A stretch of DNA of 64,000 nt, taken from a bacterium BMS3Abin02 (GTDB taxonomy: Bacteria > Actinomycetota > Acidimicrobiia > Spongiisociales > UBA4744). Position 1 is the stretch's first letter. Each line of letters begins with the position of its first letter. Where the stretch lies: assembly GCA_002897675.1 (NCBI GenBank), contig BDSU01000039.1:1-64000 (forward strand), in the 5' to 3' direction. The position numbers were made by a program, and so were the translations under genes. Positions 1 to 64,000 of this stretch are shown here, piece by piece. The notes under the pieces were generated by a model, which saw nothing but the letters and a program-made list of their open reading frames with translations, searched no databases and was not told where the DNA came from.

Positions 1-1006
1 CGGCTTCGCCGGGGTTGATCGAAAGGAACGGATGGATCGCCGGCACGACGTGGCTCACGTTGCCCATGTCCGTGGATCCGGCCATCGGCATGTTCGCACC
101 GCGAGCCATGGTGCGCCCGAGCGCCGACGCGTTACGGTCGAACAGCTCCACGAGTACCGGATTGCTGACCAGGTCCTCGTACGGATGGCCGATTGCGGAA
201 GCCTGCCAGGTGCAGCCGGTGGCGATGGCGGCGGCTTCGAAACAGGCCATCACCTTCTGGGTGAGTTCCTCGAGGTGCTCCTTTGCCGCAGCCCTGATGT
301 ACCAGGAAGACCGCGTGTAACTGGGGATGATGTTCGGTGCGTCACCGCCGTGAGTGATGATCCCGTGCAGACGGTCACTCGAAAGGATCTGCTGGCGCAG
401 CGTCGCTACATTGACGTACGCCTGAACAAAGGCGTCCAATGCGTTGATCCCCTTCTCGGGCGCACCGGCGGCATGCGAGTCCTTGCCGTGATACTCGAGG
501 TCGATGTGACGAACTGCCAGGACCGAAGGATCGAGCACATCGTCTGGACTCGGGTGAATCATCATCGAGACCGATGCACCGTCAAATGCGCCGGCGTTGA
601 TCAGGTCGATTTTCCCGCCTTTCATCTCTTCGGCGGGAGTGCCGAGAACGGTCACACGAAACCCCAACTGATCCGCCAGTCCGGCCAGTGCCAGACCCGC
701 GCCCATCGACGCCGTGGCGATGATGTCGTGCCCGCACGCGTGGCCGATACCGGGAAGCGCGTCGTATTCGGCACAGATCACCACCTCCGGCCCGTGTGTT
801 CCGGTCCGCGCCACGAAAGCGGTGTCCAGACCGTAGGCCGGATACTCGACGGCAAAGCCATGTTGGGCAAGGTACGCGGCCAGCTTTGCCGATGTTGCGA
901 ACTCCTGAAACGCAATCTCGGGATGTTCATACATCCAGTGACTGATGCTCTTCAGATCCTCCTCTGCCTCGGAGAACCGCTGTGCGGCGATCTGCTTGGG
1001 ATTCAC
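1..1006 (-). CDS. M20 family metallo-amidohydrolase, C-terminus cut by window edge
   Basis: About 335 residues are visible and the gene runs off the left edge. The translation contains the M20D-type metal-site motif GHACGHD, a following AEYDALPG stretch just before it, and near the edge AGSTDMGNVSH, all typical of amidohydrolases that cleave N-acyl amino acids or related amides (IAL/AbgB-like peptidases). Substrate cannot be read from sequence. The start chosen is GTG at 1006, five bases after a GGAGG; an in-frame ATG lies at 1018 but has a poorer ribosome site. It is divergent from the lipoprotein gene at 1177. Confidence 0.85.
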   Translation of the reverse strand, partial: MNPKQIAAQRFSEAEEDLKSISHWMYEHPEIAFQEFATSAKLAAYLAQHGFAVEYPAYGLDTAFVARTGTHGPEVVICAEYDALPGIGHACGHDIIATASMGAGLALAGLADQLGFRVTVLGTPAEEMKGGKIDLINAGAFDGASVSMMIHPSPDDVLDPSVLAVRHIDLEYHGKDSHAAGAPEKGINALDAFVQAYVNVATLRQQILSSDRLHGIITHGGDAPNIIPSYTRSSWYIRAAAKEHLEELTQKVMACFEAAAIATGCTWQASAIGHPYEDLVSNPVLVELFDRNASALGRTMARGANMPMAGSTDMGNVSHVVPAIHPFLSINPGEA

Positions 1007-1176
1007 ACCTACCTCCATTCGGCCTCGACGGTACCACCGGCCGGTGTTTCGCATCGAGACGCTGCGTGGGCACAGGACCGCGGGGCGGGCGTGACGGCTC
1101 GCGCCGCCTGCCCGAGAGGTGCGTGCCGATCAGTCCCATGGCCGAGCTCACAGGGCAAGGCTCCTAACCTGCCCAC

Positions 1177-1692
1177 ATGAGGAGAGCACTCGCGGCAATC
1201 GCGGCCGTACTCATAGCGGCATGCTCACCCGAGCCGGCGACGACCACGACTGCACCGACGACCACGACGGTGCCCGCCGCGGCGGTGACTACGACGACTG
1301 TGAGCGTCTCGGACGTGTGTGACCCTCCCGACTTTCTGCCGACCGTGCTCCCCGCAAGAGTCGCCGCCGACCAGCCCGACTCACGAGACGTTCTGCTCGA
1401 TCAGTTCACGACCATCCCGGGCACGACGATCCGGCTCTGGGCGGGAGCGTCCGGATCTCCGGTGATGGTCATGATTCGTGGAGCCTTGCCACCGGAACGG
1501 TGGACCGCAACACCTGAACGCATCTCGGTCCGCGGGGTCGATGCGGCCCTCGGGCCACTCCAGGACGGTGTGTGGGCCGTCGCATGGTTCGAAGGTCCCG
1601 ATGTCTGCGATGAGTACAGCCTCATCTTCTACCCACCCGCCGACCCGGCCGAGATCAGAGCCGTCGCCGAGAGCGTGACGGTAGAGAGGTAG
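1177..1692 (+). CDS. Secreted lipoprotein of unknown function
   Basis: A 171-residue protein with a short signal peptide ending in the lipobox LIAAC, then a Thr/Pro/Ala-rich linker (residues about 20-45, TTTTAPTTTT), then a compact domain of about 120 residues with two Cys (CDPP and VCDEYS) that may form a disulfide. I do not recognise the domain. A leaderless promoter is apparent: TAACCT at 1165-1170, six bases before the ATG, with no Shine-Dalgarno. It converges on the ABC ATPase gene ending at 1710, leaving only 17 bases between them. Confidence 0.75.
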   Translation: MRRALAAIAAVLIAACSPEPATTTTAPTTTTVPAAAVTTTTVSVSDVCDPPDFLPTVLPARVAADQPDSRDVLLDQFTTIPGTTIRLWAGASGSPVMVMIRGALPPERWTATPERISVRGVDAALGPLQDGVWAVAWFEGPDVCDEYSLIFYPPADPAEIRAVAESVTVER

Positions 1693-1709
1693 CTCGCACG
1701 TCTGACGGC

Positions 1710-2447
1710 TCAGAGAATCTGGCTCAGGAACAGCTTCGTGCGGTCGTGTTCCGGCGCGGTGAAGAAGTGCTCCGGTGTGCCCTCTTCGACGATCTGGCCG
1801 TAGTCGAAGAACATGACCCGGTCTGCGACCTCTTTTGCAAATCCCATTTCGTGGGTGACAACGATCATCGTCATGCCGGAACGGGCCAGCTCCTTCATGA
1901 CATCGAGGACCTCTTTGATCATCTCCGGATCGAGCGCGGACGTCGGCTCGTCGAAGAGCATGATCTTCGGGTCCATGGCGAGCGCCCGCGCGATGGCAAC
2001 ACGCTGCTGCTGACCACCGGACAGCTGACCCGGGTACTTCTCTGCCTGTTCCGGGATGCCGACCCGTTCGAGCAGCCGCCTCGCCGTCTCCTCGGCCTCG
2101 GTCTTGGTGCGTTTCCGCACCCAGATCTGGGCAAGGGTCAGGTTCTGTGTCACAGTCAGGTGCGGGAACAGGTTGAACTGCTGGAATACGATGCCGACAT
2201 CCGACCGGATCTTCTCGATGTTGCGCAGATCGTGCGTAAGCTCCACACCGTCGACGATGATCTTGCCGGACTGGTGCTGCTCGAGGTGGTTGATGCACCG
2301 GATGAACGTCGACTTTCCGGAGCCGGAAGGACCGATCACCACCACGACCTCTTGCTCCTTGACGGTGGTCGTGATCCCGCGCAGCACGTGGAAATCACCG
2401 AACCACTTATTGAGGTCTTCCACAACGATTATGTCGCGCCCACTCAT
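1710..2447 (-). CDS. aapP: General amino-acid ABC transporter, ATP-binding protein
   Basis: 245-residue polar-amino-acid ABC ATPase that powers the AapJQM importer. Walker [10 protein letters not shown] at residues 39-47, Q-loop QQFNLFPH near 89, signature LSGGQQQ at 142-148, Walker B IMLFDE at 162-167, then the switch His in VVTHEMGF. The reading frame is open further upstream, but the ATG at 2447 has a GGAGG seven bases before it and matches the family N-terminus. It is the last gene of a four-gene operon ordered binding protein, permease, permease, ATPase, the same order as rhizobial aapJQMP. It lies 13 bases after the permease gene. Confidence 0.9.
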
Positions 2448-2460
2448 TTGCGCCCTCCAC

Positions 2461-4191
2461 TCACCGCTCACCAACTCCCAACTTTTTCTCCAGACGCATG
2501 CTTGCACGGCTCGTGCCGAACGAGAAGATCCAGTAGACCACCACCGCGAACAGCAGGCTCTCCTGCATGCTGCCGAGAGATGCCGGCTGATTCGGCACAA
2601 CGGCCTGGGCAATCCGCAGGAAGTCCGCCAAGCCGATGATCGCTACCAGCGACGTGTCTTTGAACAGGGTGATGACCTGTCCGACGATGGCAGGGATCAC
2701 GGCCCGCAACGCCTGTGGGAGCGTGATCAGTACCGTCATCTGGACGGTGGAAAGCCCCACCGCCTGCGCGGCCTCGCGCTGTCCCTTCGGGATCGACTGG
2801 AGACCACCGCGGACGTTCTCGGCGAGATAGGCCGCGGCGAACAAGGCCATGGCGACCATCGCCTTGACGATGTCGTCGAGGCGAATATCTTGCGGCAGGA
2901 AACGGTTGATCACCAGGTTCGCGAAGAACAACACGGTAATCAGCGGGACACCGCGAACGACCTCGATATACCCGGTGGAGAGCAGCCGAAAGATGGGCAT
3001 GCTCGACGTCCGTCCCAAAGCAAGCATGATCCCGATGGGGAACGCCAGAGCAATGCCTGCGATCGAGAGCAGGAACGTGAGGTTCAGCCCACCGATGAAG
3101 TCGCCGAGCACCGGTATGCCGGTCTTCGCCATCACCATCGTCATGAAGTAGCCGATGAGCAGGTCTATCACGATCCACCCGATCACCAACCCGTTTCGGC
3201 CTTGGTCCGTTCCGCCGAACGTCGGCGCGGCAAGGCCGAATACCGCCAGGGCAAGAAGGAGGAACCGGGGCAACACCGCGATCGAGGTGAACCATGAAGC
3301 TATGGCGGCGACGAAGAGGAGCGCCGCGACGAGCTTGGCCATCTCTCCCGGACTCGCAGACCCCGCCCACCACATGTACACGGCGCCGACGATCGCGAAT
3401 GCCGCCGTGAAGGGGATCACCATCGTCGCTACCGGGACGGCGCTGACATCCGGGTCTCGCTGGATCACGAGGTACACGAGGGGAAGCGACAAGAGCCAGA
3501 ACGCCACGAGAGATCCCCGGGTTACAGCGTTCGGGACCCGATCTCGCGCGACGAGACCGACAACATAGGCGCCGATGAAAACCGCCACCTGCACTGTCAG
3601 CGACACCTTGGTCCCCGTCTCGATTCGCAGAGCCCACACGATGGCAAGCACCGCGAGCAGCATTCCGATCAGGAGCCACATCACCGGTATCGTCTCGGCC
3701 TCTTCACCGCCGGACCACAGCAGCTTGATCAGCCACGAGACGACGTAGAAGATCACACCGATCACGGCGAGCCAAATCCGCACGATCGCCGGAATGGAGA
3801 CGAGCGCAGCGAGCACCAGGAGGCTCAGGCCGATACTGCTCGCCACACGAGCGAGGCGTGAGGGCGTGAGCCGGCCGCCGACCCGCCAGACTGCAAGGCT
3901 GAGACCCGTCAGCGCAAGGACCAGACCGAGGGTCACCCACATTCGGCCCATCACCTCCGGTGGATACACGTCCGTCCAGTACAACTTCATGTTCGGAGGG
4001 ATGACGTACCACTTGCGCTCGGGGGCGAAGACGAACGAGAACAACCCGCGAACCGCCAGCGCGGCTATTGCGATCGATACGATGCTGAGGACAGAGTTGA
4101 AGAACGACGAGAACAGGTTCTCCTTTGCCCACCGTGTCCAGTGCTGCAGAGCAGTGACCTTCTCCGGAGGTGGGGGGCCTTGCATCGTCAT
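2461..4191 (-). CDS. aapM: General amino-acid ABC transporter, permease (AapM-like)
   Basis: 576-residue inner-membrane permease. The C-terminal 220 residues carry the binding-protein-dependent transport domain with the EAA loop ([20 protein letters not shown]) that docks on the ATPase. The N-terminal half holds many extra hydrophobic segments, making it clearly longer than the roughly 380-residue rhizobial AapM. The start ATG overlaps the stop of the upstream permease (ATGA at 4188-4191), implying translational coupling. Substrate is inferred as L-amino acids of broad range from family and operon order. Confidence 0.88.
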
Positions 4192-5714
4192 CGTTCCACC
4201 AACTGCACTCTGCGGTTATACCAGTTCACCATGGCGCTCAGCGTAAGGCTGACGAGCAGGTAGAACGCCATCCAGAGCAGGATGACCTGTACGGTTGCTC
4301 CCGTCTGATTGAACAGCGTTTGGCCCACGGCAACGACTTCCGCGTAGCCGACCGCGATTCCCAACGAGGTGTTCTTCGCAAGGTTGAGATACTGGTTACC
4401 CATCGGCGGCAGAATGACCCGGAATGCCTGTGGGAGAACGATCATTCGCAGCAGTTGTCCTCTGCGCAGCCCCACCGCCAGGCCCGCCTCCGTCTGTCCT
4501 TTCGGCACGGCGAGAATGCCGCCCCGGACGATCTCCGCGATGAACGATGCCGTGTACAACGTGATGGCTATCCACACGGCGAAGAAGAACTGGGTCATCG
4601 TCATGCCGGTCGGCGCCAACTGCGGGAACTTTCCGGGGATCACGACTCCGGGACGACCAAACTGGACGATCTGCCCCGTGCGAAGCCAGTCGAATTTCGT
4701 ATCGGAGAACTCGAAGAGCTTCTGCAGCCCAACGAGGATCCCGTTGGTGATGCCGGGGACCAGGATGAACACGGCGGCTCCAAGCATCCCGAGGATCCCG
4801 GCGAAGATGAGCCGGAAGTAGTCGTCGTCGGTCAGCTTGGCCAACCCGGCGGGGGTTCGCCGCGAATCCAGAAACCGTTTGATCCACAAAGCCCCGACAG
4901 CTGCCGAACCGGCTGCGAGAAGAACCTGGCCCAGCAGTAGCGGCGTTGAACGAAAGACCCAAGCGATTGCGCCGAAGATCCAACCAAGAAAGCCCGAGAT
5001 CGGATATGCCCACCATCCGGCTACGGCGAAGGCCAGGAATGTACCGATTGAGAAGAGGAACTCATGACTGGGCTTCCCTGTCTCCTCCAGGCGCCGAACA
5101 CGCCACTGGAACACGAAGCGCGCCGCGATCAGGCCCGCGACGACGAACGCGATCCACTGCCAGAAGACTTCCCGGGGAAAGAACCAGGGGATCGAGATTC
5201 CCCTGTTGGTGATGTAGAACCATCCCTCGATGGGTCCGTTGCCCGTCGCCTTCAGTGTGGGGAAACTGCCGGCGATGGAGAACCAGAACACGATCTGGAC
5301 GAGGAGCGGGATGTTCCGCATCAACTCGATATAGACCACCGCCACCTTCGACACGATCCAGTTCGACGAGAGACGTGCGATGCCGACGATCACACCGAGG
5401 AACGTCGCAGCGAAGATCCCCGTGACCGTCACCCGCAGCATGTTGACGACACCGACGAGAAGAGCTTCCAAACCGGTCTTGGGAACCGTCTCGAATCCCT
5501 CGGCGAGCCTGATCCCCGGCACGTCGCTCAGGAATTTCCACGAGAAGGGAAGGCCCTGCGCTTTCAGGTTGTTGGAGGCGACCGTGATCGCGGCAACTGC
5601 CGCCACAATCAGCGCGAGGAGAACACCGATCTGTCCCGCCCACTTCAGAAACGCGGCATTACGCCACAAGGGAGGCCGCGCGTGTGCCTGAGATGTCTCG
5701 CGCGCCTGAGTCAC
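4188..5714 (-). CDS. aapQ: General amino-acid ABC transporter, permease (AapQ-like)
   Basis: 508-residue permease with the EAA motif near residue 395 (GGILAVPKGQTEAGLAVGL). Like AapQ it has a first membrane segment, a conserved VGVVNMLRVTVTGI helix, and a long central region before the transport core; here that region is larger than usual. Start is GTG at 5714 preceded by AAAGGAGG. It is separated from the binding-protein gene by 58 bases containing a strong hairpin (5734-5760), and overlaps the next permease gene by four bases. Confidence 0.88.
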   Translation of the reverse strand: MTQARETSQAHARPPLWRNAAFLKWAGQIGVLLALIVAAVAAITVASNNLKAQGLPFSWKFLSDVPGIRLAEGFETVPKTGLEALLVGVVNMLRVTVTGIFAATFLGVIVGIARLSSNWIVSKVAVVYIELMRNIPLLVQIVFWFSIAGSFPTLKATGNGPIEGWFYITNRGISIPWFFPREVFWQWIAFVVAGLIAARFVFQWRVRRLEETGKPSHEFLFSIGTFLAFAVAGWWAYPISGFLGWIFGAIAWVFRSTPLLLGQVLLAAGSAAVGALWIKRFLDSRRTPAGLAKLTDDDYFRLIFAGILGMLGAAVFILVPGITNGILVGLQKLFEFSDTKFDWLRTGQIVQFGRPGVVIPGKFPQLAPTGMTMTQFFFAVWIAITLYTASFIAEIVRGGILAVPKGQTEAGLAVGLRRGQLLRMIVLPQAFRVILPPMGNQYLNLAKNTSLGIAVGYAEVVAVGQTLFNQTGATVQVILLWMAFYLLVSLTLSAMVNWYNRRVQLVER

Positions 5715-5733
5715 ACCCCTCCTCCTTTAGGTG

Positions 5734-5760
5734 GTTGGGGGACGCGTTGCGTCCCCCAAC
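5734..5760 (-). promoter_or_regulatory. Intercistronic hairpin between aapJ and aapQ
   Basis: A perfect 12-bp stem (GTTGGGGGACGC / GCGTCCCCCAAC) with a 3-base loop, 12 bases after the aapJ stop. No T-run follows on the coding (minus) strand, so it is more likely an mRNA 3'-end stabiliser or partial attenuator that lets the binding protein be made in excess of the permease than a full terminator. The other two importer operons in the window have a hairpin in the same place. Confidence 0.75.
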
Positions 5761-5772
5761 ACTTGGCTATGT

Positions 5773-6870
5773 CTAGCGGGCCGGCGGTGCGTACAAGAGG
5801 CCACCGTTGATCCACAGGGCGTTGAGGCCCCGCTTCAACCCGAGCGGCGTCAAGTACCTGTCGTACACCTCACCGTAGTTACCGACCTGCTTGATGACGT
5901 TGTAGAACGCATCGGCGGACAACCCCATGGCCGTCTGCTTCTCTCCGTCGCCACCGAGGAGGCGGCCGATCTCACCGGTAGGCGGATTGGCCTTCATCTC
6001 GTCGACGTTGGCGCTCGTAACACCGTTCTCTTCTGCGATGAACATCGCGAAGACCGTCCACCGTACCGCGTCGGCGAAGATCGCATCGCCCTGCTTGGTT
6101 GCAGGACCGAGGGGCTCCTTGGACAGCGGCACCGACGGGAAGATGACCCAGTCGCCTGGCGCAGGCTCATCGGTCGACTTGCGGGACACGAGGCCCGAGC
6201 CGTCTGTCGTCACCGCGTCACACGCACCGTCTTTGAAGTTCTGCAACACGATGTTGAAGTCTTCGAAGGTCGTCAGCGTGAAGTCGACACCGATCGCGTC
6301 GAGTGCTTCCTGAATGTTCTTCTCGGTCGTGGTTCCGGCGTTGGTGCATACGGTCGCACCCTGGAGGTCGGCGAGCGTCGAGTCGGCGGTGAAACCGTCT
6401 GCGGTGCGCGCCATGACCTGCTGGCCGTCGTAGTACGTCGTCGGTGCGAACGTCAGACCCAACTCGCCGTCGCGGCTCTGGGTCCACGTCGTGTTCCGAC
6501 TCAGCACGTCGATCGATCCACTGCTCACGGCTTCGAACCGCTGTGCGGCCGTCAGCGACGTGAACTCCACCTTGGTGGAGTCACCCAGCACGGCGGCTGC
6601 GATTGCCCGGCAAAGGTCGGTGTCAAAGCCGACGAACTTACCGGACGAATCCTTGGACCCGAACCCTGGCAGCGTCTCGTTGACCCCGCACCTGAGAACA
6701 CCACGTTGCACGATGGTGTCGAGCAAGCTTCCTGTGGTTGTCTGCGCGGGCGCGGCAGTTGTCGTCGTTGTCTCGGCACCGGTAGTTGTCGTCGTTGCTC
6801 CTCCGCCACTCGCGCAAGCAGCGGCGATCATCGCAAAGACAACCACCAGTAAAATGATTCGTTTCCTCAT
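5773..6870 (-). CDS. aapJ: General amino-acid ABC transporter, periplasmic-type binding lipoprotein (AapJ-like)
   Basis: 365-residue family-3 solute-binding protein. Signal peptide with lipobox AAAC (Cys19) then a TTTTT linker; mature domain has the family pattern VLRCGVNETLPGF, GFDTDLCRAIAAAV and LTAAQRFEAVSSGSIDVL. The C-terminal GLNALWINGGLLYAPPAR resembles the long AapJ subfamily rather than the short 240-residue ones. The ATG at 6870 has a GGAGG six bases upstream; a longer frame exists but is not needed. First gene of aapJQMP, so its 150-base upstream gap to dxs should hold the operon promoter. Confidence 0.9.
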   Translation of the reverse strand: MRKRIILLVVVFAMIAAACASGGGATTTTTGAETTTTTAAPAQTTTGSLLDTIVQRGVLRCGVNETLPGFGSKDSSGKFVGFDTDLCRAIAAAVLGDSTKVEFTSLTAAQRFEAVSSGSIDVLSRNTTWTQSRDGELGLTFAPTTYYDGQQVMARTADGFTADSTLADLQGATVCTNAGTTTEKNIQEALDAIGVDFTLTTFEDFNIVLQNFKDGACDAVTTDGSGLVSRKSTDEPAPGDWVIFPSVPLSKEPLGPATKQGDAIFADAVRWTVFAMFIAEENGVTSANVDEMKANPPTGEIGRLLGGDGEKQTAMGLSADAFYNVIKQVGNYGEVYDRYLTPLGLKRGLNALWINGGLLYAPPAR

Positions 6871-7020
6871 CCGACCTCCAGCTCTAGACGTGCGGGGAAC
6901 CCGCAGCCGTAACAACTTAGTGGCTGGGTGGCGGCGACTTCAACTAGTTTCAGCCAACGTTCGAGAGAAGCCTCCTCGACAAGGACCCCGAATGCAGCTG
7001 CGACGGGAAGATCAGGCGTT

Positions 7021-8880
7021 TCAGGCGAGGAAAGCGGCGATTCGACGAGTGAGAGCGTCCGCGTCCATTGCGACCGACTCGAGCACTTCGCCGGCTGCTC
7101 CAGCAGGAAGGAAACGGTCGGGAAGCCCGATCGTATGAACCTTGCCGGCAAGACCCTCGGAGCTGAGGATCTCCATGACCCCTTCCCCAAAACCGCCGGA
7201 CAGCACGTTGTCTTCGATGGTGACGACGTGGGACACGGCTCGAGCCCACTCGGTGAGTCTCCTGTCCATGGGCTTGACCCAACGGGCGTTCACCACCCCG
7301 ACCGAGATGCCCTGCTGTTCCAACATCAGAGCCGCCTTCATCGAAGGCTCGACCATGCGGCCCACGGCGAAGATCATGACGTCAACCCCCGGCCGCAGTT
7401 CCTCCCAAACGCCCACCTCCAGCGGCTCCACGGGGAATCCCGGAAGAGACCCGGCCGGCCCCTTCGGGAATCGGATGGCCATCGGGCCGTCCACCCCGAG
7501 GGCGGTCTCCACCATCGCACACAACTCGACGGCGTCCGACGGAGCTCCGATCACCATGTTGGGGATCATTCTCAGATAGGACAGGTCGAACGCACCGTGA
7601 TGGGACGCCCCGTCGGGACCGGTCACGCCGGCACGGTCGAGGAGGAAGAGGACAGGCAGTTCGTGCAGCGCGACATCCATCGTGATCTGATCGAACGCGC
7701 GTTGCAGGAAGCTCGAGTAGATGGCCACGACCGGACGGAGTCCGGACATCGCAAGGCCTGCGGCAAGTGTCACGGCGTGTTGTTCTGCGATGCCGGTGTC
7801 GATCACCCTGTCCGGGAATTCGTCGGCCATCTCGGCCAATCCGGTACTCGAGATCATCGCCGCAGAGATCGCGATGAGATCCTCTCGCTCTCTTGCGGCG
7901 TGGACGAGCGCTCGACCCGCCACGTCGGTCAGCTTCAACTCCGAATTCTTCGGGCGCCCTGTGGGGACGTCAAACGAGGGCACCCCGTGCAGCTTGTCGA
8001 CTTCATCGCGGACCGCCGGCTCGTAGCCCCTGCCCTTCTCGGTGACAACATGCACGACCGTCGGCTCATCGAATGTCCGGGCGTGGGCAAACGCCTCCTC
8101 GATCGCGGCAATGTCATGGCCGTCGATCGTTCCCGAGTATTTCAAGCCCATCGCGTCGAAGACGGTGCCAGGCTCGATCAACTGCTTGAAACCCTCCTTG
8201 AGCCTGCGGGCAAGCTCGTCGGCGCTCTCACCGACCGCCGGGATGCTGCGCAGGAGCTTTCCGAGCGTCCTCTTGGCCCACTCGTAACGGGGATCGAACC
8301 GAACGTGCGCGAGTGCGGCAATACCACCGACGGTCGGCGCGTAGGACCGCCCGTTGTCGTTGAGCACGATGACCAAACGGGGAGGGCGAAGAACGGCGAT
8401 ATGGTTGAGCGCTTCGTAGGCCATGCCACCCGTCAGGGCACCATCGCCGATCACGGCAACCGTGAAGTGATCGTTCCCGAGCCGGGCGTTTGCGATCGCG
8501 TTGCCGAGTGCATAGCTGAGCGCGGTGGACGCATGGCTGTTCTCGACCCAGTCGTGCTCGCTCTCTCGACGGTTCGGGTAGCCGGACAATCCACCGAACG
8601 TACGGAGTGTGGAAAAGTCGTGTCGACCGGTGACGAGTTTGTGGACGTACGCCTGGTGTCCGACGTCGAAGATGACGCGATCACGCGGGCTGTCGAAACT
8701 GCGGTGAATGGCCAGCGTCAACTCGACGATACCGAGGTTGGGTGACAGGTGGCCCCCCGTATTGCTGATCTCGTCTACGAGATACGTCCGGATCTCTCCA
8801 CAGAGGTCTTCGAGCTGTCCCGGGGTGAGGTCTTTGAGATCGGCCGGCTCGTTGATGCGGTCCAGCAGACCTTCGTTCAT
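7021..8880 (-). CDS. dxs: 1-deoxy-D-xylulose-5-phosphate synthase
   Basis: 619 residues, full length for DXS, the thiamine-diphosphate enzyme that condenses pyruvate and glyceraldehyde-3-phosphate in the first step of the MEP isoprenoid pathway. Visible motifs include GGHLSPNLG, the ThDP/Mg GDGALTGGMAYEALN, the catalytic-region VGHQAYVHK, and the C-terminal transketolase domain TGIAEQHAVTLAAGLA with DRAGVTGPDGASHHG. Start at 8880 (MNEGLLDRI) preceded by AAGGA; an upstream in-frame ATG lacks a ribosome site. It is a single gene between two amino-acid transport operons. Confidence 0.96.
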   Translation of the reverse strand: MNEGLLDRINEPADLKDLTPGQLEDLCGEIRTYLVDEISNTGGHLSPNLGIVELTLAIHRSFDSPRDRVIFDVGHQAYVHKLVTGRHDFSTLRTFGGLSGYPNRRESEHDWVENSHASTALSYALGNAIANARLGNDHFTVAVIGDGALTGGMAYEALNHIAVLRPPRLVIVLNDNGRSYAPTVGGIAALAHVRFDPRYEWAKRTLGKLLRSIPAVGESADELARRLKEGFKQLIEPGTVFDAMGLKYSGTIDGHDIAAIEEAFAHARTFDEPTVVHVVTEKGRGYEPAVRDEVDKLHGVPSFDVPTGRPKNSELKLTDVAGRALVHAAREREDLIAISAAMISSTGLAEMADEFPDRVIDTGIAEQHAVTLAAGLAMSGLRPVVAIYSSFLQRAFDQITMDVALHELPVLFLLDRAGVTGPDGASHHGAFDLSYLRMIPNMVIGAPSDAVELCAMVETALGVDGPMAIRFPKGPAGSLPGFPVEPLEVGVWEELRPGVDVMIFAVGRMVEPSMKAALMLEQQGISVGVVNARWVKPMDRRLTEWARAVSHVVTIEDNVLSGGFGEGVMEILSSEGLAGKVHTIGLPDRFLPAGAAGEVLESVAMDADALTRRIAAFLA

Positions 8881-9059
8881 AGGGAATCCTTGGTGGGTCT
8901 CGGCGCCGGACCTCGAAGCTATCACCGACGCACGACATCAGATTAGTGGCAGGAGTGCCGAAAAGGAGAGTCCGGAGCCGAGGCGCATGTGCAAGCCGAG
9001 CATATGGTGCGTAACATTCCCTTCAGGGCGCGGCCCGCGCTCAGGAGGAGGAACACCCA

Positions 9060-9833
9060 ATGAGACGAACGAACATCGTTCTCGTACTCGTACTCGTGTT
9101 AGCTCTCGTGGCGACGGCTTGCGCGACGGGATCGAGTGGCAACTACAAACTGGTGAAGTCAGGCACCCTGACTATCTGCAGCGATGCACCGTACCCACCG
9201 TTTGAGTTCCAGGCCGACGATGGCTCCTGGACCGGATTCGACATGGACCTCATGTCCAAGATCGCCGACGGTCTCGGGCTGACCATGGAGGTCACGGTCC
9301 AGCCGTTCGACGGCATCTGGCTCGCACCGCAGGCGGGAACGTGCGACATCGTGGTTTCGGCCATGACGATCACAAAAGAACGCGCGGCAAACGCATTGTT
9401 CTCCGACCCGTACTTCGACGCCGACCAGTCGCTGATGATCCGAAAGACGGATGCGGACTCGATCAAGACGTTGGCAGACATGGCCGGCAAGGTGATCGGA
9501 GTCCAGACAGGCACTACCGGCGAGATCTACGCCCAGAAGAATGCCCCTGCAGACGCGACACTCAAATCGTTTGACGAGCCCGCAGCGATGTTCCTGGCCC
9601 TTCAGTCGGGCGACATCGACGGCATCCTCCAGGACTTCCCGGTCAACTTGGATCGTGCAAACCAGGATCCGAACTTCGTTGTGACACAGAAGTTCTTCAC
9701 CGGAGAGCAGTACGGCTTCGCGACGAGCAAGGACCGCACGGCACTCATGGACGCGATCAACGGCGAGTTGAAGAAACTCAAGGACGACGGAACGTACGAC
9801 CAGATCCTCCAGAAGTACTTCCCAGGAGCCTGA
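9060..9833 (+). CDS. Polar amino-acid ABC transporter, substrate-binding lipoprotein
   Basis: 257-residue family-3 solute-binding protein. Signal peptide with lipobox TAC, then the canonical TLTICSDAPYPPFEF entry, GFDMDLMSKIADGLG, a lobe-2 segment VIGVQTGTTGEIYAQ and LQSGDIDGILQD. The ATG has AGGAGGAGGA just upstream. It heads a three-gene operon with one permease and one ATPase, the minimal His/Gln-type arrangement. The exact amino acid is not deducible. Confidence 0.9.
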   Translation: MRRTNIVLVLVLVLALVATACATGSSGNYKLVKSGTLTICSDAPYPPFEFQADDGSWTGFDMDLMSKIADGLGLTMEVTVQPFDGIWLAPQAGTCDIVVSAMTITKERAANALFSDPYFDADQSLMIRKTDADSIKTLADMAGKVIGVQTGTTGEIYAQKNAPADATLKSFDEPAAMFLALQSGDIDGILQDFPVNLDRANQDPNFVVTQKFFTGEQYGFATSKDRTALMDAINGELKKLKDDGTYDQILQKYFPGA

Positions 9834-9851
9834 CATACAACTGGAATGGCC

Positions 9852-9877
9852 TGTGGGGACCCGGTAGGGTCCCCACA
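9852..9877 (+). promoter_or_regulatory. Intercistronic hairpin after the binding-protein gene
   Basis: Perfect 11-bp stem TGTGGGGACCC / GGGTCCCCACA with GGTA loop, 18 bases after the binding-protein stop and 20 bases before the permease start. No T-tract follows. Same position, different sequence, as the hairpins at 5734-5760 and 30249-30276. Confidence 0.75.
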
Positions 9878-9897
9878 CGCCTGGAGAAGGAGACGAG

Positions 9898-10680
9898 GTG
9901 AGTAGGCGACAACGCGCGAAGATGATTCGCGGTGTCGTTTACGTCCTGACGCTTGCCGCCTTGATCGGCGTGTGGTACTCGATCAACTGGGCGGTGTTCG
10001 CTCAGGCGCTCTTCAACTGGGATGTGGCGAAGGATCTCTTCCCCCTCATCCTGACGCAAGCAGCACGGAACACGCTGATCTTCACCGCGTTCGGGTTCTC
10101 CGGCGGTTTGATCCTGGCGCTGATCATCGCGCTCATGCGCATCTCCGTGATCAAGGCGTATCGATGGTTTGCATCCATCTACATCGAGATCTTTCGCGGT
10201 CTCCCGGCCCTCCTCACGATCCTGCTGATCGGCCAGGGGATTCCTGTTGCGACGGGATTCAGACTGCCTGGGACCTACACGAACGGCAGCTTCGCCCTTG
10301 CGATCGTGGCTGCCGCGTACATGGCCGAGACGATCCGAGCCGGCATCGAAGCCGTCCCGCGTGGGCAGATGGAGGCGGCTCGATCGCTCGGCATGCCATA
10401 CGCGACGGCCATGTCCACAATCGTGATCCCACAGGCTTTTCGCATCATCATCCCGCCGATGACGAACCAGCTGGTTGCGCTTCTCAAAGACACATCGCTG
10501 ATCTCCGTGCTCGGCGTAACCGCGGCGACGAAAGAGCTCACCCGGTTCGGACGTGACCATGTGATCATCACGGCGAACGCGACACCGTTCATCGTGGCCG
10601 GATTGGTCTACCTCGCGATGACCATCCCGATGACGAGGGCGGTTGCGGTCCTGGAGAAACGAGTCGCTCGTGCCCGCTGA
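9898..10680 (+). CDS. Polar amino-acid ABC transporter, permease
   Basis: 260-residue HisM/GlnP-family membrane protein with EAA loop [20 protein letters not shown] around residue 155 and the conserved [11 protein letters not shown] segment. GTG start with GGAGAAGGAG upstream. Unlike many systems there is a single permease, so it presumably works as a homodimer. Its end overlaps the start of the ATPase gene by 11 bases. Confidence 0.9.
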
Positions 10681-11431
10681 TGCCGCGAAGACCGTGATAC
10701 CGCCGATCCAGGTCATCGACCTCCACAAGTACTTCGGACCGCTCGAAGTCCTCAAAGGCGTCGACTTCGTCGTCGATCACAAGGAAGTGGTGTGCATCAT
10801 CGGACCCTCCGGATCCGGCAAGTCGACCCTGCTCCGGTGCATCAACCGTCTCGAGGAACCTACGGCAGGAAAGATCCTGATCGAAGGCGAAGACATCACC
10901 GACCCGGATGCAGATGTCGATGCTGTGCGCACCCGCATCGGCATGGTGTTCCAACGGTTCAACCTGTTCCCTCACCTCACCGTGATCGGCAACCTGACGA
11001 TCGCCCAGCAGAAGGTTCTGAAGCGCAGCAAAGATGAAGCTCAAGACGTGGCCCACAAGATGCTGGAACGAGTCGGGCTGCTCGACAAGATCGACGAGTT
11101 CCCCATCCGTCTCTCCGGCGGCCAGCAGCAGCGTGTCGCCATCGCCCGATCCTTGTGTATGAACCCCGACATGATGCTCTTCGACGAGCCGACGTCGGCA
11201 CTCGATCCCGAGCTCGTCGGCGAGGTGCTGGACGTCATGCGTACCCTCGCCGAGGAGGGCATGACGATGATGGTCGTCACGCATGAGATGGGGTTCGCCC
11301 GCCAGGTGGGGGATCGTGTGACCTTCATCGATGATGGTGTCGTCGTCGAAGAGAACGCGCCGGAGGAAATCCTGTTGCGCCCGCAGCAGGAGCGCACCCG
11401 CAAGTTCCTCGAAGCGGTCCAGCACTACTAG
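10670..11431 (+). CDS. Polar amino-acid ABC transporter, ATP-binding protein
   Basis: 253-residue ATPase from GTG at 10670 (an in-frame TTG at 10643 is possible). Walker [10 protein letters not shown] at residues 45-53, [15 protein letters not shown] signature, IMLFDE-type Walker B ([12 protein letters not shown]) and VVTHEMGF switch region. It is the third gene of the operon with the binding protein at 9060 and permease at 9898. A short GC-rich hairpin (GTTCGC TTC GCGAAC) at about 11434-11449 may help end the transcript. Confidence 0.92.
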
Positions 11432-11540
11432 GCGGTTCGCTTCGCGAACGATACCGGGTATTTCGTACCGCGACGTCGAATCGACTCGAACATCGGTCGA
11501 GAACTCCGATGGTATCGTCTGGCCGGCCGTGGAGGGAGAG

Positions 11541-12677
11541 GTGACCATCGGCTTCCGGGATCGGGGAACCAAGTGGGTGCAGGCCGCCTTGGTGTTATTC
11601 CTCCTCTACGTCTTCCTCGTGGGAGTCAAAGCTCTCGAATCCGGCATCAAAGCCTTCGGAGCCGACTTCACCGACCGACTCTTCCAGGAGGTCTCGCACC
11701 CCATCGCGGGCCTGTTCGTCGGCATTCTCGCCACGGTGCTCGTCCAGTCCTCCTCGGTCACGACGTCGACCATCGTGGGACTCGTCGGCTCCGGCATGCT
11801 GACGGTCCCGCTCGCCGTCCCGATGGTCATGGGGGCCAATATCGGCACGACCGTCACCAACACGCTCGCGTCGCTCGGCTTCCTGAGACGGTCGCAGGAG
11901 TTCCGCAGAGCGTTCGCCGGCGCCACGATGCACGACTTCTTCAATCTCCTCGCCGTGGCGGTATTCCTCCCTCTCGAACTCACCACCCACTTCCTGTCCC
12001 GGTCCGCCACGGCGCTCGCCGGCCTGCTCGGAGCATCGACGACGCTGCAATTCGAGAAGCCGGACAGCCCGATCAAGACTGCCGTGAAGGCGCCGGTGAA
12101 GCTCATCGATGCCGCACTCCAGAGCACGGGAGCGCACCAGGCGGTCCTCGGAACGCTGCTCCTGATCATCGGCATCGCTCTCATCTTCATCGCCCTGGCA
12201 TTCATCACCAGAACCATGAAGCAGCTGATGGCAGGACGCATCGAGCGCTCCATGAACGCGGTTCTCAGCCGTGGCGGTGGCATCGCGGCAATCATGGTCG
12301 GGCTCGTGATGACCGTCGCCGTGCAGAGCTCGAGCATCACGACTTCACTGCTCGTTCCCATGATCGCCGCCGGTGTGCTCACGCTCGAGAACGGGTTTCC
12401 CGTGACACTCGGCGCAAACGTGGGAACGACCGCGACTGCGCTGCTGGCCGCTCTCGCTGCCGACCGTCCCGAAGGCCTGGTCATCGCACTGACCCACACC
12501 CTGTTCAACGTCGGTGGGATCCTCGTCTTCTACCCTGTTCCGGCCATTCGACGGATTCCGTTGTGGCTCGCGAGGAAGCTCGCCGCCTTCGCCGAGATCC
12601 GAAAATCTGCGGTCCTCGTGTACGTTGTCGGTGTATTCGTTGTTCTTCCCCTGATCGGCCTACTACTTTTGGATTGA
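11541..12677 (+). CDS. Na+/phosphate symporter family protein (NptA-like)
   Basis: 378-residue membrane protein with two Na/Pi-cotransporter repeats, each marked by a QSSS motif (QSSSVTTS and QSSSITTS) and a following GANIGTTVT / GANVGTTAT, the known inverted duplicated substrate-site of the PF02690 family. Start is GTG at 11541 after GGAGGGAGAG. It is followed 10 bases later by a PhoU-domain gene, the usual partner of bacterial NptA-type phosphate transporters. Confidence 0.9.
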   Translation: MTIGFRDRGTKWVQAALVLFLLYVFLVGVKALESGIKAFGADFTDRLFQEVSHPIAGLFVGILATVLVQSSSVTTSTIVGLVGSGMLTVPLAVPMVMGANIGTTVTNTLASLGFLRRSQEFRRAFAGATMHDFFNLLAVAVFLPLELTTHFLSRSATALAGLLGASTTLQFEKPDSPIKTAVKAPVKLIDAALQSTGAHQAVLGTLLLIIGIALIFIALAFITRTMKQLMAGRIERSMNAVLSRGGGIAAIMVGLVMTVAVQSSSITTSLLVPMIAAGVLTLENGFPVTLGANVGTTATALLAALAADRPEGLVIALTHTLFNVGGILVFYPVPAIRRIPLWLARKLAAFAEIRKSAVLVYVVGVFVVLPLIGLLLLD

Positions 12678-12687
12678 GGAGACGCAC

Positions 12688-13362
12688 ATGGTGATCGAAT
12701 TCTTCCGGGGTAGCTCGGATAGCGAACTCGAAGCAATCGAGCAGAAGATCCGGGCGATGATCGTCGATGGCAGACATACCTTCGATGCCGCCACCGACGC
12801 CCTGCTCGCCGGCGCCGATCCCATCGTCGTCGGCGCCGACATCAGGGAGACCGATCGGAGAATCAACGAGACCGAACGCGAAGTGAGACGCGAGCTCGTC
12901 GTCCATGTCAGTGTGTACGGAGCGAAGGCCGATCTGCCGATGGTGTTGGCCTCCATGAGTGTCGCAAAGGATGCCGAGCGGGTCGGGGACTATGCGAAGA
13001 ACATCTGGGATCTCGCACATGCGGTCGGGCAACTGGAAGCCGGTGAGAATAGAGAACAACTCCTGGCCGATCGCCGCTGGGTCTCCGCGTTCGTCGCCGA
13101 AACGGCGAGGACGTTCAGCGCTCGTGATGAAGAGGGAGCACGCAAGCTCATCCTCGAGGGCGACGGGAAGCTCGATGAGTTCGACGCACACGTGCTGGAG
13201 CAGATCAATGCCGACACGCTGCCGTCCCAAGCCGTCCCGCAGGCGCTCTACTACCGGTACTGCAAGAGGATCACCGCCCACCTGATGAACATCCTGACGT
13301 CTCTCATCGTTCCGATCGACCAGCTCGATTTCTACGACGAGAAGAAATCCGACCGGTGGTAG
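12688..13362 (+). CDS. PhoU-domain protein
   Basis: 224-residue all-helical protein. The PhoU metal-binding signature appears as a run ending AKDAERVGDYAKNIWDLA (E/D-x-x-ERVGD-x-A-x-N-I), with a second half around residues 130-205. PhoU proteins restrain phosphate uptake and signal phosphate status. Here it is directly downstream of the Na/Pi symporter and probably modulates that transporter rather than a Pst system, since no pst genes are in the window. ATG preceded by GAGGAG. Confidence 0.85.
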   Translation: MVIEFFRGSSDSELEAIEQKIRAMIVDGRHTFDAATDALLAGADPIVVGADIRETDRRINETEREVRRELVVHVSVYGAKADLPMVLASMSVAKDAERVGDYAKNIWDLAHAVGQLEAGENREQLLADRRWVSAFVAETARTFSARDEEGARKLILEGDGKLDEFDAHVLEQINADTLPSQAVPQALYYRYCKRITAHLMNILTSLIVPIDQLDFYDEKKSDRW

Positions 13363-13378
13363 CGGGAGCCTGACGTCG

Positions 13379-13735
13379 ATGGCCGTCTCCGGGATCACCG
13401 TCCTGCCGTCAGCCGAAGACCTCTATGGTGCAATCTCCCTCTGGGAATCCGCCTTTTGGTTCGATGTGGCCCACCGGCACGACTCCTGGGCGTCGCCGCC
13501 GGTGCCCTGAGCCACCGTCCGCCTCCATGTAGGCGACAACGGTTCGACCGTCACGTCAGGTGTGAGCCTCGAAGTGGACGATCTCGAGCAGGCTCTCGAG
13601 GCGAGCCGAGCCAACGGCGGTTCGGACGTCGAGGCGCCGGCGCGCCATACGAGACAACCTCTCGTCACTGCCCTCGTGCGCAACATCGAAGGCGGCGTCT
13701 CATCGCCTGACGGCGAACGACCGGGCGTCGGGTAG
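13379..13735 (+). pseudogene. VOC-family (glyoxalase/bleomycin-resistance fold) protein with an in-frame stop
   Basis: The frame from ATG 13379 to TAG 13733-13735 is 119 codons, the usual size of a small VOC protein, interrupted by one TGA at 13508-13510 (codon 44). After the stop the same frame reads TVRLHVGDNGSTV, then GVSLEVDDLEQALEASRANG, a clear VOC second half. No selenocysteine element is evident. It lies 16 bases after the PhoU gene with GGGAG upstream of the ATG. Either a recently inactivated gene or a base-call error at one position. Confidence 0.6.
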
Positions 13736-13751
13736 TGTCGGCCGCCCTGGA

Positions 13752-14567
13752 TCAGTTCAAGCCGCGGCTGTCCTGCTTGAGTGCCGTGTCGACCGTCAGG
13801 GCCGACGCGATCACGAGGCTGCGCAACGGTTCGGTGAGAACATGCTCGATCTGCACGACGTAGTTGTCTGCCGTCGTGAACGCCGTCTTCAACAGCCCCT
13901 CCCATGTCTTCGTGATTCTCGCCACCTCGACACCGGATGCATCCTTGATGCTGAAGTTCCACGCACGCCAGTTCTCTGCATCGATGGACCCCACGTTCTG
14001 ACCGCCTGCCTGCAGGGAGAACTTGATCTTGCCGAACACGTTCTTCTGACTCACCGTGCCGATCTCGTTCCCCGACCCGTCCGTGATCTCGAATCGCGAC
14101 TTCACGATCTTCCTTGGCCTGGTGATGGTAAGCAGCACGTTGCCCGCCATGTCGACCACCTGCAGCGTGTGTGTCATGTACTGGTCGAGGTTCGAGACGA
14201 CCCGCAGGATCTTCTTCAGGGTGCTCTGCCCCACCTGCCGAACCGCAGCGATCTGTTTGCCGTTCCGATCGTAGATCGCGTACTCGTTGTTCACCTCGAT
14301 GAGCTTCATCTTCTGGTTGACGACGAGGACCGGTTCGGTGAACACCGTCCCGCCACCGGCCGGCAGACCGGTAATCCGGGCTTGATCCTCGACCTGGTGT
14401 TGGATTCTCTCCGCAACTGCGTCTCCGGGACCTCCGGGTTTCAGCGGATCGACCGACTGGATGCCGGCATCGGCAACCTGATCGGTCCATGCAGAGCCGT
14501 TCCAATAGCGCTGCTGATGCCGTTTCGCCGGGTCCGGGTACCAGTCGGGAGCAGGAAGGGTCGTCAT
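13752..14567 (-). CDS. DUF2510 plus LURP-one/scramblase-like domain protein
   Basis: 271 residues. An N-terminal DUF2510 motif (DWYPDP at 8-13, then RYWNGSAWTDQV), common in actinobacterial membrane-linked proteins, is followed from about residue 70 by a beta-barrel domain of the LURP-one/phospholipid-scramblase family (LVVNQKMKLIEVNNEYAIYD, repeated strands such as ARITKTWEGLL). Function is unknown. A leaderless promoter is likely: TAGCGT seven bases before the ATG at 14567, which is why the longer upstream frame is not used. Confidence 0.8.
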   Translation of the reverse strand: MTTLPAPDWYPDPAKRHQQRYWNGSAWTDQVADAGIQSVDPLKPGGPGDAVAERIQHQVEDQARITGLPAGGGTVFTEPVLVVNQKMKLIEVNNEYAIYDRNGKQIAAVRQVGQSTLKKILRVVSNLDQYMTHTLQVVDMAGNVLLTITRPRKIVKSRFEITDGSGNEIGTVSQKNVFGKIKFSLQAGGQNVGSIDAENWRAWNFSIKDASGVEVARITKTWEGLLKTAFTTADNYVVQIEHVLTEPLRSLVIASALTVDTALKQDSRGLN

Positions 14568-14617
14568 GGTCCGCACGCTACTACGAGGGAGCCCGCCGGT
14601 ACACAGCCGTCTAGTTC

Positions 14618-15130
14618 TCAGGAACCGTTGGTGATGACTTTGCCCAGGAGACGCGGCGTCACGAGCCAGCGGAGTTGGCCGGTTCGGAGTTCCAGGTCGG
14701 CCCATGTGTCCGCAGGCAGGTCGACCCTGGCCACCGCCGCCGTTGGAAGTGGATGATGTCCGCCTCCGACCAGTGATGACAGCAACAGCGACCAGGTCGG
14801 CTCATGCCCGACGATCATGAGCTTCGTCGTGTCCTCCGGTTCGTCTCTGACTTCTCGAAGAACGGCTTCCGACCGAGTGTTGTAGAAGTGGTCTGTGACA
14901 CGAAGCGACACTCCCCAAGCTCCTGCATCCGACGCCAGCCGGACCGTCTGGTCCGCCCGCACCGCGGAAGATGTGATGATCGCGTCGGGAATCTCTCCTG
15001 CATCGCTCAGGAAACGGCCCATCATCTTGGCTGCTTCCACTCCACGGCGCGCAAGTGGACGCTCGTGATCATGGCCGAAGGCCGCGTTCCAATCGGACTT
15101 CCCGTGACGCATCAGCAGCAGAATCTTCAT
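14618..15130 (-). CDS. SixA-type histidine phosphatase
   Basis: 170-residue phosphohistidine phosphatase-like protein: N-terminal MKILLLMRHGKSDWN has the catalytic RHG, and MIVGHEP supplies the second catalytic His. Family members act on phosphohistidine or small phosphoesters. It is divergent from ppk; in mycobacteria a SixA domain is fused to a Nudix domain in MutT1 next to ppk, and here the same two modules flank ppk as separate genes, which suggests a linked role in nucleotide or polyphosphate metabolism. Confidence 0.85.
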   Translation of the reverse strand: MKILLLMRHGKSDWNAAFGHDHERPLARRGVEAAKMMGRFLSDAGEIPDAIITSSAVRADQTVRLASDAGAWGVSLRVTDHFYNTRSEAVLREVRDEPEDTTKLMIVGHEPTWSLLLSSLVGGGHHPLPTAAVARVDLPADTWADLELRTGQLRWLVTPRLLGKVITNGS

Positions 15131-15172
15131 TCGATCTTCAGCGTACCCACGAGCACAATCGGAACGAAACGG

Positions 15173-15178
15173 TATATT
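15173..15178 (+). promoter_or_regulatory. -10 element of the ppk transcript
   Basis: TATATT, the best -10 hexamer in the neighbourhood, eight bases before an ATG at 15187 that opens a short upstream ORF. No clear -35 is visible. The transcript would start at or within two bases of that ATG, so the message is probably leaderless for the upstream ORF. Confidence 0.5.
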
Positions 15179-15186
15179 CGGCACAG

Positions 15187-15237
15187 ATGAGGCCGATATA
15201 TCATTCTGCAGCCATCCCGGAGCCCCACCAATGGTGA
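15187..15237 (+). CDS. Candidate 16-codon leader peptide coupled to ppk
   Basis: ATG at 15187 opens MRPIYHSAAIPEPHQW followed by TGA at 15235-15237. The ppk start codon (15231) lies inside the last codons of this ORF, so ribosomes finishing the leader end on top of the ppk start. A -10 (TATATT) sits eight bases before the leader ATG. There is no regulatory residue bias I recognise. Coding status is inferred only from geometry. Confidence 0.4.
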   Translation: MRPIYHSAAIPEPHQW

Positions 15238-17375
15238 CAACCGAACCACTACAGCATCCCATCGATCTGGATGATCCGTCCCTGTTCATCAATAGGGAGC
15301 TGAGCTGGCTGCAGTTCAACGGCCACGTTCTCGAAGAGGCGCTGGACAAGCGACACCCGTTGCTCGAGCGGGTCAAGTTCCTCTCGATCTTCGCCTCGAA
15401 TCTCGACGAGTTCTTCATGCTCCGCGTCTCCGGCCTGCGACGACAGCTCGAATCCGGAGTTCTCGAAGCTCCCCCGGACGGCATGACCCCCTCCGAGCAG
15501 TTGGCCGAGATCCGCAAGACGTTGATCCCGCAACTCGATACGCACGTGGACTGCTACAAGAACGACCTGATGCCGGCCCTCGCGGAAGCCGGACTTTCCG
15601 TACTCCCCTACGATCACCTGAAACGAAAGCAGCGCAAACTGCTTCGCCGCCACTTCAAGCGACAGATCTTCCCCGCTCTTACTCCGCTCGCCTTCGATCC
15701 CGGAAGGCCTTTCCCGCATATCGCGAATCTGAGCATGAACCTCGCGGTGCTGGTGAACGACTCCGACCGCGGGGAGCTCTTTGCGAGACTCAAGGTCCCT
15801 GCCGTGTTCCCTCGTCTCCTCCGCGTCCCAAGCGAAGAGAAGGCAGACAGTTACGAGAACCTCGGCCTCGTACGTTCCAGCAATACGTTCGTCTGGATCG
15901 AAGAAGTGATCGCCGCCAATCTCGACATGCTGTTTCCAGGCGTCGAGATCGTCGCCGCTTACCCTTTCCGCCTCACACGTGACGCGGACGTCGAGATCGA
16001 GGAAGACGAAGCTGCAGATCTCTCCGTTGCCGTCGAACGCTGGGTGGGGCGCAGGCGTTTCGGCTCTGCCGATCGATTGGAGATCGATCAGGCGATGCCC
16101 GAGTGGGTGCGCTCCATGTTGATCAAGAATCTCGGGCTGGCCCCATACCAGGTGTTCGCCTTCGATGGTCCCCTCGGTCTCACAGATCTGATGGAGCTCA
16201 CCCAGGTCGACCGGCCCGATTTGAAGGACGAGCCGTTCAAACCATCGATTCCGCCCGCCCTTGCCGGAGCGGACAACGTCTTCGCTGCGATCCGCCAGCA
16301 GAATGTGATCCTCTACCACCCGTACGACAGCTTCATGCCGGTCGTCGATTTTCTCCGCCAGGCGGCACGTGATCCCAAAGTGCTGGCGATCAAGCAGACC
16401 CTGTATCGCATCGGATCCAACTCCCCGATCGTCGACGCACTTCTCGAGGCGCGAGAGGACGGTAGGCAAGTCAGCGTGCTCGTGGAACTCAAAGCTCGGT
16501 TCGATGAGGAGAACAACCTGGGTTGGGCACGTGCCCTCGAGAAGGCGGGGGTGCACGTCGTCTACGGGCTCGTCGGATTGAAAACCCACGCAAAGATGAC
16601 GATGGTCGTGCGCCGAGAGTCGACGGGCCTTCGCCGCTACGTGCATCTGGGGACCGGGAACTACAACCTCGTCACCGCGCGCGTGTACTCGGACTTCGGG
16701 CTTTTCACGATCGACGAGGACATCGCCGAGGATGTCTCCGAACTCTTCAACGTCCTGACCGGTTACGCGCACCAGACCAAGTACCGAAAGCTCCTCGTGG
16801 CACCCACCGCCATGCGCACCGAACTCCTCGAACGGATCGAACGTGAGGCCGAACGGCATCGGACCTACGGCGATGGATATCTGGCTTTCAAGATGAACGC
16901 CCTCGTCGACAAGCAGATAATCCAGGCGCTGTATCGCGCTTCACAGGCCGGTGTGAAGATCGATCTCCAGGTGCGAGGCATCTGCGCCCTCCGCCCAGGC
17001 ATTCCGGGTGTGAGCAGCACGATCTCCGTCACGTCCATCGTCGGCCGGTTCTTGGAGCACACACGCATCTACTACTTCCACAACGGTGGCCAGGAGGAGC
17101 TGTTCCTCGGGAGCGCCGATCTCATGCCCCGCAACCTCGACCGGCGGGTCGAGCTGTTGTTCCCTCTCGAAGGCGCGGATCTCATTCTCGTCAGGGATGC
17201 GGCGCTGGCCGTTCACCTCAAGGACACGGCGCAGGCCCGGATCCTCCAGACAGACGGCAGCTACCGTCGTGCCGAAGGAGACGGGTTCGACAGCCAGCAA
17301 TGGATGCTGGACAACTGGGGTTTCCGAGGAAGTGACAGCGACCCGGGAATCACCCAACTTCGATCGCCGGCGTAG
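15231..17375 (+). CDS. ppk: Polyphosphate kinase 1
   Basis: 714 residues, full length for PPK1, which reversibly transfers the ATP gamma-phosphate onto polyphosphate. N-terminal domain FINRELSWLQFNGHVLEEA; catalytic domains with LKTHAKMTMVVRRE (the phospho-histidine region), RRYVHLGTGNYN and the C-terminal PLD-like half with RGICALRPGIPG and FLEHTRIYYFHNGG. ATG at 15231 is preceded by GGAG and overlaps a short leader ORF. Its neighbours (SixA, Nudix, CHAD, PhoU, Na/Pi symporter) make a phosphate/polyphosphate neighbourhood. Confidence 0.96.
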   Translation: MVTTEPLQHPIDLDDPSLFINRELSWLQFNGHVLEEALDKRHPLLERVKFLSIFASNLDEFFMLRVSGLRRQLESGVLEAPPDGMTPSEQLAEIRKTLIPQLDTHVDCYKNDLMPALAEAGLSVLPYDHLKRKQRKLLRRHFKRQIFPALTPLAFDPGRPFPHIANLSMNLAVLVNDSDRGELFARLKVPAVFPRLLRVPSEEKADSYENLGLVRSSNTFVWIEEVIAANLDMLFPGVEIVAAYPFRLTRDADVEIEEDEAADLSVAVERWVGRRRFGSADRLEIDQAMPEWVRSMLIKNLGLAPYQVFAFDGPLGLTDLMELTQVDRPDLKDEPFKPSIPPALAGADNVFAAIRQQNVILYHPYDSFMPVVDFLRQAARDPKVLAIKQTLYRIGSNSPIVDALLEAREDGRQVSVLVELKARFDEENNLGWARALEKAGVHVVYGLVGLKTHAKMTMVVRRESTGLRRYVHLGTGNYNLVTARVYSDFGLFTIDEDIAEDVSELFNVLTGYAHQTKYRKLLVAPTAMRTELLERIEREAERHRTYGDGYLAFKMNALVDKQIIQALYRASQAGVKIDLQVRGICALRPGIPGVSSTISVTSIVGRFLEHTRIYYFHNGGQEELFLGSADLMPRNLDRRVELLFPLEGADLILVRDAALAVHLKDTAQARILQTDGSYRRAEGDGFDSQQWMLDNWGFRGSDSDPGITQLRSPA

Positions 17376-17464
17376 CTGTCAGCCGACAACCGGCCCGTAC
17401 TCGTCCCGAGGCCTCAAACCACCCCGGACGGCGTTACGGAATACGAAACACGAAGTACCGGCTC

Positions 17465-17540
17465 GGCAGTCGTCAGAGCATTCCCGGCAAGAAGACATCA
17501 CGTCAACTGCTCACTGAGAACTGATGACCGATTACCCGAT
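17465..17540. repeat. Heptad-type intergenic repeat, copy A
   Basis: Copy of a dispersed repeat also found at 32605-32713 and 45531-45631. Shared blocks: GTCGTCAG, then GCRTTCCC, AAGA, RTCAAC and GAGAACTGA followed by GACYGA. It occupies the end of the 156-base gap between ppk and the Nudix gene and overlaps the last bases of the latter; the rest of that gap shows nothing I recognise. Confidence 0.6.
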
Positions 17541-17915
17541 CAGCGCCAGGAGCTTTCGGTCGAAGCCGTACGTCAGCCGCTCGGCCGCCTCTTGGACGGG
17601 AGCCCATTCGACTGCGTCGATCTCGGCGTTGGGCTCGTGATCGGCCACGTCACCCCCGACCACCTCCATGAGCCAGTAGCGAACCATCTTCTGGCGACCA
17701 CCGGAGTCGACATACTCGACGTCGGACAGCCACCGGCCAAGCCGGCACGTCAGCCCGGTCTCTTCTTCCACTTCTCGCAGCGCTGCATCGCGAAAACCCT
17801 CAGAACCGTCGAGCTTGCCCTTCGGAAAGGTCCAGTCGTCATACTTCGGACGGTGAACGAGAACAACCGATCGACCGCTCAGAATGATTCCCCCTGCTGC
17901 GCGAATCACATCCAC
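17532..17915 (-). CDS. Nudix hydrolase (MutT/Ap4A-type)
   Basis: 127 residues. Complete Nudix box at residues 33-55: G-x5-E-x7-REVEEETGL, with upstream WTFPKG typical of MutT1/diadenosine-polyphosphate hydrolases. It hydrolyses nucleoside diphosphates linked to another moiety; the substrate is not certain. The start overlaps the end of the CHAD gene by 10 bases (translational coupling), linking it to polyphosphate metabolism. Confidence 0.9.
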   Translation of the reverse strand: MDVIRAAGGIILSGRSVVLVHRPKYDDWTFPKGKLDGSEGFRDAALREVEEETGLTCRLGRWLSDVEYVDSGGRQKMVRYWLMEVVGGDVADHEPNAEIDAVEWAPVQEAAERLTYGFDRKLLALIG

Positions 17916-18793
17916 TTCCTCAGCTCCTTGCGATTCAAGGCGGCGAACGCCCGCTCCCAGTCGCCTTCCGCCTGTCTCCGTTGGACGAGTTCCAACCCGG
18001 CAAGTTGCCCAAGTGCAACGGCGTACCGAGGAGCGAGCCGGCGAGCAGTGGAGACGAGGACGCGATGCCCGACGACGGCATCATGGTGATCCCCGAGCAC
18101 ATCCTGAACGATCGCCGCCGCGGCTGCGAATCGATCGGCCTTACGACCGACTGCGGGTGCCACGAACTCCGCACCGTAGCGGACACGCTTCGTCAAGACA
18201 CGAATTCGATGCAGCGCAGCACCGTCCTTTGGTCCTGGCTCCCTCACAGCGGATTCGAGACGCCTCCAGCGTCTTCGAACCAGAGGAGGCAGCACTTTCC
18301 TGCCCCGACGGTCGGAACCTGCCTCCAGAGGCGGCGAACACGCCCACGCGGTCAACCGCACCGCGAGTTCCTCGAAGGTCCCCAAGTAGACGTGCAGCCG
18401 AACGAGACTCTCTTCGCGGCGACGCCCGTACGCGCCGAGCAGTGCCTCGACCACGGGCCTGTCGGCTTCATCGAGTACTTCCACATTGTCGGCGATCCGA
18501 ATGATGAAGACGTCACGGTCGCGGACTTCTCCGAGTAGCGCCGCGAGTGGCTTCAGGTCTCGCCGCAGCGTCGAAGCGCCCCCGGTCAAGAGCGACCTGA
18601 ACGTTCGGAGATCGGACCGAAGACGCCGTGTTGCCACGCGCGCCTGGTGGATCGATTCGGGATCGCTGCCCGACAGATTCGTGAAGAGCCGTGCGGTGGA
18701 GCGCGAGAGACCGCGTGTCAGGAGCGCACCGACGGAAGGATCATCCGGCAGGTCGTGGACCTGGATCTCCGGAAAGGTGAAGGTGGCGTCCAT
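17906..18793 (-). CDS. CHAD-domain protein (polyphosphate-binding)
   Basis: 295 residues forming a CHAD domain: helices rich in conserved basic residues, IHQARVATRRLRSDLRTF near residue 50 and LHRIRVLTKRVRYGAEF near 195, plus DHHDAVVGHRVL. CHAD domains are known to bind polyphosphate through this basic channel and to localise to polyP granules. It lacks the CYTH domain found in many relatives. ATG with GGGAG upstream; first gene of a pair with the Nudix hydrolase. Confidence 0.88.
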   Translation of the reverse strand: MDATFTFPEIQVHDLPDDPSVGALLTRGLSRSTARLFTNLSGSDPESIHQARVATRRLRSDLRTFRSLLTGGASTLRRDLKPLAALLGEVRDRDVFIIRIADNVEVLDEADRPVVEALLGAYGRRREESLVRLHVYLGTFEELAVRLTAWACSPPLEAGSDRRGRKVLPPLVRRRWRRLESAVREPGPKDGAALHRIRVLTKRVRYGAEFVAPAVGRKADRFAAAAAIVQDVLGDHHDAVVGHRVLVSTARRLAPRYAVALGQLAGLELVQRRQAEGDWERAFAALNRKELRKWM

Positions 18794-18807
18794 GCTCTCC
18801 CGCCTCG

Positions 18808-19419
18808 CTACCCAACGGACAGGCCATGGAGAAGAAACTCCTCCATCGATGCCGTCACCTCTTGCATCCGGTCGCCTGGATCGGGTCGAACGATCAACGC
18901 CTTGGCAGCCGACATGATCAGATCCTGGAGGAAACGCCCCGCCAGATCGATCGGAATCGCCCGGAGCTCACCTGCCTCGACACCCTCCCCATAAATGCGG
19001 ATGAATGCTTCGGTGAACTCCGCATGGGCATCGCGCACTCGACGCTGAGCCTTGCGCGAGAGCTTCGGGATGTCCCGGTGAAGGATCAGTCCAAGCGTCG
19101 GATCAGTCCCCACGAACTCAACCATTCCCCTGGCCAGTTCGGCGATCTGATCGGCATACGGAGCCGCGGCATCGACCGACTGGACGAGGCGGTGTAACAG
19201 CTTGGGGAGCTCCAGTTCGACCAGGGAGACGACAAGGTCTTCCTTGTCGGTGAAGTACTCGTACAGCGTGGTTCTCCCAATGCCCACCTTGGCGGCGATG
19301 TCGGCAAGTGACGTGCTCTGGTAGCCAAGATCGTAGAAGAGGATCTGCGCCGCCTCGAGAATCTGTGTTCGCGTCAGTTCCTTGTGCTCGGCGATGTTGT
19401 CGGCGCGGATTCGCGGCAT
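18808..19419 (-). CDS. TetR-family transcriptional regulator
   Basis: 203 residues. N-terminal helix-turn-helix at about 17-62 (ILEAAQILFYDLGYQSTSLADIAAKVGIGRTTLYEYFTDKEDLV, read in pieces) is classic TetR; the C-terminal two-thirds is a ligand-binding helical domain. Ligand and targets are unknown. An open frame continues upstream through purA but ATG 19419 with AAGGG upstream fits the family length. It is divergent from purA. Confidence 0.9.
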   Translation of the reverse strand: MPRIRADNIAEHKELTRTQILEAAQILFYDLGYQSTSLADIAAKVGIGRTTLYEYFTDKEDLVVSLVELELPKLLHRLVQSVDAAAPYADQIAELARGMVEFVGTDPTLGLILHRDIPKLSRKAQRRVRDAHAEFTEAFIRIYGEGVEAGELRAIPIDLAGRFLQDLIMSAAKALIVRPDPGDRMQEVTASMEEFLLHGLSVG

Positions 19420-19521
19420 TACCAGACCCTTCTCGACTGATTCACACCATCTTATCGACCGGCAGAGGAAGTTCCTGAACGGCGACGGTGTCCGGGGGCG
19501 ATCTCGATGTAGCATCGGCTC

Positions 19522-20796
19522 ATGCCTGCAACGATCGTTCTCGGTGCCCAGTGGGGCGACGAAGGCAAGGGGAAGGTCACCGACTACTTCTCTGAGAACG
19601 CCGACTGCGTCGTGCGGTATCAGGGTGGGAACAACGCCGGTCACACCGTCGTCGTAGGTGAGGAACGCTTCGCTCTCTCCCTCGTTCCCTCGGGCGTCAT
19701 GAACCCGGAGTGCACACCGGTCATCGCCTCCGGGTGCGTGGTGGACCCCGGTGTGCTGCTCGGAGAGATCGACATGCTGGTGTCTCGAGGAGTCGACCCC
19801 TCGCGCCTCTGCCTGTCCTCGAACGCCCATGTCATCATGCCCTACCACCGAAAGTTGGACGCCGTCAAGGAGCGTTACCTCGGTCGACAGAAGATCGGTA
19901 CGACCAAGAAGGGCATCGGACCCGCCTACACCGACAAGTACGCACGCCAGGGAATCAGGGTCCAGGACCTCTTCGACGAAAAGATCTTTCGCGACAAGCT
20001 CGACATCGCGCTGGAAGAGAAGAACAAGATCCTGACGCGGATCTACAACCAGCTTCCCCTCGACGGGCATCAGATCGCGGATGAGTACCACGAGTACGCA
20101 GAGCGCCTCCGGCCGTACGTGACGGACACGTCTCTACTCATCTGGTCGGCCCTGCGAGACGGCAAGAGAGTGCTCTTCGAAGGTGCCCAGGGCACGCTTC
20201 TCGACATCGACCATGGAACGTACCCGTTCGTAACCTCCTCGAATCCGTCGGCAGGAGGCGCTCTGACGGGTTCGGGAATCGGCCCGAAGGCGATCGACCG
20301 CGTGATCGGCGTCGCAAAGGCATACATCTCCAGGGTCGGAACCGGGCCCTTCCCGACAGAACTCGACGACGAGATCGGCGAAACGATGGTACGGGTGGGA
20401 GGCGAGTACGGAACCGTGACCGGACGACGACGCAGATGTGGCTGGCTGGATCTCGTGGCGCTGCGGTATGCGGTCAGAGTCAACTCCCTCACCGACCTGT
20501 TCATCACGAAACTGGACATCCTTTCGGGGTTCGACACACTCAAGATCGCAACTGCCTACAGCTCGCTCGGAGACCGCTACACGGAACTACCCCGTCAACA
20601 GCGCGTGCTCTACAACTGCACTCCCGTCTACCGCGAGTTGCCGGGCTGGCACGCCGATATCTCGACGGTGCGTCGCGTCACCGACCTTCCGACAGAGGCC
20701 CGCGCCTATCTCGAGTTCATCGAAGAGAGCACGGGCGTTCCCGTCCGATGGATCTCGGTCGGTCCGGAGCGAACACAGGTAGTTCCCGTGGAATAG
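19522..20796 (+). CDS. purA: Adenylosuccinate synthetase
   Basis: 424 residues. GTP-dependent ligation of aspartate to IMP, first committed AMP step. P-loop GAQWGDEGKGK at 8-18, catalytic Asp and His within this and NNAGHT, then TTKKGIGPAYTDK, GAQGTLLDIDHGTYPFVTSSN and the C-terminal VRWISVGPERTQVV. A textbook leaderless promoter precedes it: TAGCAT at 19510-19515, six bases before the ATG, no Shine-Dalgarno. purB lies 2 kb downstream. Confidence 0.97.
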   Translation: MPATIVLGAQWGDEGKGKVTDYFSENADCVVRYQGGNNAGHTVVVGEERFALSLVPSGVMNPECTPVIASGCVVDPGVLLGEIDMLVSRGVDPSRLCLSSNAHVIMPYHRKLDAVKERYLGRQKIGTTKKGIGPAYTDKYARQGIRVQDLFDEKIFRDKLDIALEEKNKILTRIYNQLPLDGHQIADEYHEYAERLRPYVTDTSLLIWSALRDGKRVLFEGAQGTLLDIDHGTYPFVTSSNPSAGGALTGSGIGPKAIDRVIGVAKAYISRVGTGPFPTELDDEIGETMVRVGGEYGTVTGRRRRCGWLDLVALRYAVRVNSLTDLFITKLDILSGFDTLKIATAYSSLGDRYTELPRQQRVLYNCTPVYRELPGWHADISTVRRVTDLPTEARAYLEFIEESTGVPVRWISVGPERTQVVPVE

Positions 20797-20896
20797 GCGG
20801 GCTTCGCTCGCAGCACCCGGTACCCCGTCGATGCAGGACCGCGAGGCGGACGTAGCGGCCCCATTTCTGTCCCGAAGAGCGCGATGGCGTCGCGGC

Positions 20897-21502
20897 TCAG
20901 ACGGCGAGCAGCATCCGGACCGCCAGCAGCAGGATCACGACAGCCCCCAACAAGCCGGTAACGATGCGTGTGCGATCAGACATACGATGCCCGAGCACCG
21001 CGCCAACGACAGCGAGCGACGTCTGCCAGGAGAGCGACGCGAGGAACGCTCCGGCAACGAACAGCATCGCTCCGGTCGCGGTCGTGGCCACACCTCCGGC
21101 CGATCCGAGAATCAGGGCCGCAAAGTAGGTGAGCGTGACCGGGTTCATCAGCGTGATCGACAGGAATCCTGTCAATGCGCGCACATGGGACAAAGCCGCC
21201 CGCTCACTTTCGGCGCCTGGTCGGAACGTCTTCGTGGCCGCGACCACGGCGACAACGAGCAACACCAACCCACCGGCAACCCGTAGTGCGCCCTCGTAAG
21301 GCATCAGCAGGCCGGCAGCGGCAGCTCCGGCGACCGCCGCGATGCTCGCATAGGCGAGGTCGGCGAGCGCCGCACCGAGACCCGCGAAGAATGCCCGGGG
21401 GAAGCCGCGGCGCGTGCCGAGCCCGATGATCAGCACCGCAATCGGACCGACCGGGATCGCGATCCCGTATCCCGCGACGACGCCTTCGAGGAACGCGTTC
21501 AC
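20897..21502 (-). CDS. LysE/RhtB-family exporter
   Basis: 201 residues with about six hydrophobic segments and the family N-terminal pattern GIAIPVGPIAVLIIGLGTRRGF. LysE-family proteins export amino acids or other small cations. GTG start at 21502 overlaps the stop of the upstream DNA-glycosylase gene (GTGA), so the two are translationally coupled. Converges on purA; the 100-base gap has no clear terminator. Confidence 0.85.
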   Translation of the reverse strand: MNAFLEGVVAGYGIAIPVGPIAVLIIGLGTRRGFPRAFFAGLGAALADLAYASIAAVAGAAAAGLLMPYEGALRVAGGLVLLVVAVVAATKTFRPGAESERAALSHVRALTGFLSITLMNPVTLTYFAALILGSAGGVATTATGAMLFVAGAFLASLSWQTSLAVVGAVLGHRMSDRTRIVTGLLGAVVILLLAVRMLLAV

Positions 21503-22704
21503 TGCGCCTGCTTTCGGAGGAGGCCCGCCAAGTTCCCCTTCCGGTCGATCTCGAGATCTTCCAGTTCGAGCCATTGCGCCATCGAGCGGAGCTCCGCAGC
21601 CATCGCTCGGGCAATCCTCATCGGATCGTGACCGTCCTCCGCATAGGAGCTTCGCGCCATCAGAACGCTCCTCTTTCGATCGGCCTTGAGGTCAACACGA
21701 CCGACGAGTTCCCCGTCGAGCAGGAACGGCAGCACGTAGTAGCCGAACTGTCGCTTCTCCGCAGGCACGTAGATCTCGATCCGATACCGGAAACCGAACA
21801 GCCGCCTCACGCGGGGCCTGAACCAGACGAGCGGATCGAACGGGCCCACGAGCGCGGCGCCTTCGGTACGACGGGGCAAGAGAGCGTCAGGATGCAGGTA
21901 CACGGTTCCGGACCATCCGCTCACTTCGGCGAGCCGTAGCCGGCCGGATCGCACCAGGCGATCGAGAAGAGGTCTTGCCGTCGGTACCCGCATCCGGTAG
22001 TAGTCGGCCAGGTCGGCCGCGGTGCCTATCCCGTGAGCTTTGGCGGCGCGCAGTAGAAGCTCCTTTCGCGCATCCTCCACCGCCGGTGCGGGCCAGGTGA
22101 GCGCCTGCGGGTGCACCCGTTCGGGCAAGTCGTACAACCTTGCAAAGTTGGGCCGTCCGGCGACGGTCAGCCTGCCTCGAAAGAACAGCCATTCGAGAGC
22201 GAGCTTCTCCGCGCGCCATCCCCACCACGCGTCGGACCTCTTCTCTTCTGTGTCGAGGTCCGATACGGTCAGCGGACCCCTGGTCCGGACTTCGTTCAAG
22301 ATGTGCTCGATGAACTCGGGACGTTCCCGGCCGAGCCTCTCGATCGACCCCCAATGGGTATCGTCGTTCATGCGGTGTGCGAACAGCGACCTGGTGTCAA
22401 TGGGGAGGAGGGAAGCTCCATGCCCCCAGTACTCGAACAGTTCGCCGCTGTTCCACAGCCACCGATCGAGCATGCCCCGGTCATACGGGCCGAGCCGGGA
22501 GAAGAACGGCATGTAGTGAGCTCTCGCAAGCACATTCACCGAATCCAACTGCACGACTCCGGTGCGACGGACGACTCTACGAAAGTGCCGCACGTCGACT
22601 CGGCCGGTGGGCGCCGTATCGGTGAACCCTTGTGCGCGAAGCGCAATCCTCCGCGCCTGAGCATCAGTCAGTGTTGTCGTGGCTCCCTCCAGGAGCCACG
22701 ACAC
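21499..22704 (-). CDS. HTH_42 winged-helix DNA glycosylase, AlkX/YcaQ type
   Basis: 401 residues of the HTH_42 family, which unhooks bulky or crosslinked alkylated bases. The catalytic motif is QLD at residues 52-54 (VVQLDSVNVLARAHY), the Q-x-D form of the AlkX/YcaQ branch rather than the QxQ of antibiotic-cluster AlkZ. Other family blocks: FEYWGHGASLLP and GPFDPLVWFRPRVRRLFGF. The annotated GTG start lies at the edge of a 12-bp hairpin (22675-22703), and a TAGTGT box overlaps it, so the true start may be a few codons later. Followed by a LysE exporter. Confidence 0.85.
   Translation of the reverse strand: MSWLLEGATTTLTDAQARRIALRAQGFTDTAPTGRVDVRHFRRVVRRTGVVQLDSVNVLARAHYMPFFSRLGPYDRGMLDRWLWNSGELFEYWGHGASLLPIDTRSLFAHRMNDDTHWGSIERLGRERPEFIEHILNEVRTRGPLTVSDLDTEEKRSDAWWGWRAEKLALEWLFFRGRLTVAGRPNFARLYDLPERVHPQALTWPAPAVEDARKELLLRAAKAHGIGTAADLADYYRMRVPTARPLLDRLVRSGRLRLAEVSGWSGTVYLHPDALLPRRTEGAALVGPFDPLVWFRPRVRRLFGFRYRIEIYVPAEKRQFGYYVLPFLLDGELVGRVDLKADRKRSVLMARSSYAEDGHDPMRIARAMAAELRSMAQWLELEDLEIDRKGNLAGLLRKQAQ
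22675..22703 (-). promoter_or_regulatory. Hairpin over the start of the DNA-glycosylase gene
   Basis: Perfect 12-bp inverted repeat TGTCGTGGCTCC / GGAGCCACGACA with a 5-base loop, covering codons 1-10 of the AlkX-type gene. On the coding strand the loop and the right arm contain GGAGGGAG, a Shine-Dalgarno-like sequence that the fold would sequester. It could control translation or serve as an operator. Confidence 0.45.
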
Positions 22705-22847
22705 TAGTGGTTCTGGCCGACGGCATTCCTGACCGGCGGAGCATCCCGATGGTTCGTTGTCCAGGCATGAGACCGTTCTCGCATGAGCAGGCCAAGGAGC
22801 CTCGCCTCCTCACGTCGGAACGCATGGGGACCTGCGAAGATACACCC

Positions 22848-24176
22848 ATGATCGCCCGTTACTCCCTCCCTGAAATGGTGGAACTCTGGTCTGAGCCACA
22901 CAAGCTCTCCATGTGGACCGAAGTCGAGGCACTCGTCGTCGAGGCATGGGAGCGCGCCGGCATCGCACCGGAAGGGGCCGGACGGACCGTCCGGGCCGCA
23001 CCGCCCGTCGATCCCGAAGCCTGGAAGGAACGAGAACGGATCACACACCACGACGTTGCCGCATTCGTCGACCTGCTCACTTCCTCGTCGGGGCCTGCCG
23101 GCTCGTGGGTCCACTATGGTCTCACCTCGTCCGATGTGCTCGACACCGCACAGGCCACCGTATTGCGCGATGCGGCGGACCTCCTGATCGAGAAGATCAC
23201 TGCCCTCTTCGACGTGGTCAAGCGTCGAGCTTTCGAACATCGTGAAACGGTGATGGTGGGCCGAACCCATGGCATGTGGGCCGAACCCACGACATTCGGT
23301 TTGAAACTCGCCACATGGGCGTTCGAACTCCAGCGAGACCACACCAGGATGCGACATGCCCGCGAGTCGGTTGCCGTCGGCAAGATCAGCGGAGCAGTCG
23401 GCACGTACTCCCAGGCACCCCCCGCCATCGAAGCATACGTGTGCAAGATGCTCGGTCTGGATATCGAACCTGCGTCGTCACAGATAACTCATCGGGACCG
23501 CCACGCAGAACTGATTCAGGCGATCGCACTCACCGGATCGTCGATCGAGCGCTTCGCCACCGAGATCCGCCACCTTCAGCGCAGCGAGCTCGGTGAGGTT
23601 CAAGAGCCTTTCCAACCTGGCCAAAAGGGCTCGTCGGCGATGCCCCACAAGCGCAACCCGATCTTGTCCGAACGTATGGTGGGCCTTGCCAGGGTGTTGC
23701 GCGGCTATGCGGCAACCGCCCTCGAGAACGTCTCGCTGTGGCATGAACGAGACATCAGCCATTCTTCCGCCGAACGGGTGATTCTTCCCGACGCGTGCAC
23801 GACCCTCGACTACATGCTCGCCACATTCGCGAAGGTCGTCGACGGTCTGATCGTGAAGCCGGAGCGCATGCAGGCGAACCTCGACGCCACACGCGGTCTT
23901 GTGTTCAGTCAGTCTGTGCTGCTCGCCCTCGTGGACGCAGGCCTCACCCGCGACGAGGCCTATCGGATCGTTCAGCGCGATGCGGAGCGCGCCTGGAACG
24001 AAGGCATCCCCCTTCACACCGTACTGGAGGAAGATCCCGACGTGGGGCTCCCGTCGATCGCGCTCACCGCCTGTTTCGACCCGACCCGGTTCCTCGGCAA
24101 CGCGGGTACCATCTTCGACCGTCTCGAAGCGCTCGTCGTCGAGACACCTCAGTCATCTGCCCCTGCGAACGAGTGA
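22848..24176 (+). CDS. purB: Adenylosuccinate lyase
   Basis: 442 residues. Cleaves SAICAR and adenylosuccinate in purine synthesis. Fumarase-superfamily signature GSSAMPHKRNP near residue 265, catalytic-His region VGRTHGMWAEPTTFG and HERDISHSSAER. Starts MIARYSLPEM, matching homologues; the longer open frame upstream is not needed. It ends inside the 3' end of the convergent cytochrome gene, overlapping by 28 bases. Confidence 0.96.
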   Translation: MIARYSLPEMVELWSEPHKLSMWTEVEALVVEAWERAGIAPEGAGRTVRAAPPVDPEAWKERERITHHDVAAFVDLLTSSSGPAGSWVHYGLTSSDVLDTAQATVLRDAADLLIEKITALFDVVKRRAFEHRETVMVGRTHGMWAEPTTFGLKLATWAFELQRDHTRMRHARESVAVGKISGAVGTYSQAPPAIEAYVCKMLGLDIEPASSQITHRDRHAELIQAIALTGSSIERFATEIRHLQRSELGEVQEPFQPGQKGSSAMPHKRNPILSERMVGLARVLRGYAATALENVSLWHERDISHSSAERVILPDACTTLDYMLATFAKVVDGLIVKPERMQANLDATRGLVFSQSVLLALVDAGLTRDEAYRIVQRDAERAWNEGIPLHTVLEEDPDVGLPSIALTACFDPTRFLGNAGTIFDRLEALVVETPQSSAPANE

Positions 24177-24736
24177 CAGGCCTGACAGACCTGGGTTGTG
24201 CGCGCCTCGTTGAGGAATCCGATCCGCACGTCCCCGTCGCTGATGTGACTCTCATGGCAGCGGACACAGGAGGCCGCGCCGGGGCTCTGCGCCTGCCAAC
24301 GGGCGAGAAACACGTGGAAGTGGTTCTGGAAGTTCTGGCGGTTCGCCACTTCGGCGTGGCACTTCGTGCACTGCGTATCGGCGATCGACCTGGTGAGCGG
24401 CGCCGGCTGCGTGAAACGGCCCGTGAAGTAGCGCATCGCGTCCCGGGCTCCCAGCGCGAGCGCGGAGGTCCTCCCCATCACACCGGGCCCGGAGTGACAG
24501 TCGATGCAACGCACCGCCTTCGCTCTGTGGAAGCTCGCCAGATCGGTCGGGCTTGCAGCAAGACTACGGGTAACGAAGGCGCTCTCCGGCTGCGAATGGC
24601 AAGCCGCACAGAACGTATCACGGTTCTCCAGATGGGCGCCCGACAACCCGCCCGCGACAAGCGCAAGCGCACCGAGGGCCACGAGACCGCCGAACACCAG
24701 CGCTGTCTTCTGGAAAGTTGTCGTACCGATCCTCAT
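24149..24736 (-). CDS. Membrane-anchored pentaheme cytochrome c (NapC/NirT-like)
   Basis: 195 residues with an N-terminal membrane anchor (about 11-31) and five CxxCH motifs at 43-47, 77-81, 123-127, 157-161 and 184-188. The first resembles the NapC/NrfH quinol-oxidising family, which hands electrons from the quinone pool to periplasmic reductases, but those have four hemes and no reductase gene is adjacent. Its 3' end overlaps purB by 28 bases on the opposite strand. Confidence 0.82.
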   Translation of the reverse strand: MRIGTTTFQKTALVFGGLVALGALALVAGGLSGAHLENRDTFCAACHSQPESAFVTRSLAASPTDLASFHRAKAVRCIDCHSGPGVMGRTSALALGARDAMRYFTGRFTQPAPLTRSIADTQCTKCHAEVANRQNFQNHFHVFLARWQAQSPGAASCVRCHESHISDGDVRIGFLNEARTTQVCQACHSFAGADD

Positions 24737-24766
24737 CGCCCGAGGGAGGCTACAACCGTGACTCCA

Positions 24767-25663
24767 CTACCCAGGCCAGAGCCGTGCCGCACCGCGCACT
24801 CCGCTCGAGTCGCCGTGCAGTGCCTTCACGAGACGAGTATCGACCCGGTCGCTGAACACGTAGCTGTCCCAGATCCGTGAAACCCGCTCATAGAGGACAT
24901 CGATGTTGGACATGCCGCCACCCAACACGATCACATTCGGATCGACGATGTTGATCACGACGGCAAGTGCTCTTGCGAGCCTGTCGACATACCGATCCAC
25001 CACCGCGATCGCCCTGTCGTCTCCGGTCTCGATCCGTTGAACGATTTCCCGACTCGACAGCTCCCGTCCGCCGGAGTAGTCGCGTTCCATCGCCGGGCCC
25101 GAGAGGTACGTCTCCACACAACCGTGCAACCCGCAGTAGCAGGCGGGCCCGGGCATCTCATCCGGTCGTGGCCACGGCAACGGGTTGTGCCCCCACTCAC
25201 CGGCGATACCGTTCGGACCGGACAGCAGTCTGCCATGCGCCACGAGACCCCCGCCCACGCCCGTACCGAGAATCACACCGAACACCACGCCTGCTCCGGC
25301 CGCCGCCCCGTCGGTCGCCTCGGACAGGGCGAAGCAGTCGGCGTCGTTGGCGAGGCGGACCTGCCGGCCGAGAGCCGTCGAGAGGTCTTCGTCGAGCGGC
25401 CTCCCGTTGAGCACGACGGAGTTGGCATTCTTGACCAGTCCGGTTGCAGGCGAGATCGCACCAGGATGCCCGATCCCCACCGTTCCTCGAGATTGGGTCG
25501 CTTCTTCGAGCCATCGAACCAGGCCTGCCACAGCTCTCACGGTCGCCTCGTAATCACCGACGGGAGTGGTGATTCTCCGCCGAACGAGTTCCCGGTCTCT
25601 GTCATCGAGGGCAATTCCCTCGATCTTGGTCCCGCCCAGATCGATCCCGATTCGCACATCCAC
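24767..25663 (-). CDS. ROK-family sugar kinase (fructokinase-like)
   Basis: 298 residues. ATP-binding GIDLGGTKIEG at residues 5-15, catalytic Asp in LANDADCFALSE, GTGVGGGLV, and the ROK zinc motif CYCGLHGCVETYLSGP, with GEWGHNPLPWP typical of manno(fructo)kinase Mak. GG...GTGG precedes the ATG. It follows the oligopeptide ABC operon after 116 bases that contain two tandem hairpins, so it is probably a separate unit. Confidence 0.88.
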   Translation of the reverse strand: MDVRIGIDLGGTKIEGIALDDRDRELVRRRITTPVGDYEATVRAVAGLVRWLEEATQSRGTVGIGHPGAISPATGLVKNANSVVLNGRPLDEDLSTALGRQVRLANDADCFALSEATDGAAAGAGVVFGVILGTGVGGGLVAHGRLLSGPNGIAGEWGHNPLPWPRPDEMPGPACYCGLHGCVETYLSGPAMERDYSGGRELSSREIVQRIETGDDRAIAVVDRYVDRLARALAVVINIVDPNVIVLGGGMSNIDVLYERVSRIWDSYVFSDRVDTRLVKALHGDSSGVRGAARLWPG

Positions 25664-25671
25664 CCTTTCCT

Positions 25672-25768
25672 GTCAATGCAAGCGTCGCATGCCGACGCCG
25701 GCGTTGACGAGAAAACAACAGTCCGATTCCCGTCAATAGGAGCGTCGCATGCCGACGCCGGCATTGAC
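25672..25768. repeat. Two tandem hairpin repeats (GTCAATG...TTGAC family)
   Basis: Two 37-base units at 25672-25708 and 25732-25768, exactly 60 bases apart and nearly identical (core AGCGTCGCATGCCGACGCCG). Each begins GTCAAT and ends RTTGAC and folds to a hairpin with a CATG apex. A related 17-bp-stem hairpin lies at 59373-59419. They fill the gap between the oligopeptide operon and the ROK kinase and may terminate transcription. Confidence 0.75.
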
Positions 25769-25779
25769 GAAAACGGAAG

Positions 25780-26808
25780 CTACTTCATCGGGTCGAGGTT
25801 CTGGTACTCACCGGTACGAAGATGGCAGGCCGCGAGATGCTCGAGATCGCCGTCGACCGGCAGCAGGACCGGATCGATCTCGTCACAGATCCCGGCCTGC
25901 GCGATCTTGCACCGGGGATGGAAGTTGCAGCCGGGAGGTGGATCGATCGGGTTGGGGATCTCGCCGGCCGGCAGCGGCTCGGTGCGTCGATGCCTCGGGT
26001 CTGGAACGGGCACCGCATCGAGCAGCGCCCGCGTGTAGGGATGCTGCGCGTTCCTGTAGACGTCTTCGAGCGGACCGATCTCGACGATCTTGCCAAGGTA
26101 CATGATGGCAATCCGGTTACACACGTACTTCGCGGTGGCGAGGTCGTGACTGATGAACAGATAGGTGAGGTCGAACTCCTCTTTGAGCTCCATCATCAGG
26201 TCGAGCAGCAGCGCTCGGACGCTCACATCCGCCATGGCGATCGGCTCATCGGCCACGATGAGATCGGGCGCTGTGATCATTCCCCTCGCGAACACGATCC
26301 GCTGCCGTTGCCCACCGCTGATCTGATGTGGGTATTTCGAGTGGAAGAACTCGGGGGGGACCATCCCCACCTGGTCGAGCATCCGCAGGACGAGCGCGTG
26401 GCGTTCCTCCGCACTCAGATGGGGCATATGGATCTTCGCAGGATGCTCGATGGCCTCGCCGATCGTCATCCGGGGATTCAGTGACGCGAGCGGATCCTGG
26501 AAGACGACCTGCATGCGATGCCGAAGTCTCCGCATTTCCTCACGTGACAGTGAACCCAACTCGACGCCATCGAACACGACCTCCCCGTCGGTCGGCTCGA
26601 GCAGTCGCAACACCAGCCTGCCGACAGTGGACTTTCCCGAGCCGGACTCGCCGGCGAGGCCGAACACTTCTCCCTTGCGGATCTCGAATGTGACGCCATC
26701 GACGGCGCGTACATACTGGCGGGGAGCACCGGTCAACCCCGCAACAAACCCCTGCGCAACGGGGAACCACTTCTTGAGGTCGACAACCTCGACGAGATTC
26801 TCAGCCAC
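25780..26808 (-). CDS. Oligopeptide/dipeptide ABC transporter, ATP-binding protein (F subunit)
   Basis: 342-residue ATPase of the OppF/DppF type. Walker A GESGSGKST, signature ISGGQRQRI, Walker B LIVADEP, C-terminal oligopeptide-transporter extension with the Cys cluster CNFHPRCKIA that in this family holds an iron-sulfur cluster or zinc. Start set at GTG 26808, six bases after GGAG, overlapping the D-subunit stop by eight bases; the frame is open further upstream. Partner of the D subunit in a heterodimeric motor. Confidence 0.9.
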   Translation of the reverse strand: MAENLVEVVDLKKWFPVAQGFVAGLTGAPRQYVRAVDGVTFEIRKGEVFGLAGESGSGKSTVGRLVLRLLEPTDGEVVFDGVELGSLSREEMRRLRHRMQVVFQDPLASLNPRMTIGEAIEHPAKIHMPHLSAEERHALVLRMLDQVGMVPPEFFHSKYPHQISGGQRQRIVFARGMITAPDLIVADEPIAMADVSVRALLLDLMMELKEEFDLTYLFISHDLATAKYVCNRIAIMYLGKIVEIGPLEDVYRNAQHPYTRALLDAVPVPDPRHRRTEPLPAGEIPNPIDPPPGCNFHPRCKIAQAGICDEIDPVLLPVDGDLEHLAACHLRTGEYQNLDPMK

Positions 26809-27799
26809 GTGCAGCTCCCTGTTTCTCGTTGACATCCTCATAGAGCCAGCAGGCGGTTGCCTGTCCCGGGACCACCTCGTGGAACACCGGCACTTCGGCC
26901 GCGCAGATGTCCATCGCCTTCGGACAGCGTGGATGGAACGGGCATCCGGACGGAGGTCGGAGCAGGTTCGGCGGAGAACCCTCCATCTTGTAGAGGTCGT
27001 GTTCGGCCAGATTGATGTTCGGCACGGACTGGAGCAGACCGTCGGTGTACGGATGCTTCGGACTCTCGAACACCCCGTACACGTCACCGATCTCCGCCAT
27101 CCGGCCTGCATACATGACGGCCACACGGTCGGCGACTTCCGCGACGACACCGATGTTGTGCGTGATCAGCAGGATCGTCAGGTCGAACTCATCGCGAAGC
27201 TCTCGCAGCAGGTCCAGGAACTTTGCCTCGACGATGACGTCGAGAGAGGTCGTCGGCTCGTCCGCGATCACCAGCTTCGCTCGTAGAGCGAGCGCCAGTG
27301 AGATCATGACCCGCTGCCGCATTCCTCCAGAGAGCTGATGCGGGTAGTCGGTGAGACGCTCCCTCCTGATTCCGAGTTTCTCGACCAATTCCTCGGATCT
27401 CGCTCTCGCCGCAACCCCTGAGACCTTCCGCTCATGGGTTCGAATGGTCTCGGTGAGATGCTCGATCACCCTCTGGACCGGGTTCAGCGACGTCATGGGG
27501 TCCTGGAACACCATGCCGATATCGGCGCCGCGGACCGACTGCATCTGCTTCTCGGACAGCGCCATGAGGTTGACACCGTCGAACCACAGCTCCCCGCCGT
27601 CGATCCGGCCCGGGGATCGGATCATCCGCATGATCGCCTTGCCCAACGTGGACTTGCCACAGCCGGACTCTCCGACGAGACCCAAGATCTCACCTCTGCG
27701 AATGTCGAACGAGACCTGGTCGACAGCGTGCACGTAACCGGAGCGGGTCGCGTACTCCACGGTCAGATCGCGTATCGAGTAGAGGATGTCTCCCATCAT
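26801..27799 (-). CDS. Oligopeptide/dipeptide ABC transporter, ATP-binding protein (D subunit)
   Basis: 332 residues. Walker A GESGCGKST, Q-loop FQDPMTSLNPV, signature LSGGMRQRV, Walker B LVIADEPTTSLD, and the oligo_HPY C-terminal extension with CPFHPRCPKAMDIC. Start ATG overlaps the C-permease stop (ATGATG). Fourth gene of the operon. Confidence 0.92.
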   Translation of the reverse strand: MMGDILYSIRDLTVEYATRSGYVHAVDQVSFDIRRGEILGLVGESGCGKSTLGKAIMRMIRSPGRIDGGELWFDGVNLMALSEKQMQSVRGADIGMVFQDPMTSLNPVQRVIEHLTETIRTHERKVSGVAARARSEELVEKLGIRRERLTDYPHQLSGGMRQRVMISLALALRAKLVIADEPTTSLDVIVEAKFLDLLRELRDEFDLTILLITHNIGVVAEVADRVAVMYAGRMAEIGDVYGVFESPKHPYTDGLLQSVPNINLAEHDLYKMEGSPPNLLRPPSGCPFHPRCPKAMDICAAEVPVFHEVVPGQATACWLYEDVNEKQGAARG

Positions 27800-29058
27800 C
27801 GATCCCTCAGTTTCGGGTTGAAGATCTCCATGAGCCCCTCACCCATCATGGTGAAGGCAAGCACCACGGACATCACGGCGAGGCCGGGGAAGGTGATCAT
27901 CCACCATGCGTTCTGGATGTTCTCCTGACCGCGGGCCAGGTCGATGCCCCAGTCCGGCGTGTCCGGCGGAAGGCCAAGACCGAGGAAGCTCAGGCCTGCA
28001 CCGGTCAGGATGGCGTCGGCGACGTTGACGGAGAAGATGATGGCCACCGATGGAATGACGTTCGGAAAGACATAGCTGCGCAAGATCGAACCGCGTGTGG
28101 CGCCGATGCTGCGGGCGGCCTCCACGTACATCTCTTCTTTCACCGACAGCGTCTGCCCGCGCACGATCCTGTAGTAGGTCGGCACGTACACGACGCCAAT
28201 GGCGACGATCACGTTGATGATCGAAGGACCGAGTACCGCCGTGATCGCAATGGCGAGGATCAGCCCGGGGAACGCGTACAGACTGTCCATGATCACGCTC
28301 ATCGTGCGGTCCAGCCATCCGCCGGCGAACCCGGCGATCAGCCCGAGTGGAAGCCCGATGATCAGCGACATGAGTGCCGCCGCAAATCCGATCAGAAAGG
28401 CGACTCGCGTCCCCCAGATCAGCCGGCTGAGAACGTCCTGACCGAGCTGGTTCGTGCCGAGCGGGAAACTGCCACTCGTCGAGATCCCTTCTCCCGCCAC
28501 CGGTCCGTCCACGACCAGTCCCGGATACTGATCGATGATCGCCGATGCAGCTTTCGACGAAAGCACCGCGAAACCGATGTCTCCGGCGGCCAATGCCGCG
28601 AGTGTGTCTTCCACCGTCTCATAACGCTTGACCCGCAGTCGGATCGTCTCGTCGCTCCCTTTCGCCTTCATCTCGTCGGTGAGTCGGGCGGCTTCATCAC
28701 GGACCGTCTGGCTCGAAGGCGTGCCCTTGACGACCCCGACGGAGACTCTGCCGACACCTACGAGGTCGTCGAGTGTGGCGATGCCCGAATCAACGGGCAC
28801 GACGAGTGCCTCGACGTCGGGCGCCTCCCCGGGTGCGAGGAGCCGGGGCCCAACCTGCTCCCGGGGATCATGGGCTGCAAACAGCCCTGGGGCGACCGCA
28901 AGCATCAGGAAGAACAACACGAGAACCATGCTGATCGTGACGAACCACCAGTCGGCCTTGTACCAACGACGTGCCCGGAGTGCCCTGCGGACCCAGCCGA
29001 CCTTGGCGAGGTCCTGCTCCCACTGGGGTACTTCTTCGCGAGTTTGCATGTCCGCCAT
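27796..29058 (-). CDS. Oligopeptide/dipeptide ABC permease (C subunit) with an inserted binding-protein-like lobe
   Basis: 420 residues against the usual 280-310. After the first membrane segment (about 36-58) and the family HDPREQVGPRLL, a 120-residue insert (about 77-197) precedes the family motif PLGTNQLGQDVLSRLIWG and the normal permease core with its EAA-like loop (EEMYVEAARSIGATRGSI). The insert reads IATLDDLVGVGRVSVGVVKG, later YETVEDTLAALAAGDIGFAV and QYPGLVVDG, which resembles lobe 2 of a family-3 solute-binding protein. It would face outside the cell. Start ATG overlaps the B-subunit stop (TGATG). See findings. Confidence 0.88.
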   Translation of the reverse strand: MADMQTREEVPQWEQDLAKVGWVRRALRARRWYKADWWFVTISMVLVLFFLMLAVAPGLFAAHDPREQVGPRLLAPGEAPDVEALVVPVDSGIATLDDLVGVGRVSVGVVKGTPSSQTVRDEAARLTDEMKAKGSDETIRLRVKRYETVEDTLAALAAGDIGFAVLSSKAASAIIDQYPGLVVDGPVAGEGISTSGSFPLGTNQLGQDVLSRLIWGTRVAFLIGFAAALMSLIIGLPLGLIAGFAGGWLDRTMSVIMDSLYAFPGLILAIAITAVLGPSIINVIVAIGVVYVPTYYRIVRGQTLSVKEEMYVEAARSIGATRGSILRSYVFPNVIPSVAIIFSVNVADAILTGAGLSFLGLGLPPDTPDWGIDLARGQENIQNAWWMITFPGLAVMSVVLAFTMMGEGLMEIFNPKLRDR

Positions 29059-30155
29059 CAGTACCGGACCCTCGGGTCGAGTAGCGAGTAGACGATATCC
29101 ACGGCGAGGCTGATGAGTGCCACAAAGATCGCGAACATCGTGATCACGCTCTGGACGGCCGTGTAGTCGCGAACCGAGATCCTCTCCACGAGGTATCGCC
29201 CCATTCCCGGCCATGAGAACACCGTCTCTGTCAGCACCGCGCCCGCCAGCAGGATGGCCACCTGCAGCCCGATCAGCGTGATCACCGGGATCATCGCGTT
29301 CTTCAATGCGTGCCGGTAGACCACGACTCGTTCCTTGATGCCGCGAGCGCGGGCTGCGGTGATGTAGTCCTGCTGCAACGTCTCGATGACATTGATGCGG
29401 GTGAGCCGGAGGAAGACACCCGACAGGATCAATCCGAGCGTGATCACCGGAAGGATGAGGTGATGCACCACACTCCAGAACGCGGGCCAATTCCCCGTCA
29501 GGAGCGTGTCGATCAGGAGAATATTGGTAGTTCGATGGACAGTCGTCCCCACAACGGCGTCGATACGCCCCGCGACCGGAACCCAGCCCAAATGGACGGC
29601 GAACAGCAACTGGAGCAGCAGACCCAGCCAGAAGATCGGCATGGAGTACACGATGACGCTGTACAGGCGGAGCGAGTAGTCGGCTGTCCGTCTTCGACGT
29701 GAGGCCGCGAAGGTCCCCGGTACGATGCCCAGCAGCAGCGCCATCAACGCGGCAGGGACGATCAGTTCCAAAGTCGCGGGAAACCGCTCACCCATCTCAT
29801 CGATGATGCGCCTTCGGCCCCCGACGAGTGACCGTCCGAAGTTCAAGGTGACGACCTCTCCCAGAAACCTTCCGTATTGCACGATCATCGGATCTTCCAG
29901 GCCAAGCTCCGTTCTCAGCCGTTGTTTGAGCTCGGGGCTGCCCTTCGGTCCAAGGCTGGACGTCACCGGATCACCCGGAATCGCCCGCAGGACGAGAAAC
30001 ACGAGCGATGCGAGGATGAAGATCATCGGGATCGTCAGCAGCACGCGGGTGATCACATAACGCCGCAAGCCTGCGCTGCCGCGCACGAAGACGTAGAGCA
30101 GCGCGATGCCGGCAGGGATGCCGATCATGAGAAAGAGGATCGCTAGCGGGTGCAC
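29058..30155 (-). CDS. Oligopeptide/dipeptide ABC permease (B subunit)
   Basis: 365 residues with family blocks RAIPGDPV, ELGLEDPMIVQYGRFL, the EAA loop (QDYITAARARGIKERVV) and C-terminal LLDPRVRY. About 30 residues and one extra hydrophobic segment precede the usual start of DppB. The GTG at 30155 has no good Shine-Dalgarno, and an ATG at 30128 is an alternative. Follows the binding-protein gene after 138 bases that contain a strong hairpin. Confidence 0.88.
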   Translation of the reverse strand: MHPLAILFLMIGIPAGIALLYVFVRGSAGLRRYVITRVLLTIPMIFILASLVFLVLRAIPGDPVTSSLGPKGSPELKQRLRTELGLEDPMIVQYGRFLGEVVTLNFGRSLVGGRRRIIDEMGERFPATLELIVPAALMALLLGIVPGTFAASRRRRTADYSLRLYSVIVYSMPIFWLGLLLQLLFAVHLGWVPVAGRIDAVVGTTVHRTTNILLIDTLLTGNWPAFWSVVHHLILPVITLGLILSGVFLRLTRINVIETLQQDYITAARARGIKERVVVYRHALKNAMIPVITLIGLQVAILLAGAVLTETVFSWPGMGRYLVERISVRDYTAVQSVITMFAIFVALISLAVDIVYSLLDPRVRY

Positions 30156-30248
30156 AAGGAGCGTCAGATTACTCCGTGTTTATCCCGGTCGCGCCGCGGC
30201 CTTGCGCAGAAGCATTCGAACGCCTCACTACCAACCGGACAGACAACG

Positions 30249-30276
30249 GAGGGGCGGGCTTGACAGCCCGCCCCTC
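30249..30276 (-). promoter_or_regulatory. Intercistronic hairpin between the peptide-binding protein and permease B
   Basis: Perfect 12-bp stem GAGGGGCGGGCT / AGCCCGCCCCTC, 4-base loop, 17 bases after the binding-protein stop. Third instance in the window of a strong hairpin right after a binding-protein gene; the rest of the 138-base gap shows nothing else. Confidence 0.75.
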
Positions 30277-30293
30277 TTCTCGATTCGAATGGA

Positions 30294-32009
30294 TCAGCCG
30301 GTGATGTCCAGCAAGTTGTAGTTGAAGTCGAACGAAGGTCCGATGTTCAGCGACTCCGGGTTCGCGTCGGTGGGCGAGCCGGAGATGTTGTCCCAATAGA
30401 CCACATGCTCCGCTTCGAACCACATCGGGATCGTCACCACCAGGTCTGCATACACATCCTGCGCCTGGCCGTAGAGATCGGCGCGCTTGGCCTGATCCGT
30501 GCTGGTCGCAGCCTGCTTCAGCAGGTCGACGAGGTTCGCGGCCTCATCACTAAGCGGCTTGCCCGTGTCAGGATCGGTCACCATCGTGCCGAGTCCACCA
30601 TTGAGCGTGAACGGCTCCAGGTAGTTGCTCGGATCCGGATAGTCGAAGAACCAACCCAGCAACGAGACGGTGTAGTCGGCTCCGCCGATCACGGCACCGA
30701 TATACGTGCTCCACTCCTGGGAGTTCAACGTGACGTTGATCATGCCGGTCGCTTCGAACTGCTCCTTCAGAACCTGCATGGTGTCGCTCACCGTGCCACC
30801 GTAGTGCTGCGGCGGGAAGCTCAACTGCAGTTCGAGCTTGTTCGATTCGCTGTAGCCGGCGGCCGTCAACGCTTCCTTTGCCTTGTCGAGATTCGGCGAC
30901 CCGTACATCGTGTCGAACGCCTCATTTGCACCGAGGAACCCTGGCGGGTCCATCGAATACAGCGGCTCCCACGTCCCACCGGAAACCCGGTCGACGATGT
31001 CATCACGGTCGAGCGCGTACGCCAACGCCTTACGCACGTTGGAGTCGTCGGTCGGTGACAGAGCGTGATTGATGATCAGATAGCGGATAGAACCACCAGG
31101 CACGGTGGCGACCGTCAGGCCATCCACGCCCTTGAGCTGTTCGAGCAGGTCGGGCTGTGCAATCGTGCGCCACGCGATGTCGATCTCGTGGTTCTGCAGC
31201 GCCAGCGCCATCGTCTGGGCATCCGAGTAGTCCTTGATGATGATCCGGTCCACTTTCGGCTTCTCTCCGAAGTAGAACTCGTTCGGCTCCAGCACCATCT
31301 GCTCACCGATCGTGTAGTCGGTGACCGTCCATGGGCCAACGCCATAGAACGGCGGGTCCGGGAACTCGACAAGAGCGTCCTGTGGGAACTGGTTCGGATC
31401 CATCGGGATGTACGGTGCGCCCGCAACGATCTGCGGGAAGTAGCCGAACGCGTCCTTCAGTTGGAAGACCACGGTCAAATCGTCCGGTGCGCTCACCGTA
31501 TCGATGTACGGCGTACCGAGTGCGCCGCCGACACCGCCCGACCCGTCAAGCGTCAGCATCCGGTTGATATGATCGACATACATCGGCGCCGTCAGCGCCA
31601 AACCATCGCCGAACTTCACATCGTCACGGAGATGGAAGGTGTAGGTCTTTCCATCATCGCTGACGTCGTAGCTCTTGGCGATACCGGGCACCAGGTCCGT
31701 CGTGCCGGGGGCAAAGGTCAACAAGCCCACACCAGTGTTGCGAATGATCTCCCAGTCACGCACCGAGTACGCATCCGCCGAGTCGAACTCGGCGATCGTA
31801 TCGGTCGTGCCGATGATGATCGTCTTGGGACCCGGAGGTGCCTCGGTTGTCGTCGTCGGGGCGGCCGTCGTCGTCGGGGCGGCCGTCGTCGTCGGGGCGG
31901 CCGTCGTTACCGGGGCGGCCGTGGTTGTCGTCGTCGCGCCGCTACCGCATGCAGCAGCCACCAGGGCCAGCACGGCAAACAACGCAACGACCAAAAATCG
32001 GCGTCTCAT
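30294..32009 (-). CDS. Oligopeptide/dipeptide ABC transporter, substrate-binding lipoprotein
   Basis: 571-residue family-5 solute-binding protein. Signal peptide with lipobox AAAC (Cys21), then a long Thr/Ala/Pro linker made of repeats of APTTTA, then the SBP_bac_5 domain (TYTFHLRDDVKFGDGL near 135, VRKALAYALDRDDIV near 330). Family members bind peptides, nickel or glycosides; peptide is assumed from the OppBCDF-type partners. ATG at 32009 with GGAGGAGAG upstream. First gene of the operon. Confidence 0.92.
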   Translation of the reverse strand: MRRRFLVVALFAVLALVAAACGSGATTTTTAAPVTTAAPTTTAAPTTTAAPTTTTEAPPGPKTIIIGTTDTIAEFDSADAYSVRDWEIIRNTGVGLLTFAPGTTDLVPGIAKSYDVSDDGKTYTFHLRDDVKFGDGLALTAPMYVDHINRMLTLDGSGGVGGALGTPYIDTVSAPDDLTVVFQLKDAFGYFPQIVAGAPYIPMDPNQFPQDALVEFPDPPFYGVGPWTVTDYTIGEQMVLEPNEFYFGEKPKVDRIIIKDYSDAQTMALALQNHEIDIAWRTIAQPDLLEQLKGVDGLTVATVPGGSIRYLIINHALSPTDDSNVRKALAYALDRDDIVDRVSGGTWEPLYSMDPPGFLGANEAFDTMYGSPNLDKAKEALTAAGYSESNKLELQLSFPPQHYGGTVSDTMQVLKEQFEATGMINVTLNSQEWSTYIGAVIGGADYTVSLLGWFFDYPDPSNYLEPFTLNGGLGTMVTDPDTGKPLSDEAANLVDLLKQAATSTDQAKRADLYGQAQDVYADLVVTIPMWFEAEHVVYWDNISGSPTDANPESLNIGPSFDFNYNLLDITG

Positions 32010-32194
32010 GCTCTCTCCTCCACTAGATGTCGCTCGACAGAACACGCCGAGCAGCATTCAACTTAGTCCCGTCCGGGAACAAGGACAACGCGAGCCCGCC
32101 CGTGATTCCCATGTTGTGCCAGTCATCGGCCACTTGTTGCCGGACGCTTCATGGCCATCTGCCATCATTGGCACAGGCCATGAAAGGAACTGAA

Positions 32195-32587
32195 GTGGCA
32201 TCCGTATCTCTCACATGGGGAGGCGACCACCGCTTCGACGCTGTCGATCGAGGTGACATGCCCGTCGACATCGACGGAGAGGCGATGTTGGGCGTTCGCC
32301 CCTCCGACCTCCTGCCGATGGCCCTGGCCGGTTGTTCGGGCGTCGACGTCTTGAACCTGCTCGGCACCGATCGGGTTCGCGAACTCCAGATCACCGTTCG
32401 CTACACGAAGCAACCGGATCCTCCGTGGAAGTTCCAGCGTTTCCGCATGCACTATCGAGTCGGTGGTCGCGGCATCACCGGGGAAGAGGTCACGAATGCC
32501 GTGCACAAGAGCCACGAGGAGATGTGCTCGGTATCTCACGCCATTCGCGGGAACGTGCCGGTGGAGACAACCGTGGAGGTCGTCTAG
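32195..32587 (+). CDS. OsmC-family peroxiredoxin-like protein
   Basis: About 130 residues. OsmC/Ohr fold with its two conserved Cys in LAGCSGVDV and HEEMCSVSH, which reduce organic hydroperoxides or, in this small YhfA-like branch, have unknown substrates. Start is ambiguous: GTG at 32195 has AAAGGA seven bases upstream, and an ATG at 32180 lies in frame. Monocistronic, followed by a heptad-type repeat. Confidence 0.85.
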   Translation: MASVSLTWGGDHRFDAVDRGDMPVDIDGEAMLGVRPSDLLPMALAGCSGVDVLNLLGTDRVRELQITVRYTKQPDPPWKFQRFRMHYRVGGRGITGEEVTNAVHKSHEEMCSVSHAIRGNVPVETTVEVV

Positions 32588-32604
32588 GCGAGACGGCCTC
32601 CGGC

Positions 32605-32713
32605 CGTCGTCAGCCGTCAAAACGTTCCCATCGAGAGCACACCGCATCAACTACCGAGAACTGACGACTGATTTCGACTACTGACTACCGATCACCGGTG
32701 ACGAAAGACCGAC
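32605..32713. repeat. Heptad-type intergenic repeat, copy B
   Basis: Left arm GTCGTCA GCCGTCA, core AACGTTCCCATCGAGAG, then at least seven units of the form YGANNAC (CGAGAAC, TGACGAC, TGACTAC, CGATCAC). The right-arm unit is the inverse complement of the left-arm unit, so the arms can pair. Sits between the OsmC gene and the 3' end of the LCP gene. Confidence 0.6.
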
Positions 32714-32735
32714 AGCCAATCGGTTTCGTGCTCGG

Positions 32736-33872
32736 CTAACGCTTTGCCGCCGGATAGACCTTCGCAAGAGCCTCGTTGAACCTCACCGTCGGAAGCAGCA
32801 CCCACGCTCCTCGAGCGGTGACGTAGTTCTCCACCGACACGCGGACGCGCTTGACCTGCGACGAACTGATCCCGCGAAAGCTCCACGCAAGGTTCACTGC
32901 ATCGCCGAACGCAAACCGCGAATCGAGGTGGATCACTCCCGCTATCTGATTCGCCACATTGGAGAATGCCGTGAGCGAGCCGAACGAGGCGAGCCGACCG
33001 GCGACCTTGAACAGCATCTCCTGCTGATGCCGCTCGCGGGTGAAGTCGCTCGCCCCCGGCACGGGCCGCCACACTCCGTCGACGTACTCCTCGGTATGTC
33101 GAGTTCGCACCCATGCAAGTGCCTGGTCGCCACCGACGTGTGAGCATCCCGCCGGAAGGTCGAGCTGTGCCCTCCAGTCTCGAACGGGATTGTCGACACA
33201 TATCTCCACCCCTCCGAGCGCATCGATGACGTCGGCGAATCCTCCGAAATCGACTCGGACGAAGTGATCCACTTCGATCCCCGTGTAGTCCTGCACCATG
33301 AGTGAGAGCAACTCCGCGCCGCCTGCGAAACCTTTGCACCCTCCGAGACCCGTGTTGAGTCGCGCATACTCATCCGTGCAGGGATTCTTCACATAGAGGT
33401 CCCGAGGAAGGGACGTCATGATCGGAGAGGATCCGTCGGATGGAAGGAGGATCAAGATCATCGAGTCCGCTCGCGGCCCTTCCTGGCCCACCAGCAGGTA
33501 CGAAGCGAACATGCTGTCGGGGAGCGCGGGGCTCGTCGCCTCCGGGATGTTGAGGGGAACGAAATAGGGTTGTCGGCCGTTGCGCCGAGCCGTCTCTATG
33601 GCCATGAGGTCCCGGTCGAACAGCGGAACCGGCTGCCCCGCAGAGGCCTCCTGCCTGACTTCGGATCGCTGCTCATCCGTCATCCGCGCAATCCCTTGCC
33701 GCACCTTGGCCGCCTGGGCGAACGGCTCGCGTTCGACGCTCCGATAGGCCTGAAAGGCACGCACGCCGGACGCTGCGATGAAGCCGAGCAAAGCGACGCC
33801 CAACACGATGGCCGCCATCAGCAACGCTCGCACGACCTCAGGACGTCGCGTCCATGCTCGATGCCTACCCAT
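32736..33872 (-). CDS. LytR-CpsA-Psr (LCP) family protein
   Basis: 378 residues with one N-terminal membrane anchor (about 15-37) and an extracellular LCP domain: RADSMILILL, SLPRDLYV, then WVRTRHTEEYVDGV and DFTRERHQQEML near residue 280, the conserved acidic/arginine residues that bind the polyprenyl-pyrophosphate substrate. LCP enzymes attach glycopolymers such as arabinogalactan or teichoic acid to peptidoglycan. Leaderless promoter likely: TACCAT eight bases before the ATG. Confidence 0.9.
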   Translation of the reverse strand: MGRHRAWTRRPEVVRALLMAAIVLGVALLGFIAASGVRAFQAYRSVEREPFAQAAKVRQGIARMTDEQRSEVRQEASAGQPVPLFDRDLMAIETARRNGRQPYFVPLNIPEATSPALPDSMFASYLLVGQEGPRADSMILILLPSDGSSPIMTSLPRDLYVKNPCTDEYARLNTGLGGCKGFAGGAELLSLMVQDYTGIEVDHFVRVDFGGFADVIDALGGVEICVDNPVRDWRAQLDLPAGCSHVGGDQALAWVRTRHTEEYVDGVWRPVPGASDFTRERHQQEMLFKVAGRLASFGSLTAFSNVANQIAGVIHLDSRFAFGDAVNLAWSFRGISSSQVKRVRVSVENYVTARGAWVLLPTVRFNEALAKVYPAAKR

Positions 33873-33908
33873 GATCGCTCATGGTAGGTGGTTGAAAGAA
33901 CATGTCGA

Positions 33909-34754
33909 TCATGCCGGATGGCGCGCCACCAGATCTCTCGAGATGAGCACGAGGAAGAACAACGCCACGGAGAGTCCTGCCATCGTCGCCCCGGCAGCCG
34001 TGTTCGCGTAGAAGCTCGTAAGGAGCCCGCCCGCCACCGAGAGCAAGCCGATCCCGACGGCCGTCACCATCATCGTCGGAACCCGCCGCGTGATCAGCGC
34101 CGCGGTTGCCGGCGGAGCGATCAGAAGGCCGAAGACCAGCAGAGTTCCCACGGTTCTGAATGCGATGACCACGGCCAAGGTCACGAGCGCCAGCATGACG
34201 GCGTGAGCGAGACGGGGACGCATTCCGAGGAGAGCGGCCTTGTCCTCGTTGAATGACAGAGCCAGAAATGGTCGATAGAAGACCAGACCGATGGTCACCG
34301 TGACGACCAACCCGGCGCCCAGGACCCAGAGGTCTCCCTTCGTCACACCTAGCGCATCACCGAAGAGAATCCCCGTCAAGCTTCCCGCGTAGGAGGACGT
34401 TCGAGAGATGATCACGACACCGAGAGCCAACATCCCGACGAACAGCAGACCGATCCCCGTGTCCTCCGAAAGCCTCGCCCTACGATGAATCACACCGATA
34501 CCCCACACCATCACGAGGGCAGACACGATTGCGCCAAGCAGCTGACTGAAACCGATCAGCACCGCAAGAGCGATCCCGGGCAGTACCCCGTGGGCAAGTG
34601 CGTCACCCATGAAGGCGAGGCCCCGCAGGACGACCCACGTACCGACAACCGACGTCACGGCCGCCACGAAGAAGCCGGCCAGCAGCGCCCGCTGCATGAA
34701 CTCCAGACGAAACGGATCGAGGAGCCAGTCCACGCTCAATGGCCCGTCACACAA
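33909..34754 (-). CDS. znuB: Zinc/manganese-type ABC transporter, permease
   Basis: 281-residue ABC-3 family permease with eight or nine hydrophobic segments and family patterns FMQRALLAGFF, RGLAFMGDALAHGVLPG and LLIAPPATAALITRR. Initiation is a TTG at 34754 or a GTG at 34733; no strong ribosome site decides. It follows znuA after 34 bases and is divergent from the regulator and ATPase of the same system. Zinc is favoured over manganese by the Zur-like neighbour but is not proven. Confidence 0.85.
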   Translation of the reverse strand: MCDGPLSVDWLLDPFRLEFMQRALLAGFFVAAVTSVVGTWVVLRGLAFMGDALAHGVLPGIALAVLIGFSQLLGAIVSALVMVWGIGVIHRRARLSEDTGIGLLFVGMLALGVVIISRTSSYAGSLTGILFGDALGVTKGDLWVLGAGLVVTVTIGLVFYRPFLALSFNEDKAALLGMRPRLAHAVMLALVTLAVVIAFRTVGTLLVFGLLIAPPATAALITRRVPTMMVTAVGIGLLSVAGGLLTSFYANTAAGATMAGLSVALFFLVLISRDLVARHPA

Positions 34755-34788
34755 CTCATCATGGGATTCTCTCCAACCCTCGACCGTG

Positions 34789-35697
34789 TCACTGGCCCTC
34801 CTTCAAGGCATCGACGATTCGCTGCGTATCGGTGAGGAGGAGACCCAAGTAGGTATCCGCTCCCGATCCGGGGGCACCAAGTGAGCCCGTGTAGAGCGTA
34901 ACGATCTCAACATCGCGACCCGTCTCCGCAGCCAAAGTCTCGGAGAGCCGCGGAGACACCGTCGTCTCAACGAAGATCGCCGGCACATCCTCGGCCACGA
35001 TGGCCTCGGAGAGGGCTCCGAGCGCGGATGCGCTCGTTTCGCCGAGTGTGCCGCCACCCGGAACGACAACACCGACGATCTCGAAACCGAAACGGTCGGC
35101 CAGATACCCGAACGCCATGTGCGAGGTCACGAGTTTGCGACGTTCCGGGCCGATCTGCCCAAAGCGTTGCTTCATCTCCGCCTCCGTGTCCAGGATCCGG
35201 GCCGCGTAGGCGTCTCCGCGACTCGACCAATCGGCAGGCGTCGACCGATCGTCGACCTCTGCGAGACGGTCTGCGATCTTGCGGACGGCGACGGCCATCC
35301 GCTCGGGATCGAACCAGATGTGGGGATCCGGTTGTCCGTTCTCGAAATACCGCGGCGTCACCACGTCCCCCACCTCCAGCACCGGCACTCCGTCGGCCAT
35401 CACGGCATCGAGCACGGACGAGAGGCTTTCCTCGAGACCGAGGCCATTCGCCACGACGAGGACAGCAGACTCCATCTGCGCTACCTGTCCGGCAGAAGCG
35501 CTGAACTCGTGAGGGTCTACTCCCACCGGCATGAGGACCTGCACATTCAACTCGTCACCGACGATCTCACGAACAACGTCACCGAGGATCGTGGTCGTGG
35601 CCACCACGGTCGGGCGATCATCCACCACCGAACTGCTGCAAGCGCTTTCGAGGAGGGAAAGCACGACCACGATTATGATAACGATTCTCATTTTCAT
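34789..35697 (-). CDS. znuA: Zinc/manganese-type ABC transporter, metal-binding lipoprotein
   Basis: 302 residues. Lipobox ESAC (Cys20). Cluster A-I metal ligands are visible: His63 in VDPHEF, His126 in DPHIWFDP, His193 in TSHMAFGY and Asp281 in GADTYLGL. The long His-rich loop of many zinc-specific ZnuA proteins is absent, so manganese remains possible. Leaderless: TACCAT at 35704-35709 lies six bases before the ATG, and a Fur-type box covers the first codons. Confidence 0.88.
   Translation of the reverse strand: MKMRIVIIIVVVLSLLESACSSSVVDDRPTVVATTTILGDVVREIVGDELNVQVLMPVGVDPHEFSASAGQVAQMESAVLVVANGLGLEESLSSVLDAVMADGVPVLEVGDVVTPRYFENGQPDPHIWFDPERMAVAVRKIADRLAEVDDRSTPADWSSRGDAYAARILDTEAEMKQRFGQIGPERRKLVTSHMAFGYLADRFGFEIVGVVVPGGGTLGETSASALGALSEAIVAEDVPAIFVETTVSPRLSETLAAETGRDVEIVTLYTGSLGAPGSGADTYLGLLLTDTQRIVDALKEGQ
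35677..35695. promoter_or_regulatory. Fur/Zur-type operator between znuA and zur
   Basis: GATAACGATTCTCATTTTC matches the 19-bp Fur consensus GATAATGATAATCATTATC at 15 of 19 positions by eye. It overlaps the first codons of znuA and the -35 region expected for zur, so one bound repressor could block both directions. The two -10 boxes (TACCAT on minus, TATCAT on plus) overlap at 35708-35709 in the 25-base intergenic gap. Confidence 0.65.
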
Positions 35698-35722
35698 GAG
35701 AGAATGGTATCATCTCGTCTCG

Positions 35723-36175
35723 ATGACGCAAACAGATCTCCTCGATCGAGCGACGCGGCACCTCGTCGCTCGGAACATTCGGCTGACCAAGGCGAGGCAA
35801 CTCGTTCTCGAGGCGCTCACACAGACACCAGGCCCCCGCTCCGTTGCAGAGCTGGACGCCACCATGGAACGAAAGGTTCCCGTGTCGTCGCTCTATCGGA
35901 CACTCCTCTCGCTGGAGACGGCGGGGCTCGTAGCCAAGTATCGAGATACCGAGGGTATCGCTCGCTATGAGATCGCCGAAGCGGTCACCGGCGAGCATCA
36001 CCACCACTTCGTCTGCACCGAGTGTGGCCTCACCGATGATGTCGCCATACCTTCCGAACTCGAAGGTGCCATTTCGCGACTCATCGATTCGTTGGCAGGT
36101 GCCGGCAGTTACTGCATCACAGGTCACCGCCTCGAACTGGAAGGGATCTGCAGCGCATGCCGGGAGAACCACTGA
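35723..36175 (+). CDS. zur: Fur-family metal regulator, probably Zur
   Basis: 150 residues. N-terminal winged helix (LTKARQLVLEAL, VSSLYRTLLSLETAGLV), regulatory metal site EHHHHFVC at 91-98, structural zinc pairs C98xxC101 and C143xxC146. Divergent from znuAB with 25 bases between starts, and it overlaps the ATPase gene znuC by 19 bases. It probably represses both arms through the box at 35677-35695 when metal is plentiful. Fur or Mur function cannot be excluded. Confidence 0.85.
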   Translation: MTQTDLLDRATRHLVARNIRLTKARQLVLEALTQTPGPRSVAELDATMERKVPVSSLYRTLLSLETAGLVAKYRDTEGIARYEIAEAVTGEHHHHFVCTECGLTDDVAIPSELEGAISRLIDSLAGAGSYCITGHRLELEGICSACRENH

Positions 36176-36948
36176 TTCGTGCAGAGAACCTCGAGCTCTC
36201 CTATGGCGACCGAACGGCGCTGGTTTCATCGAGCTTCGAGATCCCCTCCGGCTCGGTGACCGCCGTCATCGGACCGAACGGTGCAGGCAAGTCGACCCTC
36301 CTCAACGCAATCGCGGGCCTTGTCGAACCGACTGCAGGATCGCTCATCATGCCACCGCTCGGACCAGGCGGTGTCGCCTATGTGCTCCAGTCGACAAAGC
36401 TGAACGAGCTCACCCCGATCACCGTCCATGAAGCAGTGGGGATGGGCAGGTATGCACGACTCGGCTTCTTCCATCGCTTCCAACCACGAGACTGGTCGGT
36501 CTGCGAACGCGCCATGGAGCGCCTCGGTATCGGTGATCTTGCAGATCGGCACCTCTCGGAGCTCTCCGGAGGCCAGCGTCAGCGGGTCTTCGTCGCCCAG
36601 GGACTTGCCCAGGAGGCCTCGCTGCTTCTGCTCGACGAACCCATCACCGGTCTCGACCTCGTTTCGCGTGAATACATCCTGGAAGCGATCGAGGCCGAAA
36701 AGGCAGCCGGCAACACAGTGATCGGCACCACACATTCCCTCGAAGAGGCAGGCATGGCAGACCACGTGATCTTGCTCGCAGGTCGAGTCGTGGCCACCGG
36801 CACGCCTGATGATGTACTGACGGCAGAGTCCCTGAGTGCCGCCTACGGACACCCCATGCCGACCGTCGTGGAGGGCCGTGTCCTCCACGACGATCCCCAC
36901 CACCGACCTGCCAACACACGCCACATTCATTTCGAGCGCAAGCCCTAG
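36157..36948 (+). CDS. znuC: Zinc/manganese-type ABC transporter, ATP-binding protein
   Basis: 263 residues. Walker A GPNGAGKST, signature LSGGQRQRV, Walker B LLLLDEPITGLD, H-loop TTHSLEEAG. The C-terminal tail after residue 240 is histidine-rich (HDDPHHRPANTRHIHFERK) and could bind metal. Starts inside the end of zur. Its TAG stop forms the first bases of a MITE-like repeat. Confidence 0.88.
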   Translation: MPGEPLIRAENLELSYGDRTALVSSSFEIPSGSVTAVIGPNGAGKSTLLNAIAGLVEPTAGSLIMPPLGPGGVAYVLQSTKLNELTPITVHEAVGMGRYARLGFFHRFQPRDWSVCERAMERLGIGDLADRHLSELSGGQRQRVFVAQGLAQEASLLLLDEPITGLDLVSREYILEAIEAEKAAGNTVIGTTHSLEEAGMADHVILLAGRVVATGTPDDVLTAESLSAAYGHPMPTVVEGRVLHDDPHHRPANTRHIHFERKP

Positions 36949-37133
36949 TGCCTCGGCCGGTAACGTTCGTGGTGTCGATGCCGGGGCAGGGGCGTCTGAA
37001 CGAAGGCGCCCCCAACCCTTCTTGCGTGAGGCCGCCCGTGGCATAGGCAGCCGGCTCACGCAAGAACGGGGGAAGAGGGGCTGCTCGGCCTTCCTGGCCG
37101 GCAGAACACCGCAAAGGTTGCCGGTCGAGGCCC
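36947..37133. repeat. MITE-like repeat, copy 1
   Basis: About 187 bases with imperfect terminal inverted repeats (GTGCCTCGGCCGGTAAC versus GGGCCTCGACCGGCAAC, 14 of 17) and an internal 12-bp perfect inverted repeat TTCTTGCGTGAG (37019-37030) / CTCACGCAAGAA (37055-37066). Roughly 80 percent identical to the inverted copy at 63145-63293; an extra 30-base hairpin (GGGGCGTCTGAACGAAGGCG) is present only here. It starts inside the znuC stop codon. The 114 bases after it, up to the DUF547 gene, hold nothing recognised. Confidence 0.7.
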
Positions 37134-37247
37134 AAGCTCGCTTCGCTCGGGTTGGAGCCCTCGTTGCAGTTCCTGCAACTCCGCTCCGCGTCGGATGTCG
37201 CGCGGTTCAATGGTGCGCTGACCGTGGGTGTGAACCGGAGGCGGGAA

Positions 37248-38027
37248 TCACACCGAGCCGACGGCGCAGCGAAGTCCCCAGTCATAGGACTGGAACTCCA
37301 GCTTCGGGTCTGCCTGCGACACCCAGAGGGCAAGTTCTTCCGGGAGCCAACGGACGAGAGCCCTCTTCAACGCGGACCCGCCTGCGGGGAGCCAAGTCGG
37401 CATTCGCGCCGGTCGTGTGAAATCCCCGCCGTACCAGAGGAACATCCTCGAGAGCAGAAGCTTGTCCCCCACGGCAGCCGCAGCACCTCCACCGAGGAAC
37501 TGCTTCATCTGATCTTCGAGCTGGCGCTCGACACCATCCCCATCGTAGGGTTCGGCCCTCAGCGTGGGACATGAGACGGACCCGCAGACGAGCGCCCCAT
37601 GAATACGCGGGTCTCCGAATCGCCGTATCTTCCCGTGCTCGATCACGTCGAGAGAGAGCGCTTCGCCGGAAACCTCCACAAACGGGCGGCTGAACCCTCC
37701 GGGGACTCTGAGCACGGAATTCTCCTGTGTCTCGACAGCCTCGGCCGCCAATCGCAACGCGCCCGCGTTATAGAGGTTGATCCAATACGCGAGCGCTTCG
37801 CCGCGCGTCAAGGCGTCTGCGTCGACCCCCCGAAGCGCATCCAGATACGCATCGAGAGCACGCCGCTGCTTGATCAGAGCCGGAGTCCGCCCCTGCTCGA
37901 CGGCTTCGAGGATCGATCGCAGCGCACGATGGTCCGCACGGCCGCTGCCAAACGGGCCCGGCGTGCGAACTCTCTTCGCTTTCGCGATCGACCATGCAAC
38001 CGCAAGCAGGTTGGGACCGGCGCTCAT
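37248..38027 (-). CDS. DUF547-domain protein
   Basis: 259 residues from ATG 38027. DUF547 domain from about residue 60 to the end: ALAYWINLYNAGALRL, then HGALVCGSVSCPTLRAEPYDG, with the paired Cys in CGSVSC and a conserved His. The function of this family is unknown. The frame is open far upstream, opposite the next gene, but codons there look like an antisense shadow. No good ribosome site is seen, so the start is uncertain. Convergent side faces znuC. Confidence 0.75.
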   Translation of the reverse strand: MSAGPNLLAVAWSIAKAKRVRTPGPFGSGRADHRALRSILEAVEQGRTPALIKQRRALDAYLDALRGVDADALTRGEALAYWINLYNAGALRLAAEAVETQENSVLRVPGGFSRPFVEVSGEALSLDVIEHGKIRRFGDPRIHGALVCGSVSCPTLRAEPYDGDGVERQLEDQMKQFLGGGAAAAVGDKLLLSRMFLWYGGDFTRPARMPTWLPAGGSALKRALVRWLPEELALWVSQADPKLEFQSYDWGLRCAVGSV

Positions 38028-38130
38028 GCTGCCGTCAACCACGCAACGCCCACTCGTGTTCCCTGAGAAGTCACCCGCGGCAGCCGGCACACGCCTGCAC
38101 ATGCTCCATGCACGCCGTACTCTGTGCCCG

Positions 38131-40311
38131 ATGGGGTATTGCTTCCACTGTGACAAGCCCGTTGCCGGCAACAACTGCCCGGCATGTGGACGACCGGCCT
38201 GGACCCCCGCCAAAGAACCAGAGAGAACGGATGGTTCCCCACCCGAGATGCTCGATGTGCAACCGGAGACACCGGCTCGCACGGCGCCTGTTTCGGAGTC
38301 CACGGCACAGCGCCCACCGGTCAAACCCTGGGTGATCGCCGCGACCGTGGTGGGTGTGGGAGTGATCCTGTCCATCCTCACCATTCCCTCCGGCTTCCAG
38401 CGCGTGACGGCACCGACCGCCCCTCCGGTCACGACGACAACGACTACGACGATTCCCAGGCCTGGTGCCAGCCTCCCCGCGTATCTGCCCGCCACCGGGA
38501 CTTGGCTGGGTTTGCTGAAACCCGACACTCCGCCGGAGAGTCTCACCGGCACGTTCCCCTTCCTGGAGCCGGCCCTCGACGTGATGCCCGACGGGTCGCT
38601 GCTGACCATCACCGACGACGCATATGTACGTGTCACTCCCGACGGAGGCCACACTCCCCTGCCGATCCCCGCTCCTGCCGCTCTCCTCGACGTGGCACTG
38701 TCCCCCAACGGAAGACTGCTCGCCACGGTCGGCCTCGCCGGCCGTCCGACCATCTGGGATCTCGAGACTGGAGCTTCGACACAACTCGACGAGGTTCCCT
38801 ATCGGGTCGCGCCAGACGTGGCGTCCCTGCACTGGTCGCCCGATTCGATGTCGTTGGGTCTCGGTCAGCCCGAGGGGCCCTACTACGTCTGGTCGGTGGA
38901 AGGACCACTCCTCCAAGGCCCAACGCCCGGTCGCCTGATCGCGGTGAGCCGGCTTCGGTCGGCGGGTGAAGATGAAGAGGGACTCAGGATAGACGGAGGC
39001 TTCCACATCCTCCCTCGGGCCGCCATCTCGGACATCGGTAGAGGGGCATTCAGCCCCGACGGGCAGTATCTCGCCATCGACGCAACAATCGTCGACGAAG
39101 GCTCCGGCATCTGGCTACTCAGCCTCTCAGGGCCCGGACGACAACTGTTGGCCCCTCCCGGCTCCCCGTTCACGTGGTCCGGCGACGGAACCGCCCTCTA
39201 CTGGGCCGACGAAACCGGAACCTATGCACACCCGGTCGGGCCCGAATCCACAGAAGCTCTCATCAGTGAAAGTGCCGCCGAACCCGGCGATCGCCTGCGA
39301 GCCTACGATCCCGCGCTGGTCCCTACTTCGACGCTCCTCGTCGACACCGGAACTCTCTTTGAATTGCGAGACTCCGTGTTGTTCCGCCGGGACCCGGACG
39401 GCCTCCACCTCATCGATCCAGCGGACGCAGGGACCACCACATCCATTCAGGCCGCGTTCTCCCTCAACCCCGCGACACCATTGCTGCGCACGGCATCGTT
39501 CGGACTCCCCAATGTCGACGTCCTGCTCCTCGACACAACGGGCACGACGGAGACAACACTCGGCTCCCTGCCCACAGGGGCCAAAATGGTCACCACGATC
39601 GTCAACGATCCTGATCTCGGCGTTCTCCTCGAGACCGACAGCCGTGAGATCCTCCGCGCCGGTCCCGCGGAACTCACGACCGTGCTCTCGGGATCTTCAC
39701 TCGGTGTCGTCGGTACGGTGCCATTCGCCGTGTCGCAGACCTCCTCGTCGATCCTCACCGTGCCTTCGGATGGTGAAGACCCCGAGGTTCTCATCGACGC
39801 CTCGGACCTTCCGGGCGTCCGTGGATTGCTCGCTGCAGCCGGAGCCCGGTCGGATCTCCTCACCCTCGTTCAACAACAGATCGGAGTGGCCGCCGTGTTC
39901 TGGATCCCTGGCGACTCCGAACTGCTGCGTGACATCGTGCTTCCCAATGCTCCGATGCCCAACACAACTCCGTTCTCGCTGATCTACACCTCCCTCGAGG
40001 GTTTCCAGATAATCTCGGGGCGCATCGTCCCGGCCAACGACTCCCAAACCTTCGCCGTCGAGATGCACACTCCCGACGGTGTGCTCACACTCATCATGGC
40101 CGTCCCGGGACTGGGACAATCGACCTGTTATGGAATCGTCGCCTGTCTCACGGGCTCGGTCGACGGAAGGGTGCTCAGCTTCTCCCCCGACGGGTCGTGG
40201 CTGCTGGTCGATCGTGAAGGGGTCCTGTGGGCGATCTCCACACGGGGGCGCGGGAACTTGCTCATCGACATCGCCGCACCGGATCAGATCGCCTGGATAC
40301 CGTCACGATGA
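38131..40311 (+). CDS. Membrane-anchored zinc-ribbon / beta-propeller protein
   Basis: 726 residues. N-terminal zinc ribbon (C4xxC7 and C16xxC19), a Pro/Thr-rich stretch, a membrane segment (about 66-86), a Thr-rich linker with eight Thr, then about 600 residues of WD40/TolB-like repeats (LSPNGRLLATVG, LHWSPDSMSLGL, FSPDGQYLAIDA, FSPDGSWLLVDRE). The ribbon should be cytoplasmic and the propeller outside. Function unknown. Leaderless: TACTCT seven bases before the ATG. Confidence 0.75.
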   Translation: MGYCFHCDKPVAGNNCPACGRPAWTPAKEPERTDGSPPEMLDVQPETPARTAPVSESTAQRPPVKPWVIAATVVGVGVILSILTIPSGFQRVTAPTAPPVTTTTTTTIPRPGASLPAYLPATGTWLGLLKPDTPPESLTGTFPFLEPALDVMPDGSLLTITDDAYVRVTPDGGHTPLPIPAPAALLDVALSPNGRLLATVGLAGRPTIWDLETGASTQLDEVPYRVAPDVASLHWSPDSMSLGLGQPEGPYYVWSVEGPLLQGPTPGRLIAVSRLRSAGEDEEGLRIDGGFHILPRAAISDIGRGAFSPDGQYLAIDATIVDEGSGIWLLSLSGPGRQLLAPPGSPFTWSGDGTALYWADETGTYAHPVGPESTEALISESAAEPGDRLRAYDPALVPTSTLLVDTGTLFELRDSVLFRRDPDGLHLIDPADAGTTTSIQAAFSLNPATPLLRTASFGLPNVDVLLLDTTGTTETTLGSLPTGAKMVTTIVNDPDLGVLLETDSREILRAGPAELTTVLSGSSLGVVGTVPFAVSQTSSSILTVPSDGEDPEVLIDASDLPGVRGLLAAAGARSDLLTLVQQQIGVAAVFWIPGDSELLRDIVLPNAPMPNTTPFSLIYTSLEGFQIISGRIVPANDSQTFAVEMHTPDGVLTLIMAVPGLGQSTCYGIVACLTGSVDGRVLSFSPDGSWLLVDREGVLWAISTRGRGNLLIDIAAPDQIAWIPSR

Positions 40312-40494
40312 TGTCGGCCACGCCCCCGGCCGACACGTAATAGCCCTGCGGCCGTTTGCGTCTTGTGGCACAATGAGCCCATGGCAACCGTGGATCTGCG
40401 TGCGTACACTCCGCGTCTTGCAAGGGCCGCGCTTTTCGCCGTTCCTTTGTAGCGATCTTCTCAGGATCCGCTGCTACTGCTGAAAGGAACACCA

Positions 40495-41772
40495 ATGAAC
40501 GACTTTCTCGACCGTTTCGCCTCTTCCGTCGCCCCTGTTCTCGCCTTCGACACCGACATCCACGCAGACCACGCCGAAGGGCTCTGGGTATACGACACCG
40601 ACGGCAACCGCTACGCGGACTTCGCGTGCGGAACCGCCGTCGCCAACCTCGGGCATAGCCATCCGGTCATCGTCGCAGCCGCCAGAGAGCAACTCGGCAA
40701 GCTGACCCACGCAGGCTGCGTTTTTCGATATGACTCGATCCTTCGCGCAGCGGAACGGCTTCGCGAGATCACTCCCGATGGCATCGAGATGTTCGGTTTC
40801 GCGAACTCCGGCGCCGAAGCGGTCGAAGCCGCGGTCAAACTCGCCAAGTACACGACGAAACGTCAGGGTGTGGTCGTGTTTCGGGGAGCGTTCCACGGTC
40901 GGACGATGGGATCGGTCTCCTACACGACCTCGAACGCGAAGTATCGGGACGGCTACCACCCGATCCTCGGTTCGGTGTGGGTCGCACCGTTTCCGCACCC
41001 CTATCGCTGGGGAATGACCGACGAACAGGCAACGAAACTCTCTTTGGACGAACTTCAGAGAATCTTCAAGCATGAGGTCCTCCCGAAGACCATCGCCGCG
41101 TTTCTCGTCGAACCCGTGCAAGGAGAGGGTGGCTACTACCCCGCTCCGAAACCCTTCCTGCGTGCACTCCGAGAGATGGCAGACGAGCACGGCATCATGC
41201 TGGTGTTCGACGAAGTCCAGACAGGTTTCGGTCGCACCGCGGAATGGTTCGCCTCCGAGCATTTCGGGATCGATCCCGACATCATCGTGCTCGGCAAGGG
41301 CATCGCAAACGGGATGCCACTCTCGGCGTATGGGGCTTCTCGTGAAGTCATGAACGCATGGCCGGTCGGCGCTCACGGCACGACCTTCGGTGGGAATCCG
41401 GTGGCATGTGCCGCGTCGGTGGCCGGTCTCGAGGTCATGGAAGGCCTGCTCCCCCATGCTCGAGAGCTCTCCTCTCACGCTTTCGAACGTTTCCGGAAAG
41501 CACAGATAGAACATCCCACGATCGGCGACGTGCGCGGACTCGGTCTGATGATCGGTGTCGAGTTGGTCAAGGATCGTGTCACGAGGGAGCCGGATGCCGA
41601 AGCGATGCGGTTCCTCGCACGCTACGGGCTGGAGCATGAGCTGATCATCATCTCGTGCGGCCCGGATGGAAACGTGATCAGATTCATCCCCCCGCTCATC
41701 ACCACCATCGAAGAGCTCGATCAGGCGATCGATACGATCGAGGCAGCACTCGACGCGTACGAGAGCCGGTAG
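40495..41772 (+). CDS. Class III PLP-dependent aminotransferase (4-aminobutyrate-type)
   Basis: 425 residues. GFANSGAEAVEAAVKLAK binds the cofactor phosphate, FDEVQTGFGRTAEWF supplies the Asp that contacts the pyridine ring, and IIVLGKGIANGMPLSA contains the Schiff-base lysine near residue 266. It resembles GABA or acetylornithine/omega-amino acid transaminases; the substrate is not certain. GAAAGGA precedes the ATG. The 183-base upstream gap holds a possible 23-codon uORF (40381-40452) behind CACAAT, and a small GTCGGCC/GGCCGAC hairpin. Confidence 0.88.
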   Translation: MNDFLDRFASSVAPVLAFDTDIHADHAEGLWVYDTDGNRYADFACGTAVANLGHSHPVIVAAAREQLGKLTHAGCVFRYDSILRAAERLREITPDGIEMFGFANSGAEAVEAAVKLAKYTTKRQGVVVFRGAFHGRTMGSVSYTTSNAKYRDGYHPILGSVWVAPFPHPYRWGMTDEQATKLSLDELQRIFKHEVLPKTIAAFLVEPVQGEGGYYPAPKPFLRALREMADEHGIMLVFDEVQTGFGRTAEWFASEHFGIDPDIIVLGKGIANGMPLSAYGASREVMNAWPVGAHGTTFGGNPVACAASVAGLEVMEGLLPHARELSSHAFERFRKAQIEHPTIGDVRGLGLMIGVELVKDRVTREPDAEAMRFLARYGLEHELIIISCGPDGNVIRFIPPLITTIEELDQAIDTIEAALDAYESR

Positions 41773-41845
41773 CCATCCCCGATTCCGGCCACTCCCTGGC
41801 AGGGGCTACGGCCCCTGGGCCCGCGGAGTCCTAGAGTCCATGGCC

Positions 41846-42646
41846 ATGAACGATCTTCAACTTGCGAGGTCAGCGACGCGCGAAGGGGCGTCGGCAGTCA
41901 GGCGCCTCTTCGGACACCTGACATCGGTCGACTACAAGGGCAAAGTCGATCCGGTCACGGCCGCAGATCGAGAATCCGAAGAACGCATCCGGACGCTGGT
42001 GTCGCGAGAGCGACCCGGCGACGCGTTCCTGGGCGAGGAAGAAGGTGGCAATCTCGAGAATGCCGAACGGACGTGGATCGTCGATCCGCTCGACGGCACG
42101 GTGAACTTCGTGCACGGCGTGCCACACGTCGCCGTCTCCGTCGCTCTCTATGAAGGCGGACAGCCGCTGGTCGGTGTCGTCCTCGACGTGTTTCGGCGAG
42201 AGGAGTTCCATGCCATCACGGGCGGCGGAGCGTGGCTGGACGATCGGCGTCTGGCAGTGTCCCCCACGAAGTCTCTCGATGAAGCCATCGTCGCAACGGG
42301 GTTCCCGTACGATCGTCGTGATCGAGCGAACGAGTACGCACACACCCTCGGCGCCGTCCTGGCCCGTATTCAGGGTCTTCGGCGCATGGGGACCGCATCG
42401 TTGGATCTCACATGGATCGCTGCAGGTCGGTACGACGCTTATTGGGAGCTGAACCTCGGCCCATGGGATGTCGCTGCGGGGCTTCTCCTCGTGCGAGAGG
42501 CCGGTGGCGTCGTGACGAACAGAAACGGGGATACTTCCACCCCACTGGACGATCACTTCATCGCATCCAATGCACTCGTGCATACCGAATGGCGCAGCCT
42601 CATCGACGCGTCACTCGCCGGGCCGAGGGTAGATTCTGCTTCGTAG
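41846..42646 (+). CDS. Inositol monophosphatase family protein
   Basis: 266 residues. Metal-site motifs in order: DPVTAADRESE, GEEEGG, WIVDPLDGTVNFVHG and GPWDVAAGLLLVREAGG, all of the lithium-sensitive phosphatase family (inositol-1-phosphate, histidinol phosphate or fructose bisphosphate). Start set at the second ATG because TAGAGT at 41832-41837 lies eight bases upstream, the leaderless spacing seen elsewhere here; the ATG at 41840 would lie upstream of the transcript start. Confidence 0.88.
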   Translation: MNDLQLARSATREGASAVRRLFGHLTSVDYKGKVDPVTAADRESEERIRTLVSRERPGDAFLGEEEGGNLENAERTWIVDPLDGTVNFVHGVPHVAVSVALYEGGQPLVGVVLDVFRREEFHAITGGGAWLDDRRLAVSPTKSLDEAIVATGFPYDRRDRANEYAHTLGAVLARIQGLRRMGTASLDLTWIAAGRYDAYWELNLGPWDVAAGLLLVREAGGVVTNRNGDTSTPLDDHFIASNALVHTEWRSLIDASLAGPRVDSAS

Positions 42647-42670
42647 CCCAGCGATGAGGAGTTTGCGCAC

Positions 42671-43189
42671 ATGGCTCATTCCACGAACCCGTATGCACTG
42701 ATCAAGGGACTCAGAGCCGTCCGGCAATTCACAGCAGATCCCCTCCCCGATCAGGATGTGGATCGCATCCTCGAGGCGGGTCGCTGGACGGGCAGCTCCA
42801 AGAATACGCAACGCTGGGCGTTCGTCCCGCTGCGCGACGAGGCAGCGCGCGAGGCGATCTCGGTGTGCGGCAACTACACGGCGCCCCTCCGCAATGCAAC
42901 CTTCGGCATCGCGCTGGTTCGACTTCCGGACGGCTACGAGTTCGATATCGGGCGGGTGGCGCAGAACATGATGCTGGCCGCCGCCGCCCTGGGAATCGCG
43001 TCGTGCCCGGTAACGCTGCACGACGCCCAATGCACCCGCCGTACCCTCGACCTCCCCGATGGCCATGACTGTCGCTACGCAATCGCCTTCGGCTACCAAG
43101 ACCCCCGGAGCGAACGACGCTCACGATCCGAGCGCACATACGGAGGCAGGAAACCGATGAGCGAACTCGTATGGGAGTTCCCACACTGA
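42671..43189 (+). CDS. Nitroreductase-family flavoprotein
   Basis: 172 residues. FMN-binding N-terminus RAVRQFTADPLPDQDVDRILEA followed by GRWTGSSKNTQRW and a C-terminal ALGIASCPVTLH block; short nitroreductase type acting on nitro compounds, quinones or other flavin substrates. GGAG upstream of ATG. Stop and next start overlap (TGATG at 43187-43191), so it is coupled to the amidohydrolase gene. Confidence 0.85.
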   Translation: MAHSTNPYALIKGLRAVRQFTADPLPDQDVDRILEAGRWTGSSKNTQRWAFVPLRDEAAREAISVCGNYTAPLRNATFGIALVRLPDGYEFDIGRVAQNMMLAAAALGIASCPVTLHDAQCTRRTLDLPDGHDCRYAIAFGYQDPRSERRSRSERTYGGRKPMSELVWEFPH

Positions 43190-44721
43190 TGCGCCTCTTC
43201 GTGGCCGATCTGGTTCGAACGGCGCGAGGAGTCTCCGGGAACGCCATCCTCGTTCACAACGGAAAGATCGTCGAACTGGGCCAAGCCGACCGGTTGCGAT
43301 CGGCGAACATCCCGGAGGAGCACTTCTCCGGCGGAGTGCTCCTCCCAGGCCTTCGTGACGCTCACATCCATCCTGTCGGATACGCCTCCACCAGAGGAGG
43401 CCTCCTCCTCGACGGAGTTCCGGATATCTCGACGCTGCTGTCGATACTCGCAGACACCGATGCCCGCCTCGACGGCGGTTGGGCGCTGGTCGGGAGTCGC
43501 CTCGACGACGAGCGCCTGTCCGATCGGCGCCTGCCGACCAGGAACGATCTCGACACCGTCATCGCAGAACGTCCGGTGCTTCTGGCTCGAATCTGCGGCC
43601 ACATCGCAGTGGCGAACACCGCAGCGCTCGAGGCGGCGGGAATCGGACCGGACACCTCAGACCCTGCCGCAGGTTCCTTCGACCGTGACGCAGACGGGAA
43701 TCCAAACGGGGTCCTACGGGAGGCGGCGATGGAGCTCGTTGCGTCGGCTCTGAAGACACCTCCTGTCGACGCCAACGTCCTCCTCGAAACGATGCGCCAT
43801 CTTGCCCGTCTCGGGCTCACATCACTCGGCGGGATCGTCAACGTCTCCGGCGGCGTCTGGACGCAGGGAAACGAACTCGAGATGCTCACCGACATAGCCG
43901 CGGACCTCCCCCTGCGGGTTCGCGCTCTCGTAATTGCCCCTACGCCGCACGACCTCGAGACAGCAGCGCATCGAATCGACAAGACCTCATCCCTGCTGCG
44001 TTTCGGTGGCGCCAAGGAGTTCGCAGACGGAAGCCTCGGAGGGCACACGGCGGCGTTACAGGCCCCGTATGCAGACCATCCAGAGCTCGTCGGCACCCTC
44101 CTGCTGGATCATTCCGAGACGCTGCCACGAGTACGCACGGCGCTTGCCCTCGACGGATCCGCCGCCATCCACGCGATTGGTGATCGCGCCGCATCCCACG
44201 TCCTCGACCTGTTCGAATCGCTCATCGCCCAAGGTGCCGATCCATCCCGACTCCGCATGGAGCACGCGTCGATGCTGCATGAGAACGACCTCCGGCGCAT
44301 GGCAGACATGGGTATCGGCGCCTGCATCCAGCCGGCGTTCGTACCCTCGGACGGCCCCTGGCTGGAAGAACGCCTCGGCGCACGGCGCGCGGCATCTACG
44401 TACCGGTTTGCGACGATGGCTCGAAACGGGATCAGCTTGGCCGGCGGTTCGGACGCCCCGGTGGAATCACCGGACCCCTTCGCCGGTATGGCGGCAGCAC
44501 GAGACCGCGCGGGCTTCTGGCCGGAAGAGTCTCTCACCGCGAATGAGGCATTTGCACTCTTCACCGACGACGCCGCCCGTCTTCTCGATGAACCAGAACC
44601 CCTTGCCCCGGGCAGCCCGGCGGACTTCGTCGTTGTCGATCGTGACCCCTTGACCACGTCGCCTGCACAGCTTCGTGAGGCAAGTGTGCTCTCCACCTGG
44701 GTGGGAGGGCGAAAGGTCTGA
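43189..44721 (+). CDS. Metal-dependent amidohydrolase (YtcJ-like, family 3)
   Basis: 510 residues from the ATG in TGATG. LPGLRDAHIHPVGYA carries the HxH metal site, followed by LARICGHIAVAN, IHAIGDRAASHVLD, RMEHASMLHENDL and SLAGGSDAPVESPDPF with the catalytic Asp. Substrate unknown; relatives act on cyclic amides. An in-frame ATG also exists at 43171. The C-terminus ends nine bases before the convergent SDR gene. Confidence 0.88.
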   Translation: MRLFVADLVRTARGVSGNAILVHNGKIVELGQADRLRSANIPEEHFSGGVLLPGLRDAHIHPVGYASTRGGLLLDGVPDISTLLSILADTDARLDGGWALVGSRLDDERLSDRRLPTRNDLDTVIAERPVLLARICGHIAVANTAALEAAGIGPDTSDPAAGSFDRDADGNPNGVLREAAMELVASALKTPPVDANVLLETMRHLARLGLTSLGGIVNVSGGVWTQGNELEMLTDIAADLPLRVRALVIAPTPHDLETAAHRIDKTSSLLRFGGAKEFADGSLGGHTAALQAPYADHPELVGTLLLDHSETLPRVRTALALDGSAAIHAIGDRAASHVLDLFESLIAQGADPSRLRMEHASMLHENDLRRMADMGIGACIQPAFVPSDGPWLEERLGARRAASTYRFATMARNGISLAGGSDAPVESPDPFAGMAAARDRAGFWPEESLTANEAFALFTDDAARLLDEPEPLAPGSPADFVVVDRDPLTTSPAQLREASVLSTWVGGRKV

Positions 44722-44730
44722 CAGCGTCGC

Positions 44731-45498
44731 TCAGTCCCGAAGAAGCCTGCCTTCCATGCCGCCGGCGACCATGACGACCTGACCGGTGACGTGGCCAGAG
44801 ATCTTGTCGGAGGCGAGTGCAACGATCTGTGCGGCGACATCCTCCGGGGTTCCGAGTTTCTCCAGCGCCATCGTCGCCGTCACCCGCCGTTTGAGGGCCG
44901 GATCCTTTCGGGCCTCCGTCGTCATCGGCGTGACCGTCCATCCCGGTGCAACGGCGTTCACCCTGACGCCGATCCGAGCCGCTTCGTTCTTGGCACTGAG
45001 CAGAAGGCCCGTCATGATGGCACCCTTTGCGGCGGCATAGTCCACGTGGCCGGCCTCTCCGAATACGCCGGCCGTCGAACCAACCATCACGACGCTTCCC
45101 GTGTGTGTCTTCTCGGCGTGACGCAGGAACCCCCGTATCGTGAGGAAGGTCGCCGTGAGGTTCGCTCTCATGGTCTCTTCCCATCTGGCCAAGGGCATCT
45201 CCCAGAGGCGGAGATCCTCGGATAACCATACGCCGGCGTTGGCAACACAGATGTCGAGGCAGCCCAATGCCTCCACTGCTCGCGGCACGAGTTCGTCCGC
45301 TTCCTCTTCGAGTCGCAAATCTGCTCCCAGCGCCACTCCATCGACCTCTGCTGCAAGTCCCAGCGCCGCTGCCTCCGAAGTCCGGTAGTGGATCGCCACC
45401 TTCGCTCCCTCAGAAGCAAATGCTCGAACCACGGCCTGTCCGATTCCTCCGGCGCCGCCGGTGACGAGAACTCCCTTGTCGTGCAGATCGGTATCCAT
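44731..45498 (-). CDS. SDR-family NAD(P)-dependent oxidoreductase
   Basis: 255 residues. Cofactor motif VTGGAGGIGQAV, NAG in VANAGVWL, catalytic Ser in VGSTAG and YxxxK in YAAAKGA. Closest in pattern to 3-oxoacyl-ACP reductase FabG. Leaderless start at 45498: TACCGT lies seven bases upstream. Monocistronic. Confidence 0.88.
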   Translation of the reverse strand: MDTDLHDKGVLVTGGAGGIGQAVVRAFASEGAKVAIHYRTSEAAALGLAAEVDGVALGADLRLEEEADELVPRAVEALGCLDICVANAGVWLSEDLRLWEMPLARWEETMRANLTATFLTIRGFLRHAEKTHTGSVVMVGSTAGVFGEAGHVDYAAAKGAIMTGLLLSAKNEAARIGVRVNAVAPGWTVTPMTTEARKDPALKRRVTATMALEKLGTPEDVAAQIVALASDKISGHVTGQVVMVAGGMEGRLLRD

Positions 45499-45530
45499 GA
45501 ACGAGACGGTAGTGCCCAGTCGGTCGTCAG

Positions 45531-45631
45531 TCGTCGGTCGCCGGTGGTCAGTCGTCAGTGGTCGAAGCGTTCCCAACAAGATGACACTGCGTCAACCGCT
45601 GATGACCGAGAACTGAGGACTGAAAACCAGT
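45531..45631. repeat. Heptad-type intergenic repeat, copy C
   Basis: Six contiguous 7-mers of form GTCGTCA/GTSGYCR (45533-45574), core AAGCGTTCCCAACAAGATGA, then inverse-complement heptads TGATGAC, CGAGAAC, TGAGGAC. Best-preserved copy. In the 375-base gap between the SDR gene and the small zinc-finger gene; 45632-45752 shows nothing recognised, and 45753-45847 holds promoters. Confidence 0.65.
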
Positions 45632-45754
45632 GGCTGCACTTCACTGTGGGTGTTCTCACCAAATGCTTAGCAAGCCTTCACTCCTTGTTCATCTTCGTAG
45701 GGCACACTGATCACAGAGATCGGGTTGAGGAATCCCGAGAGCGCGAAAGAACGG

Positions 45755-45847
45755 GGAACAAAAACACCATTCCCAACGTATTAATAGGTGAAATACCCGG
45801 GAACCTCAGGTAACGTACCGGGAACAAAACTCGGACCGCCAACGTTG
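45755..45847 (+). promoter_or_regulatory. Two tandem ECF-sigma-like promoters
   Basis: GGAAC at 45755-45759 and CGT at 45777-45779, then GGAAC at 45821-45825 and CGTT at 45843-45846. In both the spacer is 17 bases and begins AAAA, and both end CCNAA before CGT. This matches the GGAAC-N18-GTT form of SigR/SigH- and SigE-type promoters. The second would start about 20 bases before the ATG at 45874. No such sigma gene is in the window. Confidence 0.5.
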
Positions 45848-45873
45848 ACAGAGGTTCGAGGACGGAGGCCACC

Positions 45874-46068
45874 ATGGCAGACACACTGAAAGGCGCAAGA
45901 CTGAAGGGCGGGATCCGGCCTTCCCGCAAGTACGGAGAGAACCGCGTGTGCGCACACAAGGGCTGCCATACACGCCTCTCCATGTACAACCGACGCGAGT
46001 ACTGTTTCACCCACGCTCCCGTCAGGTTCCCGAGAGTACGAGGACGGGTCGTCCCCGAAAGCACCTGA
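45874..46068 (+). CDS. Small zinc-finger-like protein
   Basis: 64 residues, basic, with a metal-site pattern C26-x4-C31-x12-C44-x2-H47 (CAHKGCHTRLSMYN...YCFTH). The GCxTxLSxYN...CxxH arrangement is a short zinc-binding motif seen in actinobacterial regulators; here it stands alone with Arg-rich tails. GGAGG upstream. It is the first gene after the tandem ECF-like promoters and is followed by a terminator, so it forms its own unit. Function unknown. Confidence 0.65.
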   Translation: MADTLKGARLKGGIRPSRKYGENRVCAHKGCHTRLSMYNRREYCFTHAPVRFPRVRGRVVPEST

Positions 46069-46115
46069 GTCCCTTCCCATTCCGGCGCCGTCCCCCTCCA
46101 CGCAGGCGCCGATTC

Positions 46116-46147
46116 GAGGCCCCGGAAGTCCCCTCCTCCGGGGCCTC
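46116..46147 (+). terminator. Rho-independent terminator after the zinc-finger gene
   Basis: 11-bp stem GAGGCCCCGGA / TCCGGGGCCTC with a 10-base loop, followed within a few bases by CTTTT. Separates the small gene from csoR. Confidence 0.7.
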
Positions 46148-46166
46148 ACCCTTTTCCAGGCCTTCC

Positions 46167-46189
46167 CATCCCACCCCGGGTGGGGGATG
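46167..46189. promoter_or_regulatory. CsoR-type operator
   Basis: A G/C-tract palindrome: CATCCCACCCC, one base, GGTGGGGGATG (9 of 11 positions pair). It lies just upstream of the TAGGGT -10 box (46191-46196), itself six bases before the csoR GTG. CsoR repressors bind such C-rich/G-rich inverted repeats. Confidence 0.65.
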
Positions 46190-46202
46190 TTAGGGTGCTG
46201 CC

Positions 46203-46508
46203 GTGAAAGAAGACCACAAGCGCAACGCACTCAACCGGCTCAAGACGATCAGAGGCCATCTCGACGGTGTCATAGCGATGGTCGAAGGAGACCGATACTG
46301 CCCGGACGTGATGAAACAGGTCTCCGCGCTCCAGGCCTCCCTGGAACGAGTAAACAGGATCGTCCTCCAGAATCATCTCGAGACCTGCGTCGCCGACGCC
46401 TTGCGGGAGAACCGTGCCGCAGAGATCATCGACGAGCTGATGGAGACGATGAAGTACACCGCGGCAGTCACCGGACCGGCGCCCACACTCGATCTGGAGA
46501 TCCAATGA
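46203..46508 (+). CDS. csoR: CsoR-family copper-sensing repressor
   Basis: 101-residue four-helix protein of the CsoR/RcnR family with the copper ligands Cys33, His58 and Cys62 in the expected C-H-C spacing, ending in a helix with many acidic residues. GTG start, leaderless geometry (TAGGGT six bases before). It heads csoR-copZ-copA, overlapping copZ by four bases. The two target genes it should control are broken. Confidence 0.88.
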   Translation: MKEDHKRNALNRLKTIRGHLDGVIAMVEGDRYCPDVMKQVSALQASLERVNRIVLQNHLETCVADALRENRAAEIIDELMETMKYTAAVTGPAPTLDLEIQ

Positions 46509-46719
46509 CCACCCTGACCTTGAAGGTTCCCAATATTTCCTGCGGCCACTGCAAGACGTCGATCGAGGGTGCGGTCGCCCCCCCCCTCCCCGGGGTCGAG
46601 TCCGTCGAAGTGCACATCGAACCGCGGACGGCGACATCACATGGGATGATTCGGCGCTGAACCTCGATACGATCACGGAAGCGATTGAGGACCAGGGCTA
46701 CACAGTCGATCATGCCTGA
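46505..46719 (+). pseudogene. copZ: CopZ-like copper chaperone, frameshifted
   Basis: Frame 1 from ATG 46505 gives MTTLTLKVPNISCGHCKTS with the HMA metal site CxxC, then after RTA at about 46630 drops out of register. The remaining C-terminus (DITWDDSALNLDTITEAIED, then QGYTVDHA) is intact in another frame and ends at TGA 46717-46719. One missing base near GGCGAC (46630-46634) explains this. The end overlaps the copA start. Confidence 0.8.
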
Positions 46720-48890
46720 CACTGCTGCGGAGGCCCCTGCTCCTGACCAGATCGTGTTCGACGTCGAAGGCATGACCTGCGCGTCCTGTGCTCTTCGCAT
46801 CGAGCGGATCCTGTCCAAGCAGGTCGGAATTGCGAGCACCGTCGTGAATTTCGCCGGTCAGGAAGCCAGGGTCATGACAAACACCGAGGTGGATGTTGCG
46901 TCGCTGGTGCAGTCGGTCGAAAGGATCGGCTACGAAATCACTGTGAAGACCCTCGAGACGGATCGCGTGGATGTGGTCGAGCGTTACAGCGATGAAGAGC
47001 GCTACCAGCGACGTAACTTCCTGGGGTCACTGGCGTTCACGATCCCTGTCCTGATCCTGGCGTGGTTCATACCGGAATCGCGTTCCAACGGGATCGCCCA
47101 GTGGGGTTTGGCCACGGTCTCGGAGTTCTATTTCGGCCGGCAGTTCCATGTTGCCGCCGCCAAGCGGCTTCGCGGCTTCACGGCGAGTATGGATACCCTC
47201 ATCTCCATCGGCACCCTCGCCGCCTGGGGTACTCGGTCTGGGCGTTCTTCGCCGACCGGGCACTGTTCTTCGACACCGCCGCCGTCATCGTCACGCTCAT
47301 TCTCCTCGGACGCTTCTTCGAGGCCCGGTCCAAAGGCCGTGCTTCCTCGGCAATCGGCAAACTCCTGGAGTTGGGCGCGAAGCAGGCCCGGATCCTGAGG
47401 GACGACAACGAGGTGCTGGTCCCGATCGAAGACGTCGCCGAAGGAGACCTGATGGTCGTCAAGCCGGGCGAGAAGATCCCGACCGACGGCATCGTCATCG
47501 ACGGCTGATCCTCCGTCGACGAGAGCATGCTCACGGGCGAGTCCGTTCCGGTAGACAAGGCACCGGGAGCAGATGTGTTCGGCGCTACGATCAATCAGCA
47601 GGGCAACCTGATGGTCCGAGCCACACGTGTCGGCGGCGAGACCGTCCTCTCGCAGATCGTCAGCCTCGTTGAGAATGCTCAGGCGTCAAAAGCTCCGGTG
47701 CAGAAGCTTGCCGACCAGATCTCGGGCGTTCTTGTTCCCATCGTCATCGGCGTCGCCGTTGTTACCGGCCTGGCCTGGTTCTTCACCACCGGAGATGTCT
47801 CCCGCGCGATCATCACCGGTGTGGCGGTCCTCGTCGTGGCGTGCCCGTGCGCCCTGGGTTTGGCCACTCCGACCGCCATCATGGTCGGCTCCGGAAAGGG
47901 TGCTCAGCTTGGAGTCGTCTTCAAGGGCGCCGAGGTGTTCGAGCGGTCGAAGAGAGTGGACATGGTGATGTTCGACAAGACCGGAACGCTGACGCGCACG
48001 GACTCATGGAGTTGACAGATGTCATCACGACCGAGGACGAGGAGACCTTCCTTCGACTCGCCGGATCGATCGAGGCTGCATCCGAACACCCCATCGCCCG
48101 AGCGGTCGCTCTTGGTGCAGAAGAGCGGGAGGTGACACTCGAACGGCCGACGGGTTTCGTCAACCACACCGGCCGGGGCGTCCAGGGAACCGTGGATGGC
48201 CACGATGTCGTCGTCGGGCGACACACCCTGCTCACCGACCTCGGGCTCACCGTCGACATAAGTCTCGTGGCGACAGCTGCGGACCTCGAGCAGGAGGGCA
48301 AGACCGTCTTCTCCGTCGGCTGGGATGGGTCGGCTCGCGGTGTCATCGCGGTCGCCGACACAGTAAGACCGACCGCTCGGGACACGATCCGCCATCTCAA
48401 ACAACTCGGAACGCGAGTCGCGATGATCACTGGCGACAACCAGACGACCGCCGACGCCATCGGCCCTTTGCTGGGGATCGATGATGTCGTAGCCGAGGTC
48501 ATGCCCGGAGACAAAGCCGCCCACGTCGAACGATTCCAATCGCAGGGACTGTCCGTCGCGTTCGTCGGCGACGGCATCAATGACGCTCCTGCGCTCACGC
48601 AGGCAGACCTCGGCATGGCGATAGGGACAGGGACCGACATCGCGATCGAGTCCGGCGACGTGATCCTCATGTCCGGCGATCCGGCTCTCGCCGGCACCGC
48701 GATGAAGCTGGCCAGGACAACGTTCCGTACGATCAAGCAGAATCTCTTCTGGGCGTTCGTCTACAACACCGCCATGATTCCCCTGGCGGCGGCCGGCATC
48801 GTCAACCCGATCCTTGCCGCCGGGGCGATGGCAACCTCGAGTGTGTCAGTGGTCACCAACTCGCTGCGGCTCCGGCGATTCCAGCCCTGA
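46712..48890 (+). pseudogene. copA: CopA-type copper P1B-ATPase, with two frameshifts and one stop
   Basis: The full reading would encode about 725 residues: HMA domain with GMTCASC, a membrane domain, TGES actuator, CPC metal site (VVACPCALGLATPTA), phosphorylation DKTGTLT, GDGINDAPAL and a C-terminal membrane pair. Three lesions interrupt it: a one-base loss near 47229 (AAWG into YSVWAFF), an in-frame TGA at 47506-47508 (IDG stop SSVDESMLTGE) and a one-base loss near 47999-48001 just after DKTGTLT. All surrounding genes are intact. Confidence 0.85.
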
Positions 48891-48990
48891 GCCTTCTCTT
48901 CTCTGCTCTCTGCCGACCGCATTGTTCGTGACCGGCAGAGAAGCGAGCCGATCTGTCCGCTACGGTGACAGAAGACGAGAAGGAGCACTC

Positions 48991-49404
48991 ATGACCTACC
49001 CGGAGGGATTCGAGCCACCGACCCGCCCGCCGACAACGCCGCCGCCGGAAACGATACGTGTCCAGGATGCAGCCAGGCCGCTCTTCGAAGCGAAAGGCTG
49101 GATGAAGCTTCTCGCCGTCGTGTCGATCGGCGGTGGGGCACTCTACGCCCTCACCATCGTGGGCATCATCTTTGCGTGGCTGCCAATATGGATTGGCGTC
49201 CTCCTTTGGCAATCCGCCGGAGCCGCCGAGGATGCACACGCGACGGGGAGTTCAGATCGCCTTCTCGCTTCGCAGGCGAAACTCAAGACGCTCTTCACCC
49301 TCTACGGAATCGTCACCCTCGTCGGGCTGATCCTCGCCATCATCGCGATCATCGTTCTGGGTGGCGCGATCATCACCGGAGTCCGACAAGGATTCTCGGT
49401 CTGA
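48991..49404 (+). CDS. DUF5362-like small membrane protein
   Basis: 137 residues. Pro/Thr-rich N-terminus, two or three hydrophobic segments (about 40-72 and 102-125), middle loop AAEDAHATGSSDRLLASQAKL. Matches the layout of DUF5362 family proteins. GAAGGAG upstream of ATG. No function known. Confidence 0.7.
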   Translation: MTYPEGFEPPTRPPTTPPPETIRVQDAARPLFEAKGWMKLLAVVSIGGGALYALTIVGIIFAWLPIWIGVLLWQSAGAAEDAHATGSSDRLLASQAKLKTLFTLYGIVTLVGLILAIIAIIVLGGAIITGVRQGFSV

Positions 49405-49501
49405 GGCATCCAACGGGGCGGCGCCGCCGGCAACGTCTGGGATTGAGCGTGCGACCGGGTGCGCGACAACTCGGCCGGGTATCTGGACTTCACCACGCGG
49501 T

Positions 49502-49524
49502 GAGGTCCGGCAAGGCCGGACCTC
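49502..49524 (-). terminator. Hairpin downstream of the bS22 gene
   Basis: 10-bp stem GAGGTCCGGC / GCCGGACCTC, 3-base loop, 37 bases after the bS22 stop. No clear T-run. The rest of the 156-base gap between the DUF5362 and bS22 genes holds nothing recognised. Confidence 0.5.
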
Positions 49525-49560
49525 CTCGGACGAGCCGATGGTGCGAAGGCTGTCGCGCCG

Positions 49561-49650
49561 CTACTTCTTCTTGTGCCGATTGGCTTTGCGGCGCTTGCGA
49601 TACTTGTGTTTCGACATCTTCTTGCGTCGCTTCTTGATCAGCGAACCCAT
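49561..49650 (-). CDS. bS22-type micro-ribosomal protein (AURKAIP1/COX24 domain)
   Basis: 29 residues: MGSLIKKRRKKMSKHKYRK followed by a Lys/Arg tail (RRKANRHKKK). It matches the conserved MGSxIKKRRKRMxKxKxRK core of actinobacterial bS22, a tiny 30S-subunit protein, and its mitochondrial relative AURKAIP1/COX24. AGAGG five bases before the ATG. Easily missed because of its size. Confidence 0.9.
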   Translation of the reverse strand: MGSLIKKRRKKMSKHKYRKRRKANRHKKK

Positions 49651-49716
49651 GCAAACCTCTGAGCGTTGAGACCAATAGCATGCACGCTTCGACGTTCGAG
49701 CGCAAGCCGGAGCTTG

Positions 49717-50571
49717 TCAGCCCGTCCCTTTCACCCCGTCAACCGCCACTTCCGGTGTCAAGACGACACCGTCGTTTCCGAGTTCGGCACGCATCGCGTC
49801 GACTACGGCTGTGCGCCTGTCGGCAGCAGTGAGTGCGAGCACAGAAGGGCCGGCACCGCTCCAGCACGCGTGGAGCGCTCCGGCGCGTCGCGCCGCATCG
49901 ATCAGTCGCTTCGCCCGGGGGTTGAGGCGAGCGCGCGGCGATTCGTGGAACTCGTCCCCGGCAGCCGCGGACAGCGCCTCGGCGTCACCTGTTCGCAAGC
50001 CTTCGACGAGCGCAACGATTCTCTGCAGGCTTCTCACTCCCAGATTGCGATCGATCGAGTCCGGCAACGCCTTCCTCGCCTCGCGCGTCGACAAGGTCTC
50101 CCGAGGGACTCCAATCACCAACTCGATGCTCTCGTGCAGGGCGAGTCGAAGAACCGTGCCCTCTGTCGTCACCGAGACGAGACCTCCGTAGACCGAGGCC
50201 GCGGCATTGTCGGGGTGCCCGTCGATCTCCGTCGCGACTCCAAACACCTCCGACGGCAACGGCGTGTGCCCGACCGCGCGCCATGCCGCTGCAGCTCCCG
50301 CTGCGGCCACGGCTGCGGAGGAACCCAGCCCCCGACCGATCGGAATCTCGTTTTGGACGGTCAACACGAGCGGCGATCGATCCCCGACTGCAAGCCGGGC
50401 CGCGGCGAGGACGGCGTCACCATGCTCCGGCCGATGAGCACCGACTTGCCTGATCTTCCACACATCGGTCCGCATCGCATCGACTCGACAGCGAAGTTCC
50501 AGCGCCAGCGCGAGAGTGTCGAATCCGGGACCCAGATTCCCCGATGACCCCGGAGCCGTGGCCCTAGACAT
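49717..50571 (-). CDS. thrB: Homoserine kinase
   Basis: 284-residue GHMP kinase: N-terminal SSGNLGPGFDTLALALE, ATP-binding PIGRGLGSSAAVAA, and EIDGHPDNAAASVYGG which fits homoserine kinase rather than mevalonate kinases. Phosphorylates homoserine for threonine synthesis. No thrA or thrC is nearby. Start MSRATAP at 50571 overlaps the end of the CDF gene by eight bases, so the two are co-transcribed. Confidence 0.9.
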   Translation of the reverse strand: MSRATAPGSSGNLGPGFDTLALALELRCRVDAMRTDVWKIRQVGAHRPEHGDAVLAAARLAVGDRSPLVLTVQNEIPIGRGLGSSAAVAAAGAAAAWRAVGHTPLPSEVFGVATEIDGHPDNAAASVYGGLVSVTTEGTVLRLALHESIELVIGVPRETLSTREARKALPDSIDRNLGVRSLQRIVALVEGLRTGDAEALSAAAGDEFHESPRARLNPRAKRLIDAARRAGALHACWSGAGPSVLALTAADRRTAVVDAMRAELGNDGVVLTPEVAVDGVKGTG

Positions 50572-51469
50572 GGATCGGCTCCACGAAAATGTCGCCTGCC
50601 TCGGGAAGGACACCCCGAATGGCCGTTTCGATCCGTCTCATTACAGCCTCCACCTGCTCTCCGGTGAGGTCGTCGCGCATGTCGACCTCGATATTCACGA
50701 GCACCTCATCTGGCCCCATGTGCATCGTGAGTAGCTTGCCGATTCCGTCGACTTCTTCGACCGACAACACCACTGCCCTGACGGCCGAGCGATCCGAGCG
50801 GTCTGCGGCCTCGCCGACCAGCAACTCCTTCGTCTCCGATGCGAGCAGCACGGCCACGATGCCGAGGAGAACACCGATGACGATCGATGCGAGCCCATCC
50901 CACATCGTCGAACCCGTGATCCGTGTCAGTGCCAGACCGGCACCGGCAACGGTCAGCCCTACGATGGCGGCGCTGTCCTCCAGCAAGACGACCAACACGG
51001 CACTGTCCTTGGTTCCACGCAACGAACGCCACACGCCTCGGCTCCCCCGCTCGTTGTTGAAATGTCTCAGTGCCACTCGAAACGACAGCGATTCGATCAC
51101 GATGGCAACACCAAGCACGACGAAGTTCGAGATGAAGTCGGTCACCTCGTAGGGACGTTGCAGCGCCTGTACACCGCGCTGAATCGCGAGGACGCCTCCG
51201 CCGACGAACAACATGACCGCCACCATGAAGCTCCAGAAGTACACCTCTTTGCCACGCCCGAACGGATGTTCCACGGAGCGGCCGCGATGCGAGACCGCCA
51301 GACCCCGCAGCAGGAACAACTGATTGCCGGTATCCGCCACCGAATGGAACGCCTCTGCGAGCATGCCTGCACTCCCGGTGAAGAGTGCGGCCACGAACTT
51401 CGCGACGGCGATGGTGCTGTTGCCCAACAGCGCGGCGATGACCGCGGACCGGGAACCTTCGCTCGACAT
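50564..51469 (-). CDS. Cation diffusion facilitator (CDF) transporter
   Basis: 301 residues. About six membrane segments; the HxxxD metal site is in AEAFHSVADTGNQ and a second site further on at EDSAAIVGL; a soluble C-terminal MTMHMGPDEVLVNIEVD domain. CDF proteins export Zn, Fe, Co or Mn by proton antiport. Start at 51469: TACAAT lies seven bases upstream, the leaderless spacing; the ATG at 51478 falls inside that box. Confidence 0.88.
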   Translation of the reverse strand: MSSEGSRSAVIAALLGNSTIAVAKFVAALFTGSAGMLAEAFHSVADTGNQLFLLRGLAVSHRGRSVEHPFGRGKEVYFWSFMVAVMLFVGGGVLAIQRGVQALQRPYEVTDFISNFVVLGVAIVIESLSFRVALRHFNNERGSRGVWRSLRGTKDSAVLVVLLEDSAAIVGLTVAGAGLALTRITGSTMWDGLASIVIGVLLGIVAVLLASETKELLVGEAADRSDRSAVRAVVLSVEEVDGIGKLLTMHMGPDEVLVNIEVDMRDDLTGEQVEAVMRRIETAIRGVLPEAGDIFVEPIHV

Positions 51470-51558
51470 GGGCCGCATTGTACGAGCGCCGAGCGAAGTG
51501 CGTGGATGTCCGATCGACTTCGTATCGTCGGCACCAGGCTCCTAACGTAGCGCCCATC

Positions 51559-51768
51559 ATGTCAGGACTGGTCAGCCTCAACGAGACGATCGCGCTACTG
51601 GTGCTCGCGGTCGGGCTTGCCATGGTCTTCGGAAACGGGCTTGCCCTCGTGAAGGGCAGTCGAGGCGAAGGACCTGACGGTCAGACCCTGTACGCAGGCC
51701 GAGCCTGGTTTCTCCTCGTCGCCGGAGTGGTCATCACCATCTGGGCCGTGGCCAGTCTCATCGGGTAA
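51559..51768 (+). CDS. Small membrane protein
   Basis: 69 residues with two hydrophobic helices (about 10-33 and 48-68) joined by a basic/Gly loop KGSRGEGPDGQ. No family recognised. TAACGT ten bases before the ATG could be its -10. Upstream of tRNA-Gly. Confidence 0.6.
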   Translation: MSGLVSLNETIALLVLAVGLAMVFGNGLALVKGSRGEGPDGQTLYAGRAWFLLVAGVVITIWAVASLIG

Positions 51769-51781
51769 GCTCGCGACCTTC

Positions 51782-51852
51782 GCGGGTGTAGTTCAGTGGT
51801 AGAACACGAGCTTCCCAAGCTTGCAACGGGGGTTCGATTCCCCTCACCCGCT
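51782..51852 (+). tRNA. tRNA-Gly (anticodon CCC)
   Basis: 71 bases. Acceptor GCGGGTG pairs with CACCCGC, D-arm GTTCAGTGGTAGAAC, anticodon loop TTCCCAA (CCC), T-arm GGGGGTTCGATTCCCC. No encoded CCA. Reads GGG codons. Confidence 0.97.
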
Positions 51853-51921
51853 CTCCACACACGCCGGCGTGCCCACACGTCGGATTCTCACCAACGCGAC
51901 GAGGAGACATAAGCTGGTTCC

Positions 51922-52401
51922 GTGCATCACGCCAGATTCGCACTTGTGCTCACGCTGCTGCTCGCGGCGTCGTGTTCGGGGAGTCCGGCCACCGACACCT
52001 GCGCCTCACCTTCCACAAGCGAACTCGCCGCGAGTTCCACGATCGAAATGAGCCTCCGACCGAACCCGGTCGTGGCAGGAACGAGAGCAACGCTTTCCAT
52101 GGATCCCGATGGTGATTTCGCCGGGGAATTCGTCGGGATCGGCGCCGAATTCCAGTGCTGGGACGGAGTCGAATGGAAACCGCTCTTCCTCCTGACGCGG
52201 GACAAGCCTGAACTGTCGCCGAGTACCGTTCCGGTAGTACCAGGTCAAACCACGGCTCTCCCAGCGATCGGCATTCCCTTGCCCGACTCCTCGGATGTTC
52301 TCATTCCCGATGTGCCCCCCGGCATCTACCGGATCGAGGACCACATCGAGGACTCAACGATCACCGGCTTCGCCATCGTGCAGGTCACCGCCAGGAACTG
52401 A
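51922..52401 (+). CDS. Putative lipoprotein
   Basis: 159 residues from GTG 51922. Lipobox AASC at about 15-18, then an Ig-like beta domain of about 130 residues (SLRPNPVVAGTRATLSMDPD). No specific function recognised. Leaderless: TAAGCT six bases before the start. Confidence 0.7.
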   Translation: MHHARFALVLTLLLAASCSGSPATDTCASPSTSELAASSTIEMSLRPNPVVAGTRATLSMDPDGDFAGEFVGIGAEFQCWDGVEWKPLFLLTRDKPELSPSTVPVVPGQTTALPAIGIPLPDSSDVLIPDVPPGIYRIEDHIEDSTITGFAIVQVTARN

Positions 52402-52591
52402 GGCTTCCGGTGTGTTTCGTGGCACCGACTCGGCGCCCCTCGACACACGCCAACCCGCGACTCGGACAACCCCTTCACCAAGGAGTCCTGCCAGCAGACG
52501 CCCTGCCGGCGGCGATGCTCCAGAAACACACGGTCGTCCGTTTCAGAAGCGCCGAGGCGATCCTCACTCCTACTACCCTGCCGTTCGTCTC

Positions 52592-54313
52592 ATGCAACGA
52601 GCCCTTCTCGCCCTCTTCCTGTTCGCAGCGGCCTGCACCTCCGGCACCGCGCCGGGACCGGCAACCACGGCACTCCCGCCGATAACGACGACGAGCAGTA
52701 CGTTGCCCACCGGACCCGGACTCTGCGGCACTCCACTTCTCACCGATGAAAGGATCCCCGACGTCCAGGCCGCAGACGAACTGATTTCACGGTTCATCAC
52801 CGATCGTTCCCACGGCCTCGGCGCGGAGGGCTGCCTCACCGACGCCGCCGCGCAGGCCTTCGCGAACTCGTCGTTTCCGCTGTGTCTCTACAAGTGCTCC
52901 GATATTGCACAGCTCGAACTCCCCAAGACTCTGAACATCGCCCCTGCCGGCGAGACCAGCCTCGGGCCGCTTCGTTCGCTACTCATCGACTACCAGATCG
53001 AAGACAGAATCCATCGACGGATCCGGGAGACCTACGACATCCAGACGGTTCGGGGCCCGGGAGACAGGCGGCAGGTCATGATCGCCGACGTGACGATCGA
53101 GCCCGAGTCGATGGTCACAGAGATCGACGCCCGCCGGATCCTCGATGACCTCCTCGCGGCCCTCGCGGATGGCGCGTGGGATGTGGCGGGCACCCTTCTC
53201 GTCGACCAAGGAACCACCGCCGCCATCGAGGCCCGATTTCCCGATCTCTGGACCACACCGTGGAACGAACTCCTCGAACCGTTCTGTGAGACGGCCCTAT
53301 GTGGCGCCTCCTACGAGATCCTTGGCAGTGAGATCCTCAACGCCCAGAGCCGAACCTTCGACGTCCAGTTCGACGCGACCGAAGGACCCGTCGTAGTCGA
53401 GATCCCGGTCGTAGCATTCGAAAACAGCCTGACGGCAGGAGACCTACCGCCCGAAGGCATCCCCGAACGCCCCCTGATATCCGTGCAAGACCAACTCTTC
53501 CCTGATGGACTCCCGAGCCGTTTCGCGCTCGTCAGGTCCAGAGCGCTGCAGTTCGGCGAGCCGGATTCCGGATGGTACGCGTGGCCGAGCGCCTTGAACG
53601 CTCCGGACATGCAGACAGTCGCCGGATGGGTTCTCTTCACCGGTTTCGGTGGCGTTCGCCTCGCCACGTACGAATCGGGCACCGTCGAGGTGCAGAAGAT
53701 CATTGCCGCAGACCCATGGCGCCTTGCGGGCGTCGCCATGATCGACGATGCCCCCACCGCCCTGCTGACCGACGGACGGCGGCTCGTCGCCTACGCCCTC
53801 GGCACCGACGAGGTACGGACCCTGGTGGATCTCGACGGAAGCGAATCGTCGATCGCTTGCGCCACGATCGGCGGTGACCAGGTCCTCGTCACCTCGACAG
53901 TCGGCGACTCGACGTCCTATGACCTCTACGGTCTCGCCGACCTCGTCCAGCTGGCGCACCTGGAACCGAAGAAGGCGTCGGGGTGCGCAATCCTCTCACC
54001 TGATGGCTCGACGTTCGCCTACACGGCAGACGTCTCACTGAACAACCCCCAGACCATCGTGCTGACGTCCTCTCTCGACGGGACCGAGATCGATCGCTGG
54101 TCGGTGCTGGCCGATGCGGTGATCGCCTCGCAGGCATTCACGACATCTCTCGCATTCGATGGGCGCTACGCCGCTGCCGCCCTCTCTGTTCCGCCCCGGT
54201 ACGCACCCTACGCCGAAAGCGAAGACCTTGGTCGACGGTTCATCGTCGACACGCAGACCGGCGATCAGTGGATGGTCACTACCGGAGTCCACGTGCTCTT
54301 CCCGCCGGGGTAG
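52592..54313 (+). CDS. Lipoprotein with propeller-like C-terminal half
   Basis: 573 residues. Lipobox AAAC (Cys15), short Thr-rich linker, an N-terminal domain with paired Cys (FPLCLYKCS and CETALCGASYE), then from about residue 330 a beta-repeat region including LSPDGSTFAYTAD, similar in style to the propeller protein at 38131. Function unknown. TACCCT 12 bases before the ATG. The frame is open upstream but the 190-base gap before it is otherwise featureless. Confidence 0.7.
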   Translation: MQRALLALFLFAAACTSGTAPGPATTALPPITTTSSTLPTGPGLCGTPLLTDERIPDVQAADELISRFITDRSHGLGAEGCLTDAAAQAFANSSFPLCLYKCSDIAQLELPKTLNIAPAGETSLGPLRSLLIDYQIEDRIHRRIRETYDIQTVRGPGDRRQVMIADVTIEPESMVTEIDARRILDDLLAALADGAWDVAGTLLVDQGTTAAIEARFPDLWTTPWNELLEPFCETALCGASYEILGSEILNAQSRTFDVQFDATEGPVVVEIPVVAFENSLTAGDLPPEGIPERPLISVQDQLFPDGLPSRFALVRSRALQFGEPDSGWYAWPSALNAPDMQTVAGWVLFTGFGGVRLATYESGTVEVQKIIAADPWRLAGVAMIDDAPTALLTDGRRLVAYALGTDEVRTLVDLDGSESSIACATIGGDQVLVTSTVGDSTSYDLYGLADLVQLAHLEPKKASGCAILSPDGSTFAYTADVSLNNPQTIVLTSSLDGTEIDRWSVLADAVIASQAFTTSLAFDGRYAAAALSVPPRYAPYAESEDLGRRFIVDTQTGDQWMVTTGVHVLFPPG

Positions 54314-54361
54314 GAAAGCCGGTGCGCCATCGGCGGTGGGGACAGCGGGAGCCCCCCGTCT

Positions 54362-54490
54362 CTGAACCCTGGGCTCGTAGGTGCGCCAGGCGTACTCCTG
54401 AACCCTGGGCTCGTAGGTGCGCCAGGCGTACTCCTGAGCCCTGGGCTCGTAGGTGCGCCAGGCGTACTCCTGAGCCCTGGGTTCACAGGG
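54362..54490 (+). repeat. 36-bp tandem repeat, three full copies plus a partial
   Basis: Units at 54362-54397, 54398-54433 and 54434-54469, beginning CTGARCCCTGGGCTCGTAGG and ending CAGGCGTACTC; a diverged fourth starts at 54470. Copies differ at one or two bases. No spacers, so not CRISPR. The length is a multiple of three and the repeat is open in more than one frame, but there is no ribosome site. It occupies the gap between the lipoprotein and dcd. Confidence 0.85.
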
Positions 54491-54551
54491 GTCCCGCCGA
54501 TCCTGGTGCCCCGGCGCCCGCTCTCATCTACCATCCCCCCAGGAGGCAACC

Positions 54552-55109
54552 GTGATCTTCTCGGACAGGTCCATCAAAGAGGCTGTGGCCTCGGGGCGCA
54601 TCGTCATCGACCCATTCGACGAATCCTTCGTGCAGCCGTCGAGCGTGGATCTGCGGGTCGATCGGTTCTTCCGGGTCTTCGAAAACCACCGATACGCCCA
54701 GATCGATCCGAAGCAGGCCCAGGAAGATCTGACCGCTCTCGTGGAGACCGGCGTCGACGAACCGTTCATGCTGCACCCCGGCGAGTTCGTCCTCGGGTCG
54801 ACCCTGGAGCGGGTTTGTCTCGCCGATGACGTCGTCGCACGGCTCGAGGGCAAGTCCAGCCTCGGCCGACTCGGTCTTCTGATCCATTCGACGGCCGGAT
54901 TCGTGGATCCCGGTTTCGACGGCTACCTGACGCTCGAACTCTCCAACGTGGCAAAGCTGCCGATCGCGATCTACCCGGGCATGAGGATCGGACAGATCTC
55001 CTTCTACGAATTGACCACACCGGCAGACCGCCCCTATGGCACGGCGGGCAGCAAGTACCAGGGGCAGCGGGGACCAACACCAAGCAGAATCCATCAGGAC
55101 TTCGCGTAG
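54552..55109 (+). CDS. dcd: dCTP deaminase, dUMP-forming (Dcd:Dut type)
   Basis: 185 residues. [12 protein letters not shown], then [20 protein letters not shown] with the catalytic Ser/Arg, [17 protein letters not shown] with the catalytic Glu, and C-terminal [15 protein letters not shown]. The close match to the mycobacterial bifunctional enzyme suggests it converts dCTP to dUMP directly. AGGAGG upstream. Stop is three bases from the convergent surE stop. Confidence 0.95.
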
Positions 55110-55112
55110 GGC

Positions 55113-55913
55113 TCAGCGGTCGCGCCGTTCCAACACGCGCCGATCCTCATCACTGATCTTGGCTGCGTGCGCCAACCGGACCGGAGTGATCGACACGAAG
55201 CCTCGCGCGACGGCGTCGACGTCGGTACCCGACAGGTCGCCGCGCATCCGGAGACCCGTGGAGAAGTCGTGGATGAACACGCCCGGTTCCCGCTCCCTGA
55301 AGATACTGTCGTAGCCGAGCTTGGCGAGGTCCGTGATCAATCGGGGCGAGTCGACCGTCGTGTCGACCCCGAAGTTCACATTGAGCATGTCGACCCCTTT
55401 CGGGTACCCCTTACGCATGGCATCGCGCACGATGTCGACACTGATCTTGGCGGCGCGAGGCCACAGATCGGCGTCATCACCCGCCCACACTCGCTCTGCC
55501 CATGAGCGATGGTCGCTTGTCACTCCGGTGGAGAACGCGAACGCCGGGATCCCGGCAATCCACCCTTCGGCTGCCGCGCCGGCCGTGCCGCTGGACAGGA
55601 AGAACGCCAGGCTGTCGTTCAAACCGATGTTGATGCCTGACACGACCATGTCCGGCCGGGTCCCAAACAGTGAATGCACTCCAAGCTGAGTACAGTCGGC
55701 GGGGAAGCCGTCCGCCACCGCGACTTCGATTCCTTCGAGCACTGTTCGCCGCACACGGATCTCCCCGAACCTCGTGATCGCCTTGCCGATCCAGCTTCGC
55801 TCACGATCGGGAACGACCACCCTGACCTCTGCGATCTCCTTCAGTGCATGAGCAAACGGCAACAGGGCCGGAGAATCGGCGCCATCGTCATTGGTCAACA
55901 GAAGATACCCCAC
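55113..55913 (-). CDS. surE: 5'/3'-nucleotidase SurE
   Basis: 266 residues. The metal site TNDDGADSP at residues 7-15, GxxDC-like ADGFPADCTQLGV, SGINIGLN and STGTAG-type loop FFLSSGTAGAAAEG. SurE dephosphorylates nucleoside monophosphates and short polyphosphates, which fits the polyP theme. GTG start with no Shine-Dalgarno. Confidence 0.93.
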   Translation of the reverse strand: MGYLLLTNDDGADSPALLPFAHALKEIAEVRVVVPDRERSWIGKAITRFGEIRVRRTVLEGIEVAVADGFPADCTQLGVHSLFGTRPDMVVSGINIGLNDSLAFFLSSGTAGAAAEGWIAGIPAFAFSTGVTSDHRSWAERVWAGDDADLWPRAAKISVDIVRDAMRKGYPKGVDMLNVNFGVDTTVDSPRLITDLAKLGYDSIFREREPGVFIHDFSTGLRMRGDLSGTDVDAVARGFVSITPVRLAHAAKISDEDRRVLERRDR

Positions 55914-55936
55914 GAGGCGGCCAGGTTACCCCGTAT

Positions 55937-55968
55937 ACGGAGGCCCCCCGAGTTTGGGGGGCCTCCGT
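55937..55968. terminator. Strong hairpin upstream of surE
   Basis: 13-bp perfect stem ACGGAGGCCCCCC / GGGGGGCCTCCGT with loop GAGTTT, 24 bases before the surE start on the opposite strand. On the plus strand it is followed by TGTCC, so a plus-strand terminator is possible, but no plus-strand gene ends here. Confidence 0.5.
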
Positions 55969-56078
55969 TGTCCTCGGTGAGTGGAGGAAGGGGGTACTCC
56001 GTCTGCTGTTGACACATCGAGGACGCTGTCACCATCGACTATCGGTCGATCCGGCCCAGATCTTGAGGGCGACGCGAA

Positions 56079-56113
56079 GCACCCCCAGCCGGGAGGGAGG
56101 TAGCTGGGGGTGC
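56079..56113. other. Hairpin with purine-rich loop in the surE-LysR gap
   Basis: 11-bp stem GCACCCCCAGC / GCTGGGGGTGC, 13-base loop CGGGAGGGAGGTA. The 363-base gap 55914-56276 also carries three TTATCA boxes (about 56162, 56175 and 56212) before the LysR gene, candidate regulator half-sites. Confidence 0.5.
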
Positions 56114-56276
56114 CGCGTTCACTATGTGTTCCGCACGAGATTCCTCGGCGGACCTACAGAGTTTATCACGGCTTACTTATCACGCAAAGACAGCATCACG
56201 CCCTGTGACTTATCAACAGCAGCGTCGGCGAGAAGTCAAGTGGCGCGCTCCCCTTCGGTTCTGATAGAGTTTGGTT

Positions 56277-57221
56277 ATGCTCAATCCGAGAGAACTCCAA
56301 ATCTTCCTCGCTGCCGCCGAGACCGAGAATTTCTCGGAGGCCGCCAGAAGGCTCAGCATCTCACAGCCCGCCATCTCGATGCAGATCCGGTCTTTGGAGG
56401 AGAAGCTCAAAGTCCCCCTGTTCACACGCACGGGGAGACAGGTCACCCTGACGGACCCCGGCCGGGTACTCATCCCGATGGCCCGCGACGTCATCGACCA
56501 CACAATCCACCTCGAGGAGGCGATGGCCTCGTTGCAGGGAGAGGTCGTCGGAGTACTCAAACTCGGATGCAGCACCGCTGCGGGGAAGTACGTCATCCCG
56601 AAGCTCATGGCCGGGTTTCACAAGCGCTTTCCGAGAGTGGGCCTCATCTGTGACGTGACCGGCCGCCACATGGCACTCGAAAAACTGCGTGAAGGTGACG
56701 TTCAGCTCGCACTGACGAGCCTTCGCGAACCGTACAAAGGCATCGAATACCGGCCATTCCTGACCGATCGGATCGTGTTGATCGTCCCACCCGATCATCC
56801 CTGGGCTGCCCTCGATCGTCCCCTCAAGCCCAAGGAACTACTCGCAGGCCAGTTCATTCTTCGAGAGTCCCAGTCGGGAACTCGCGGAGCGGTGGTCGAA
56901 GGGCTCTCCTGGCACGACATGACCATCGACGACCTCGAGAAGGTGATGGTGCTCGGGAACTCGGAAGCCATCTGTGGGGCGGTCCAGGAGAGAATAGGGG
57001 TCGCGTTCGTCTCGATGTCCGTCGCCTGCGAAGCCTCGAAGGCCGGGACGGTCGTTCCCATCCAGATCGAGAACATGGATCTCACAACGACGCTCTTCAT
57101 GGCCCGTGACACCGACCGGCCTGCGACCAGAGCCCAGGCGGCATACTGGGAGTTTGCATTCTCGCCCGAGAACGAGCACATCCGGCGTCAGCCGAGTCTC
57201 CCGCCAGATACATTCTGCTGA
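56277..57221 (+). CDS. LysR-family transcriptional regulator
   Basis: 314 residues. Winged helix with LQIFLAAAETENFSEAARRL and SQPAISMQIRSLEEKL, then the periplasmic-binding-like effector domain. Effector unknown; pattern loosely CysL/CbbR-like. Leaderless: TAGAGT (56265-56270) six bases before the ATG. It is followed after 10 bases by an EamA transporter in the same direction, which it may control. Confidence 0.9.
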   Translation: MLNPRELQIFLAAAETENFSEAARRLSISQPAISMQIRSLEEKLKVPLFTRTGRQVTLTDPGRVLIPMARDVIDHTIHLEEAMASLQGEVVGVLKLGCSTAAGKYVIPKLMAGFHKRFPRVGLICDVTGRHMALEKLREGDVQLALTSLREPYKGIEYRPFLTDRIVLIVPPDHPWAALDRPLKPKELLAGQFILRESQSGTRGAVVEGLSWHDMTIDDLEKVMVLGNSEAICGAVQERIGVAFVSMSVACEASKAGTVVPIQIENMDLTTTLFMARDTDRPATRAQAAYWEFAFSPENEHIRRQPSLPPDTFC

Positions 57222-57231
57222 ACGTATCCTG

Positions 57232-58092
57232 ATGGCCCGCCCTCGTGTCGCAGCGTCCGTCACGATGGCGGCCGTGGCGACCGCGTGGGGAACGATTCCG
57301 CTGATCGTCCGGACCGTCTCGCTGCCCGCAGAACAGCTCGCGGCGTTGCGGCTCTGGCTCGGTGCCATCACGGTACTCGTCATCCTCGGCATCCGAGGTG
57401 AGCTCCGCCTTCGACGCACCGACCCGCTCGGCCGGATCGCAGCGATCGGGGTCCTTCTGGCCATTCACTGGGCCGCGTTCTTCTGGTCGATCAAGACGAC
57501 GACGGTAGCGGTGGCCCTGGTGCTGGTCTACCTCGGACCCGTCGCCATGGCGACTCTGGCTCGCGCAGTTCTCGGCGAGCCTCTCAAACGCAGATCCATC
57601 ATCGCTCTTGCAGCCGCCCTGGTCGGTGTGGTCCTGGTGGCGCGTCCGGGCGCCGGCGTCACCGCAGAAGGCGTGCTCACCGGGCTCATCGCCGCAGCCA
57701 CCTTCGCAGCCATGGTCCTCATCGGGAAGCCGGCCGCTCAACAGGTCGGAGGGCTCAAGCTGGCGGGCCTCCAGATGAGTGTCGCCGCTCTCGTCATGAC
57801 GCCTTGGGCAGCCTCGTCGCTTCCCGAGATTCCGACGTACTGGTGGAAGGTCGTCCTGCTTGGGGTCGTGCTGACGGGTGTCGGGTTGATGATCTACTGG
57901 TCACTCATAGCGACCCTGCCCGTCATGAGCATCGCGATCCTGTCGTACCTGGAACCCGCTTCGGCGGTCGTGTGGGCTGCACTGTTTCTCGCCGAACCCG
58001 GAGATATATGGTCATGGATCGGCGTCGCGCTCGTCGTCGGCGCCGGCATCACTGCGGGAACACAATCCACACAATCCGGGGGCCCGGCCTGA
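57232..58092 (+). CDS. EamA/DMT-family transporter
   Basis: 286 residues, ten hydrophobic segments in two EamA repeats (the second ends YLEPASAVVWAALFLAEPG). DMT exporters move metabolites such as amino acids or nucleotides. Start MARPRV; upstream extension of the frame is not needed. Its TGA stop lies in the loop of a terminator hairpin. Confidence 0.88.
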   Translation: MARPRVAASVTMAAVATAWGTIPLIVRTVSLPAEQLAALRLWLGAITVLVILGIRGELRLRRTDPLGRIAAIGVLLAIHWAAFFWSIKTTTVAVALVLVYLGPVAMATLARAVLGEPLKRRSIIALAAALVGVVLVARPGAGVTAEGVLTGLIAAATFAAMVLIGKPAAQQVGGLKLAGLQMSVAALVMTPWAASSLPEIPTYWWKVVLLGVVLTGVGLMIYWSLIATLPVMSIAILSYLEPASAVVWAALFLAEPGDIWSWIGVALVVGAGITAGTQSTQSGGPA

Positions 58093-58104
58093 CGGCCGGG
58101 CCCC
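58079..58104 (+). terminator. Bidirectional-type terminator after the EamA gene
   Basis: 11-bp stem GGGGCCCGGCC / GGCCGGGCCCC with loop TGAC that contains the EamA stop codon, between convergent genes. Confidence 0.7.
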
Positions 58105-58117
58105 TCGTGTTGCCGTC

Positions 58118-58618
58118 TCATCCGGCCAGTTCGACCTCCGTCCCCGTGGCACTCCACCGGACCATCGGCCCACTGCCGGTCTTGTACCAGCCGCGTCCCG
58201 CAAGATACGCGACACCGGCGCCGTGGGCTCGAAGCTTGGCCTTGCCCTGAGCCTGCAGCAAGAAGTGGGTGCCTTCCACTGCGATGTAGCCGCGGAAGTC
58301 TTCGAGGGTCAGGTCGCTGCCGACGTACTCTTCGTCGGCGACCGATATCCCGTTCTTCCGGTACGTGTCCTCGCTGATGATCTTGACCTTCATGTCACCG
58401 GCGAAGTCGCTGATCGTCACATCACCGTCGATGAGGAGCCGAACACGGCCACCCATGTCGAACCGGACTTCCCCGACACCCTTCGCCCAGAGCCATCCTC
58501 GGCCCGAGACGAGGGCGTCGCCATTCCCGCCGGCCTCTTCGGCGAGAGCGGGGACTGCCAGTACGGCACCGATGAGGGCGACGACCAACAGCAGGATCGT
58601 GAGTTTTCGCAAACGCAT
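58118..58618 (-). CDS. Exported protein of unknown function
   Basis: 166 residues. Signal peptide with AVPALAEE (AxA cleavage near 26), then a beta-rich domain with two similar Gly/Trp-rich segments, SGRGWLWAKGVGEVRFDMGG and AGRGWYKTGSGPMVRW. No family recognised. ATG preceded by AGGAGG. Convergent with the EamA gene. Confidence 0.7.
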   Translation of the reverse strand: MRLRKLTILLLVVALIGAVLAVPALAEEAGGNGDALVSGRGWLWAKGVGEVRFDMGGRVRLLIDGDVTISDFAGDMKVKIISEDTYRKNGISVADEEYVGSDLTLEDFRGYIAVEGTHFLLQAQGKAKLRAHGAGVAYLAGRGWYKTGSGPMVRWSATGTEVELAG

Positions 58619-58737
58619 CTGCAACCTCCTTGGTTCTGCGTCTGCTCTCACGATGCGCCCGCGACGTAAGGGGTCTGTGAGCAAATCTCGAAGACTCTGC
58701 AAGAAACAATGGCCATACCGCCGGTAGCCTGGCGCCC

Positions 58738-59367
58738 ATGGCAGTCATCCCCTTCTACGGAACCGACCGTTCCGGGCTCTTCGCCATCGAACGAGCGGCG
58801 ATGGACAGGCAAGGGCTGGTCATCAACGCCCTCGATCGGCTTCTGCCAGACGGTGTAGTCGCCGACATCGGCGCGGGTGACGGGTTCACTGCCGAACGGC
58901 TGACAACACCGCGCCGGTGGGTCGTCCCCCTCGAGCCTGCCGCCGCCATGATTCGACCAGATCGGATCCTTCCATGGGTGCAGGCTGATGCCGAACATCT
59001 CCCGTTCGGGCCTGCAATCCTCGACGGCGTGTATGCGACGTGGGCGTACTTCTTCTCCCGAGGATGGGATCCTGCGCCAGGGCTCAAGGAGCTGAGACGT
59101 GCCATCAGATCCCAAGGAACGATCGCGATCGTCGACAACCTGGGTGGTGACGAGTTCACGGCGTTGAGCGACCGTGACATCACCGCCGATGTCGACTTCT
59201 GGACGGCGAGAGGTTTCGAGTTGGAGATCATTGAGACCGCGTTCGTTTTCGAGAGCCTCCATGATGCCCAAGCGCTGCTCGGCTTCTACTTCGGGGATCG
59301 TGGCCGCGACGGTGCTCGACTGCGCGTGGGCTTCAGGGCGGGCATCTTCGTCGCTCATCCCACCTAG
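58738..59367 (+). CDS. SAM-dependent methyltransferase (class I)
   Basis: 209 residues. SAM motif I VVADIGAGDGFTAERL near 40, then QADAEHLPFGPAILDGVYA (motif II/post-II). Substrate unknown. Leaderless: TAGCCT (58725-58730) seven bases before the ATG. Ends in TAG six bases before a terminator hairpin. Confidence 0.82.
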   Translation: MAVIPFYGTDRSGLFAIERAAMDRQGLVINALDRLLPDGVVADIGAGDGFTAERLTTPRRWVVPLEPAAAMIRPDRILPWVQADAEHLPFGPAILDGVYATWAYFFSRGWDPAPGLKELRRAIRSQGTIAIVDNLGGDEFTALSDRDITADVDFWTARGFELEIIETAFVFESLHDAQALLGFYFGDRGRDGARLRVGFRAGIFVAHPT

Positions 59368-59372
59368 TGCTC

Positions 59373-59419
59373 TTCTCGTCAATGCTGGCATCACATAGCG
59401 AGGCCAGCATTGACGAGAA
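59373..59419. terminator. 17-bp-stem hairpin between convergent genes
   Basis: Perfect stem TTCTCGTCAATGCTGGC / GCCAGCATTGACGAGAA, 13-base loop. Related in its GTCAATG...CATTGAC ends to the tandem hairpins at 25672-25768. Serves as a terminator for either strand. Confidence 0.75.
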
Positions 59420-59424
59420 AGGGT

Positions 59425-60576
<1,152 letters not shown>

Positions 60577-60590
60577 ATGTCCTTGCTCCC

Positions 60591-62990
60591 TTAGTTCCGC
60601 AGCGGTTTTCCGGTGGCCAGCATGTGTTGAATCCGCTCGAGCGTCTTGTCTTCATGACAGAGTTCCACAAACACTTCCCGTTCGAGGTCGAGGAAGTCCT
60701 GCTCGCTCCGCTCGGTCCCTTGGGCAACATCGCCGCCGCAGATTACGTACGCGAGCCTCTCGGCCAGGTGCTCGTCGTACTCGCTGATATAGCCGCCTCC
60801 GCGCATCGTGTGTGCCGCGATCTCGATGGCGGCAATGCCGTCCCTCCCGGGAACCGTGACGCTGCGTCGCTTTGGCGGCGTGTATCCCGTTTCCACCATC
60901 GCGAGAACGTCCTTCTTGGCGGCGGCGAGCAGCGTATCGGAGTTGAGGTGCACTTTGTCGGTCGGACGCAGGTACCCGAGGTCGCGCGCTTCCTCCGCGC
61001 TCGTGGAGACTGTGGCCATCCCGATCGTCTTGAAGATCTTCTCCATGAACGGGAACATGCTGACATTCACTCCGGCCGGCACACTCCCGTAGTGACGGAA
61101 CGCCATCTCCTTGCATCCACCGCCCGCGGGAATGACTCCAACTCCCAATTCCACGAGACCCAGGTAGGTTTCGGCGAACGCACGCACGGCGTCGCTGTGC
61201 ATGACAGCTTCGCATCCCCCACCGAGCGCCATCCCTCTCGGAGCGGCCACAACGGGACCTTTGCAGTACTTCATCTTCATGTAGGCGTTCTGGATGCCCC
61301 TGACGGCACCTTCGAGCTCCTCCCACATGTTCGACATGGCCAGCATGCCGACCAGGCCGATGTTCGCTCCGACGGAGAAGTTGGCTGCTTCATTGCCGAC
61401 AACGAGGCCGACGAGTTCGCCTTCGTCCACCCGCTCACACGCCTTGTCGATCATCTCGACGACCTGTGCGTCGATCGAGTTCATCTTGGTGTGGAATTCG
61501 AGCAAGCCGACGCCGTCTCCCATGTCGAAGAGCGTGGCCCCTTCGTTGCGGTCGAGTGCCTCCAGGTCGGCGATGGTGATGATGCCCTCCAACCCTGGAA
61601 CCGGCAGATACTCCTCGTTGAAAACGTCCCAGTAGTACAAGGTGCCGTCGCGACGCACATACCAGGTTCCGTCACCCTTCGCGAGCATGGTCTCGACAAC
61701 GCCGGGGACCGTCATGCCTTCTTCGCGCATGCGCCGTACCGACCGTTCGACACCGATCGCATCCCATGTCTCGAACGGGCCGAGTTCGTAGTTGAAACCC
61801 CACCGCAGGGCCCGGTCCACATTGACGATGTCGTCGGTGATCTCTCCCAGGAGTTGCGCCGAATAGATGCACATCTCGGCCGTGACCTTCCAGGCGAAGC
61901 GGCCCGCCACGTCGTCGAACCAGACCACTTCACGGATTCTTTCCGCCGCAGTCTCGAGGTTCCTGGCTGCACCGATGGAGTCGAACCGAACTTGTGGCTG
62001 TTCCTCGTACTCGAGGGTTTCCGGGTTCAGCACGAGAATCTTGCGGTTTCCGTCGGCGTCACGAGTCTTCTTGTAGAACCCGGCGCCCGTCTTCTCCCCG
62101 AGATCGCCCCTTTCGACCAGTTTCTGGAGGACGTCCGGAACTCTGAACCGCTCACGCCACGGATCGTCGGGTGAAGACTCCACGAGCGTGGTCAGAACGT
62201 GCGCCATGGTGTCGAGACCGACCACGTCCGCGGTCCGGAACACGGCGGATTTCGGACGCCCTGTGGCCGGACCGAAGATCTTGTCGGCCTCGGTCACACC
62301 AATACCCATCTCGTCCATCCAGTGGAATACCGACGTCATGCCGAACGTGCCGATCCGGTTGCCGACGAAGTTCGGAGTGTCTTTCCCGTAGACGATGCCT
62401 TTGCCGAGGACGTCCGTTCCGAACTCGGCCATGTCGGCCAGAACTCCAGGATCGGTGTCCTCGCAGGGGACCAGCTCGAGAAGGCGCATGTACCGAACCG
62501 GATTGAAGAAGTGGGTGACCAGGAAGTGCTTGCGGAAGTCGTCGCTGCGACCTTCGACCATCCCCGCGACCGAGAGACCGGAAGTGTTGGAAGAGACGAT
62601 GCTTCCAGGCTTGCGTCGTTCGTCGACCATCGCGAAGATTCTCTGCTTGATGTCGAGGCGTTCGACGACCACTTCGACGATCCAGTCCACGTCGCCCAGG
62701 TTGTCGGCGTCATCTTCGTAGTTGCAGGGTGTGACGAGCCGCGCGAAGTCCTTGTGATAGAGCAAGGCGGGCTTGGCCTTGAGCATCGACGCGTAGCCGG
62801 CGGCCGCAATCCTGTTGCGAACCTCGCGGTCTTCGAGTGTCAGCCCTCTCTTCGCCTCCTGATCGGTCAGCTTCGCCGGCGCGATGTCGAAGAGGTAGGA
62901 GGGAATTCCGGCGTTGGCGAGGTGGGCGGCAATGCCCTGTCCCATGACGCCTGCTCCCAGTACTGCCACGCGGTTGATCCTCATGCCCAT
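60591..62990 (-). CDS. fadN: 3-hydroxyacyl-CoA dehydrogenase / enoyl-CoA hydratase (FadN-like)
   Basis: 799 residues with the dehydrogenase first (NAD motif VLGAGVMGQGIAAHLANAG; HFFNPVRYMRLLELVP) and an enoyl-CoA hydratase-like domain at the C-terminus (AAPRGMALGGGCEAVMHSD). This order is that of B. subtilis FadN, not FadB. AGGAGG upstream of ATG 62990 (an ATG at 62984 is also possible). Converts enoyl-CoA to 3-ketoacyl-CoA for FadA. Confidence 0.92.
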   Translation of the reverse strand: MGMRINRVAVLGAGVMGQGIAAHLANAGIPSYLFDIAPAKLTDQEAKRGLTLEDREVRNRIAAAGYASMLKAKPALLYHKDFARLVTPCNYEDDADNLGDVDWIVEVVVERLDIKQRIFAMVDERRKPGSIVSSNTSGLSVAGMVEGRSDDFRKHFLVTHFFNPVRYMRLLELVPCEDTDPGVLADMAEFGTDVLGKGIVYGKDTPNFVGNRIGTFGMTSVFHWMDEMGIGVTEADKIFGPATGRPKSAVFRTADVVGLDTMAHVLTTLVESSPDDPWRERFRVPDVLQKLVERGDLGEKTGAGFYKKTRDADGNRKILVLNPETLEYEEQPQVRFDSIGAARNLETAAERIREVVWFDDVAGRFAWKVTAEMCIYSAQLLGEITDDIVNVDRALRWGFNYELGPFETWDAIGVERSVRRMREEGMTVPGVVETMLAKGDGTWYVRRDGTLYYWDVFNEEYLPVPGLEGIITIADLEALDRNEGATLFDMGDGVGLLEFHTKMNSIDAQVVEMIDKACERVDEGELVGLVVGNEAANFSVGANIGLVGMLAMSNMWEELEGAVRGIQNAYMKMKYCKGPVVAAPRGMALGGGCEAVMHSDAVRAFAETYLGLVELGVGVIPAGGGCKEMAFRHYGSVPAGVNVSMFPFMEKIFKTIGMATVSTSAEEARDLGYLRPTDKVHLNSDTLLAAAKKDVLAMVETGYTPPKRRSVTVPGRDGIAAIEIAAHTMRGGGYISEYDEHLAERLAYVICGGDVAQGTERSEQDFLDLEREVFVELCHEDKTLERIQHMLATGKPLRN

Positions 62991-63144
62991 GGATCCTCCT
63001 AATCTGATGTTGCCCCCACACTATCGGACCGGGCGGCTCCGGAATCCGCGGTGAGTCAAGATCGGTCGCGATACGGTTCGATCCGAGGCATTACCCGCGA
63101 AAATCCCAGGAGCCGGTCGAGCAACACATGGGTGGTAGTTGACC

Positions 63145-63293
63145 AGTGCCTCGACCGGCAATCTTCGCGGCGTTCTGCCGGCCAGGAACGCCGAGAAGCC
63201 CCCTTCCCCCGTTCTTGCGTGAGCCGGCTGCCCATAGCGCGGCTCTCACGCAAGAAGGGTATCGACACCCCGAACGTCACCGGCCAAAGCACT
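63145..63293. repeat. MITE-like repeat, copy 2 (inverted relative to copy 1)
   Basis: 149 bases, ends AGTGCC... and ...GGCCAAAGCACT (inverted AGTGC ends). Internal perfect inverted repeat TTCTTGCGTGAG (63211-63222) / CTCACGCAAGAA (63245-63256). It runs into the dnaB stop codon (63292-63294). In the 301-base gap between fadN and dnaB; 62991-63144 holds the fadN ribosome site and otherwise nothing recognised. Confidence 0.75.
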
Positions 63294-64000
63294 AGACGAC
63301 GTCGCGACCGAGGTCGGCGAAGAGAGTGAACTCGGGAAGGAAGGTCATGTCCACCTTCCCGGTGGAGCCGCTTCGATGTTTGGCGACGATCACCTCTGCG
63401 AGGCCTTTCGTTTCCTGTGCCTCCGGGTGGTAGTACTCGTGGCGATAGATGAACATGACGAGGTCTGAATCCTGTTCGATGGCTCCGGATTCGCGAAGGT
63501 CCCCGAGGCGGGGACGCTTGTCTTCTCGAGATTCGAGGCCACGGTTCAACTGCGAAACTGCAATCACCGGCACCTCCAGCTCGCGAGCCAGGTTCTTGAG
63601 CGAACGGCTGATCTCCGCTATCTCCTGTTGCCGGTTCTCACGGTTGGATCCCTGCATGAGCTGCAGATAGTCGACGATCACCAGGTCGAGACCGTGCGCC
63701 CGCTTCAGCCTACGGGATTTCGCTCGGATGTCGGTCACGGTGAGCTGTCCGGAGTCGTCGATGTAGACCGGAACCTGGTACATCTTCGACGCCGCATGGA
63801 CGACCTTCTGCCACAACTGGGGGCCGAGCTGGCCGGTCCGCAGCTTCATCGAGTCGACCCGACCAATCGAGCACAAGAGCCGCTGCACTATTTCTTCGCG
63901 GCTCATCTCGAGGGAGAACATAGCAACCGTGCCCCCTTCGAGAGCGACGTTGGTCGCGATGTTGGCCGCCAATGCGGACTTGCCCATCGCGGGTCTCGCT
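63292..64000 (-). CDS. dnaB: Replicative DNA helicase DnaB, C-terminal part (cut by window edge)
   Basis: About 235 residues of the RecA-like motor domain: Walker A remnant ARPAMGKSALA at the edge, Walker B region LVIVDYLQLMQ, VIAVSQLNRGLESRED, and DSDLVMFIYRHEYY. Unwinds DNA ahead of the replisome. The N-terminal domain lies outside the window. No intein sequence is visible in this part. Its TAG stop coincides with the end of a MITE-like repeat. Confidence 0.93.
   Translation of the reverse strand, partial: ARPAMGKSALAANIATNVALEGGTVAMFSLEMSREEIVQRLLCSIGRVDSMKLRTGQLGPQLWQKVVHAASKMYQVPVYIDDSGQLTVTDIRAKSRRLKRAHGLDLVIVDYLQLMQGSNRENRQQEIAEISRSLKNLARELEVPVIAVSQLNRGLESREDKRPRLGDLRESGAIEQDSDLVMFIYRHEYYHPEAQETKGLAEVIVAKHRSGSTGKVDMTFLPEFTLFADLGRDVV

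Follow-up and report, generated by a model that had tools for sequence, protein, structure and literature searches.

A deeply conserved zinc-finger-like micro-protein is a candidate target of the SigR/RsrA thiol-stress module

A 64-residue protein encoded in the window (the whole 64,000-nucleotide stretch of DNA analysed here, contig C39 of the 2.5 Mb genome G000) appears, from sequence comparison, to belong to the SigR/RsrA module, as a target or a component that is deeply conserved and undescribed. This module is the textbook switch for thiol stress, and most of what is known of it comes from Streptomyces, mycobacteria and corynebacteria. We draw this conclusion because the protein family is conserved, because promoter boxes precede the gene, and because the gene is linked to sigR-rsrA. 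An initial annotation of the region had described the protein and its promoter candidates; the sigR-rsrA linkage, a copper neighbourhood and the order-wide conservation go beyond it.

Table 1. Positions in the window of the micro-protein gene, its promoter candidates and adjoining features
Feature	Position	Strand	Details
Box 1, upstream ECF-type promoter candidate	45755..45780	+	GGAAC-N17-CGTA
Box 2, main SigR/SigH-type promoter candidate	45821..45846	+	GGAAC-N17-CGTT
Ribosome-binding site ahead of the micro-protein ATG	45864..45868	+	GGAGG, from sequence
64-aa micro-protein ORF	45874..46068	+	C26-x4-C31-x12-C44-x2-H47, basic N and C tails
Terminator-like element between the micro-protein gene and csoR	46116..46147	+	strong GC hairpin, then CACCCTTTT
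CsoR/RicR-type copper repressor gene	46203..46508	+	NF052430, 53.6 bits, below cut-off of 175

Results

The micro-protein family

The open reading frame and the two GGAAC-N17-CGT boxes described in the initial annotation are both present in the window (Table 1), and the C-x4-C-x12-C-x2-H site that it noted between basic tails proved to be a property of the family, being invariant across 66 aligned sequences along with R24, Y38, N39, R56 and G57. The net charge of the window protein is +11, and the median over 107 rows, near-copies included, is +9 (minimum +4). A protein search found a homologue in 59 of 59 relatives, the named ones being mostly Acidimicrobiia metagenome assemblies, and of 246 genomes chosen from the whole phylum, 61 had a match to the family profile. 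Most copies read are stand-alone proteins of 60–69 residues. No family model matched the window protein over its cut-off, the search of solved structures by sequence returned a single match at chance level (E 0.33), and phage and plasmid records held no match. A first AlphaFold model built on 18 sequences was poor (pLDDT 66), and a second built on 66 sequences was modest (pLDDT 79.8, pTM 0.45); the latter predicts an extended chain without helices, with confidence lowest at the N-terminal and extreme C-terminal residues, and neither the PDB nor the viral structure libraries gave a match to it at E 0.001.

Several more distant copies were also observed. The window's own genome carries a second, divergent copy (G000:C28:1415-1591; 51% identity), with no box found in the 250 nt upstream of it. 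In one distant relative (L230) the Cys3His finger lies in a longer ORF that also has a further Cys-rich segment and a stretch resembling, by eye, a helix-turn-helix, and 18 IMG/VR viral contigs (L248-L265) encode relatives of the finger with 38–52% identity over parts of the protein.

Promoter boxes upstream of the gene are conserved

The boxes start 66 nt apart, and CCAA closes the spacer in both, as expected from the near-identical spacer ends reported initially. The M. tuberculosis SigH consensus is given as GGAAYR-(N17-18)-GTT in the part of PMC4803200 available to us; box 2, which had been said to match the SigR/SigH consensus spacing, fits every position specified there, and box 1 deviates in the −10 element, at its final base. 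Transcription from box 2 would start ∼20 nt ahead of the ATG. Judged merely as sequence patterns, the boxes are weak: the window contains six matches to GGAAC-N16-18-CGTT versus 1.65 expected, a count reached in 1 of 100 shuffles, and a looser pattern occurs 22 times versus 12.4 expected. Their significance comes instead from their conservation among orthologues.

Conservation of the boxes in relatives, which the initial annotation had proposed as a check, was evident when we examined the 140 nt ahead of the start in 75 orthologues, 56 from the order and 19 from two families of another class, for a strict box (GGAAC-N16-18-CGTT) and a loose box (GGAA[CT]-N16-18-CGT[TC]). The strict box was found in 34 of the 75 regions versus 0.27 expected from dinucleotide shuffles, and the loose box in 49 versus 0.93, although rows within one family are kin and hence not independent events; among 801 control windows of the same loci, none had the strict box and three the loose one. 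By family, loose boxes were found in f1 (5/5), f2 (8/8), f3 (2/8), f4 (0/5), f5 (1/6), f6 (7/8), f7 (6/8), f8 (6/8), f16 (10/15) and f51 (4/4). The remaining two boxes of f7 lie farther upstream than 140 nt, no box was found in two f8 genomes (L092, L095), and look-alikes of the form GGAAA/TGAAA-N18-CGTT, spotted after the fact, occur in 8 of 11 f4 and f5 genomes. Within f1, box 2 is kept in all five genomes and box 1 in three (L001, L003, L004), with CGTA or CGTC; box 1 was not found in L005 and L006. The count left out three relatives, G015, G052 and G053, whose matches are all of paralogue type. It also left out seven loci from other families, one with a loose box (L056) and six without (L058, L059, L062, L065, L067, L068).

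The gene follows sigR-rsrA in three families, with a box inside rsrA

In all 24 genomes of f2, f7 and f8, rsrA lies directly upstream of the micro-protein gene on the same strand and a DUF2342 gene lies downstream; two of these rsrA genes (L088, L095) were missed by tblastn and detected by HMM. Where the linked loci were read, an ECF sigma gene stands ahead of rsrA and tilS, named by eye, follows DUF2342. The gene adjoins rsrA in f15 and f11 too, and two genomes outside the order but within the class (L172, L169) have the rsrA-gene-DUF2342 arrangement. Beyond the class, the gene stands ahead of DUF2342 with rsrA absent there. The window's own genome has a SigR/RsrA pair on another contig (G000:C11), followed directly by DUF2342 and tilS without a micro-protein gene. 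This sigR scored slightly below the cut-off of its family model (TIGR02947, 249.5 versus 251.55 bits) and the rsrA clearly below (TIGR03988, 49.9 versus 62.5 bits), with HxxxCxxC present; the RsrA cut-off was exceeded in 11 of 59 relatives.

The linked genomes carry a box near the end of rsrA itself, GAA-CTN ... [AG]CG-TTN, coding EL....[AT][LF]. Of the 24 linked rsrA genes, 21 have it (f2, 7/8; f7, 8/8; f8, 6/8), versus 0.25 expected from the codon usage of the same loci, whereas all 23 rsrA genes examined in genomes with the micro-protein gene elsewhere lack it. The Ile directly after the box uses the rare codon ATA in 15 of 16 cases, versus a background of 5.9%. In L093, an f2 locus without the embedded box, GGAAC-N17-CGTT lies between rsrA and the micro-protein gene instead. 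Because these codons are held fixed in most linked rsrA genes and the box is absent from unlinked rsrA, there is strong evidence, from codon choice, that the box inside rsrA acts as a functional element serving the micro-protein gene.

Scope of the putative regulon

With regard to membership in a SigR/SigH (ECF12-type) regulon, a consensus promoter is present, and a cognate sigma factor and ZAS anti-sigma pair is encoded in the same genome. The control by an ECF (SigR/SigH-type) sigma factor postulated in the initial annotation thus gained support from the conservation of the boxes and from the position of the gene behind sigR-rsrA in every genome of f2, f7 and f8, and a SigR-type sigma factor very probably regulates the gene. 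The linkage and the match to the consensus point to SigR itself as the user of the box, and another ECF sigma factor may take this part.

A wide regulon with this consensus was not seen, because the box is seldom present at trxB (3 of 25 loci) or msrB (3 of 25 readable loci out of 30). Two msrB genes of one genus (L297 of G038, L298 of G044) have GGAAC-N17-CGTTGATA ∼92 nt upstream and are likely SigR targets; SigH controls msrB directly in M. tuberculosis, according to the portion of PMC4803200 available. These two sites were found by a CGTTRATA search with an N16-17 spacer, a spacing that does not cover the boxes embedded in rsrA. A GGAACTTTT-N13/14-CGTT search of 59 genomes returned 15 sites, 13 of them at the micro-protein gene. 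In the window's own genome the strict SigH consensus occurs at two sites, box 2 among them, and nine further sites of a related pattern all lie inside ORFs. Ahead of sigR, no box was found within 480 nt in any of 46 rows, a few of which offered little sequence upstream.

The copper neighbourhood

Of the 32 genomes of f1 and f3-f6, 28 have csoR or copA beside the micro-protein gene; the two share a strand in f1, f3 and f4 and are divergent in f5 and f6. The order downstream in the window is micro-protein gene, hairpin, csoR, copZ and copA. The hairpin folds with −25.7 kcal/mol (z −5.55), similar hairpins occur in L004, L005 and L006, and the output of a consensus scan did not include it. In a tree of 61 proteins the copper-linked rows form one group inside the rsrA-linked ones, which fits a single move of the gene, although support for the group (84/90, from few columns) is not firm.

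Two further observations concern the surrounding DNA. Between 46507 and 48890, copZ and copA appear frameshifted. The reading frame of copZ is lost behind a run of C near 46580, and pieces of copA lie in several frames, versus a 726-aa copA (L142) in the close relative G001. These look like assembly indels or real decay. Short GTCGTCAGTCGTCGGTC-like repeats lie at 45519–45566, ahead of the start of an SDR gene.

Discussion

Sequence comparison establishes the family, its invariant site, its synteny and the conservation of its promoters. From the zinc site, the net charge of +11 and the invariant arginines, we infer zinc binding and a binding partner, and the most likely role for the protein would be that of a zinc-dependent stress effector that binds nucleic acid, the ribosome or RNA polymerase. 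As a whole, a zinc micro-protein of the thiol-stress response acting on RNA, the ribosome or RNA polymerase is probably the best explanation of the data. According to the available portions of the sources, SigR/SigH regulons include the zinc ribosomal protein gene rpmE (PMC4803200) and "ribosome modulation" functions (PMC4921905).

In the mechanism that we propose, RsrA would release SigR upon thiol oxidation, and possibly upon copper stress too. Copper attacks the same thiol and zinc sites as thiol oxidation, and the copper neighbourhood fits a protein that is important when thiolate-zinc sites are attacked. SigR-RNA polymerase would transcribe the gene from GGAAC-N17/18-CGTT, and the product would fold around one metal ion through C26, C31, C44 and H47. 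R24 and R54-x-R56-G57, all invariant or nearly so, would then act with the charge of +11 while the cell recovers, in binding RNA, the ribosome or RNA polymerase. Ancestrally the gene would have stood between rsrA and the DUF2342-tilS pair, and in the window's branch it would have moved beside copper-efflux genes and retained its promoter type.

The main alternative is a redox-regulated holdase like the mycobacterial protein Ruc, inactive and zinc-bound when reduced, in which oxidation would eject zinc and expose disordered basic tails for holding unfolded proteins. Rv0991c/Ruc offers a precedent, described in the portion of the source available as a zinc protein of small size whose tail is disordered and whose expression depends on SigH, and the micro-protein gene has the same promoter type and predicted terminal residues of lowest model confidence. 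However, the C3H site with its 4/12/2 spacing differs from the four-cysteine N-terminal domain of Ruc, and conserved basic tails that are short (∼17–25 residues), together with the invariant arginines, suit a specific ligand better than promiscuous clients. We regard a holdase as unlikely.

Less likely still is a buffer or donor of zinc or copper(I) that takes up metal displaced from RsrA or other thiolates, or that protects against copper. Copper protection would account for the position of the gene beside copA/csoR in the window's branch, and both the frequency of such neighbours, on either strand, and a tree consistent with one move agree with it. Three cysteines, however, provide one metal site only, the terminator-like hairpin before csoR and the divergent arrangement in f5 and f6 argue against co-transcription there, and the rsrA-DUF2342-tilS context is larger and older.

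Equally doubtful is a regulator of the module itself, such as a partner of RsrA, SigR or, in the manner of RbpA, RNA polymerase. The invariable position directly after rsrA in f2, f7 and f8 would suit such a regulator, the N-terminus (M..xLKGxR) resembles by eye the N-terminal tail of RbpA, and RbpA was found in none of 39 relatives. However, an hhalign comparison with the RbpA alignment covers 11 columns (P 0.013, probability 3.3%), the gene is uncoupled from sigR in five families, and most of the 246 genomes lack both RbpA and the micro-protein family, with three genomes having the two together, which is no clean replacement. A replacement of RbpA by the micro-protein was accordingly rejected, the N-terminal likeness being not significant. 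In the three genomes with both proteins (f28) the RbpA-like match begins at profile position 19 or 20. The sole such protein read (L178, G100:C186) is RbpA-like without the N-terminal tail motif, and its family has an RbpA-like protein and 2–6 micro-protein family matches per genome.

A last reading denies the boxes a promoter function: the box inside rsrA would reflect conservation of the coding sequence, and those between genes would be due to chance or be bound by some other regulator. We consider it very improbable. In its favour, the element is nearly confined to the micro-protein gene (13 of 15 matches of one form), unlike a regulon-wide promoter, and spacers are partly conserved inside families; against it, codon choice in linked rsrA is held beyond the amino acids, unlinked rsrA genes lack the box, and the intergenic forms share −35 and −10 letters and spacing, differ in their spacers and match the published SigH consensus.

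Returning to the effector acting on RNA, the ribosome or RNA polymerase, its boldest form would make the micro-protein a dedicated third component and main output of SigR-RsrA, with a promoter inside the anti-sigma gene, a redox switch at its metal site and a direct action on RNA polymerase or the ribosome. We consider this form a long shot; if true, thiol stress would alter the transcription or translation machinery itself, beyond repair genes. The presence of the protein in all 59 sampled relatives, and of its gene after rsrA in three families with a promoter seemingly set within the rsrA coding sequence, points to an unstudied output of the SigR/RsrA switch, and a protein of 64 residues offers a simple test bed for metal-thiolate micro-proteins under oxidative stress.

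Comparison with known systems

The EsV-1-7 cysteine motif (PF19114) and CxC6 (PF18721) matched weakly over the Cys/His stretch (best E among 18 members, 0.0023 and 0.0072), with the window protein scoring 15.4 and 14.2 bits, below the curated cut-offs of 25 and 27.5. PHROG 10853, a 93-position profile of phage proteins, was matched by 17 of 18 members (best E 5.7e-05), with the match spanning ∼30 residues of the window protein. RbpA (PF13397) is likewise a small actinobacterial protein with a short N-terminal resemblance, but the micro-protein has no match to that family and the profile comparison was not significant.

Ruc (Rv0991c), a SigH-dependent small zinc protein and redox-regulated chaperone in the available part of PMC7448276, is alike in being a small zinc-type protein of the same type of stress regulon. 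It is described there with a four-cysteine site and a long disordered C-terminus, whereas the 64-aa micro-protein has a C3H site and short, conserved basic tails. The initial view that the function of such proteins is undescribed is qualified by Ruc, a SigH-dependent small zinc protein whose function is described. For the micro-protein itself, our limited searches of the literature on the SigR/SigH consensus, RbpA, EsV-1-7, Acidimicrobiia zinc fingers, genes behind rsrA, Ruc, and copper together with SigR found no description, absence from print being unproven.

SigR-RsrA of Streptomyces and SigH-RshA of Mycobacterium and Corynebacterium share with the loci described here an ECF sigma and zinc anti-sigma pair and GGAA..GTT promoters. 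The difference is that here no box was found ahead of sigR, and a third conserved gene follows rsrA, whose coding sequence contains the promoter candidate of that gene. For C. glutamicum, the available part of PMC3489674 describes a separate promoter of rshA, under SigH control and inside the sigH-rshA operon; the linked loci would add a case in which a sigma-factor promoter seemingly constrains the codons of its own anti-sigma gene.
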